Shown here piece by piece: positions 1 to 41,402 of a DNA stretch of 41,402 bases (within the stretch, counting starts at the first letter, position 1; the number at the start of each line of letters is the position of its first letter). Source of the stretch: a candidate division WWE3 bacterium RIFOXYB1_FULL_43_24 (GTDB taxonomy: Bacteria > Patescibacteriota > WWE3 > UBA101185 > UBA10185). The notes beneath the pieces were generated by a model. That model saw only the letters and a list, made by a program, of their open reading frames with translations, was not told the DNA's origin and ran no database searches. The stretch is taken from NCBI GenBank assembly GCA_001773135.1, contig MEVX01000010.1:1-41402 (forward strand). The letters run 5' to 3'. A program made the translations under genes and the position numbers.

Positions 1-269
1 AAATCCAGCGAGATAAATAGTGATGTTTCCTCGCGGCCTTTTTCATCGTTGAATGTTCCGATTGAATATTTAGCGTTTGTAAACCCATTTTCCGATATCT
101 TTTCCTGAAGATCGGGAATACTTTTAAGTCCGTCTCCGTACATAAATGCTTTAAACTTCTCCATTCCCATAGCTGACATTAAGTTTGGATGGTTTTCGGA
201 CAATATTTCCATTCTGTCGAGCACGTCCGTTTTATCCAGTTCTTGTTCAAATGAGCTTTCTATCATCAT
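1..269 (-). CDS. hypothetical protein, truncated by the window edge (N-terminal part MMIESSFEQELDKTDVLDRMEILSENHPNLMSAMGMEKF...)
   Basis: Open frame on the minus strand from ATG at 269 to the window edge; read by eye. Confidence 0.55.
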   Translation of the reverse strand, partial: MMIESSFEQELDKTDVLDRMEILSENHPNLMSAMGMEKFKAFMYGDGLKSIPDLQEKISENGFTNAKYSIGTFNDEKGREETSLFISLD

Positions 270-489
270 TTAAAATTATGACAGCGTATTGTTAGAACAT
301 CAATATTTGGGATATTACTTATAAGTATGGGGGTTCCATGTTCATTGAACCGACTTCCAAAATTTTACCTGTCGGTAAAAGTTCGTGAAATCTTTTCATT
401 TCGGTTGTCCGGAATGTTGATTCCTCGTAATCGTGGTGAGATTATGCCCACCCCTCAGTCTTTGCGTAGTAATACTCTTCGGGCATAAA

Positions 490-699
490 CTAAACTTTTT
501 TTCGGTTCTTAATCTTCTCTACGACCAAGTAAATTAGAGGTAAAATTCCCACGGAATTAACAACCAATAGCGCTACAAACCAGTACTTTTGGTTCTTTTG
601 AGCGCTTTTCCATAGCGCGAGTCCTCTTAAAACCAGATCCCACAAAATAAGCGGGTAAAATATGTAAGGGTTCTGAGTGATTGCTTCTAATGGTTGCAT
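490..699 (-). CDS. DUF5652-like small membrane protein
   Basis: Pattern PLILWDLVLRGLALWKSAQKNQKYWFVALLVVNSVGILPLIYL resembles the DUF5652/PLDc_N-like membrane family. Confidence 0.7.
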   Translation of the reverse strand: MQPLEAITQNPYIFYPLILWDLVLRGLALWKSAQKNQKYWFVALLVVNSVGILPLIYLVVEKIKNRKKV

Positions 700-706
700 A
701 GTTAAG

Positions 707-1024
707 TTAGCTTAAAAATAAAATAAAAATAAATAACGCGAAATAGATTAATCCCCACGCCACGGTCCACCCGACAAGGGTAAACGCTTCCCTGTATTTT
801 TTATCCCAAAACAAGACACCCGCACGTCCCAATATCATGACCGCAGAAATAACGGCGGATATTACAAAAAGGAGAAGCATTACGATTGGAGCATAAAATT
901 CCGACACAGGTTTACTAAAAGTGGGAGTTACAAAGTTAAAAAAGAACGAAATTAAAATTAAATACACCACAAATCCGGAAGCCTGCAAAAAAGCCAAAAA
1001 TGGAATGGAAAACTTTCTAATCAT
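707..1024 (-). CDS. small integral membrane protein, unknown function
   Basis: ORF with about 3 hydrophobic segments, directly upstream of the DUF5652-like gene on the same strand. Confidence 0.6.
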   Translation of the reverse strand: MIRKFSIPFLAFLQASGFVVYLILISFFFNFVTPTFSKPVSEFYAPIVMLLLFVISAVISAVMILGRAGVLFWDKKYREAFTLVGWTVAWGLIYFALFIFILFLS

Positions 1025-1122
1025 GGGTTTATTATACTCTTTGTGGCAGTTTCTATTGTTAAATCCGTTAATTTATACGCTATACACGTGTAATTTTTGT
1101 CTACAGCCCATACGCCAAATTT

Positions 1123-1620
1123 TTATCTGCCCACGGGTAAACTTTCGCAGGCTTCGCCATCCTTATCACCGTCTAATCGGTTGACGTCATTTCCCAGGCC
1201 GCCGACTTTTTCATAAAAGTTTTGGGCATCGGGCTGTGTTGAAAAGTCATCGCAATTATAATCGTTCGAAGCTTTACCTTTTGTGGAGTCGGTTGTTGTG
1301 TTACCGAACATGTCGAATAAAACATTTCCTGATTCGTCTCTTGTGACTTTTGATTCTTCAAAGGATTTTGTTTGGATTAGTTTTTGCAGATCCCAATCGT
1401 TATTTGAAACCTCCATACCAAGTGCTGCCAATAACGCTATAAAAGCAACTGCTAAAGCAATTCTAGCTTTTTCCCATATAACAAAAAGTACAGCAACGAC
1501 GGCCAAAAGAAATATTATTATTCCGAGTCTAAGCTTTTTGTTTCCCCGGATATTTTTCTTGGGTTTTGCGGAAATAGTTTCAACGCCACTATCCATAGTT
1601 GTAGCATTATTTTCTTCCAT
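1123..1620 (-). CDS. membrane protein with C-terminal excalibur-type calcium-binding domain
   Basis: Two TM segments, then [22 protein letters not shown]...[16 protein letters not shown], matching the excalibur DxDxDGxxCE pattern. Confidence 0.75.
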
Positions 1621-1686
1621 GCTTTGAGTATACTATTTTTTCTAAAGTGCTCAAGGTAATCACAGTGATCACACGCAGTTTTTAAT

Positions 1687-1714
1687 TTGACACCCTAACC
1701 CGCGTGAGTATAAT
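1687..1714 (+). promoter_or_regulatory. sigma70-type promoter (TTGACA-16 bp-TATAAT)
   Basis: TTGACA at 1687-1692 and TATAAT at 1709-1714, upstream of the 1775 ORF, which also has a GAGGAGG ribosome-binding site. Confidence 0.75.
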
Positions 1715-1774
1715 ACGGGTAATTTCCAAGCATTAAAATCAAATGCATGACCGGACTAATAAGAGGAGGTTAAG

Positions 1775-2131
1775 ATGTACAGCTACGGGTTCTACCTGAC
1801 GACACTAATAAATGTCGGCATTTCTCTGGACATGCTGCTTTTATTAAGTGTGTTACTGGCAAATAGCATACCGGCTTCCAAAGTACAGCCTCTACCTCAT
1901 GTACCGCCTTTTGTAGAGTACATACCTGAGGAAGAATGGGAAGAGTTTGTAGGTAAGGTAGAAAAGGATAAATATAAAGTGGGCCCTAAATTTGTCCCTA
2001 TAGTTCCGCCCGAAGGCGGGGAGCCTGAGAAGCCCAAACCCGAACCCAAGAAACCCGCGTCTGCTGATCCGGATCTCACGATAGTTATTGAGGGGGTGGA
2101 TAATAAGTTTGAGAGTTCCGCATTTTCGTAG
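1775..2131 (+). CDS. single-TM protein with acidic/proline-rich tail, unknown function
   Basis: Consensus promoter, strong SD (aagaggaggttaagATG), N-terminal TM, PEGGEPEKPKPEPKKP segment, terminator downstream. Confidence 0.75.
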   Translation: MYSYGFYLTTLINVGISLDMLLLLSVLLANSIPASKVQPLPHVPPFVEYIPEEEWEEFVGKVEKDKYKVGPKFVPIVPPEGGEPEKPKPEPKKPASADPDLTIVIEGVDNKFESSAFS

Positions 2132-2144
2132 CTGCCCGTTAACA

Positions 2145-2188
2145 CCGGAGATACTCTTTAAAAAAGATGTCTCCGGCTTTTTTTATTT
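2145..2188 (+). terminator. intrinsic terminator
   Basis: ccggaga...tctccgg stem followed by a T-rich tract. Confidence 0.75.
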
Positions 2189-4681
2189 TTGAAAACGCAC
2201 TCTTTTTATACGGCTTGCAGTTTGCCCGAATGGGATGTTTATTGATTTGGAATGATTAACTACCATTTTAAAAATCTCGACTGCGAAAAACACCAGTAGT
2301 GAAAAACTAAAAGCGATCAGCCAATGATTTACGCTTAAAGCACTTATCTCGAAAAACTGTCTTGAAACAGCTGTTGAAAACGGTAGGTATTGAAGTGCTA
2401 ACCCGCCGATTACAGCCGCAAGTAAGTACTTATTGTTAAACAAATGATTTTTCCAAAATGGTTTTTTGGGCTCTCTTATGGCAAAGACATAAATCAGAGA
2501 GTTCAGACCTATTGTTATAAATGTAAATGATCTCGCCAAAACCAAGTCACCTGTTGAATTGTAAATGTATACGAAGGAACCCAACGCTATAAGACCCACG
2601 AGGAGACTTACAAATGAGATCAATAAAATCATTTGTGTATTAACAAGGAGCTCTTTAGTCGAACGGGGAGCTTCGTACATAATATCTTCTCTCTTTGGGT
2701 CTATTGTTAGTGCCAAATTGGGGAATCCGTCAGACACCAGATTAACCCAAAGTATTTGAACAGCTGTTATTGGCAGGGGTACTCCCAGTATTATTCCACC
2801 CAGAACAACGATAATTTCTCCGAAGGCATCGCACAGAAGATATAGAATAATTTTCCTAATGTTTTCAAACATTACTCTACCCTCTTCTACCGCGGCAATA
2901 ATGGTTGAGAAATTAGAATCGAGTAAAACAAGATCGGCAGATTCTTTTGCAACATCCGAAGCCTCTCCCACAACAACGCCGATATCCGATTTGTGTAAAG
3001 CCGGAGCGTCGTTTACTCCATCTCCTACCATAGCCACAACCTCCCCATTGTTTTTTAGGGCGTCTACTATTAAAAGTTTTTGGTCAGGAGTTGTTCTTGC
3101 GAATAGTTTTATATTTTTAACCTGGCGGGCAAGTTCGTCAGCCGAAAGTATAGAAAGCTGCTCCCCGGTCATTATTTGGTCTTTTGTTACGGGAATTCCC
3201 AGTTCCGATAGAACGAACTCCGATGTATTTGCATAGTCACCTGTTATAACCATTACTTTTATTCCGGCAATTTTGGCTTGTTCCAGAGCGTCCTTAACTC
3301 CCATTCTTACGGGGTCGGAAAACACCAATAAACCTACCCAGGATAAGTCACCTTTAGCGTCCGAGGTATCCAGAGTTATTTTCTCAACAGGGACTTCTTT
3401 TCTTGCAAAGCCCACTACTCTCTTTCCCTGTTTTGTAAGATTATCTATGGATGACACTACTTCCGCTTTTTCTTCATCGGATAAGGTCGTCCATTGGAGA
3501 AGTATTTCGGGGGCACCGTTCACAAATACTATGTTTTTTTCCTCGTTCCACTTGTTCAGACAGATCGAAAAGCGGTCTTTGGATGAAAAGGGTATGCTGT
3601 CTATTCTTGGAAGACTTGGTGTAGAATCTCCCATTATTTGTTTTCCCCACTCATAAGCCGATATCACGATAGGATCGTCTAAGTCGTTTGCCAGTAATGA
3701 CTGAATTGCCAACTCCTCTTTTTTTCCTATGTAGTCGACGACTTTCATTTGTCCCTGTGTTAATGTTCCTGTTTTATCGACGCATATAACCGTGACGCCA
3801 CCCAAAGTTTCGGCCGCCGCCAGCTTTCTAACAAGACCTTTTCGTTTAAGAATTTTTTGCATTCCTACAGCAAGAACAACTGTCAGAGAAACCAAGAGAC
3901 CTTCGGGGATACTTGAAACTGCCAAAGCCACCGAGGTGGTAAATATTTCTACGAGACTAAATTCGTGTATGAGCCCCACTATAAAGACGACAGTAATCAA
4001 CAATCCGATTACAATCAAAAGCTGTTTGCTGAACGTCTTTAACTGTCTTTGAAGCGGAGTAACCTCTTTTTCTTCCTGTATTTGCTCCGCGATTTTACCC
4101 ATTTTCGTGGAGGTGCCGATGGCTTCTATTTGAATTACGGCTTGTCCTGAAACGACCGTGGTTCCCATGAATAGACCGTCGTCCCTAACTTTTTTAACTG
4201 CCACGCTTTCTCCGGTCAAGATAGCTTCGTTCACGTGAAGTCTGTTCGAAGACAATATTTTTCCGTCTGCCGGTATTTTGTCTCCCTGGTTCAAGATTAC
4301 AATGTCGCCGGGAACAATTTGGCTCGAATCTATTAAAACCCTATTGCCGTCGCGAATTGCAGTTGCCTCGTCCGAAATGAATTTTTTTAGCGCGGCAAGA
4401 GCATTCGAAGTTTTGTATTCCTGTACAAAACCTAAAGTTGTGTTGATCACAACGGCCAAAAGAATTATAAAAGCGTTTGCATACTCCCCTATGATAAAAG
4501 TAATTATTGAGGACGCGAGCAAAACGTATACCAACGGGCTTTTGAGTTGTGATAAAAATAGGTAAAGTTTGCTTGGGGGAGCCTTTTCCGGAAGTACATT
4601 AAGTCCGTATTGTTCCTGCCGTTCAGTTACCTCGGTGCTTGTGAGTCCTTTTTCTTCTGTTAGGAACGGGTAGTTTTTCAT
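2183..4681 (-). CDS. P-type cation (Ca2+-like) transporting ATPase
   Basis: Motifs LTGES, DKTGTLTQG, MVGDGVNDAPAL and C-terminal cation-ATPase TM region. Confidence 0.95.
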   Translation of the reverse strand: MKNYPFLTEEKGLTSTEVTERQEQYGLNVLPEKAPPSKLYLFLSQLKSPLVYVLLASSIITFIIGEYANAFIILLAVVINTTLGFVQEYKTSNALAALKKFISDEATAIRDGNRVLIDSSQIVPGDIVILNQGDKIPADGKILSSNRLHVNEAILTGESVAVKKVRDDGLFMGTTVVSGQAVIQIEAIGTSTKMGKIAEQIQEEKEVTPLQRQLKTFSKQLLIVIGLLITVVFIVGLIHEFSLVEIFTTSVALAVSSIPEGLLVSLTVVLAVGMQKILKRKGLVRKLAAAETLGGVTVICVDKTGTLTQGQMKVVDYIGKKEELAIQSLLANDLDDPIVISAYEWGKQIMGDSTPSLPRIDSIPFSSKDRFSICLNKWNEEKNIVFVNGAPEILLQWTTLSDEEKAEVVSSIDNLTKQGKRVVGFARKEVPVEKITLDTSDAKGDLSWVGLLVFSDPVRMGVKDALEQAKIAGIKVMVITGDYANTSEFVLSELGIPVTKDQIMTGEQLSILSADELARQVKNIKLFARTTPDQKLLIVDALKNNGEVVAMVGDGVNDAPALHKSDIGVVVGEASDVAKESADLVLLDSNFSTIIAAVEEGRVMFENIRKIILYLLCDAFGEIIVVLGGIILGVPLPITAVQILWVNLVSDGFPNLALTIDPKREDIMYEAPRSTKELLVNTQMILLISFVSLLVGLIALGSFVYIYNSTGDLVLARSFTFITIGLNSLIYVFAIREPKKPFWKNHLFNNKYLLAAVIGGLALQYLPFSTAVSRQFFEISALSVNHWLIAFSFSLLVFFAVEIFKMVVNHSKSINIPFGQTASRIKRVRFQK

Positions 4682-4737
4682 AACTTAAACTGCATTAAGT
4701 ATAGCAAGCTTGTGCATTTTTGGGGTATAACTTTCGG

Positions 4738-4959
4738 TTAATTGGAGTTTTTGCTGTCGGTGCTTTTCCACGCTTTCCACGACACCTCGGCCTCTTTTTT
4801 TGTAACAACTTTAATGGCAATTCCCATCTGTACCAGCACGTAGTCCCCCACTTTTAATGGCATTCCGCCGGCGAGAGCCTGTCTCGTCTCAGTAGGATAT
4901 TCAATTATTAGCTTCCCGCCTTGGATCTCTTTTACTATACCCGGTATTGCTAAACACAT
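4738..4959 (-). CDS. hypC: hydrogenase assembly chaperone HypC/HupF family
   Basis: Protein starts MCLAIPGIVKEI...; the start is internal to the 132-aa ORF in the track (ATG at 4959). Confidence 0.9.
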   Translation of the reverse strand: MCLAIPGIVKEIQGGKLIIEYPTETRQALAGGMPLKVGDYVLVQMGIAIKVVTKKEAEVSWKAWKSTDSKNSN

Positions 4960-4980
4960 GTATCTGTTATTATACATAAT

Positions 4981-5505
4981 ATGGAATCTGCCAATGTTGC
5001 TGCTCAATCCACAGAAAAAAAGAAACTCGTTGTAGGTTGGTTTTCTTTTACCTGCAGTGAGGACAGCACAATTTTGTTTACCGAGCTTTTGAACGACCAC
5101 TTCGTCGAATGGAAAACGCTTGTCGAATTCAGACATTTAAAAGCTTTAAAGACTAAAAATTCTATCGAAAATCTGGACGTTGCTTTTATTGAAGGCGCGA
5201 TTTCTTCAGAAAAACAGGCAACAGAAGTCACTAAAATCCGAAATAACTCGAAATATGTAGTGGCAATAGGCGCGTGCGCGTGCAACGGACTTCCCTCTGC
5301 GAGCAGAAACATGTTCGTCCCTGAAAATACTAGCTTCAAAACCAAATGGTATATGGAACACTTTGATTATGCTGCTAAAGTGAAAAAACTCGAAGACGTT
5401 ATTAAAGTCGACGACAAGGTTGACGGGTGTCCAATGAACGCCGAAGCGTTTAAAACAGCTCTCTGGAAGTACTTAAAATTATTTAAAATAGTCGAAAATG
5501 CATAG
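4981..5505 (+). CDS. [NiFe]-hydrogenase small subunit, short single-cluster form (NuoB/20-kDa family)
   Basis: WFSFTCSEDSTILFTELLND, DVAFIEGAISSEKQ, AIGACACNG and DGCPMN motifs; overlaps the large subunit by 8 nt. Confidence 0.85.
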   Translation: MESANVAAQSTEKKKLVVGWFSFTCSEDSTILFTELLNDHFVEWKTLVEFRHLKALKTKNSIENLDVAFIEGAISSEKQATEVTKIRNNSKYVVAIGACACNGLPSASRNMFVPENTSFKTKWYMEHFDYAAKVKKLEDVIKVDDKVDGCPMNAEAFKTALWKYLKLFKIVENA

Positions 5506-6799
5506 CGGGAATATAACGATCGAAAATATAACTAAAATTGAGGGGACCGCCGGCGTTGAAGTTACTATTGAAAATGACAAGGTAACCGACCTTAAATTTA
5601 TTATTAAGGATTATAGAAGATTCTATACCGAAGCCGTACTAGGTAAGCCGTATATTGCTTCTCCTTCGTTTTTATCAAGAATTTGCGGTACCTGCTCGGT
5701 CGCCCATCTTTTTGCGTCTCTCGAAGCAATAGAAAAATCTCAGGACATTGTATTAACCGAGCAAACGCGTTTATTACGCAGGGTTGCGTATGACGGTTTA
5801 ATGATTCGCGACCACGCTCTGCATTTATACTTTTTCGTTTTGCCTGATGTCTTAGGCATTGATTCTATTTTGGACATACCGGATACTCACAATGACCCCG
5901 GGCACATACTCCTTCACGATTCGTTTGATATAAAAAAGCTCGGGACCGATATAACTGACGTAATTATCGGAGCTGCAATTCACGCACCATATCCGACGGT
6001 TGGTGGTTTTCTAAGAACCCCGGACCCGGCTAAATTCCCGGCTTTAATAGAAAGATTGGAGAAAATAAGACCGCAGGTTCTACGGGGGATTAAAACTTTT
6101 TACGATTATAAACAGGAGCAAGTAAGTGACTCGGACTTTTTATGTTTAAGAAACAGCACTAGTTTTGATTTCATCGAGGGAGAGATTACAAACTCCGACG
6201 GTAAGGCGATTTCAGAAAGCAATTTCCATGATTTTTTGAAATCTGTTGTCGTACCCTACTCACAATCAGAGGGTTATGTTTTTTCAGATGAACACGATAA
6301 CTATTTAGTAGGTTCGCTGGCCAGAATTAATTTTAATAAAGACCTTCTTAATCCGAGAACCAAACAGGATTGTGAAGAATATCTGAGTGTTTTTCCGTCA
6401 AGAAACATTCACCACAATAACTTGGCTCAGGCAATCGAAATTCTCCAGTGTGTGGACGACGCGCTCGATATTTTAAAAGGTATAAAGGTGGTCGACGAAA
6501 AGCCCGTCAAGATGCCCAAAAAGGCCGGTGTTGGAGTCGGAGTTGTGGAGGCTCCGAGAGGAACTTTGTATCACATGGCGCGGGTCAACGATAAAGGGAT
6601 GATAGAAGACTATGATGTTATTGTCCCGACCTCCCAGAACCAGATAAATATAGAAAAAGATCTGAAAAAGTACTTTGGTGCAAACCTGGATAAACCTGAA
6701 GATGTTCTTAGAGTGGAAGCCGAAAAAATAATCCGCGCCTACGATCCCTGCATGTCTTGCGCCACTAACTTCTTAAAGATTTCCTGGATCCGAAAGTAA
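5498..6799 (+). CDS. [NiFe]-hydrogenase large subunit (group 3-like)
   Basis: N-terminal RICGTCSVAH (L1) and C-terminal DPCMSC (L2) nickel ligand motifs. Confidence 0.93.
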   Translation: MHSGNITIENITKIEGTAGVEVTIENDKVTDLKFIIKDYRRFYTEAVLGKPYIASPSFLSRICGTCSVAHLFASLEAIEKSQDIVLTEQTRLLRRVAYDGLMIRDHALHLYFFVLPDVLGIDSILDIPDTHNDPGHILLHDSFDIKKLGTDITDVIIGAAIHAPYPTVGGFLRTPDPAKFPALIERLEKIRPQVLRGIKTFYDYKQEQVSDSDFLCLRNSTSFDFIEGEITNSDGKAISESNFHDFLKSVVVPYSQSEGYVFSDEHDNYLVGSLARINFNKDLLNPRTKQDCEEYLSVFPSRNIHHNNLAQAIEILQCVDDALDILKGIKVVDEKPVKMPKKAGVGVGVVEAPRGTLYHMARVNDKGMIEDYDVIVPTSQNQINIEKDLKKYFGANLDKPEDVLRVEAEKIIRAYDPCMSCATNFLKISWIRK

Positions 6800-7146
6800 T
6801 CTATCTCTTTTTCCATCGGTAGCCCTATTATCGTAACGTTGCCGAGCTTACCCAGTTTCTTAAGATATTTCAGCTGAAATCCCAAATCAAAATCGTGAAC
6901 AGAAACCGAACCGGTATTAATTAGTTTGTCGATGTCACTATCCACTATTAATTCCGGTTCTTCTATTCCTTCTACCGTGTCCATTATGTAAATCTGTTCG
7001 TCGGGCTCAAACGGCAAATCCGCGTTAGGCTCAACTTCTATAAACTCTATTTGAGGGAACACATCACTCAATTTTTTCCGTGCAACAAAAGCTTTGTTGT
7101 CCAAACTTAAATCTTTATTTCCGAATAAATAAACTTTCATTGGCAA
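6739..7146 (-). CDS. hydrogenase maturation protease (HyaD/HycI-like)
   Basis: MKVYLFGN...D N-terminus, IYIMDTVEG and SVHDFDLGFQLKYLKKLG motifs; adjacent and convergent to the large subunit. Confidence 0.75.
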   Translation of the reverse strand: MPMKVYLFGNKDLSLDNKAFVARKKLSDVFPQIEFIEVEPNADLPFEPDEQIYIMDTVEGIEEPELIVDSDIDKLINTGSVSVHDFDLGFQLKYLKKLGKLGNVTIIGLPMEKEIDYFRIQEIFKKLVAQDMQGS

Positions 7147-7184
7147 ACTTTATTTTACAATAGTTTTGTACTAATATCCTTGGT

Positions 7185-7889
7185 ATAGACAAAAAAGCGC
7201 TCAGATTAAACTCAAGATATACACTTCCGCCTAATTCTTTAGGTTATTGTGGGAAAGACTCGGCTCCCGAGAAATTTAAAGACTGCGTGACCAAAAGTAG
7301 ATGCGACGGAGTTGCAGAAGAATTTAAAAACTTTATAGTTTTACACCCGTATCTTAGAACATTATCTAAAATTACTGGGCTTCCGAAGTTCTCATATAAA
7401 GTAGTTGAGGGCTATTGGCTGGGCAACGAAAAGCTTCTTAAAGCCAAGAATAAGCACTACCCTATTTTGTTACACTTTTTCGCTAAACAGGGGGTTCCTG
7501 AATGGTTTGTCACCGAGCTAAAGAAAAGTAAGCCTAAAAAATTTATTCCAACCCACTTATTTCAGGTTTTGCACGTCGGTGTGGGAAGAGCTAGTGGCTC
7601 CGTTCCTTATAATCTTGAGTCGATTAATAACTGCATGATCCGCTGGGGGAAAGTGGAAAAGGTTAACAAAAAAACTGCGGTAGTTAAATTAAATTCGTTA
7701 AAAAAAGTTAAGGGCGTTTATAAACGCGTACTCATTACCGAAACGTTTCCATTTGTAGAAGGGTTTGTTCCGCGTATTAAAGTGGGGGACGTTGTTACTG
7801 TTCATTGGAAGCAGATAGTGAAAAAACTTAACGAAGAAGAGGTTGAGAAAATAACTTACTGGACGGACGAGGTTTTGAAAACTATTTAA
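7185..7889 (+). CDS. DUF6390-like, hydrogenase-associated protein
   Basis: The track ORF starts at GTG 7287, but the open frame extends upstream and encodes RYTLPPNSLGYCGKD, resembling the DUF6390 N-terminus. Later VVEGYWLGNEKLL, THLFQVLHVGVG and NNCMIRWGKV also fit. Start codon is uncertain (see findings). Confidence 0.65.
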   Translation: MDKKALRLNSRYTLPPNSLGYCGKDSAPEKFKDCVTKSRCDGVAEEFKNFIVLHPYLRTLSKITGLPKFSYKVVEGYWLGNEKLLKAKNKHYPILLHFFAKQGVPEWFVTELKKSKPKKFIPTHLFQVLHVGVGRASGSVPYNLESINNCMIRWGKVEKVNKKTAVVKLNSLKKVKGVYKRVLITETFPFVEGFVPRIKVGDVVTVHWKQIVKKLNEEEVEKITYWTDEVLKTI

Positions 7890-7893
7890 AAAG

Positions 7894-7930
7894 AAAAAAG
7901 CCGGTCTTTTTGTTAAAAGTTCCGGCTTTT
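7894..7930. terminator. intrinsic, possibly bidirectional, terminator
   Basis: aaaagccgg...ccggctttt hairpin between convergent genes. Confidence 0.75.
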
Positions 7931-7939
7931 AATTACTCC

Positions 7940-8275
7940 TCAATCCTTTAATACTACGGGTTTTTTTACTACAGTTTCAATAGCGAATAGGATGTCAGCT
8001 TCGAGGTCTTCCCAGTTAAAAACGATATTCTTTTCAATACACAGGCAGTACGGGCTGATATCTATTCGCTCGATGCCCTCGACATCATTGAGTTTTATTA
8101 GTAATTCATGCCCCAAATACCCCACTTTACTATACCGGAGTGCGACTATATCCAGGGGAAAATCGAAGACTTCTAAAGCTGAGTCACATATTCGCTGTTT
8201 AACGTTGTATAACCTATACCTGCTTCCACCCGAACGTTTATCGATTTTTACCAGCAGTGTATCGTATGCAGCCAT
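7940..8275 (-). CDS. hypothetical protein
   Basis: Start set at MAAYDTLL because of the strong SD (aaggaggagaaggagATG); consensus promoter upstream. Confidence 0.7.
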   Translation of the reverse strand: MAAYDTLLVKIDKRSGGSRYRLYNVKQRICDSALEVFDFPLDIVALRYSKVGYLGHELLIKLNDVEGIERIDISPYCLCIEKNIVFNWEDLEADILFAIETVVKKPVVLKD

Positions 8276-8340
8276 CTCCTTCTCCTCCTTATCGTGAGTT
8301 AACAGCAATATATTTATCGCTATTATTGAGAATAGAGGTA

Positions 8341-8368
8341 ATTATAAACTAACCTGAAAGGGTGTCAA
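8341..8368 (-). promoter_or_regulatory. sigma70-type promoter (TTGACA-16 bp-TATAAT)
   Basis: Reverse complement reads TTGACAccctttcaggttagttTATAAT, upstream of the 7940-8275 gene. Confidence 0.75.
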
Positions 8369-8369
8369 C

Positions 8370-9281
8370 CTATAGTGCTGTTTGGGCCTGTTTTGTTGTA
8401 GGTAAGGGGTTACGGGCAAATAATAGAAGCCCGAAAACAATGAGTGCCGTCTGAAGTGTTAGCGTAAAATTCCAGCTATGCGTGATGAAGACGGCGGAAA
8501 GTACGTTAGTGATTAAAGTAGAAGAAACCAAGACTGAGGTTACGACAACGGCCGGGGCATGCTTTAGGGCGCTGTACCAAGTTGTAGTGTAGGCCAACAG
8601 AAAAAGAACGGTTATACCGATAAAAAAGATTTGCTGTCCGCTTAGCTCTAAGCTTTTCTGCATGACCTGAGGTACTGTTAGTAATGTTGCGGACATAAGT
8701 ACAACGGAGCCAAGTCCCATCCTAAAAGCTGTAACTATGTTGGGCGAAACCGTTGCTAAAACTTTTTTCGCAATTATATTTTCAACTGCCCATAAAACAG
8801 TCGCAATCAAAAGCATTAATTCTCCCTGAGAAAATTTGAAACCCTTAAAACCGCCCACAATAATATTTCCGGTGAATAATAATAGAACACCCACGAACTG
8901 CCGTTTAGAAACTATTTCTTTTAATAGAGGAACTGCCATCAACATAACCCAAAAAACCAACGTTTTGTGAATAATCGCTGCGTTAACTGCGGGAGTTTGA
9001 GACAGCCCTGTGAAATAAAGGTAGAAAGGAAGCGAACCCCCGATAATTCCTATCAGGATTAAGTACTTTAGTTCTTTTCCCGTGAGCTTTAATATTTTTC
9101 CCCACTCTCCGGTGGCCAAAACTATAGCAACAATTAAAAGCGCAACCGCTAGATTTTTAACGGAGGTAAAATATAGTGCGGGTTTAATTGCATCGACGGC
9201 GAACTTATTAACAAAAATAGAAACACCCGAAATTACAGCCGTAAGTAATGAAATGTAAATGCCTTTAGTTGTATTAGACAT
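8370..9281 (-). CDS. EamA/DMT family permease
   Basis: About 10 TM segments and duplicated EamA pattern; start overlaps the ferredoxin stop by 1 nt. Confidence 0.88.
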   Translation of the reverse strand: MSNTTKGIYISLLTAVISGVSIFVNKFAVDAIKPALYFTSVKNLAVALLIVAIVLATGEWGKILKLTGKELKYLILIGIIGGSLPFYLYFTGLSQTPAVNAAIIHKTLVFWVMLMAVPLLKEIVSKRQFVGVLLLFTGNIIVGGFKGFKFSQGELMLLIATVLWAVENIIAKKVLATVSPNIVTAFRMGLGSVVLMSATLLTVPQVMQKSLELSGQQIFFIGITVLFLLAYTTTWYSALKHAPAVVVTSVLVSSTLITNVLSAVFITHSWNFTLTLQTALIVFGLLLFARNPLPTTKQAQTAL

Positions 9282-9526
9282 TAGTCAGGCCAAACCTGCT
9301 GACCGGTTTCGGCATCGGTTACCACGATTGCCTTTGTAGGGCATGACTGCGCCGCCATTAATATGTTTTCAGCCTCATCGGCCGCCCCATCCACAAATAC
9401 AGCTTTATTGTTCTCGTCGAGCTTAAATACTCCCGGAGATACAGCAATGCAGGATGCTGCCCCAATGCAATCTTTAGCTACTACTTTTATTTTATATTTT
9501 CCTATTTGAATTTCTTTATCTTCCAT
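9281..9526 (-). CDS. ferredoxin with three cysteines (probable [3Fe-4S] type)
   Basis: DCIGAASCIAVSPGVFKLDE...AAQSCPTKAI; the second cysteine of the CxxCxxC motif is Ala. Confidence 0.85.
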   Translation of the reverse strand: MEDKEIQIGKYKIKVVAKDCIGAASCIAVSPGVFKLDENNKAVFVDGAADEAENILMAAQSCPTKAIVVTDAETGQQVWPD

Positions 9527-9564
9527 TAAGTTATGGTAAAGAATTTTTGGAAGTAAGGCAACTA

Positions 9565-10422
9565 TTACGTGTACTTTTTGAAAAGTTCTACCGCCGACGA
9601 TCTTTCTACAGGCGTTTCTATTAAAGGTTTTTCTTTAATTTGCGGAATATGCTCCTCATAAGAAGGTCTGTCAGATTTATAAAATATTCCGAGAGGTATT
9701 TTTTTGTCACCAAATTCGGAAGCTCTTTCTAAAGCTTTGTGTTTGTCCGTAGGATCGTAATCCTCTTCAAGGTAGTAAGTGTTTTGTTGGTAAAATCCGT
9801 GTGTGCAGACTTTATTAAATGTTACACAAGGCTGAAGAATATCAATGACCGCAAGACCCTTGTGTTTATTTGCTTCGACAATTATTTCCGTGAGCTTTGG
9901 CATATCTCCTGAGTAAGCGCGGGCAACAAATGTTGCGCCTGAAATTATCGCTAAGGTTAACGGATTAAACGGTTCGTCCGGATTACCCTGCGGCGTTGAT
10001 TTTGTTTTAAACCCGTGAGCAGTAAGAGGCGATGTCTGTCCTGTGGTTAAAGAATATAAAGCGTTGTCGTGAATTAAAACTGTCAGATCGTGATTTCTCC
10101 TGCATGTGTGAATAAAATGATTTCCCCCCTCACCGAAACAATCCCCGTCTCCCGTAAAAACAAATGTATTAAGACGGTTGTTGGCCATCTTAATTCCGGT
10201 CGCTACGGGTAAAGCCCTGCCGTGCAGCCCTTCAAATGAGTTTATTTTAACGAAGTTAACGATATGACCATGACAGCCAATTCCGGCAACAATTGCTGTG
10301 TTGGAACTGTCCCACCCTTCCTTAACTGCCGCGTTTTTGAATGCACCCCAAATATTCAGGTCTCCGCAGCCGGGGCACCAGTTTGGAAAGTGCGGTGTTT
10401 GTAGATCAGACATTTTTGTCAT
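9565..10422 (-). CDS. korB: 2-oxoacid:ferredoxin oxidoreductase beta subunit (TPP-binding)
   Basis: TPHFPNWCPGCGDLNIWGA, GIGCHGH, FTGDGDCFGEGGNHFIH...NDLT/NALYSLTTGQTSPLT. Confidence 0.92.
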   Translation of the reverse strand: MTKMSDLQTPHFPNWCPGCGDLNIWGAFKNAAVKEGWDSSNTAIVAGIGCHGHIVNFVKINSFEGLHGRALPVATGIKMANNRLNTFVFTGDGDCFGEGGNHFIHTCRRNHDLTVLIHDNALYSLTTGQTSPLTAHGFKTKSTPQGNPDEPFNPLTLAIISGATFVARAYSGDMPKLTEIIVEANKHKGLAVIDILQPCVTFNKVCTHGFYQQNTYYLEEDYDPTDKHKALERASEFGDKKIPLGIFYKSDRPSYEEHIPQIKEKPLIETPVERSSAVELFKKYT

Positions 10423-12161
10423 TTTTTACTCCTTATCTTATTTACGGCGTCGATGATTTCTTCAGGATAAATTTGGCGTCCGTCGTATTTCAAAAAGTTT
10501 TCATCAATTTTGATTTGAGTATTTTCGCGTATTAGTTTTTCCATCTGTCCTGTGTAGTTGCACTCAACATTTAAAATATATTTTGATTTAGATGACATTT
10601 CGCTTAGTTCATCAGACGGAAACGGACTCATCCAGTTTACGTGAATATAATTAACACCGTCCAGATTTTTTAACGCCTGCAAGATACTTCCTTTATTACT
10701 TCCCCAGGAAATTATAGTTATCTCAGCATCTTCGGGGCCGAACAACTGTGGTTTTTCCATGTCCTGCTCTTTGCAGGTTTTAAGTTTGGTCATTCTTTTT
10801 TCCATCATTATGTTTCTGTTATCAATATCTTCACTGGAGTAACCTTCTTCGTCATGTTCATCGGAGTTTGCGATGAAAAAGTTACCGACACCGGGAACAG
10901 TTCTTTGCGAAATTCCGCTTGGTTCAGACGCATATCTTTTATAATCCTCCACTTTTGCTGTTGTAAGTTTTCCGCGGTCTATCCTGTAATCCGAATATTC
11001 GTATAACGGGAAGCTTTGGGCGTTTTCACAAATATTTTTGTCGATAATTACAACGACGGGTGTCTGATATTTATCGGCTAGATTAAATGCTTTCATTGTA
11101 AGCTCAAAGGCCTCTTTTGCGTCACCTGCGGCCAAAACTATCCGTGGGAAATCATCCTGGTGTGCATTCAAAATCATCTGGAGGTCGCCCTGGCCACTCC
11201 AGGTCGGTAAACCTGTTGCAGGACCCGGGCGCATTCCTTCGATAATAACAAGCGGGGTCTCCGTCATTCCCGCGAGACCGTAGCCTTCCGTCATCAGACA
11301 AAATCCTCCTCCCGATGTAGAGGTCATCGATCTTGCACCTGCATAAGATGCTCCGATTGCCATGTTTATTGCAGAAAGTTCGTCCTCGGGTTGTTTATAA
11401 ATGTAACCGAACTTCTCCTGATTCTCCGCGAGTACGTGCAGAATATTTGAAATCGGTGACATCGGGTAGATTGCAGCATATTGCAGACCTGCGGAAATAG
11501 CACCCAACGCTACACTTTCGTTTCCGTCAATTGCCATATAGGGAACAAAATTACTCAGAGACTCCAAAGGACTTAATGAATTTTTTAGATGTTGCCTATA
11601 ATTTTCGGTTACATATTTGAAACCGTTTTCTGCAGCTGCAACGTTAACTTTTACTATTTCATCGCCTTTACTACCGAATTCTTCGGAGATCAGACTATTA
11701 AGAATCAGAAGGTTGCCTCCGAGAACGGCTGTAACGGCCCCAAGCGCAACTGTGTTAATTAAAAGATCAGAATTTCCGGCTTCTTTCGCGATTTTGGACA
11801 GAGGCACACCCAGTAAAACCACAGTAGAGGGAACTTTAGATGTATCGATTTTGGCCGCAGAGTCATATATTAAGCCTGCCCCATCTGCGAACTCAGTTAA
11901 ATGTTTATTAACGGTGTCCTGATTTAGAGCGATAAGAAAGTCATTAACTTTTCTGGGTGCCGTGACTTCTTCTTTGGAAATATTTACCTGGAGGACGTTG
12001 TGCCCCCCTTTAATTAATGACGGGTATTCTATTTGGTTATATATGTGATATCCCGATCTTATCGCTAATTTAGCGAGCATCAGTCCGGCAGACTTTACGC
12101 CCTGACCAGCCTCCGCTCCTATTTTTATGGATATTATTGTGCTAGGCATCGTATTTTTCAA
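10419..12161 (-). CDS. korA: 2-oxoacid:ferredoxin oxidoreductase, fused gamma-alpha subunit
   Basis: N-terminal gamma-type domain (IGAEAGQGVKSAGLMLAKLAIRSGYHIYNQIEYPSLIKGGHN), then alpha domain (YPMSPISNILH...TSTSGGGFCLMTEGYGLAGMTETPLVI). Confidence 0.93.
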   Translation of the reverse strand: MKNTMPSTIISIKIGAEAGQGVKSAGLMLAKLAIRSGYHIYNQIEYPSLIKGGHNVLQVNISKEEVTAPRKVNDFLIALNQDTVNKHLTEFADGAGLIYDSAAKIDTSKVPSTVVLLGVPLSKIAKEAGNSDLLINTVALGAVTAVLGGNLLILNSLISEEFGSKGDEIVKVNVAAAENGFKYVTENYRQHLKNSLSPLESLSNFVPYMAIDGNESVALGAISAGLQYAAIYPMSPISNILHVLAENQEKFGYIYKQPEDELSAINMAIGASYAGARSMTSTSGGGFCLMTEGYGLAGMTETPLVIIEGMRPGPATGLPTWSGQGDLQMILNAHQDDFPRIVLAAGDAKEAFELTMKAFNLADKYQTPVVVIIDKNICENAQSFPLYEYSDYRIDRGKLTTAKVEDYKRYASEPSGISQRTVPGVGNFFIANSDEHDEEGYSSEDIDNRNIMMEKRMTKLKTCKEQDMEKPQLFGPEDAEITIISWGSNKGSILQALKNLDGVNYIHVNWMSPFPSDELSEMSSKSKYILNVECNYTGQMEKLIRENTQIKIDENFLKYDGRQIYPEEIIDAVNKIRSKK

Positions 12162-15009
12162 AATAAATTCTATCTTTAGGGCAACCGTTGGCGGTTAGAA
12201 TTTTTGTTACATCATTAATCATAAATTTATTACCGCAAATGTACACAGCGCATTTAGATGCATCAGGAAAGTCGTTTTTCACCAGAGGTGTAATAAAGCC
12301 CGTCGCCCCATTCCATTTAGTGCTTTTGTTGCACACCGCTATCTGACATTTAAAATTGGAAAATTCTTTAGTAAGTGACTCCAGATAGTCCTGCATAAAT
12401 ATGTCTTCGCAATCGTTAAGCCCAAGATACAGAGAAATCTGTTTAGTTGTCTTTTCTACTCTGAGTAGATGTTCTATCATAATTTTCAACGGTGCGAATC
12501 CGCTTCCCGTGGCTAAGAACAAAAGGTTATCCGCACTTTCGTCAGCTCTCAGTGTAAAGATTCCGAAGGGGCCGAGATAAGTCATGACGTCCCCTTCCTT
12601 TAAGGCTTCAAAGAATTTTGAACCCGGGCCCCCGGGAGTTGTATCTACAAGCAAATTAAACTTTGTAGGAGAGGACTGCCCGGCTACCGAGTAGCAGTTT
12701 ATCCTTGTAGCTGAAACTTTTACGCTAACATACTGGCCGGGTTTTAAAACGAGAGGTTCTTCTGCTTCGAACTCTAAATACCTCATCTTCCCTGCCAAAA
12801 CCTCGTTCTTAAGAGTTTTTGCTACTTTGAACTTCGGTCCTGCAGGTTTTGGTTTATTTAATTCCAAAATTACTTTTGTATCGACCGCCCAAACATCGTT
12901 AATCGTAACAATCACAGGATTGATTTCTATTTCCTGTATTTCAGGAGCGGCCTCATAAAGTTTTTGCAGGTTGTAGATGAGATTATAAAGTTTTTCCAAA
13001 GCGTAAGGAGGCTCATTATTGTTTCCCTTAAGAACGGAATATATTTTTGAGCCTTTTACTAATTCCTGAATGCTTGCCATGTCTAACGGCAATAGATGAA
13101 GATTTTTGTCGGCAATGAGTTCTACTAGTGAGCCGCCTGCCCCGAACAGTAAAACAGGACCGAACGTAGGATCTCTTTTTACACCTACTAATACTTCTGC
13201 TCCGCTGGGAATTTCTTTTTGAATTTGAAATTGCACGTGGGATTTTATTTCTTCGTCCAGGTTTTCAGTTTTTCTTTCGAGAGTACTCCATGCATTTTCA
13301 AGTTGGTCTTCGTTTCTAATATCTAAAATGACACCGCCGAAATGTTTTTTATGCAAAAGCCCGGGAGAAGAAAGTTTAAGGACAACCGGATATCCGATTT
13401 GGTCCGCAAATTTAGATGCGTCTTTAAGGTCGGTTGCGATTTTTGTTCCCGGAGTCCGAATTCCTACGGATGAAATTACGTTATCGGCATCAAGATTATC
13501 CAGTGCCTTTTGTCCCGCAGTTACGGCCTTTTGGAGAATTTTGGAACATTCTTCGGGCAATATTTGTTTGTTCAAAAGGCCTATGTCCGTCATCTCACGC
13601 AGTATTTTTTCCTGCCGGCTTTTGAATTTCCACATTGCTCCGATAACCGCGATCGCTCTCTCCGGAAATAAATATGAAGGTACTTTAAGCTTGTTAAGGG
13701 CAAGTTCACCTGCGGAAACCATACTTCCTCCGATGAATGAACAGAAGACGGGTTTCTTATATTTTTTTGAAATATTTCCGATCATCTCAGCCGTCTTTTC
13801 TATCTGAGTCATCATTTGGGGCGTGAGAATAACCAGCAATGAATCACATTTGTCTGTTTTTAAAACTATTTCAGCGGCGTTAGCAAAACGGTCTGCAAGA
13901 GCATCTCCCAAAACATCTACAGGGTTTAACAAACTTGATGATCTGGGAAGCACTTCGGATAATTGTTTTTTAATATCGTCGTCGATTACTGCAATTTCGA
14001 GTCCTTCTTCGATTACTGCATCCGCGCTTATAACTCCCGGGCCTCCCGCGTTTGAAATGATTGCAACCCTCGGTCCCGCGGGAATGTCGTTCCATGCGAA
14101 AGCTTTTGAAAGATCGAAAAATTCTTCAAGTGTGTTGCATCTGTAAACACCCGCCTGCTTTAAAGCAACGTCCAAAATATCATCGGCTCCTGCGATCGCT
14201 CCTGTGTGAGACTGCATAGCTGACTTGGCGGCGTTTGTTTTTCCCGGTTTGATAATAAAAATTGGGTCGTTCTTGGCGATTTGCTTTGTTAGTTTTAAAA
14301 ATTGCTGGCCGTCAGTGATAGACTCCAGATACATACCAACAGGCTCTATTTTCCTTGTCGTCCCGTCTGCAAGGCTTGAAATAGGCTCTTCTTTCTTACT
14401 TAAAAAATATTCCAGAACGTCGTTCTCGTTTATAACTGTCTTGTTTCCCATTGTAATGAACTCGGAAAACCCAACGTTAACGAGAGAAAACCAGTCAAAA
14501 AGACTTGTGGCGAGGGCGCCGGACTGTGAGATAAAGCGTAGATTTCCCGGCTGGTCAGGGACTTTTGCAAATGTTGCGTTAAGAGAAACTAGATTGTTAA
14601 CGAAGCCTAAGCAGTTCGGACCGAGCATATTTATTTCATTATTTTTGCAGAGTTGTTCCAACTGTTTTTCAAGCTCTGCCCCCTCGGATCCGGTTTCTTT
14701 AAATCCTGCGGTGAGTGTCACAACATTTTTGATGCCTTTTTTAGCAATTTGTTCTATGGTAGGTAATACAAAAGCAACGGGTATGGCAATTATTGCGAGG
14801 TCAGGAACTTCGGGTAAATCTAAAACGGTTTTATAGCATTTTATTTTTCCTATTGAGTCTGTGTTGGGATTTACTGCGAAAACTTTACCTTTATATTCCG
14901 ATTCAACGATATTTTTTAAAATCACTGCGCCCACTTTTTCGGGTGAGTTAGAAGCCCCGATGACAACAACTGATTTTGGTGAAAAAAGGGCAGCGAGATT
15001 CTTGGGCAT
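12142..15009 (-). CDS. ADP-forming acyl-CoA synthetase (alpha-beta fused) with C-terminal ferredoxin-NAD(P)+ reductase-like FAD/NAD-binding module
   Basis: CoA-binding N-terminus (LFSPKSVVVIGASNSPEKVG), SHTGAIAG active-site His region, ATP-grasp region (GYPVVLKLSSPGLLHKKHFGGV). From about 12840 down to 12142: RINCYSVAG (FAD), GPGSKFFEALKEGD, FLATGSGFAPLKIM (NAD) and VYICGNKFM...IYFEKYDA. Confidence 0.93.
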   Translation of the reverse strand: MPKNLAALFSPKSVVVIGASNSPEKVGAVILKNIVESEYKGKVFAVNPNTDSIGKIKCYKTVLDLPEVPDLAIIAIPVAFVLPTIEQIAKKGIKNVVTLTAGFKETGSEGAELEKQLEQLCKNNEINMLGPNCLGFVNNLVSLNATFAKVPDQPGNLRFISQSGALATSLFDWFSLVNVGFSEFITMGNKTVINENDVLEYFLSKKEEPISSLADGTTRKIEPVGMYLESITDGQQFLKLTKQIAKNDPIFIIKPGKTNAAKSAMQSHTGAIAGADDILDVALKQAGVYRCNTLEEFFDLSKAFAWNDIPAGPRVAIISNAGGPGVISADAVIEEGLEIAVIDDDIKKQLSEVLPRSSSLLNPVDVLGDALADRFANAAEIVLKTDKCDSLLVILTPQMMTQIEKTAEMIGNISKKYKKPVFCSFIGGSMVSAGELALNKLKVPSYLFPERAIAVIGAMWKFKSRQEKILREMTDIGLLNKQILPEECSKILQKAVTAGQKALDNLDADNVISSVGIRTPGTKIATDLKDASKFADQIGYPVVLKLSSPGLLHKKHFGGVILDIRNEDQLENAWSTLERKTENLDEEIKSHVQFQIQKEIPSGAEVLVGVKRDPTFGPVLLFGAGGSLVELIADKNLHLLPLDMASIQELVKGSKIYSVLKGNNNEPPYALEKLYNLIYNLQKLYEAAPEIQEIEINPVIVTINDVWAVDTKVILELNKPKPAGPKFKVAKTLKNEVLAGKMRYLEFEAEEPLVLKPGQYVSVKVSATRINCYSVAGQSSPTKFNLLVDTTPGGPGSKFFEALKEGDVMTYLGPFGIFTLRADESADNLLFLATGSGFAPLKIMIEHLLRVEKTTKQISLYLGLNDCEDIFMQDYLESLTKEFSNFKCQIAVCNKSTKWNGATGFITPLVKNDFPDASKCAVYICGNKFMINDVTKILTANGCPKDRIYFEKYDA

Positions 15010-15078
15010 TAGTTTAGTCTAGGCATTATTCGGTAAATCGTCAATCCGTCACAGCCTTTTGTGCTATCATTTAAATCT

Positions 15079-15819
15079 ATGAAACTTCAAAACAAAATCG
15101 CAATAGTAACCGGAGCGTCAAGTGGAATTGGTTTAGCAATAGCAAAATTATATCTAGAAGAAGGAGCCACGGTAGTTTTTTCAGATATAAATGAAGCGGG
15201 AGCCCAAGTAACCGAAGGTCTTGGCGATAAGGCCTCTTTTATAAAATGTGACGTGTCTAAATCAGAAGAAGTAAATCAATTAGTAGGGACGGTTGTAGAA
15301 AAGTACGGAAAACTCGACATTATGGTAAATAACGCAGGTATCGGCGCTTTAGGAGACGCGTTAAATTGTACTGACGCCGACTGGGCTAAAGTTATCGCCG
15401 TGAACTTGTCGGGGGTATTCTATGGTGTTAGAGCTGCTGCCAATGCTATGAAAGCCACAAATACCAAAGGCTCCATCATAAACATGACCTCGATTTTAGG
15501 AATTGTCGGGCTTCAAGGCACTATTGCTTACAGTTCCGCTAAAGGTGGGGTGTCCAACATGACACGTGCCGCAGCGCAGGATTTGGCATCGTTGAGTATT
15601 AGGGTTAACGCTATAGCCCCGGCCTTCATTAAAACAAATATGACCAAGGACGTTTTGCAGGACGAAGCCTTCAACACGATGGTTAAAACAAACACACCTT
15701 TAGGATATGCAGGAGATCCGGAAGATATTGCATCTGCTGCACTTTATCTGGCTTCCGACGAGTCTAAATATGTTACGGGAATAATATTACCTGTCGACGG
15801 TGGTTGGACTTGTAGATAA
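15079..15819 (+). CDS. short-chain dehydrogenase/reductase (SDR)
   Basis: VTGASSGIGLAIAK, NNAGIG, YSSAKGG; start moved to MKLQNKIAIVTG. Confidence 0.92.
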   Translation: MKLQNKIAIVTGASSGIGLAIAKLYLEEGATVVFSDINEAGAQVTEGLGDKASFIKCDVSKSEEVNQLVGTVVEKYGKLDIMVNNAGIGALGDALNCTDADWAKVIAVNLSGVFYGVRAAANAMKATNTKGSIINMTSILGIVGLQGTIAYSSAKGGVSNMTRAAAQDLASLSIRVNAIAPAFIKTNMTKDVLQDEAFNTMVKTNTPLGYAGDPEDIASAALYLASDESKYVTGIILPVDGGWTCR

Positions 15820-15826
15820 GTTAACT

Positions 15827-16375
15827 TTAGTCCAAGTATTTCTTTTTTAAATCTTCAAGCCATCCGTGGTACTCTTCGTGTTTTCCTTCACCGATAACAT
15901 CGTGTTCGAATTTCTCAAACTGCTCTACCATATCTTTTTGGGTTTCTTCTGAAAGTTCTTTGTTTGCTGCCGGAAAAAGGTCACTATTTTCTTTTCTGAC
16001 ATGTTCCGTTAAAAGTAGGATATATTTTTCCATGTTTTCAGCTACGGTTGCGGCTTCAGAAGTTCCTGTTGCGTAATTTTCCATAGCTTCTGTTATGTTC
16101 TTTATATATTCGCGGGCGGTTGTATGTTCATCAATAAGTTCGGCGACCAGCCCCTGATTTGCCGGATTTTTAAATAATTCGGGAAAAAGCATGTCCTCTT
16201 CTTTTCCGTGGTGGCATTTGTCGGCAAAGTTACTGAGAAACTCAAGAATCTTGTTTAAATCTTCTTTCTCGACCACTTCTCCGGCATTTAGCTTCTCCGA
16301 AACTTTTCCCATAATACTAAGCATCAGCATGATGCCGCTGTGCTCTTCTATTAGATCTAAAGTTGGTGTTTCCAT
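15827..16375 (-). CDS. hemerythrin HHE domain protein
   Basis: His/Glu pattern EEHSGIM, CHHGKEEDMLFPEL, DEHTTAREYI, LTEHVRKENSDLFP. Confidence 0.85.
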   Translation of the reverse strand: METPTLDLIEEHSGIMLMLSIMGKVSEKLNAGEVVEKEDLNKILEFLSNFADKCHHGKEEDMLFPELFKNPANQGLVAELIDEHTTAREYIKNITEAMENYATGTSEAATVAENMEKYILLLTEHVRKENSDLFPAANKELSEETQKDMVEQFEKFEHDVIGEGKHEEYHGWLEDLKKKYLD

Positions 16376-16490
16376 ACTCTTAATTTAGCAGAGTTAAGGC
16401 GGACGTTCAATTTAGTAGGGCCGACTTTACTAATTACCGCTCCTATAGTATTATCCTGAAAACCCAAAAAACCGAGAAAAGGAGAGCAAA

Positions 16491-17030
16491 ATGGACTTTT
16501 TGGATAGACCGATAGCGATAACCGATGTTGAAACAACAGGCTTACTATTCGATACCCACGAGATAATTGAACTCGCTGTAGTCCTTGTGGATCAGAGAAC
16601 GCTCGAAAAGCTTGACTCTTATCACACAAAGGTCAGGTTCGAGCACCCGGAATTATTCGGCGACAAAGCAAAGGAGGTAAACGGCTATAAAGAGGAAGAT
16701 TGGGTTGACGCCATACCGCTTGTGGACGCAATGACACGCTATAACAAAATTGTAAAGGAGGCGGTATTCTGTTCGCAGGTGGTGACCTTCGATTGGGCGT
16801 TCATCGACGCAGCATACAAAAAAACCGGATTGAAATGTTCCTTGGACTACCATCGATTGGACATTCCATCGATGTCATGGATTAAACTCCGGAAACTGGG
16901 ATTGCAAAAGCTTGGTTTGGATGCGGTCACAGATTTCTTGAAAATTCAATCTGAAGTTAAGCCGCACCGGGCAATCAATGGTGCTTTGAAGGCATACCAG
17001 GTTTTAAAAATCCTGCATTTGGATTTTTAA
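16491..17030 (+). CDS. DnaQ-like 3'-5' exonuclease family protein
   Basis: AITDVETTGLLFDTHEIIELAVV, TFDWAFIDAAYKKTG, PHRAINGALKAYQVL; SD aaaaggagagcaaaATG. Confidence 0.75.
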   Translation: MDFLDRPIAITDVETTGLLFDTHEIIELAVVLVDQRTLEKLDSYHTKVRFEHPELFGDKAKEVNGYKEEDWVDAIPLVDAMTRYNKIVKEAVFCSQVVTFDWAFIDAAYKKTGLKCSLDYHRLDIPSMSWIKLRKLGLQKLGLDAVTDFLKIQSEVKPHRAINGALKAYQVLKILHLDF

Positions 17031-17040
17031 ATAATAAGCA

Positions 17041-17074
17041 AACTCCGAAATTCGAAAGAAAATCGGAGTTTTTT
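17041..17074. terminator. intrinsic terminator
   Basis: aactccga...tcggagtttttt hairpin with T tract. Confidence 0.8.
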
Positions 17075-17086
17075 CTTTTTATAAAG

Positions 17087-17512
17087 CTAATTTAAACCGT
17101 ACTTTACTTTATTAAGGACTTTTTTTACATCATTAAATTTGGCGATATTTATAGCCTCGTCGATGGTGAACCAACCGCCTTCCAATTGTTCAGCGCTCAT
17201 TTCAAGGGTGGGTGAAAATTTTTCGGAAATAAGGTTAAAGACGAAGAAATGTACCGTTTTATTAACAGTCTCGCCTGTTTGTGGATTCTGCATTTTGTAA
17301 AATATTGTTTCTATTGGCTTTTCGTCTCTGGGCGTGAACTCTTTGTATCCGGTTTCTTCTTTTATTTCCCTAATAGCGGTTTCCAGTAAATTCTCCCCCT
17401 CTTCAACGGTACCTTTTGGCAAACTCCATTCATCTCGCGTAATTTTTCTGATCATGTAGACCTTGTTTTCGTTGTTAAAAAGAATTCCTCCGGATGATGT
17501 AAAAGTTGTCAT
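17087..17512 (-). CDS. Nudix hydrolase
   Basis: Nudix box GTVEEGENLLETAIREIKEETGY. Confidence 0.93.
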   Translation of the reverse strand: MTTFTSSGGILFNNENKVYMIRKITRDEWSLPKGTVEEGENLLETAIREIKEETGYKEFTPRDEKPIETIFYKMQNPQTGETVNKTVHFFVFNLISEKFSPTLEMSAEQLEGGWFTIDEAINIAKFNDVKKVLNKVKYGLN

Positions 17513-18252
17513 AGTTTGTTTATATTGTAACCGCTTTCAATATAAAGAGAAATAATATTATCTACTTCGTGCGAGTAACCGCGCACACTTTTGAAGACAA
17601 AGTTAGAAAATTTTTCTTTTAGAAAATTCAAATCCATGTACGTATCATTATCTCCGGTCAAAATTAATCCTTTCGCAGAGCCAGGGATATTTTTTTTCTC
17701 TATGTTATGTATCCAAGCTATAAGATTATTACTATTGAGGCCTCTGTAAACCTTAGAGTAAACTTTAGATTGCAAGAATGTCAATTTTGGTACCCAGTAT
17801 TTGTTCTCCAATTCTTTGGTCAGTATGAACATCGGACCCGCTAGTAGGTAGTTTGTATTTAGGGGTTGCTTTGAACACGTTAGGTACTGGGTAATTAAAA
17901 TACTCCCGAAGCTGAGACCCCAAATGCCTTCAATTTCGCCGCTGTGTGTGTATTTTTTCCGCTCAAAATAATCGTAAAATACCTTATCTTTTATTATCTT
18001 TATACAGTCCGGTATTACTCTCTCAAGATACTTGGGGGTGAATTTTTTTCCTGAGTGAAAAGATCCAGGATAGTATGGTATTAAAACGTTGTAATCTTGC
18101 ATAAGCTGTTTAAGATATGATTGCTTATGCATGTACTGTGGAAGCCCCGGTAGAAAAATGATCCATTTATGTTCTAGGTTAGTAAAAAGCAGGTTGTAAA
18201 CCACATCGCTTTTTATTGTTTTTCTGACGTAAAAACCGGCTTGATTATACAT
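17509..18252 (-). CDS. alpha/beta hydrolase-like protein
   Basis: GLSFGS nucleophile elbow, LTGDNDTYMD acid loop, GYSHEVD His; 4-nt overlap with the Nudix gene. Confidence 0.65.
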   Translation of the reverse strand: MYNQAGFYVRKTIKSDVVYNLLFTNLEHKWIIFLPGLPQYMHKQSYLKQLMQDYNVLIPYYPGSFHSGKKFTPKYLERVIPDCIKIIKDKVFYDYFERKKYTHSGEIEGIWGLSFGSILITQYLTCSKQPLNTNYLLAGPMFILTKELENKYWVPKLTFLQSKVYSKVYRGLNSNNLIAWIHNIEKKNIPGSAKGLILTGDNDTYMDLNFLKEKFSNFVFKSVRGYSHEVDNIISLYIESGYNINKL

Positions 18253-19000
18253 AGTTATACTTGGTGTAAAAATAATTCAGAAAATCTTCCGTATAGTTTG
18301 CAATAACAGCACTTATTTCTTCCGGATTTTCAACCGAACTTATATTATTTTTCATTTTCTCGTTAATTGCGTGTATATCAAAACCAAGGTCAAAATCTGC
18401 GAATACTACCTTTGCAAGTTTTATCTTGAACTTGGTGTCGACCTGTTGCGGGTATTCCATTAGTAATGCGCATAATAAAATATAATTGTTTGCTTTAATG
18501 CAAGCCCTGAGTAGATTTGGGCCGTCAAGGTCTCGTAGGCTAGTTCTAAGATACGCCTTGAAATAATTTAGTTCCCTCACTAATGAAGGGATTTTATTAG
18601 GTAATTCCACAATTGCAGGTTCTAAGTTTCCGTAGATTACCCAGCTTCGGTTAAATTTAAAATTCATTTTCATTAACGCGTCTTTAAGACAATTAATATC
18701 TATGTTTTTTGAGTAATACTCATTTTTTGGAAGGAGTGAAAGTCCCACGTGAACATCGTATTTTTCAGATAAAGACCTGTTTATTTTAATAATTTTAGAA
18801 ACCAGGTCCGATTCCATACTCTCAAGAACAACATATGTATCTATATCGCTCCATTTTTCAACAAAATCGGTAAAGTTTTGTTCCCCCGTACGCACAGCGC
18901 CTAGAACGTTATTATTTTTTAGTTGTTTCAATCTATCTACATATTCGTTTATTAATTTTTCAAGTTCAGCCGCCATTTTGGATATCCTCCAACATTTCAA
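18245..19000 (-). CDS. nucleotidyltransferase-fold protein
   Basis: AVRTGEQNFTDFVEKWSDIDTYVVLES resembles the NT core with DxD; overlaps both neighbours. Confidence 0.6.
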   Translation of the reverse strand: MKCWRISKMAAELEKLINEYVDRLKQLKNNNVLGAVRTGEQNFTDFVEKWSDIDTYVVLESMESDLVSKIIKINRSLSEKYDVHVGLSLLPKNEYYSKNIDINCLKDALMKMNFKFNRSWVIYGNLEPAIVELPNKIPSLVRELNYFKAYLRTSLRDLDGPNLLRACIKANNYILLCALLMEYPQQVDTKFKIKLAKVVFADFDLGFDIHAINEKMKNNISSVENPEEISAVIANYTEDFLNYFYTKYNYV

Positions 19001-19703
19001 AAGTATCCGTAGGTTCTTTAATATACATTTTTACTAACGGTATTTTCAGATTTATATCAGGGTATGATGCTAACGCAGCGCTCATATTTATCGGATCTAC
19101 AGTGTCCTTAGATGTTAGTAGTGATACTTTATCCAACTCCGGATTTAGAAGCTTTGCGTTGTGACCGAACATAGTAGATTTATACAAGTAACGTGTTTCA
19201 TCAGAATCAGGAACTTCGATCTTTGACTTATCGGAATTCATATATGGAATAACTATAAAATCAATTGTTGATTCGGTTGATTCTCTGAAATAATCATCCG
19301 CGAATATTATCCGTTCGTTATTAAATGATTTGAGACCGCTGTCTTTAAAAAATTTTGCAGTTTCGCCCTTAAGATTAATGGGTATGGAGGCATTGCCGAA
19401 TATGCTATTTGTAAGAGGGTTGATCAGACAGTATTCGTCAGAAATATAAAGGCTGGATTTTGATGCTAAAAGTAAGGAACAGAAAGTCTTTCCTATTGAG
19501 TCTTTTCCGTCATCTCCAAATAATATAGTATTCCCTTCGTTTGAAATCGCTGCCGACGCGTGGAGAACTTTATAACTACTATTTTCTGCGTCAAAAAATC
19601 TATACATTACTTGGAATATACTAAGCAAAAGAAGTTTGTCTTTAAGAGGTATGTTTTCTTTTAATGCCTTCGAGTAATTTCTAATTATGGAAGGATAGTC
19701 CAT
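18966..19703 (-). CDS. HPr kinase-like P-loop protein
   Basis: VLHASAAISNEGNTILFGDDGKDSIGKTFCSLLLASKSSLYISDEYCLI resembles the HprK C-terminal P-loop with an acidic strand after it. Confidence 0.6.
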   Translation of the reverse strand: MDYPSIIRNYSKALKENIPLKDKLLLLSIFQVMYRFFDAENSSYKVLHASAAISNEGNTILFGDDGKDSIGKTFCSLLLASKSSLYISDEYCLINPLTNSIFGNASIPINLKGETAKFFKDSGLKSFNNERIIFADDYFRESTESTIDFIVIPYMNSDKSKIEVPDSDETRYLYKSTMFGHNAKLLNPELDKVSLLTSKDTVDPINMSAALASYPDINLKIPLVKMYIKEPTDTFEMLEDIQNGG

Positions 19704-19716
19704 TAGATAATAATAT

Positions 19717-19751
19717 GGGACGCAACTATTTTTAGCAATTAAGTTGCGCCC
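19717..19751 (-). promoter_or_regulatory. inverted repeat/hairpin across the NDK stop codon
   Basis: Minus strand GGGCGCAACT-(14 nt loop)-AGTTGCGTCCC, one bulge; the NDK stop lies in the loop. Confidence 0.6.
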
Positions 19752-20160
19752 CTACGAGCTGTGATTCTCTCAAAAAATCTTCCGGATCAGAAGTATGCAA
19801 AATATTTTTTAGACATACTTCCCGCCCGTTTGGATCCGTAAGTCTTTCCGAAGAATACTTTCTCAATCCCGTACCCTCATAGCTATTTCCCCTGATTTTT
19901 TTAGCTTTATCGTTAGCGTCAGCGCCTTCGCATATTAAAATCAGAGAGTTACCTGAGGTAAGGTATGCTACCGCGTCTTCAAAAAACCACATGGAATTGT
20001 ATCTAGCCATTAGTTCCTTGGCAACCTCGGTCTTCAGCAGAGTCTCGAAGCAGTAGAGGACTCGAAGACCGGCAGAATCTACCTGGTCCAAAAGCTCTTT
20101 TTGTAGCTTTTTCTGCACACCGTCGGGTTTCAGAATAAAGAGAACCCTTTCCGTATCCAC
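19732..20160 (-). CDS. ndk: nucleoside diphosphate kinase-like protein
   Basis: ERVLFILKPDGVQKKL, TSGNSLILICEG, KNILHTSDPEDFLRE with conserved active-site His; GTG start after GGGGAGGT SD. The longer track ORF start overlaps the regulator gene and is unlikely. Confidence 0.8.
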   Translation of the reverse strand: MDTERVLFILKPDGVQKKLQKELLDQVDSAGLRVLYCFETLLKTEVAKELMARYNSMWFFEDAVAYLTSGNSLILICEGADANDKAKKIRGNSYEGTGLRKYSSERLTDPNGREVCLKNILHTSDPEDFLRESQLVGAQLNC

Positions 20161-20345
20161 ATAACACCTCCCCATTTCTGTATTTCGCAGCATTATAGCA
20201 CGTACTATAAGTTGTTGTACACTTTGTGGGCTGGTAATCGATGGGTCTCCTCTAACTGCCCGAAACCGACTGAGCCTCCTAAATTTTGTATAGTTTAGAA
20301 TTTTAAATCCTTTATATAAAGCCAAATGAGTGCTATAGTAACAGC

Positions 20346-20708
20346 ATGAAGAGAATATTAATCGTCGAAGATGAAATATCTCTAAATGATAGCTTGAAGG
20401 GCGCGCTGTTAGATGCAAATTTTGAAGTGGAGCAAGCCTACAATGGTTTGGAAGGACTATCTTTTGCATTAAACCACGACTTTGATCTCATTATTCTTGA
20501 TATATTAATGCCCACCAAAGATGGTTATGATTTCATATATAACTATACTTTTAAGAAGGAAAAACCACTCCCCATATTAGTTCTCTCAAATCTTAGTGGT
20601 CTTGAAGACAAAATGAAGCAATATACAAAAGTAAAACTGTCTTATATGGTAAAAGCTGAAGTATCTTTGGATACTATCGTGAAAAAAGTAAAGTCTCTTA
20701 CCAAATAA
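20346..20708 (+). CDS. REC-only response regulator
   Basis: ILIVEDEISL, DLIILDILMPTKDGYDF, PILVLSNLS, KAEVSL. Confidence 0.9.
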   Translation: MKRILIVEDEISLNDSLKGALLDANFEVEQAYNGLEGLSFALNHDFDLIILDILMPTKDGYDFIYNYTFKKEKPLPILVLSNLSGLEDKMKQYTKVKLSYMVKAEVSLDTIVKKVKSLTK

Positions 20709-20721
20709 ACGCCCATTTATA

Positions 20722-21975
20722 CTAACTCACCACGTCCAGTTGTTTACTACCCTTTCTCACTTTCATACCCCCTTCGGGCAGTAATACATAGAACGAAGTC
20801 CCGACATTTTCTATCGAGTCAAACCACAGAGCGCCATGCATGCTGTCTATAATCACCTTTGCCATATATAGGCCCAAACCCGAACCACTTTCAGAAGTTG
20901 TTTTGATGTTGTCTGCTCTGAATAGTTTGGTAAATATATCACTTTGCTGATTCAAAGGTATTCCCATCCCACTATCCTGAATTTTTATTAATATCCCGGT
21001 TTTGTCGTTAAAATGTCTTAGTCTACTCAAAATAGTTTTATCTGAAGTGTGTGTTTCCTCGATTTTTATCCATCCGCCTTTTCCTGTGTATTCAATAGCA
21101 TTAGACACTATATTTAGGAACACGACACTTAATAGATTTCTGTCCATCATCACCCTGGGTACATCGGAGTCATAGTACTTCTCAACTTTTAGTCTTTTTT
21201 CTCTAATCTTCGGTTTCAGCATGGTCAATACTTCTTTGAGGACTTGGGAAATATATAATTGCTCGGGATCGATAGAAAATGTTCCGGCTTCTAACCTTGC
21301 TACATTTAGTAATGAATTCACTAATCTAATCATTCTTAACGTGCTGTTGTGAATAGTTTTAATATATTTTTTTTGATCTTTTGTGGGTTTAACTATCTTT
21401 CCTGTACCCGTCAGCAATGCTTCTGACTGCCATCTTATAGAAGTCAGCGGAGTTCTTAATTGGTGCGAGGCTATCGAGACAAATTCACTTTTAATAAGGT
21501 CTATTCTTTTTTGTTCGGCTTCTACTTTCTTTCTTTCGGTTAGATATTGTCCGAACAATATGTTTCTTTCACCCATGTTGTTAAACCCCCACACGATGGT
21601 CTTTTTGGTGCCGTCTTTACATGTAACAACGGATTCCATCGGGGTAACAGATCTACCGCTTTTGTTTGATGCTCTAACCCTACGTTCCCATTCTTTTATA
21701 ATTTTTGTACGATATTTTGGATTGGGATAAGCCAGTTTGTACCAACGACTAATGGTAGGGACTTCTTTAATTTTATAGCCAAACAATTCTATAAATCTTT
21801 TGTTAACATACTCAGCTTCTTGAAACAGGCCTCTTGCTATATATATTGCCAGAGGAGTAGAGTCGACGACAATTTTAAAGAGCGACTCACTTAGCTCGAG
21901 TCTTTTTTCAAGCAGACTTTCTTTGGAAATGTCATTGACATCTTCACTTTTTTCTGCGCGACTCCCGCTTTTCAT
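20722..21975 (-). CDS. PAS-domain sensor histidine kinase
   Basis: PAS region, SIASHQLRTPLTSIRW H-box, N box NIVSNAIEYT, DSGMGI, GSGLGLYMAK. Confidence 0.95.
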   Translation of the reverse strand: MKSGSRAEKSEDVNDISKESLLEKRLELSESLFKIVVDSTPLAIYIARGLFQEAEYVNKRFIELFGYKIKEVPTISRWYKLAYPNPKYRTKIIKEWERRVRASNKSGRSVTPMESVVTCKDGTKKTIVWGFNNMGERNILFGQYLTERKKVEAEQKRIDLIKSEFVSIASHQLRTPLTSIRWQSEALLTGTGKIVKPTKDQKKYIKTIHNSTLRMIRLVNSLLNVARLEAGTFSIDPEQLYISQVLKEVLTMLKPKIREKRLKVEKYYDSDVPRVMMDRNLLSVVFLNIVSNAIEYTGKGGWIKIEETHTSDKTILSRLRHFNDKTGILIKIQDSGMGIPLNQQSDIFTKLFRADNIKTTSESGSGLGLYMAKVIIDSMHGALWFDSIENVGTSFYVLLPEGGMKVRKGSKQLDVVS

Positions 21976-22070
21976 CTTTTACATTATACACTTACTACCT
22001 AAATTGTAGTTGTACTTGTGTATACAAACACAATGTATGAATAACTACGACTATATGGTATAATTAAGTC

Positions 22071-22685
22071 ATGAAGAAATCAATTTTCCCCATCATAGTT
22101 ATCTTGGCTGTCGTTGTGTTGGGTATTTTTTATCTTTTCCAGTATCAAAAATCAAATACTCCTGTAGTAACTCCCGAAGATAAATCTCCTGTTGTGGCTG
22201 ATAGTGCTCCCGCTCCTGTAGTTGTTACACCTAACCTTCTCACAGATGAAATAATAGATTTGAGCGGTACGTCGCTGACTGCAGTACCGGAAGACCTTTT
22301 GAAGAATACGGCTCTTGTTGAACTTAATCTCAGCAACAACCTAATAACTACCCTACCCTCACAGATAGAGTCTTGGGTTAATCTGGAAGCGTTCAGAATA
22401 GGAAATAACAAATTAACAGCCTTGCCCGCTGAAATAAGATTTTTCTCAAAACTGACAGTATTAGACGCCAGTAACAATGAACTTACCGGCTTACCTGCAG
22501 AAATCGGCCAGTTAACTAATCTTAAAGAGCTCGATCTTTCGGATAACGGCATCACTGAATTTCCTAACGAAATTCTTGAGCTCACCGGCTTAGAGACTCT
22601 TGATGTAAGAGGAAATCCTGTAACAGCAGAGCACGTAAATATATTAAAGGACAACTTAACCGATACAGAGATATTGTTTGAATAA
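22071..22685 (+). CDS. secreted or membrane-anchored leucine-rich repeat protein
   Basis: N-terminal TM, then repeated LxxLxLSxNxIxxLPxxI units. Confidence 0.9.
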   Translation: MKKSIFPIIVILAVVVLGIFYLFQYQKSNTPVVTPEDKSPVVADSAPAPVVVTPNLLTDEIIDLSGTSLTAVPEDLLKNTALVELNLSNNLITTLPSQIESWVNLEAFRIGNNKLTALPAEIRFFSKLTVLDASNNELTGLPAEIGQLTNLKELDLSDNGITEFPNEILELTGLETLDVRGNPVTAEHVNILKDNLTDTEILFE

Positions 22686-22727
22686 AGTTTTGAGTTTGTA
22701 ACAAAAGTAAAGTGCTCCGGTCAAATG

Positions 22728-23885
22728 CTAATTGTGTATCTGTGTAAACTTAGGAATCGTAATCCAGAAAATACTTCCTTTAAAATCCCCCGGTGACGAG
22801 TAACCAACTTCGCCGCCCATAGCCTCTATGTATATTTTTACGATATAAAGTCCAAGTCCCGAGCCTCCGGTAATCTCGGATTTTTCATAAGACCGCTGTC
22901 CCTTTCCAAATTTTTGAAAAAGCTGAGGCACATCTTCGGGTGAAATGCCCACGCCGGTGTCGATAACAGAAATCTTTATATAATTACCGGCATCCTCAAC
23001 GTTAACTTTGACCTCCCCTTCTTTTGTAAATTTGATAGCGTTTCCGACAAGGTTTACAACACATTCTTTAAATTTATCGTCGTCATAGTAAGCGTCCGTT
23101 TCAAGAGGTAAAGTGGAAAAGTCAATTTTAAACCCGATATTTTTTTCTTTAGCCTTCAAATCGAATCCCATAAGACCTTCCTGAATAGACGAGACAATTT
23201 TCCCCGACTTAAGGTTAAAGTTAAGTTTTCCCTGCTCCAGTCTCGAAATATTAAGCATATCGTTTACCATTGAGATCATAGTTTCCGTGCTTGCCGCTGT
23301 TCTCTCAGCATATGTTTTTTGTAGCCCGCTCAAGGGGGATTTCTGGTCGTTTAAAAGCATCCATAAATAGCTTTTGATAATTGTTAAAGGTGTTCTAAGT
23401 TCATGGGAGGCTAAAGACAGGAAGTCGTCCTTGGTTTTATCGAGCATGATTTCTTTTGTGATGTCTGAGATGGTGACCAAGCACTCTGATTCATCAGTCT
23501 GGGTTTCGGACTGGATAACCGAGAAATGTATATTCACAAAATAGTTGTTAGGACTTCCTTTTAAAACCAAACCGGACAATATAGGTGTTATCTGAGGAGG
23601 AAGAAAACAGTATTGTTTTAGATCAATGCGTTCGTTTTTCTCATTCTCAATTATGACGACGTCTTCCATCTTTTTTCCCACCGCCACAGATTCGGGAAGG
23701 CTAAGCATAGTTTCCAGCGTGTGGTTGAAGATGGTAATGTTGAACTCTTTGTCTACCGCGAATACCCCTTCGGAAACGTTATAGAGAAGATCTTCGGCAC
23801 GTTTTCGCTCCTGTAGCAACTCACGGTTTCTAATATAAATTTCCTCAGTTATACTCTGGGATTTAGGATCCGCAGTTGTAGGCAT
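22728..23885 (-). CDS. PAS-domain sensor histidine kinase
   Basis: SLASHELRTPLTIIKSY, NLVGNAIKFT, DTGVGI, GSGLGLYIVK. Confidence 0.95.
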   Translation of the reverse strand: MPTTADPKSQSITEEIYIRNRELLQERKRAEDLLYNVSEGVFAVDKEFNITIFNHTLETMLSLPESVAVGKKMEDVVIIENEKNERIDLKQYCFLPPQITPILSGLVLKGSPNNYFVNIHFSVIQSETQTDESECLVTISDITKEIMLDKTKDDFLSLASHELRTPLTIIKSYLWMLLNDQKSPLSGLQKTYAERTAASTETMISMVNDMLNISRLEQGKLNFNLKSGKIVSSIQEGLMGFDLKAKEKNIGFKIDFSTLPLETDAYYDDDKFKECVVNLVGNAIKFTKEGEVKVNVEDAGNYIKISVIDTGVGISPEDVPQLFQKFGKGQRSYEKSEITGGSGLGLYIVKIYIEAMGGEVGYSSPGDFKGSIFWITIPKFTQIHN

Positions 23886-23949
23886 TGTTAAAATTATACC
23901 TTAATAGAAATTGTTGACTACAGTGTTATTTACAGTAACATTTTAAGGT

Positions 23950-24723
23950 ATGGAGATATCTGCCCAATTCGCGCTGAACAAGAAAAAAACTTGGGAAAGC
24001 GATCTTTTGACCGACAGATTCAACACGCACAAACCGATGGACGAAATTCATCCTGACGCAGCCGTTAATATTTATGTTGGCTGGCCCGCTTTATTTGAAC
24101 AAATCAAGTATCAATCCGATTTTTTAGGTGTAAAATCCTGCAATATTTTGGATTTTGGTTGCGGCGCCGGAAATTTTTGCAAACAACTTCACATCATGGG
24201 TCACAAAGTGACCGGTATCGACCACTCCGAAGCCCTTCTGGAAATTGCCCGTGCCCACTCACCTAAAGAAATTACATTTGTAAACAATTCAATTTTGGAT
24301 GATAAAAATGCTTTAATACACCTCGAAAATAGAATGGACGTAATCACCTCAATCCACAGCTTTGATTGGATTGAAGACACGAAAAGCGTGGTTTCTACTT
24401 TAAGCTCATTTTTAAAAAAGGACGGAATATTTCTTTTTACTATTTTTCCAAAATCTCATGTCAGGGACTCAATAAAAATCAACGATCTTTTCGAAGATTT
24501 TGATTCTGCCGAAAACCCCACAAAAGGTTTCGCAAACTTCGACGGGGTTAAGGTTCCGACATTTATCAGAGAACCTTCTTATTACGACGAAGTTTTCGAA
24601 GGATTGGGTTTTGAAAAACTTTTAGAATTTTATCCGCCGTTTCCTAAATCTTTTTTCGACAGATATAAATGGCACGGGTCAAAAAAGCCGGAAATGCTTA
24701 TTCTCGGGTATAAAAAGAATTAA
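23950..24723 (+). CDS. class I SAM-dependent methyltransferase
   Basis: ILDFGCGAGNFCKQL motif I, GIDHSEALLEIA. Confidence 0.9.
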   Translation: MEISAQFALNKKKTWESDLLTDRFNTHKPMDEIHPDAAVNIYVGWPALFEQIKYQSDFLGVKSCNILDFGCGAGNFCKQLHIMGHKVTGIDHSEALLEIARAHSPKEITFVNNSILDDKNALIHLENRMDVITSIHSFDWIEDTKSVVSTLSSFLKKDGIFLFTIFPKSHVRDSIKINDLFEDFDSAENPTKGFANFDGVKVPTFIREPSYYDEVFEGLGFEKLLEFYPPFPKSFFDRYKWHGSKKPEMLILGYKKN

Positions 24724-25607
24724 CTTATTGAGTACTTTTTCAAAAATTTGATCGGACTGTAAGTCATTTTTGTTGTCCTGAGGCCCTGAAGACCGGTGTC
24801 CTGTTCATGATTTAAAGTTGTAATTCCCTTTGAGTAGAGGTATTTCGAAGTCTCGTATTCTATAAAGTAGGACGAGTGTGAGTAGCTATTATCGGCCAGG
24901 CCAAAGTGCCCCATTGCAACTTCAGGTGTAACTACTTCGTTGAAGGTAAAAGCCACAAATTTATTATTTACATATAGCCCCATGAGGATGCAGTTAAAAT
25001 TTTCAGAATAATTAATGAAGTTATTTATTATCTCGACTTCTTCGGCGCATTTTTTATCGTCAAAATTTTTTGAAGAACACCAGTCTTCAGTTAATTTAAG
25101 TATCGAGTCTCTTACTATCTTTTGCGACAGATCCAAATTTCTTACTTCGTAGTCAGGATATTTATCGAGAAATCCGTGAATGTTTTTTCTAAGCGGTTTA
25201 AACTGGGAACCTTCGAGTTTTGAAATATCTGTGGTCGAAAGAATGTAGTCAAAACTATCGCGATCTTCAGTTATATTTAGCGGGCTTTTGTTTTCTATTT
25301 CATTAACGACAATTTCAGGAACCATACTTAACTGCCCCACATCTTTAATAAGTCGGGTCACCGATTCATCCACATGCGAATCCCCGATAATTGAATAAAT
25401 AAAACCGTCTGTTAAGTAATCTTTCATTTTCAAAACAAGATTGTCGTTTAACAAAGTATAAGAATTGTATCCCCCACTATTCCATGATAAGAGGCTGAGA
25501 AGATTAAAGTCTGAGTAAGTTTCAAACCTGGCCAGGTGCGTAGAAAACAGCTCCTTGTCCTCAAGTCCTATTTTTTTAAAATCAGGATATTGTATTGTTC
25601 CCAACAT
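24720..25607 (-). CDS. DUF2156-like (phosphatidylglycerol lysyltransferase C-terminal fold) protein
   Basis: LEGSQFKPLRKNIHGFL, GHFGLAD, INHEQDTGLQGLRTTKMTYSPIKFLKKY-type GNAT-fold pattern. Confidence 0.75.
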   Translation of the reverse strand: MLGTIQYPDFKKIGLEDKELFSTHLARFETYSDFNLLSLLSWNSGGYNSYTLLNDNLVLKMKDYLTDGFIYSIIGDSHVDESVTRLIKDVGQLSMVPEIVVNEIENKSPLNITEDRDSFDYILSTTDISKLEGSQFKPLRKNIHGFLDKYPDYEVRNLDLSQKIVRDSILKLTEDWCSSKNFDDKKCAEEVEIINNFINYSENFNCILMGLYVNNKFVAFTFNEVVTPEVAMGHFGLADNSYSHSSYFIEYETSKYLYSKGITTLNHEQDTGLQGLRTTKMTYSPIKFLKKYSIS

Positions 25608-25672
25608 ATAATAAAGATTAACATAATACTCTTGACGGGGGAATTTGCAGTCTGTAGCATTAAATCAGGCTA

Positions 25673-26485
25673 ATGAAAAGTAAATTCGCACTAAAGTTTT
25701 TAGTAATAGGTCTGTTTACGGCATACAGTTTGTGGTGGCTTTATATAATGGCTTTTGCCGGTCCCGAAGATTCAATCCGCGATTACTTTAGTGACACATA
25801 TGGAATTGTTGCAGGGTTAGGAGGTTTCCTCGGCCTGATATTTGCCCATAAGTGGGATGGTTGTAAGAGTTACGTCGGCAAGGCTTTGATATTTTTTTCT
25901 GCAGGCTTGTTTTTTCAATTTTTAGGACAGCTTAGCTACACAATTGAGTTTTATGCTTATGGTATTGAAAACTCATACCCTTCTTTCGGTGAAATTTTCT
26001 TCTTTTCAAGCATATTCTTTTATATCTTCGGCGTTTGGTATGTGGCGAAGTCGGCCGGAACCACAATTTCTCTTAAAGGCTTTGGTAAAATACTAGCTGC
26101 CACTATATTTCCTTTACTAATGATTGCGTTTTCGTATTTTATGTTTATTAACGGAACGGATTTTGAATCTTACGGGCTTGTCGCTAATGTTTTAACGTTT
26201 GCCTACCCGATCGGTCAGGCAATTTATGTCTCACTAGCAATTTTAACGTTTTTTCTCGCCTTTAACGTAGTCGGTGGCACTATGAGAAGACGAGTCTTTT
26301 TTATACTTGTCGCGTGTATATTTCAATACGCAGCGGACAGCACTTTCCTTTATAAAACAATCCAGGATACGTGGGTACCTGCAGGAGTCAGCGAGTATAT
26401 GTTTGTGGTCTCGTACTTTTTAATGTCAATGGCGTTTCTCGACTTTTTGTATGCGTATGAGTACCTTCAGGGAAGAAAGAAATAA
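25673..26485 (+). CDS. multi-TM membrane protein (about 8 TM), unknown/sensor-like
   Basis: Regular hydrophobic helices; overlaps the next ORF by 1 nt. Confidence 0.7.
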   Translation: MKSKFALKFLVIGLFTAYSLWWLYIMAFAGPEDSIRDYFSDTYGIVAGLGGFLGLIFAHKWDGCKSYVGKALIFFSAGLFFQFLGQLSYTIEFYAYGIENSYPSFGEIFFFSSIFFYIFGVWYVAKSAGTTISLKGFGKILAATIFPLLMIAFSYFMFINGTDFESYGLVANVLTFAYPIGQAIYVSLAILTFFLAFNVVGGTMRRRVFFILVACIFQYAADSTFLYKTIQDTWVPAGVSEYMFVVSYFLMSMAFLDFLYAYEYLQGRKK

Positions 26486-26778
26486 TGCAACCTGAAAAGC
26501 TTGTTATAGCAATTATTAAAGAACAAAGTCTCATTATCGGTGAAAGACTTGCTAAAAGTAGAGCCGAAGAGACCGGAGTGGTTTCTTTTAGTTCTCAGAA
26601 AATCGAAGATGTGGTTTTAGCCCCCGGAGAACCCGCCCAGATCATACAGAAACTCATCGACTCTTACATGGAAGTATTCGGTAAAGCGTCGGTTGAAGTG
26701 TGCGTCGGAGTTATGAGGAAATACCCTATTACTGAAATTAATAATCTGGTCCCCGAGGCTTTAAAAGCAGGCATATGA
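26485..26778 (+). CDS. small soluble protein, unknown function
   Basis: 97-aa ORF tightly coupled to both neighbours. Confidence 0.65.
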   Translation: MQPEKLVIAIIKEQSLIIGERLAKSRAEETGVVSFSSQKIEDVVLAPGEPAQIIQKLIDSYMEVFGKASVEVCVGVMRKYPITEINNLVPEALKAGI

Positions 26779-27137
26779 AAGAGCTATTAGGTTTCACATT
26801 TGTAATTTTATCCGCGTTTCCCATGGGTTTTGCCGAAGGAAAAATCATCGATATGAAATCTGATTATTCCTTCACAAAAGTTGCACCCCTAATACTTCTC
26901 TACTTATTAGGTTTTGCACTTTACTTGGCAGGATTCATGCAAATACCAACAAAAATAGGTTTCATTATCGGAGTTTGGGAAATCTCAGCGGTTTTAATCG
27001 GCGTGGGCGTGGCAATTTCCGGTCATAATATAAAAATCGATAGTGTATATATGTTTTGGTTTACTGTACTTGTCGTGTCAACATATGTTTTAGGCATGGC
27101 GGCCGACAGAATTTTATCGAGAGCGGGGTTCGAATAA
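26775..27137 (+). CDS. small membrane protein (3-4 TM), unknown function
   Basis: Hydrophobic ORF overlapping the previous stop by 4 nt. Confidence 0.65.
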   Translation: MKELLGFTFVILSAFPMGFAEGKIIDMKSDYSFTKVAPLILLYLLGFALYLAGFMQIPTKIGFIIGVWEISAVLIGVGVAISGHNIKIDSVYMFWFTVLVVSTYVLGMAADRILSRAGFE

Positions 27138-27138
27138 T

Positions 27139-27519
27139 ATGGAACCTGAAACAACTAAAAAAACTATTTTGTTGGTTGAGGACGACATGGATTTGAGAAC
27201 TGTATATTCAACAGTATTAATAAGCGCGGGGTATGAGGTCATAATTGCTACTGACGGTACAGAAGGTATAGAGCAGATAAAAAATTCGAATTGGGATTTA
27301 TTACTTTTGGACATCGTACTTCCGCGCGCAGATGGAATTGCGATACTAAAGAAAATTTCCGAAGAAAAACTTAAAAAAGGAAAGATAGTTGTATTGACCA
27401 ACCTTAATAATGACAGTATTATCCACGCAGCTTTCGATTATGGTACCGACGGGTATCTGATAAAGTCTGAGATCACCCCCGGGAATTTGCTGGATGAAGT
27501 TAAGGGGTTTTTGAGTTAG
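27139..27519 (+). CDS. REC-only response regulator
   Basis: ILLVEDDMDLRTVY, DLLLLDIVLPRADG, IVVLTNLN, KSEITP. Confidence 0.9.
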   Translation: MEPETTKKTILLVEDDMDLRTVYSTVLISAGYEVIIATDGTEGIEQIKNSNWDLLLLDIVLPRADGIAILKKISEEKLKKGKIVVLTNLNNDSIIHAAFDYGTDGYLIKSEITPGNLLDEVKGFLS

Positions 27520-27528
27520 ACCCTATTT

Positions 27529-28896
27529 TTAAACGATGCGCCTTCCCATTATGTAATATGCTTTGGTATCCGCCTCACCCATTGAAAACGTTTTTCTTGG
27601 TGTAACACCTTCTTTTGCAACTGTTTTAAATAGGTCCTCTTTATTCATCGGAGGGAGGAAGAATCCAATATCCCCGGGTTTTGAAGAGTCTCTTAACAAC
27701 GATTCCGTGCCGTGGAGGTAGTCTATCTTCACTTGCCCGTGGTTTTTTAGATAATTATCCAAAAACATTTGAAGGGTACCCACGGTTATTGAATGGGGAG
27801 AGGGTTTTACTGATATCGCAGAAAAGCGCTGAACTGACCCATCCGAGTAACAGAGGAAAAAAGTTTGGGTTCCTTGATCAGGCGAATCCGGAAATTTTCC
27901 GTCAATCATCCGGGTTTCTTTTAACTCACATGTTGCGCCAAGTGTTTCATAGTATTTTTTCATATCTTCTATAAAAGCGTTAAAATCACCCGTATTAAAA
28001 AGAACTCTGTGAATAGGTTCAAATTCAAGAGCTTCGTCGTGCATGTTAATTATTTCAGCCATCGCGTATCTTGCGGGGTGCTCTTCCCAGGATTTGTTTT
28101 CGGATATTAACTGGCTTTTTGTTTCCTCCCACACGGCTTTGGCGGACGCGAGCGAGTGGTTACCGTCTCCGACAGCAATTGCTATAGCGGGTGCAGTTTC
28201 GGTTAAATCGTGTTTCCTTGTGAAAGCTGCATCGTCTGAAAGTTTGTTTATTACGTCAAAAATATTATTTTCTTGCTCTTCTAAAGTGACCGCATAACCT
28301 TCCGCGTGTCCCCCTCCCATCATTAGATCAAAATCATATAACTTTTGGTGGGAAGAAAGATCTTTTCCTAAAGGTTCAATAAGAAACCTTTCCGGGTCGT
28401 CAATTAACATTAGTATGTGAGGGAATTCAAGTGGGGCGCCCTTTCTAATTTTCATTCTTATGGGAAGGCGCTCCTCAACTATTCCCTCCGTAGGTCGGAT
28501 AGGAAGTTTTTCACCCTTTTTGTAAGAATATGCTTCGAGATCCAGTGCGACTACAAGTCCCTGTCTTATTTTTCTGTTTGATAGTGTTCTTCTTGTATAA
28601 ATAAATCGGTCTTCTTTAAGAAGATCTACTAAAATGCCGCTATTAACGTACTCTTCCATCGTTTGCTGTATCTTGTTAATTCTGTTATCTATGTTTTCTT
28701 TATCGGTTAAATAAAATTCAGGAAAAATTATATTTAAGGTTGACGGAGAGCCCTCAACATATTTTTCTACTTTTTGCCAGTAATTTTCGTTCGGGGATGT
28801 AAATTGATCGCACGCTATTACTGCCCATTTATTTAAGTCAATTTTCCCGTTTGGGAATAAGATGCGGGGTTTCGAGATTATATTTTTCTTTTGCAT
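27529..28896 (-). CDS. DUF1015 family protein
   Basis: ILFPNGKIDLNKWAVIACDQFTSPNENYW, IAVGDGNHSLASAKAVWEE. Confidence 0.85.
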   Translation of the reverse strand: MQKKNIISKPRILFPNGKIDLNKWAVIACDQFTSPNENYWQKVEKYVEGSPSTLNIIFPEFYLTDKENIDNRINKIQQTMEEYVNSGILVDLLKEDRFIYTRRTLSNRKIRQGLVVALDLEAYSYKKGEKLPIRPTEGIVEERLPIRMKIRKGAPLEFPHILMLIDDPERFLIEPLGKDLSSHQKLYDFDLMMGGGHAEGYAVTLEEQENNIFDVINKLSDDAAFTRKHDLTETAPAIAIAVGDGNHSLASAKAVWEETKSQLISENKSWEEHPARYAMAEIINMHDEALEFEPIHRVLFNTGDFNAFIEDMKKYYETLGATCELKETRMIDGKFPDSPDQGTQTFFLCYSDGSVQRFSAISVKPSPHSITVGTLQMFLDNYLKNHGQVKIDYLHGTESLLRDSSKPGDIGFFLPPMNKEDLFKTVAKEGVTPRKTFSMGEADTKAYYIMGRRIV

Positions 28897-29083
28897 TTTA
28901 AAGTCCTTTAACTTAATAATTACTTAAGGAAATACAATGCAATCTTACTATAAATATTTAAAAAAATATGAGTATAAAGAATTAAAGCGCAGTTTGAGCA
29001 CTCTGAAAATTTAAACTTGCCAATACCGAAATTATGTGATAACCTATAGGAAATAAATCCGACTAGTAAAAGGAGAGTGCGAA

Positions 29084-29572
29084 ATGTTAACTTACCTTTT
29101 AGGTTGCCCCCTGATTGTCGTACTGGTAATCGCTGTTTTAGTGAAAATAAATAAATCAGAGTTTCACGAACAAAACGGCCAAAGCCACATTACTATTGAA
29201 GAACAACAAGCTTTGAAAAGGCAACGGAAGGCAGCAAATAGAGCAAGGCAACAGCAGCAGCTTATTGCGCGAGCGCAAGCTATGAGAGCTGCTGGTCTGG
29301 ACCCTGAAAATACTGACGATGTCCAGAAGTGGAAAAACGCTCGGAAGCAAGAACGCCAAGAACGTAGGCGATTACTCCGAGAGGAGAGGCGAGAGGAGAG
29401 TACGCAACTTCTTAGGACCGAGAAGACATTTCCTGGTGGGAAGCTTTGGCCTTTTTCGGATGACGATGACTATGTCAACGACCCGCTCCCGGACCCTCCG
29501 TGGGAGTATTATCCGAGAAAAGAAAAAGAAGAGGAAAAAGGAAGTTTTCTCGCCATGCTTCTTTGGGACTAG
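29084..29572 (+). CDS. single-TM protein with long charged coiled-coil region, unknown function
   Basis: SD aaaaggagagtgcgaaATG; N-terminal TM; Arg/Glu/Gln-rich helix; terminator downstream. Confidence 0.7.
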   Translation: MLTYLLGCPLIVVLVIAVLVKINKSEFHEQNGQSHITIEEQQALKRQRKAANRARQQQQLIARAQAMRAAGLDPENTDDVQKWKNARKQERQERRRLLREERREESTQLLRTEKTFPGGKLWPFSDDDDYVNDPLPDPPWEYYPRKEKEEEKGSFLAMLLWD

Positions 29573-29587
29573 GTTCTTTGGGACTAG
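29559..29587 (+). repeat. tandem duplication of a 15-bp unit (ttctttgggactagg)
   Basis: ttctttgggactag at 29559-29572 and again at 29574-29587, spanning the stop codon. Confidence 0.85.
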
Positions 29588-29622
29588 CCGCAACATATTT
29601 GCTTTAAGCTAGTCGTTACTAG

Positions 29623-29659
29623 GCCGGATTGGTTAACAACAACAATCCGGCTTTTTTTT
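29623..29659 (+). terminator. intrinsic terminator
   Basis: gccggatt...aatccggc followed by a T8 tract. Confidence 0.85.
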
Positions 29660-29675
29660 ATTTCTGGGAAGGAAT

Positions 29676-30443
29676 CTAACTTTTCGGAAACCACGGAATA
29701 AACATACTAGTCTTACTGGCGTACTCCCCATATTCTGGCTGCGTTGCCATTTTCTCTTCCAGTAACGGTATTCCCGATACTTTTAGTATCAAAAAGGTAA
29801 TTAACGACGGCCCTACTATAGTAAACCAGTTATTTGTTATGCAGACTGATATTATCCAAATTCCCCACCACTGCGTTACTTCGCCGAAGTAATTGGGATG
29901 TCTGCTGTATTTCCAAAGTCCTGTGTTTAAAACCTTTCCCCCATTATCAGGATTTTTAATAAATTTGCTTAGCTGGTCATCACCTACCGACTCAAATATA
30001 AAACCTATAGTCCATATAGCTGCCCCTACAAAAGCGAACGTAGGCACGTTCTGCGCACCGGACTTGTTAAGAATCGTTACCGGTATAGATATCAGAAACA
30101 ATAAAATCCCTTGAAGAACGAAGACCTGCAAAAAAGATTTAATATAAAATAGTCTACCCCACTGTTTTCGCCATTCAGCGTAGCGGTAGTCTTCGGGTTT
30201 TTTTCTATTTCTATTGAATATGTGGTAAGACAGCCTTAACCCCCATATTGTTACCAGACTGTTTACCAGGATATGTGACCAGTGGGTATTTTTTGATAAA
30301 AAGTAGGATGTCCATGCAAGAAGTACAAAACCTATTCCCCAAGCAACATCAGCGATATCGTTTCTTTTTACTATCAGGGAAACGGCAAACCACGCAGTCA
30401 TGTACCCCATGACTATGAGAAATAGTACTAAATAGTAGTTCAT
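29676..30443 (-). CDS. DUF1295 family membrane protein (steroid 5-alpha reductase-like)
   Basis: KYSRHPNYFGEVTQWWGIW motif, multi-TM. Confidence 0.9.
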   Translation of the reverse strand: MNYYLVLFLIVMGYMTAWFAVSLIVKRNDIADVAWGIGFVLLAWTSYFLSKNTHWSHILVNSLVTIWGLRLSYHIFNRNRKKPEDYRYAEWRKQWGRLFYIKSFLQVFVLQGILLFLISIPVTILNKSGAQNVPTFAFVGAAIWTIGFIFESVGDDQLSKFIKNPDNGGKVLNTGLWKYSRHPNYFGEVTQWWGIWIISVCITNNWFTIVGPSLITFLILKVSGIPLLEEKMATQPEYGEYASKTSMFIPWFPKS

Positions 30444-30844
30444 ACATTTAACTTACTGGCAATAACAAAAACCACACCCGACACTGAAGCAGTAAGCAGT
30501 GTTCCCCAGATCAAATCGACCACCGTTACTATTGTAGGCCAGTTGTTAATGGTTGCCTGGTTAGTTAAATCGTAAGTTGCGTAACAAACAAGACCGAATA
30601 GGGCACCTTTGAGTAAAGTATTCAATAAAGAGTGGCTTTCTAGACCGGGCTGCACAACGAAAATCACCAGACCCGCAATAAACAGCAGATAAAAAATTAA
30701 AGCTGCCACCAGGTTCGGTTTATCGGTCATTAAAAATCCTATGTGCGTTTTATAAAACTTGGGAGCGACGAATAACAGCCAAACTGAATCTATAATTAAA
30801 AGAACGGGCAAAGAAATAAAATATAATTTTAGGAAATTAATCAT
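30440..30844 (-). CDS. DUF2177 family membrane protein
   Basis: LLIIDSVWLLFVAPKFYKTHIG..., GALFGLVCYATYDLTNQATI; 4-nt overlap with the DUF1295 gene. Confidence 0.85.
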   Translation of the reverse strand: MINFLKLYFISLPVLLIIDSVWLLFVAPKFYKTHIGFLMTDKPNLVAALIFYLLFIAGLVIFVVQPGLESHSLLNTLLKGALFGLVCYATYDLTNQATINNWPTIVTVVDLIWGTLLTASVSGVVFVIASKLNV

Positions 30845-30865
30845 AAGTTATTATAGTATTAAATT

Positions 30866-31369
30866 ATGAAAACCGTCATAGTGAGCGATTTGATGCAGAA
30901 AAATTATAGATATGAACTTATCGAGCCTGTGGGTAAGAACTATGATGTTGAATTTAAGCCCGAACTTACACCAAAAGAAATGCTCGAACTAGGAGTATTC
31001 GGCGGTAAATACATGACCGACTGTAAAAGGGAATTTCCGGAAGATTGGTTTAAAAAGGCTAAGTTATGCCACGAAAAACACGCTCCCTCTCTAAACTTTT
31101 TTGGAGTGAACGCCAGTCAACCTTTATCAGTCTGGAGAAAAAAAGGATGGATTTTTGAGGACGACCCGCGGGGTTGGTTTCAATGGTATTGCAGATACTA
31201 CATGGGTAGAAGGATTCCATTTGAAGATGAAAGACAGATTAAACGCTGGAAGGCTATGAAGAGACATATATCTCAGATAAGAATCAACTGTCTCCCCGGT
31301 GATTTATCGTGCCGCAGAGTTCAAAGACAGGCGTTATTGCATTGGGCGTATGATAGTAGAAAATACTAG
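30866..31369 (+). CDS. conserved hypothetical protein (WYCRYYMGRR/RQIKRW/ALLHWAYDS family)
   Basis: Recognisable conserved sequence GWFQWYCRYYMGRRIPFEDERQIKRWKAMKRHISQIRINC; no function known to me. Confidence 0.7.
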   Translation: MKTVIVSDLMQKNYRYELIEPVGKNYDVEFKPELTPKEMLELGVFGGKYMTDCKREFPEDWFKKAKLCHEKHAPSLNFFGVNASQPLSVWRKKGWIFEDDPRGWFQWYCRYYMGRRIPFEDERQIKRWKAMKRHISQIRINCLPGDLSCRRVQRQALLHWAYDSRKY

Positions 31370-31403
31370 TGTTATTCCAGTAGAATTTTAGATTAACACC
31401 GTA

Positions 31404-32396
31404 TTATTTATCCACGCAACATTGTGCGTTGGTGCCTGTGACTGTTCCCACATCGGTCTGCCCTTTATAACACGCAGTTCCATCATTGTTTACAGGTGAA
31501 AGAAAACCTTTTTGTGCGTCGCATTCGTCCACACTCACAATTTTTGATATGTTAGCCGGCTGTCCCTACGGTAACACAGTAGTACATGTCATTTTTTTAC
31601 CCGACGCGGTGGTATAGGTTGTTGAAGATGTAGATACGGTTGCAGATGCACTTACATCGTAGTTTTCTTTATCGGCATCAGTTAAGTATTCAACAATAGT
31701 GTCAGAGTTACTCGAGCAGACGGTGCGCATCTCTGTTACAAGCGGGGATTTCATACTATCGTTCATTGTCTCTAACATAAGAGTAATTTCCTCATCACTC
31801 ATCCCTTCGGCGTAAGCGTCTTTCCGTCCTTGTTCAGAGATTGTGAACACAGTTAATGGGGAATAAAAGGTTAAAGTGCAATTATTCACACCTGTCGATG
31901 GTGCTAGTTCATAAGTAGTAGTGCCCGACATAACTACACCAGGAACAATAGGGTTTGGAATATCGGAATAAGTTATGGTAGCAATAATTGGCTCACACGT
32001 TTCGGCTGCTTCGGTTAAACATGCAAGATTATCGCAAGAGGTGCTAGTAGAGTCATCATCCATAAATTTTCCAAAGGAGGACTCTGTATTAACGTTTGTT
32101 GTATTGGTCTGCGAAACAGTATTTGTTTCGGTCTCTGTAATTTTTTGGTTGCCTGCGCTAAACAATTTAAATGGGTTGTTAAAGTTGTATACACCGAATA
32201 CTACTACAAGGGTGGTTACAATTAGAACCAGAAATACAGCAAGGATGATTAGCAATTTTTTGCTGTGACGCCTACCATTATTTTCTATCGGGGGGATATT
32301 TTGAGTAATTTTTTCCGGTTCTGGATTAGTCGCTTCTTGACTTGGCGTTATTTCGTTACCATCCATACCTTTAATCATACTTGAGAGAAAATACAA
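31404..32396 (-). CDS. single-TM extracytoplasmic protein with an in-frame TAG (31566-31568) and 53 further open codons
   Basis: Track ORF 31566-32396 ends at TAG; the same frame continues GQPANISKIVSVDECDAQKGFLSPVNNDGTACYKGQTDVGTVTGTNAQCCVDK to TAA at 31404. Confidence 0.55.
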
Positions 32397-32486
32397 TGCA
32401 ATAGTGCTGCCAATTGTATTATTTAAAAATCGCGATTATTTTCAAAACGTCTGTAGTTAAGGATAAAAATGATTCCAGAGCATAAA

Positions 32487-33365
32487 CTACTTTACAGCCA
32501 CCGATATTTTTGCGAACGACACATTCCCGGCTTTATCGTAGGCTTTGGCCGTTAAAACGGGATACGTATTTTTCTTTTCTGAAACCCTCCAAGAGTAAGT
32601 GTACGGTGCTTGGGTATCCTGCATCTCTAAAGAGTTGTTAATGTAAAACTCTACTCTATCCATACCGCTTCCTCCTGTGTCATCTGAGGCTACTACAGAA
32701 AATGGAATGGTTTTATTTCGGCGTACCTCCGAGCCGTCGGTGGGCTCGGTGATAATTACTGTCGGAGGGGTATTATCTAATTCAGCCGGATTAGGCTCTG
32801 TAGTCGGGTTTATGCTGAACGTTGCATCAGCTGTGCTGGTAGTAAAAAGTTCTGAATTTGTATTTACAACCCTTACATAGAAATCCAGGAAATTTACATT
32901 AGCGGTCAAATCAGAATCTGTTGAGTTTGGTTCCCAGTATATTGTTGCAAGATTAAAAGTACCTGATGGGGGATTTAAGGTTTGGGAGGGGTCGAGCGCG
33001 AGGGCGATTGTTATTTTCCCGCTCGCGTTTGCTTCTGAAGCAGTTGAAAGTTTTATTACGCGGGAAAGTGGCGATTGTGATATAGATATATCTTTAGAAA
33101 GTTTTAACTTTGACTTATCAAAAACCAAATCCGCGTGAATGAAAGCTGTACGCTCGGCACCTAAGGAAACCACAAGAGTAGTAGCTGCTTCCGGGGGCAC
33201 GACGTTAGATTTTGGAGATAGTGCCAGAAGAGCCGGGCTGGATGTTGTCGTAGCCAGCACATCGTGTGTTGTTGATTTAGGAATTATAAATACATATACT
33301 ACCCCAGCTAACAACACTGCTACGCAAAGTAAAATTATCCAAATAAATTTTTTCTTATTTTCCAT
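32487..33365 (-). CDS. membrane-anchored protein with cohesin-like domain and Ig-like domain
   Basis: N-terminal TM; VVSLGAERTAFIHADLVFDKSKLKLSKDI...SGTFNLATIYWEPN... fits a cohesin beta-sandwich; C-terminal Ig-like PPTVIITEPTDGSEV...DDTGGSGMDRVEFYINN...YSWRV. Confidence 0.65.
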   Translation of the reverse strand: MENKKKFIWIILLCVAVLLAGVVYVFIIPKSTTHDVLATTTSSPALLALSPKSNVVPPEAATTLVVSLGAERTAFIHADLVFDKSKLKLSKDISISQSPLSRVIKLSTASEANASGKITIALALDPSQTLNPPSGTFNLATIYWEPNSTDSDLTANVNFLDFYVRVVNTNSELFTTSTADATFSINPTTEPNPAELDNTPPTVIITEPTDGSEVRRNKTIPFSVVASDDTGGSGMDRVEFYINNSLEMQDTQAPYTYSWRVSEKKNTYPVLTAKAYDKAGNVSFAKISVAVK

Positions 33366-36210
33366 AGTTATTTAGCCAAACTACATAATCCGCGCCATCA
33401 ATAAAATTGTCCGCATTAAAGTCTCCGTTGGAAACCCCGCTTACGCTTAGGTTGTAGTGGTCATACCAAATTACAAAGTCCGCATCGTTCACAAGATTAT
33501 CTCCGTTGGCATCACCCGGCTTAGGTAATGGATCCGGCGCGGGGGTCGGCACGGTGCTTTGAAACTCGTAAGCACCAATATCCGGCGAAGTTCCCGAGTA
33601 AGGCAAACTCGTGTCAATCACGGCTCCTTTATCGATTGCCGGGCTGGAGCTTTTTAAAGTGTAGTCAAGGTTAAGCTGGGGGTCAGTATTAATAATCGAT
33701 GTGCTTCCAGGCGTGTATCCAATATAGCTTGCTGTGCCCACTGGTTTATAAAAAAGATTATTACCTTCGCTTGATAAGATAGTTCCACTTACTCTGACAT
33801 AATACACTCTCGGGTTGAATGCAATATTATTTTTAAAAACGGTAAAAGTTTGTGTGGGTGTGGATCCGTTGTATACCATATCGAAATTGTATGCGTTGTT
33901 GCATCCAACGGCGGTGTTGTTATAAACCCTAGCATCACGCACATTATTTTCCGCATCGTGCGTAAATGCCTGAAAACAACTATCAGGTTTCTCAACACCT
34001 GTGGTGTATTTACCTGAATCAACTACAAGATTGTATCGGAATATTCCATCCGCATTAATCTTTATACCATTAGTGCAATCCCGAACAATATTGTGTTCAA
34101 ATACAATATTAGTAGGACGTGGGGCGTTTAAGGCGGTAAAGTCACTTAGTGCCAAACAGGCTTTACCGTGCGCGTCGTGCACAAGATTACCCCTTACCAG
34201 GATATCGTGGCTGGCTGCAACACCCCTCTGTTGCAAAACATGAACACCGTGCCCATCCCCGTAATAACTCGGGTTAAGTTTACGCATTTCATAAATCTCA
34301 TTGCCCAGAATTTGAATATTATAATTTGCTCCACGGAGATCAATGCCGTCGGCATTTGGAGCTTCTATAGCCAGATTTTGAAGTACTATGTTGTTGCCGC
34401 CCACACCAACCGTAACCCCATCAGCAGCGCCGTCGGCACCCAAAACAGACCCTTGGGCAGCTGCACGCATTTTCAACCCGATAATTTTCCAGTAAGAGTG
34501 ATTTCCGAGATTAATATTTGAAACATTACCTAAAGTACTACCGTCAATCCAAACAACGTCTCCCGGCTTGGCTTGTAGTGTAATCCAACCGGTTGACGTT
34601 CCGTTGACGCCAATAGACAACGACTCGTTATAGATTCCGGCTTGCACCTCTATCGTTTTGCCGGCAGATGCGGCATTAATTGCTGATTGGATAGTGGAAT
34701 AAGTACAACCTGTTTTGCATACTGAAAGAACACTTGTAGTTGATGGAGTAGTAGGGGTAACCACGCCCTCTGTATATTCGTACGCCCCGATATCATAAGC
34801 CGTGCCTTGCGGTCGTGCTACCTTATTGTAGTCATAAGAAACTTCCGAAACAGTAACCCCCCTGTTTATCAGAGGGGATGTACTTTTTAGTTGGAGGTTC
34901 AAATTCGTTACATCGACAAATTCCGGGTTTTTTAGCCATATTTCTGAAATATTGTCACCCGGGTACGCACCGCCTTTAGGGATAACTCCGGTTGAATTAA
35001 ATACTGAATTATTTGAGATAGTCACATTTGTATTGTTATTCTTATCCTGGTAAATATATGGATATACCGAGGTCCCAAAGTTGTATATTGCATTATTCCT
35101 TATTGACACAGTATCGGCGCAACGCATAAGTATGGCAAAGTTGGCTACGGTATTTCCTGTGTGAACGAAGGTGTTGTTGGCAATAGTGAAATTTCTTAGC
35201 GGATATGAGGTTGAGCACGACTCGTTGCCCAGCTGGATTGGTGTCCAGAGCGCTGACATGCTTTTTGACACAAAAATGTTGTTGATAATCTTTATATCGC
35301 CTACGGTTAAAGTTCCACTTGCCGGAGTTTCTATCATCATAAACTTAACCATCGGATTAGAGTAAGTCGTGGTGTTTTCCAATTCACAGTAGTTACCGTC
35401 GAATGTTATGTTGTTTGCATTTGTCCAGGTTTGAAAACAATCTGAGTGGGGATCGTCACTTTCAGGACTCTCATCCAGAAAAATATCCCGTATAACATTA
35501 TTCCTAACTACGGTGCCGCTCCCAAAAAAACGCATTCCATCAGGATCGGACGCCCCGGTCGGTGCAGATCTGTCAGGTTGTCTTGTAACAGAATGAGTGA
35601 TTGTATTACCTTGAATAAGGTGATTTTGACCGTCGAAAGAAATACCCGCAGTTATTGAACTATACGTGATGTAGTTATTCAGTATAAGGTTGCTGCTGGT
35701 TCCTGGCTTGACAATAATCCCCTCTTTCCACGAGTTGTGAACAAAATTTTCGGAAACTTCATTGGTATTCCCGTTTACTGTAATACCTGCAATCGAACCC
35801 GGTTTTACGGGTGCGCCCGCTACCTCCATTTTTTTAAAGACGATCTGACTTCCATTGATGGATACATAACCTAAAACGCATGCATTTTCAGAACTGAGAC
35901 AGGAAGTATTTGTGGGGGTTGATTGGGCAATCCTGGGGGTAGTTGTTCCCTGGATAATAATCGGTGAGCCGGTTGTACCGGACCTGGTCAATGTAACATT
36001 CTCATTATATATACCGGGACCAACATTGGCTGTGTCTCCCGGCGCCAGAGTATTGGCAGCTTTCTGAATTGTTCTCCAAGGCTGGGTTATAGTACCCGGG
36101 TTTGAATCAGATCCTTTAGTGGATACATAGTAAGTAGCTGCATTTGCTCTTGTTGAGAAAAGTAAAAAGAAACTAAAAATGGTTACGAAAAACCCGTATT
36201 TTTTAAACAT
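33355..36210 (-). CDS. secreted right-handed beta-helix protein (two beta-helix units) with C-terminal type I dockerin
   Basis: Signal peptide; two beta-helix halves each ending in DIGAYE; C-terminus GDANGDNLVNDADFVIWYDHYN...GDFNADNFIDGADYVVWLNNYGK has two DxNxDxxxxDxxD-type dockerin calcium loops. Confidence 0.88.
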   Translation of the reverse strand: MFKKYGFFVTIFSFFLLFSTRANAATYYVSTKGSDSNPGTITQPWRTIQKAANTLAPGDTANVGPGIYNENVTLTRSGTTGSPIIIQGTTTPRIAQSTPTNTSCLSSENACVLGYVSINGSQIVFKKMEVAGAPVKPGSIAGITVNGNTNEVSENFVHNSWKEGIIVKPGTSSNLILNNYITYSSITAGISFDGQNHLIQGNTITHSVTRQPDRSAPTGASDPDGMRFFGSGTVVRNNVIRDIFLDESPESDDPHSDCFQTWTNANNITFDGNYCELENTTTYSNPMVKFMMIETPASGTLTVGDIKIINNIFVSKSMSALWTPIQLGNESCSTSYPLRNFTIANNTFVHTGNTVANFAILMRCADTVSIRNNAIYNFGTSVYPYIYQDKNNNTNVTISNNSVFNSTGVIPKGGAYPGDNISEIWLKNPEFVDVTNLNLQLKSTSPLINRGVTVSEVSYDYNKVARPQGTAYDIGAYEYTEGVVTPTTPSTTSVLSVCKTGCTYSTIQSAINAASAGKTIEVQAGIYNESLSIGVNGTSTGWITLQAKPGDVVWIDGSTLGNVSNINLGNHSYWKIIGLKMRAAAQGSVLGADGAADGVTVGVGGNNIVLQNLAIEAPNADGIDLRGANYNIQILGNEIYEMRKLNPSYYGDGHGVHVLQQRGVAASHDILVRGNLVHDAHGKACLALSDFTALNAPRPTNIVFEHNIVRDCTNGIKINADGIFRYNLVVDSGKYTTGVEKPDSCFQAFTHDAENNVRDARVYNNTAVGCNNAYNFDMVYNGSTPTQTFTVFKNNIAFNPRVYYVRVSGTILSSEGNNLFYKPVGTASYIGYTPGSTSIINTDPQLNLDYTLKSSSPAIDKGAVIDTSLPYSGTSPDIGAYEFQSTVPTPAPDPLPKPGDANGDNLVNDADFVIWYDHYNLSVSGVSNGDFNADNFIDGADYVVWLNNYGK

Positions 36211-36418
36211 ATGTTTTTGGATTTTCCAATACCATTAAAGTATGTACGAGCATTTAAAGCATGTCAACATTGCGGAGAGTTCAAGAACGGGATATTACAA
36301 AAAACGTCTTTTCAGTGGGTTCTCCTTCCGGCGGTAAGCCCTTTTCCGGGTATCTCATCGCATTTCTGGTATAATTTCAATGTCGAACCACGATGTTTAA
36401 CTTAAATTATTAAAAAAA

Positions 36419-36670
36419 ATGCAACAAAAAGATATTAATGGAAATACTAAAGATAAAGCCGAGGACATCAAAGACTGGCGTGACGAACACGGACGCCCAA
36501 GTCTCTCATTTCTGCAATCGCTGGCAGATGACGGAAGCCCACGTGCACTGGAAAAATTAAAAGCTATAGCTCAGGATTTGGATGTGAATTACAGTCCCAA
36601 CACTACCCCCGAAGAGTTAATCGATAAGATTCTTGCCGATGTTCGATCCGATCCCACTATTACAACCTAA
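36419..36670 (+). CDS. small hypothetical protein
   Basis: 83-aa ORF preceded by a TATAAT-like -10 (tggTATAATttc). Confidence 0.55.
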   Translation: MQQKDINGNTKDKAEDIKDWRDEHGRPSLSFLQSLADDGSPRALEKLKAIAQDLDVNYSPNTTPEELIDKILADVRSDPTITT

Positions 36671-36769
36671 CAGATACTAATAGATAGTCTTTTTATTGAG
36701 TTTATTGAATCAAGCCACAACAACCACACTTCAGTTCGAATTTAACAACTCAATATCTTTTACCTCCCA

Positions 36770-37228
36770 TCAGTCTTCCTCTGCCCAAACACCACCGGGA
36801 ATAGAGTTGCACGCCTGACTTGCATATAATATGTTCTCTTCGGAGAACGGATCTCCTCCCCGATCGTAATGCCACGTAATCATGTCCGTTTCTGAACCCG
36901 GCATGATACGGCAGCCACCCATATTAGGTGCAGGACAGCCCCCTGTAGAAACAATTCCCTCGGAACAAGCTAGTTCGATTGTCTGATTGTTCCAGTAGGA
37001 ACCATAATATTCCACACAGGTGCTTCCCATCTCGATTAGGTCGCACGAGCCTCTAATCTGTTTGGGTGAGCCTTCTTCGCCACTAGGAAGAAGATCCTCG
37101 ACTTCCGAGACGACTCCCTCCTCAAGCTCCTCACTTACACCTTTTGGCAAAAAACCTTTGGCAATAAACGCAGCCAAGATAATAACAAAAAGAGCGTAAC
37201 TAATGTACGCTACTTTGCCTTTTGGCAT
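36770..37228 (-). CDS. single-TM, cysteine-containing extracytoplasmic protein
   Basis: N-terminal TM; SD ggaggtgaaaagATG; several Cys in the C-terminal half. Confidence 0.7.
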   Translation of the reverse strand: MPKGKVAYISYALFVIILAAFIAKGFLPKGVSEELEEGVVSEVEDLLPSGEEGSPKQIRGSCDLIEMGSTCVEYYGSYWNNQTIELACSEGIVSTGGCPAPNMGGCRIMPGSETDMITWHYDRGGDPFSEENILYASQACNSIPGGVWAEED

Positions 37229-37264
37229 CTTTTCACCTCCTACAAACAGCCTTTAAATTTAGGA

Positions 37265-37789
37265 TCAAAGCGCTGTAAAGGTCTCTATTATTTGATCCAC
37301 CTCCGGCTCAAGATTGGTGTTGATTAAAGTGATATACATGGAACCAATCTTTTTTACCGTAAGATTAGGTTGGTTTCTGTACTTATCTTCGTACGCTGAT
37401 TGTGTGCTCCAAGACTCTATTACAAGGTCATAAGACTGACCACCGCCGTAAAAAAGAACTACTCCGTTAGGGTATCCATACAGGTTATTTGAATCGCTAA
37501 GGGCGTTGTATGAAGCCGGGTAAGAAATTTCAAATCCGTATTGTGTGTTTGTGTAGGTTTTCCAACCTGCTGGTATATTTGAGGCCGGTGCGGGGGTTGG
37601 GGTCGGAGTTTCGGGTACGTTGGGCTCGGGTATCACTGCCTGTTCTTGCTGCTGTAGCTGGGGAGATGCCGGAGGTGGGGATATAGCTGAACCCGATCTT
37701 CCTTTTTGGGTTCCATAGTAATACGCAAACGCCAGACTAACGGTGAGAAGCAGTATGGTAAGTATTATAACGACCGCCTTATCCCTCAT
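37265..37789 (-). CDS. single-TM extracytoplasmic protein with Pro-rich linker and PsbP-like globular domain
   Basis: TM, PxxP-rich linker, GWKTYTNTQYGFEISYPASYN pattern. Confidence 0.7.
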   Translation of the reverse strand: MRDKAVVIILTILLLTVSLAFAYYYGTQKGRSGSAISPPPASPQLQQQEQAVIPEPNVPETPTPTPAPASNIPAGWKTYTNTQYGFEISYPASYNALSDSNNLYGYPNGVVLFYGGGQSYDLVIESWSTQSAYEDKYRNQPNLTVKKIGSMYITLINTNLEPEVDQIIETFTAL

Positions 37790-37895
37790 TTATAAAAGTA
37801 TTGTACCATTTTTAGGTGGTGCGGGGGTGAGTGTTAGGTCTAAAACGCTACTCTTACCCAGGTTGTAAAGGTAACTAATTTAAAAGTTGTGGAGT

Positions 37896-39698
37896 CTAAT
37901 ATCTTTGCTTGAGTCTTTCCTGAAGCGCGAAATAGGCAGGTTTAGGTCTCAAATCCGTATCAAAAAGTAAGCTTGAACCGTACCTAAGAGGGTATCTGTC
38001 AGATGCAGTAGTAGAACCAAGAAGATCGGTGATTCCCCACGTAGAGTAACCGGTACAGTTAGGTTCGCGTAGGCAGGCGTCTAAAGCTAACACATACTGG
38101 TTGCTTTGTTCTTCAGGATCATCTCCCACGACATCTATTTCTGATATTCGGACCTTGAGTCCCAGTTCCGCAAGTTTTTGCATGTGTTTTCGCAATACGG
38201 CCGAGTCACTGTAATCTCCGTCTGCATATATATGCGATTCAAACCCGACACCGTCGATGGGTACTCCCCTGGCTTTAAGTCTTTCAACTAAGCCTATGAT
38301 AGCGTCCCATCTGTTGCCGTCGCGTTCAAGACCGTAATCATTAAGGTAAAGTATTGCTTCCGGGTCAGCTTCATGGGCAGCTTTAAAAGCAATATCTATA
38401 TATTCTTCTCCCATAGCCTCGTACCATATGGTGTTTTCAAGACCCTGTCTCGCGCCGTGGAATACGGATAATCTATTTGCAAGGGGCTCGTTCACAACAT
38501 CCCACTCTACTACCCTTCCTTTGTAATGGTTAACGATAGTTGTAATGTGGTCTACCATTATTTTTTGCAACTCTTCTTTTGGGGAATCTGTTATCCATTG
38601 AGGATTGCTTTTTGCATACACTAAAGTGTGCCCATGAACTGACATATCATTTTGTTTTGCGATGTCGACAAGTAAGTCCGTTTCAACAAAAGAGTAAACG
38701 TCTTTTTGCGGATGTATGAAGTGAGGTTTCATACCATTTTCGGGCGTGATCATATTAAACTCTCCTAAAGCTATTTTTCTGTAATTTTCGTCGGTAACAA
38801 GAGCTCCAAAAGCGATTGCCGCTCCGATATTTAATTTTCGGGGGTGCGCGGCAGCAAGATTTCGGAGTGTATTCGGGTCATCGCGTTTTACAATAAAGGA
38901 CGGAGGGGTAACAATCTCAACTTTACCTTTTACGGCTTTATTTACTGTTAATGAGCTTAGTAACCACGCATCTCCTACTGCCGCATCAGCCCCGAACCAC
39001 ACTTCGTTACTATTAAAAATACCGTGAGCGGGTATGGTACCGAGCATTTTCTTACCCTCACTGATAATGATCGTGTCTTTTCTGTGCTCGATAGAAAGAT
39101 TCACGGGGTTTTTCAGGGTAAAGGGAAAAGTCCTCATATCAATGGAATTTGAAGAAGTACCATCCCACAAGCGCGCGATAATTGAGTCTTTACCCACCTC
39201 TATTGCGATACTACCGTTCTCAAAACGCCACTGGTCGTAAATAATAGGAGGTTTTCCGTAAAGCCTGAACGACGCTATATGATTTATTTTTTCCATGCGT
39301 ACGTTTACTTTAAAGTCACCCGAGATTTCAAGATGCGGTCCCGCGAGATTCACAGGAGAATTTATCTGTCCGATAGTGCCGTCTTGGTGGATAATAATTC
39401 TATTAAGAGCTGTTATAAGAACACCTTCCGGCGTAACGGTCGAACCGGCAAAATGCTTCCAATTCTGATCTGTAAGGATATCGACGGGTTTAGCTTTCAG
39501 GTCGATGTGTGTTTTTTCAAGTTGAACCGGTTTGCTGAGGAGAGTTCTAAATGTAAAAAAGGTAACGACAGTTAGGATTATTACTGCGGCTGTGATTCCA
39601 AACAGTGCAATATGTGTGCGGTTCAAAGTTATATTTTTACTCAGTGCTAAGATTTTCTTTTTTAGGTCTTTTATTTTCGTACTGATTGTATTATACAA
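37896..39698 (-). CDS. membrane-anchored glycoside hydrolase family 10 (endo-xylanase-like) with N-terminal beta-sandwich-like region
   Basis: VHGHTLVYAKSNPQWI, VVEWDVVNEPLANR (acid/base Glu), LKVRISEIDVVG (nucleophile Glu), GYSTWGITD; N-terminal TM. Confidence 0.92.
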   Translation of the reverse strand: MYNTISTKIKDLKKKILALSKNITLNRTHIALFGITAAVIILTVVTFFTFRTLLSKPVQLEKTHIDLKAKPVDILTDQNWKHFAGSTVTPEGVLITALNRIIIHQDGTIGQINSPVNLAGPHLEISGDFKVNVRMEKINHIASFRLYGKPPIIYDQWRFENGSIAIEVGKDSIIARLWDGTSSNSIDMRTFPFTLKNPVNLSIEHRKDTIIISEGKKMLGTIPAHGIFNSNEVWFGADAAVGDAWLLSSLTVNKAVKGKVEIVTPPSFIVKRDDPNTLRNLAAAHPRKLNIGAAIAFGALVTDENYRKIALGEFNMITPENGMKPHFIHPQKDVYSFVETDLLVDIAKQNDMSVHGHTLVYAKSNPQWITDSPKEELQKIMVDHITTIVNHYKGRVVEWDVVNEPLANRLSVFHGARQGLENTIWYEAMGEEYIDIAFKAAHEADPEAILYLNDYGLERDGNRWDAIIGLVERLKARGVPIDGVGFESHIYADGDYSDSAVLRKHMQKLAELGLKVRISEIDVVGDDPEEQSNQYVLALDACLREPNCTGYSTWGITDLLGSTTASDRYPLRYGSSLLFDTDLRPKPAYFALQERLKQRY

Positions 39699-39739
39699 CC
39701 TATGTCTGTTTATTTCTTCAGCTTGTAGCTCACAAGTTA

Positions 39740-40099
39740 CTACCCGACAACTTCCCCCTCCATAACCTCACTCTCCTCGTGTTGTTTAAGAATTTCCAAA
39801 TTCCTAATATTGGATTTGAATGTAACATCCGCAATGTCCCCTAAAATAGGAACCAGCCCCACTCCAAAATCCAAAATCACGTTTCCGATCATTTTCGCGA
39901 GTTTATCCTGAGGCAACCGCATTTTTATTCCTACCCACACTATATACAAAGAAAGAACCAACGAAACCAAATCTCCCCCACCCGGTATCAAGCCCAATAC
40001 GGGGTCCAGCCCAAACTTAATGCCCAAAAATTTAAACTTATTATCAAGTAATTTGGATAGGACGGTTGCAGTTTTAAGGTAGTTTTTCATGTGACACAA
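39740..40099 (-). CDS. DUF4112 family protein
   Basis: LLDNKFKFLGIKFGLDPVLGLIPGGGDLVSL, VLDFGVGLVPILGDIADVTFKSN. Confidence 0.9.
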   Translation of the reverse strand: MCHMKNYLKTATVLSKLLDNKFKFLGIKFGLDPVLGLIPGGGDLVSLVLSLYIVWVGIKMRLPQDKLAKMIGNVILDFGVGLVPILGDIADVTFKSNIRNLEILKQHEESEVMEGEVVG

Positions 40100-40130
40100 C
40101 TATATTACGCTAAAGTGTTATTATTCACCT

Positions 40131-40970
40131 ATGGCTGACTGGAAAAAGATACTAAGCAGAGGCAACGTTGAGGATAGACGCTCCTTAGCGCCGGCTGCCG
40201 GAGGTATAGGATTAACCGGGCTGGTTATTTATCTACTTGTAAGTTACCTTACAGACGGCCAAGTAAATATTCCTTTAGATCAGTTGCAGACTATTACGAC
40301 AGAAAATCAACAAACCGTAGATACAGGTGAATTCGAGGGCGAGGACAGTTACGAAGTTTTTGCTTCCACAGTTTTAGGTTCTAACAATGATATGTGGACG
40401 CAGGTGTTTGATAAAGAAAATAGAACGTACGTTGAGCCAAAATTAGTTTTATTCCGTAGCGCCACAGAATCGGGTTGCGGCGTAGCCGATTCCAGCGTTG
40501 GTCCTCACTATTGTGCCGCGGACCAAACAATTTATCTGGATGAAACATTTTTTGATGAATTGACCCGCCTAAATGGTGCTGAAGTAGGAGATGTTGCACA
40601 GGCCTATGTTATCTCTCATGAGGTAGGACACCACGCGCAAAATCTATTGGGTATTTTAGGTGCAGCGGATGAAGAAATACAGCAAAATCAGGGTAGCGCC
40701 AACGACTTGAGCATTGGATTGGAGCTTCAGGCCGATTGTTTTGCAGGACTGTGGGCTAACTCTCTTAAAGACCAAAATGTTTTATTGCCGGGTGAAATTT
40801 CAGAAGCAATGGATGCTGCTGCGGCAGTCGGTGATGACCGCATTCAGGAAACAGTAACCGGACGTATTAGTCCTGAAAGCTGGACTCACGGTTCTTCAGA
40901 GCAACGTGTGTCTTGGTTTACTAGTGGGTATGAGTCGGGTGAATTAGCTTCGTGTGATAGTTTTAATTAA
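40131..40970 (+). CDS. neutral zinc metallopeptidase family (YpfJ-like)
   Basis: VISHEVGHHAQNLLG HExxH-type motif, LELQADCFAGLWA, one TM. Confidence 0.93.
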   Translation: MADWKKILSRGNVEDRRSLAPAAGGIGLTGLVIYLLVSYLTDGQVNIPLDQLQTITTENQQTVDTGEFEGEDSYEVFASTVLGSNNDMWTQVFDKENRTYVEPKLVLFRSATESGCGVADSSVGPHYCAADQTIYLDETFFDELTRLNGAEVGDVAQAYVISHEVGHHAQNLLGILGAADEEIQQNQGSANDLSIGLELQADCFAGLWANSLKDQNVLLPGEISEAMDAAAAVGDDRIQETVTGRISPESWTHGSSEQRVSWFTSGYESGELASCDSFN

Positions 40971-41236
40971 TCAATGAGAGTAACTATATTTTTGCTGTTT
41001 ACTAGAGTTTCAACTACTTTTGCAAGTGCATCCGCAACTTGTTCTGTATATTTTTCGAGTATCTGATTAGTGACGTAAAATGTATTAAAATCGTCTCCGT
41101 CCGAATAATGAGATCTTTTAAAGTCACTAAGTATCCTATCGGGGTTTGTAAAATGTGTTAGATCATCTACTTCAATATAAATTTGTGCGTGGCTGACAGT
41201 GTGGGAGAAAGTCGAAGCTTTTTCTAGTCCCCTTTA
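40967..41236 (-). pseudogene. start-less ORF fragment with possible nuclease-like fold
   Basis: Open frame FSHTVSHAQIYIEVDDLTHFTNPDRILSDFKRSHYSDGDDFNTFYVTNQILEKYTEQ...; preceded by in-frame TAA and no ATG/GTG/TTG near its beginning. Confidence 0.35.
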
Positions 41237-41260
41237 ACAAAGATGGGCGTAGCATTCAGC

Positions 41261-41402
41261 CTAATCTTTAGATTCAGAAATAAACCTCAAGTGTGTTTTC
41301 AACAATATATTGTTAATCTCCTCCCACTCAGCACAGTCAGCAATCTCTACGTGGCTTTTTAGATCCGTCATTTCCTCTTGTGATAAGTCCAAAGATACCC
41401 AC
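41261..41402 (-). CDS. C-terminal end of a protein truncated by the window edge
   Basis: Frame ...WVSLDLSQEEMTDLKSHVEIADCAEWEEINNILLKTHLRFISESKD* on the minus strand. Confidence 0.45.
   Translation of the reverse strand, partial: WVSLDLSQEEMTDLKSHVEIADCAEWEEINNILLKTHLRFISESKD

Follow-up and report, generated by a model that had tools for sequence, protein, structure and literature searches.

Most CPR bacteria remain uncultured, and they subsist on scarce energy. Among known proteins, the closest to the first half of the fusion protein described here are the ADP-forming acyl-CoA synthetases (ACDs) Nmar_0206, a 4-hydroxybutyrate-CoA ligase (PDB 8wzu), and Ca. Korarchaeum ACD1 (4xym). Nmar_0206 has an identical order of alpha and beta domains and 32% identity in the structure alignment, with the catalytic histidine motifs retained. 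In contrast to both enzymes, the fusion adds a C-terminal FAD/NAD(P) reductase module (FNR). E. coli PatZ and the ACD-GNAT acetyltransferases also combine an ACD-like core with an additional C-terminal domain. However, that domain is a GNAT acetyltransferase, whereas the fusion has an FNR and retains the core catalytic histidines. The best profile matches of the FNR are MmoC, BenC, and NqrF, which share its FAD_binding_6 plus NAD_binding_1 module but have a [2Fe-2S] ferredoxin domain of their own; in the fusion, the FNR is joined to an ACD and the ferredoxin is a separate FeS protein.

Two described hydrogenase types resemble the enzyme encoded nearby. The Group 3b sulfhydrogenase of P. furiosus (SHI, HydBGDA) likewise has a large subunit and an NAD(P)-linked FNR fold within its system; however, the small subunit studied here is truncated, HydB and HydG are not adjacent, and the FNR is not of the HydG type. 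Jaffe et al. (2020; PMC7304191) described hyd2 hydrogenases with truncated small subunits (mean, 164 aa) and no proximal gamma and beta subunits, and considered their function uncertain. For some hyd2, they reported gamma-type or NAD-binding matches that were distant and on the opposite strand, and for others nearby PF07992 proteins (PMC7304191). The hydrogenase studied here shares with these hyd2 a truncated small subunit, missing gamma and beta subunits, and a HypC-like neighbor. The hyd2 text mentions neither an ACD-FNR fusion nor a cluster of 2-oxoacid oxidoreductase, ACD, and the ferredoxin Fd3 (PMC7304191); such a survey would register the fusion as a distant, opposite-strand NAD-binding match.

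Domain layout and family of the fusion protein

The window analyzed here is a 41,402-nt stretch (contig MEVX01000010.1) belonging to a 778-kb genome of candidate division WWE3 bacterium RIFOXYB1_FULL_43_24. Its minus strand carries an open reading frame of 955 codons without interruption (positions 12142 to 15009), which the initial annotation had read as an ACD of alpha plus beta architecture followed from about position 12840 by an FAD/NAD(P) reductase module. The ORF list and Pfam bore out this reading, with four ACD domains matched within aa 12 to 715, two FNR domains within aa 737 to 935, and the FNR beginning at approximately nt 12835. The ACD alpha part opens with CoA_binding_2 (aa 12 to 138; 14596 to 14976; 1.8e-21), followed by Succ_CoA_lig (aa 154 to 304; 14098 to 14550; 2.7e-38), in which the SHTG histidine H268 is conserved in the alignment, and Ligase_CoA_2 (aa 315 to 463; 13621 to 14067; 1.5e-11). 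The beta part is an ATP-grasp_5 domain (aa 495 to 715; 12865 to 13527; 2.2e-60) with a conserved HK histidine, H553. A linker of variable length (approximately aa 716 to 729; 12823 to 12864), evident in an alignment of 14 fusions and in low pLDDT at residues 718 to 723, leads into FAD_binding_6 (aa 737 to 818; 12556 to 12801; 2.1e-6, above cut-off), where RINCYS replaces the canonical RxYS, and NAD_binding_1 (aa 831 to 935; 12205 to 12519; 1.5e-16), with TGSGxAP and YxCG motifs. As judged from sequence, the 955-aa protein is a complete ACD (aa 1 to 715) joined to a complete FNR (aa ~726 to 955).

The CoA-binding, Succ_CoA_lig, and ATP-grasp_5 domains expected of an ACD were all found by Pfam and NCBIfam, and the 4-hydroxybutyrate-CoA ligase model matched aa 6 to 702 with 507 bits, a score under that model's substrate-specific cut-off. 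On the FNR side, Pfam and the structure models agreed on an FAD barrel plus an NAD(P)-binding Rossmann domain, and the GxG(x)xP and CG motifs for NAD(P) appeared as TGSG and YxCG. An AlphaFold2 model of the full fusion (mean pLDDT, 80; pTM, 0.65), the structure prediction that the initial annotation had called for, placed a barrel (~726 to 817) and a Rossmann domain (~828 to 952) C-terminal of the ACD. In Foldseek searches, the ACD part matched PDB 8wzu (TMt, 0.91) and the tail matched enzymes such as cytochrome b5 reductase and NqrF; PDB sequence matches agreed with the profile assignments for both halves. When modeled alone with five close sequences, the FNR took the same fold class, with a TM of ~0.55 to PDB FNRs. 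Given this value and the pTM of the full model, the models support the type of fold but not the placement of the domains. A PHROGs search gave no match.

The residues expected at the active sites are largely retained. Across nine divergent fusions, H268 and H553 of the ACD were invariant, as were Y773-S774, the TGSG segment, C925-G926, and the C-terminal E951 of the FNR. The FAD motif takes two forms: it is canonical RxYS in G007, G015, G021, G024, and G098, and its Arg is replaced by Asn in G000, G010, G028, G034, G236, and G283, that is, in about half of the fusions, including the window's protein. Each Asn-type fusion has a Lys or Arg two residues before this position (Arg in the window), where fusions of the canonical group have no basic residue. 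This pattern suggests that in the Asn-type motif the phosphate contact has shifted rather than been lost.

The FNR module had also been likened to HydG/gamma subunits of hydrogenases, a close kinship that the profile scores do not support. NCBIfam models for MmoC, BenC, and NqrF scored 115, 113, and 79 bits, respectively, against 33 bits for HydG (cut-off, 650). In addition, the module lies outside the CPR HydG branch of the tree, and the protein ends in EKYDA, before the place of the C-terminal Cys-rich [2Fe-2S] segment of HydG. HydG-type identity was rejected at the family level. Pfam likewise found no GNAT domain in the fusion, the FNR occupying that place. Two other CPR ACDs carry C-terminal extensions of their own (L163:6252-8951, GNAT by Pfam; L165:6089-8764, similar and PatZ-like), so that fusion at the tail of ACDs is recurrent. 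Separate FNR genes adjoin SUF Fe-S assembly genes in several CPR genomes (L121, L138, L149, L182, and L183), hinting at a general role of these enzymes in supplying electrons to cluster assembly.

Distribution and origin of the fusion

Full-length, stop-free homologues with 84 to 92% identity were present in three assemblies of the same genus, including the single-contig complete chromosome CP006914 (RAAC2_WWE3_1), and those in other genera, families, and classes had 48 to 61% identity. The named relatives are candidate division WWE3 (Katanobacteria). An assembly join or frameshift at positions 12830 to 12870, the concern attached to the original claim of a genuine fusion, was ruled out, since the fusion is intact across many independent assemblies. 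In same-genus pairs, dN/dS was ~0.03 to 0.06 for both halves; these values point to purifying selection on each, with neither decaying.

The initial annotation had proposed a domain search across genomes for the same order; searches of CPR genomes detected the fusion in 17. Fourteen are among the 48 genomes searched in the WWE3/Katanobacteria class (G000 to G005, G007, G010, G015, G021, G024, G028, G029, and G034), some of them with copies interrupted by contig ends and one (G004) with a copy broken within the ACD part. The remaining three, G283, G236, and G098, lie outside the class and came from 389 genomes drawn from the phylum; 97 genomes of this draw had an ACD match, the majority without the FNR part. 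Drawing further genomes from the class of G283 yielded a single addition, G459, with a gene truncated ahead of the FNR part. These profile searches covered CPR genomes. A scan of 85,488 species with six short peptide patterns recovered the fused form from WWE3 alone, which is a weak negative, and literature searches of open-licence papers found no description of an ACD-FNR fusion. We conclude that the layout is real and conserved and, within the searched set, apparently limited to some CPR lineages. What is new is the architecture, a fusion of ATP-synthesis and redox domains; its families and reactions are known.

Phylogenies of both halves bear on how the fusion arose. The fused FNR modules formed a single clade relative to separate CPR FNRs (support, 100/100), so several independent fusions are not supported. 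The ACD halves grouped together, and the unfused ACDs of G033 and G040 were the only ones nested among them. One fusion followed by one later loss in G033/G040 is the simplest reading of these trees. The FNR gene of G218, which adjoins an Fd3 gene, was moderately supported (82/70) as a neighboring branch of the fused clade.

The surrounding gene cluster and its hydrogenase

The 3' end of the fusion gene overlaps a minus-strand gene for the alpha subunit of a KorA-type 2-oxoacid:acceptor oxidoreductase (TIGR03710; 10419 to 12161), followed on the same strand by the KorB-type beta subunit (TIGR02177; 9565 to 10422), both assigned by profile and synteny. Next on this strand are Fd3, a single-cluster ferredoxin with three Cys ligands (Fer4_13; 9281 to 9526; Pfam and alignment), and an EamA-family membrane transporter (8370 to 9281) of a kind that locus comparison placed in most hyd2 loci examined. 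Farther along lie genes for a DUF6390 protein with a HypC-like C-terminal part (7287 to 7889, plus strand; Pfam and locus comparison) and a HycI-like hydrogenase maturation protease (6739 to 7146, minus strand; weak Pfam match, conserved position). The hyd2-type [NiFe] hydrogenase is encoded on the plus strand, with its large subunit at 5498 to 6799 (Pfam, NCBIfam, and homologue search) and its small subunit at 4981 to 5505 (Pfam, NCBIfam, and alignment). A HypC maturation chaperone (4738 to 5136, minus strand; Pfam), whose true start is probably downstream of the listed ORF start, completes the set. The proposed link between ATP formation and redox chemistry thus gains support from the neighboring 2-oxoacid:ferredoxin oxidoreductase, ferredoxin, and [NiFe] hydrogenase, which argue for it better than the fusion alone could.

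The order ACD-FNR, KorA, KorB, Fd3, EamA, DUF6390, HycI, HydA, HydD, with the fusion gene first, was kept with small differences in the window and in G001, G004, G007, G015, G028, G034, G098, G236, and G283. After Fd3, which in G004 was detected separately, these loci have EamA and/or DUF6390 and then HycI, HydA, and HydD; in G010, the hydrogenase genes are on a different contig. Unfused relatives of this ACD were found in G040, G291, G102, G218, G402, G239, and G336 and on one Shapirobacteria contig, and none of these eight loci had a hyd2-like hydrogenase; in G291 and G218, a flavodoxin gene lies near KorAB instead. EamA-family transporters go with hyd2 genes across distant CPR, their cargo perhaps being a metal or a fermentation product. 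DUF6390 proteins with the HypC-like C-terminal part occur in most hyd2 loci and may be maturation factors.

The window's small subunit is 174 aa long versus ~250 aa in the hyd1/Group 3b type, its C-terminal Cys-rich part being absent. Three of the four usual proximal-cluster cysteines are retained in the hyd2 type, and TC(S/C)ED(S/N)T replaces DCEGC as the first motif in every aligned hyd2 small subunit covering that stretch. No HydB or HydG gene was found beside the window hydrogenase, whereas the hyd1-like loci checked (L131 to L134) have both. The window hydrogenase thus matches hyd2 in size, context, and missing subunits, on which its putative assignment to that clade is based. As a separate observation, the large subunit ends in DPCMSCATNFLKISWIRK (6770 to 6799, plus strand), where the usual His of DPCxxCxxH is absent, though a HycI-like protease gene is adjacent.

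Fusion and hydrogenase occur together almost without exception. Large subunits with at least 68% identity were present in 17 genomes, 16 of which have the fusion; conversely, 16 of the 17 fusion genomes have such a subunit. The exceptions are G024, which has the fusion, KorAB, and Fd3 with hyd2 undetected, and G033, which has hyd2 and an unfused ACD; neither gene, then, strictly needs the other. In the phylum draw, co-occurrence was 14/15 each way (Fisher P, ~1e-23, which is only a guide because the genomes are related). Independent support is provided by the lineages of G283, G236, and G098, outside the class, each of which has the two genes within this cluster, suggesting transfer of the whole cassette.

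A candidate NAD(P)H link for hyd2

Comparison with more distant hyd2 loci points to Fd3 as the partner of a flavin reductase. Fd3 carries the motif CIxAA.C...CP, in which an Ala occupies the position of the Cys or Asp typical of single-cluster ferredoxins, and is nearly the same in distant hyd2 loci; its cluster could be a [3Fe-4S] or an incompletely ligated [4Fe-4S] center. In distant loci (large subunit identity, 43 to 50%), Fd3 adjoins a ~414-aa Pyr_redox_2 reductase in G113, G331, G298, and G299, and G331 unites Fd3, this reductase, an unfused distant ACD (33%), KorAB, and hyd2 in a single cluster. The Pyr_redox_2 reductase has relatives in 8 of the 12 distant hyd2 genomes (48 to 54% identity; G137, 37%), and these eight had no detectable FNR. 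A separate FNR is present in two of the remaining genomes, G188 and G208; in the last two, G231 and G330, neither type was detected at the thresholds used. The 17 fusion genomes had no close copy of the Pyr_redox_2 reductase, only partial matches in G007 (37%) and G098 (30%). G208 and G218 each encode an unfused FNR immediately next to Fd3. Fd3 thus repeatedly accompanies a flavin reductase of NAD(P)H type, which belongs to either of two unrelated families; in clusters of the WWE3 type, it is the one joined to the ACD. Counting against this reading, G000, G001, and several other fusion genomes also encode an unfused FNR paralogue, which could serve hyd2 instead.

On balance, we favor the reading that the FNR module is an NAD(P)H:Fd3 reductase within a 2-oxoacid-fermenting, ATP-making, hydrogen-linked cluster, the whole being a bifunctional protein of energy metabolism. 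The proposal draws on domains, motifs, conservation, synteny, co-occurrence, and the alternative reductases, and established biochemistry of the named families supplies its reactions. KorAB would convert a 2-oxoacid, CoA, and oxidized ferredoxin to acyl-CoA, CO2, and reduced ferredoxin. The ACD half would use this acyl-CoA from its neighbor, together with ADP and Pi, to yield the acid, CoA, and ATP. The FNR half would bind FAD and NAD(P)H and exchange electrons with Fd3, encoded three genes downstream, and HydAD would interconvert Fd3 electrons and H2, with Fd3 or the module itself linking to the two-subunit enzyme. The fused FNR would then be the NAD(P)H connection for hyd2, which has neither the gamma subunit (NAD(P)-binding) nor the beta subunit (FeS) found in Group 3b, and redox disposal (NAD(P)H to Fd3 to H2, or the reverse) would be tied to substrate-level ATP formation. 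FAD content, electron transfer to Fd3, and partnership with the hydrogenase are inferred; electrons could flow in either direction, the nucleotide may be NADH or NADPH, Fd3 may also be the acceptor of KorAB, and covalent linkage may bring some gain. A three-Cys cluster may be too high in potential, making H2 evolution via Fd3 hard. It would be a long shot that ACD-FNR, KorAB, Fd3, and HydAD form one physical complex coupling NAD(P)H and 2-oxoacid oxidation to ATP and H2, an undescribed type of soluble fermentation machine that CPR lineages would have exchanged as a single cassette.

The near-complete co-occurrence with hyd2 (16/17 both ways), the cluster order shared by lineages outside the class, and the Fd3-reductase pairs at the hyd2 loci of other CPR lineages all make it rather unlikely that the two modules are active but functionally unlinked. 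Under that alternative, a stop codon was lost between neighboring genes of one pathway and the fusion was kept only for equal expression, with the FNR serving general Fd/NAD(P)H balance and hyd2 a mere neighbor. Fission and loss are tolerated, as the unfused ACDs of G033 and G040 nested among fused ones indicate; G024 retains the fusion with hyd2 undetected; and the separate SUF-adjacent FNRs of CPR suggest a general reductase.

A quite improbable alternative is that the FNR is a redox sensor whose binding of NAD(P)H and flavin tunes ACD activity, comparable to the ACT or GNAT additions of ACD-like proteins. Such proteins indeed gain modules at the C terminus (PatZ-like ACD-GNAT in G497 and G569), and the canonical FAD Arg is substituted in about half of the fusions. 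However, the NAD motifs, YS, and C-terminal Glu are invariant, every Asn-type motif has its compensating basic residue, the ferredoxin and hydrogenase partners fit the needs of a reductase, and alternative reductases occupy hyd2 loci. Very improbable is direct docking of the fused FNR on hyd2 as a gamma subunit, with no ferredoxin and the ACD within the hydrogenase complex: although hyd2 is without gamma and beta subunits (PMC7304191) and HydG of P. furiosus SHI has an FNR fold too (9nf0_C), the truncated small subunit is without the distal cluster segment expected to contact a gamma/beta pair, the FNR module is without an FeS cluster, and the Fd3 in the cluster is a simpler carrier.

The fusion and its cluster nominate a specific reductase and electron carrier as candidates for one large hyd2 branch, and the Pyr_redox_2 protein is a different candidate reductase for another. 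They thereby point to a testable answer for the missing NAD(P)H link of hyd2, which the published survey left open. Elsewhere in the window, an ORF at 37896 to 39698 (minus strand) resembles, by eye, an endo-xylanase of family 10 that has a membrane segment at its N terminus, which is unusual for a reduced CPR genome.
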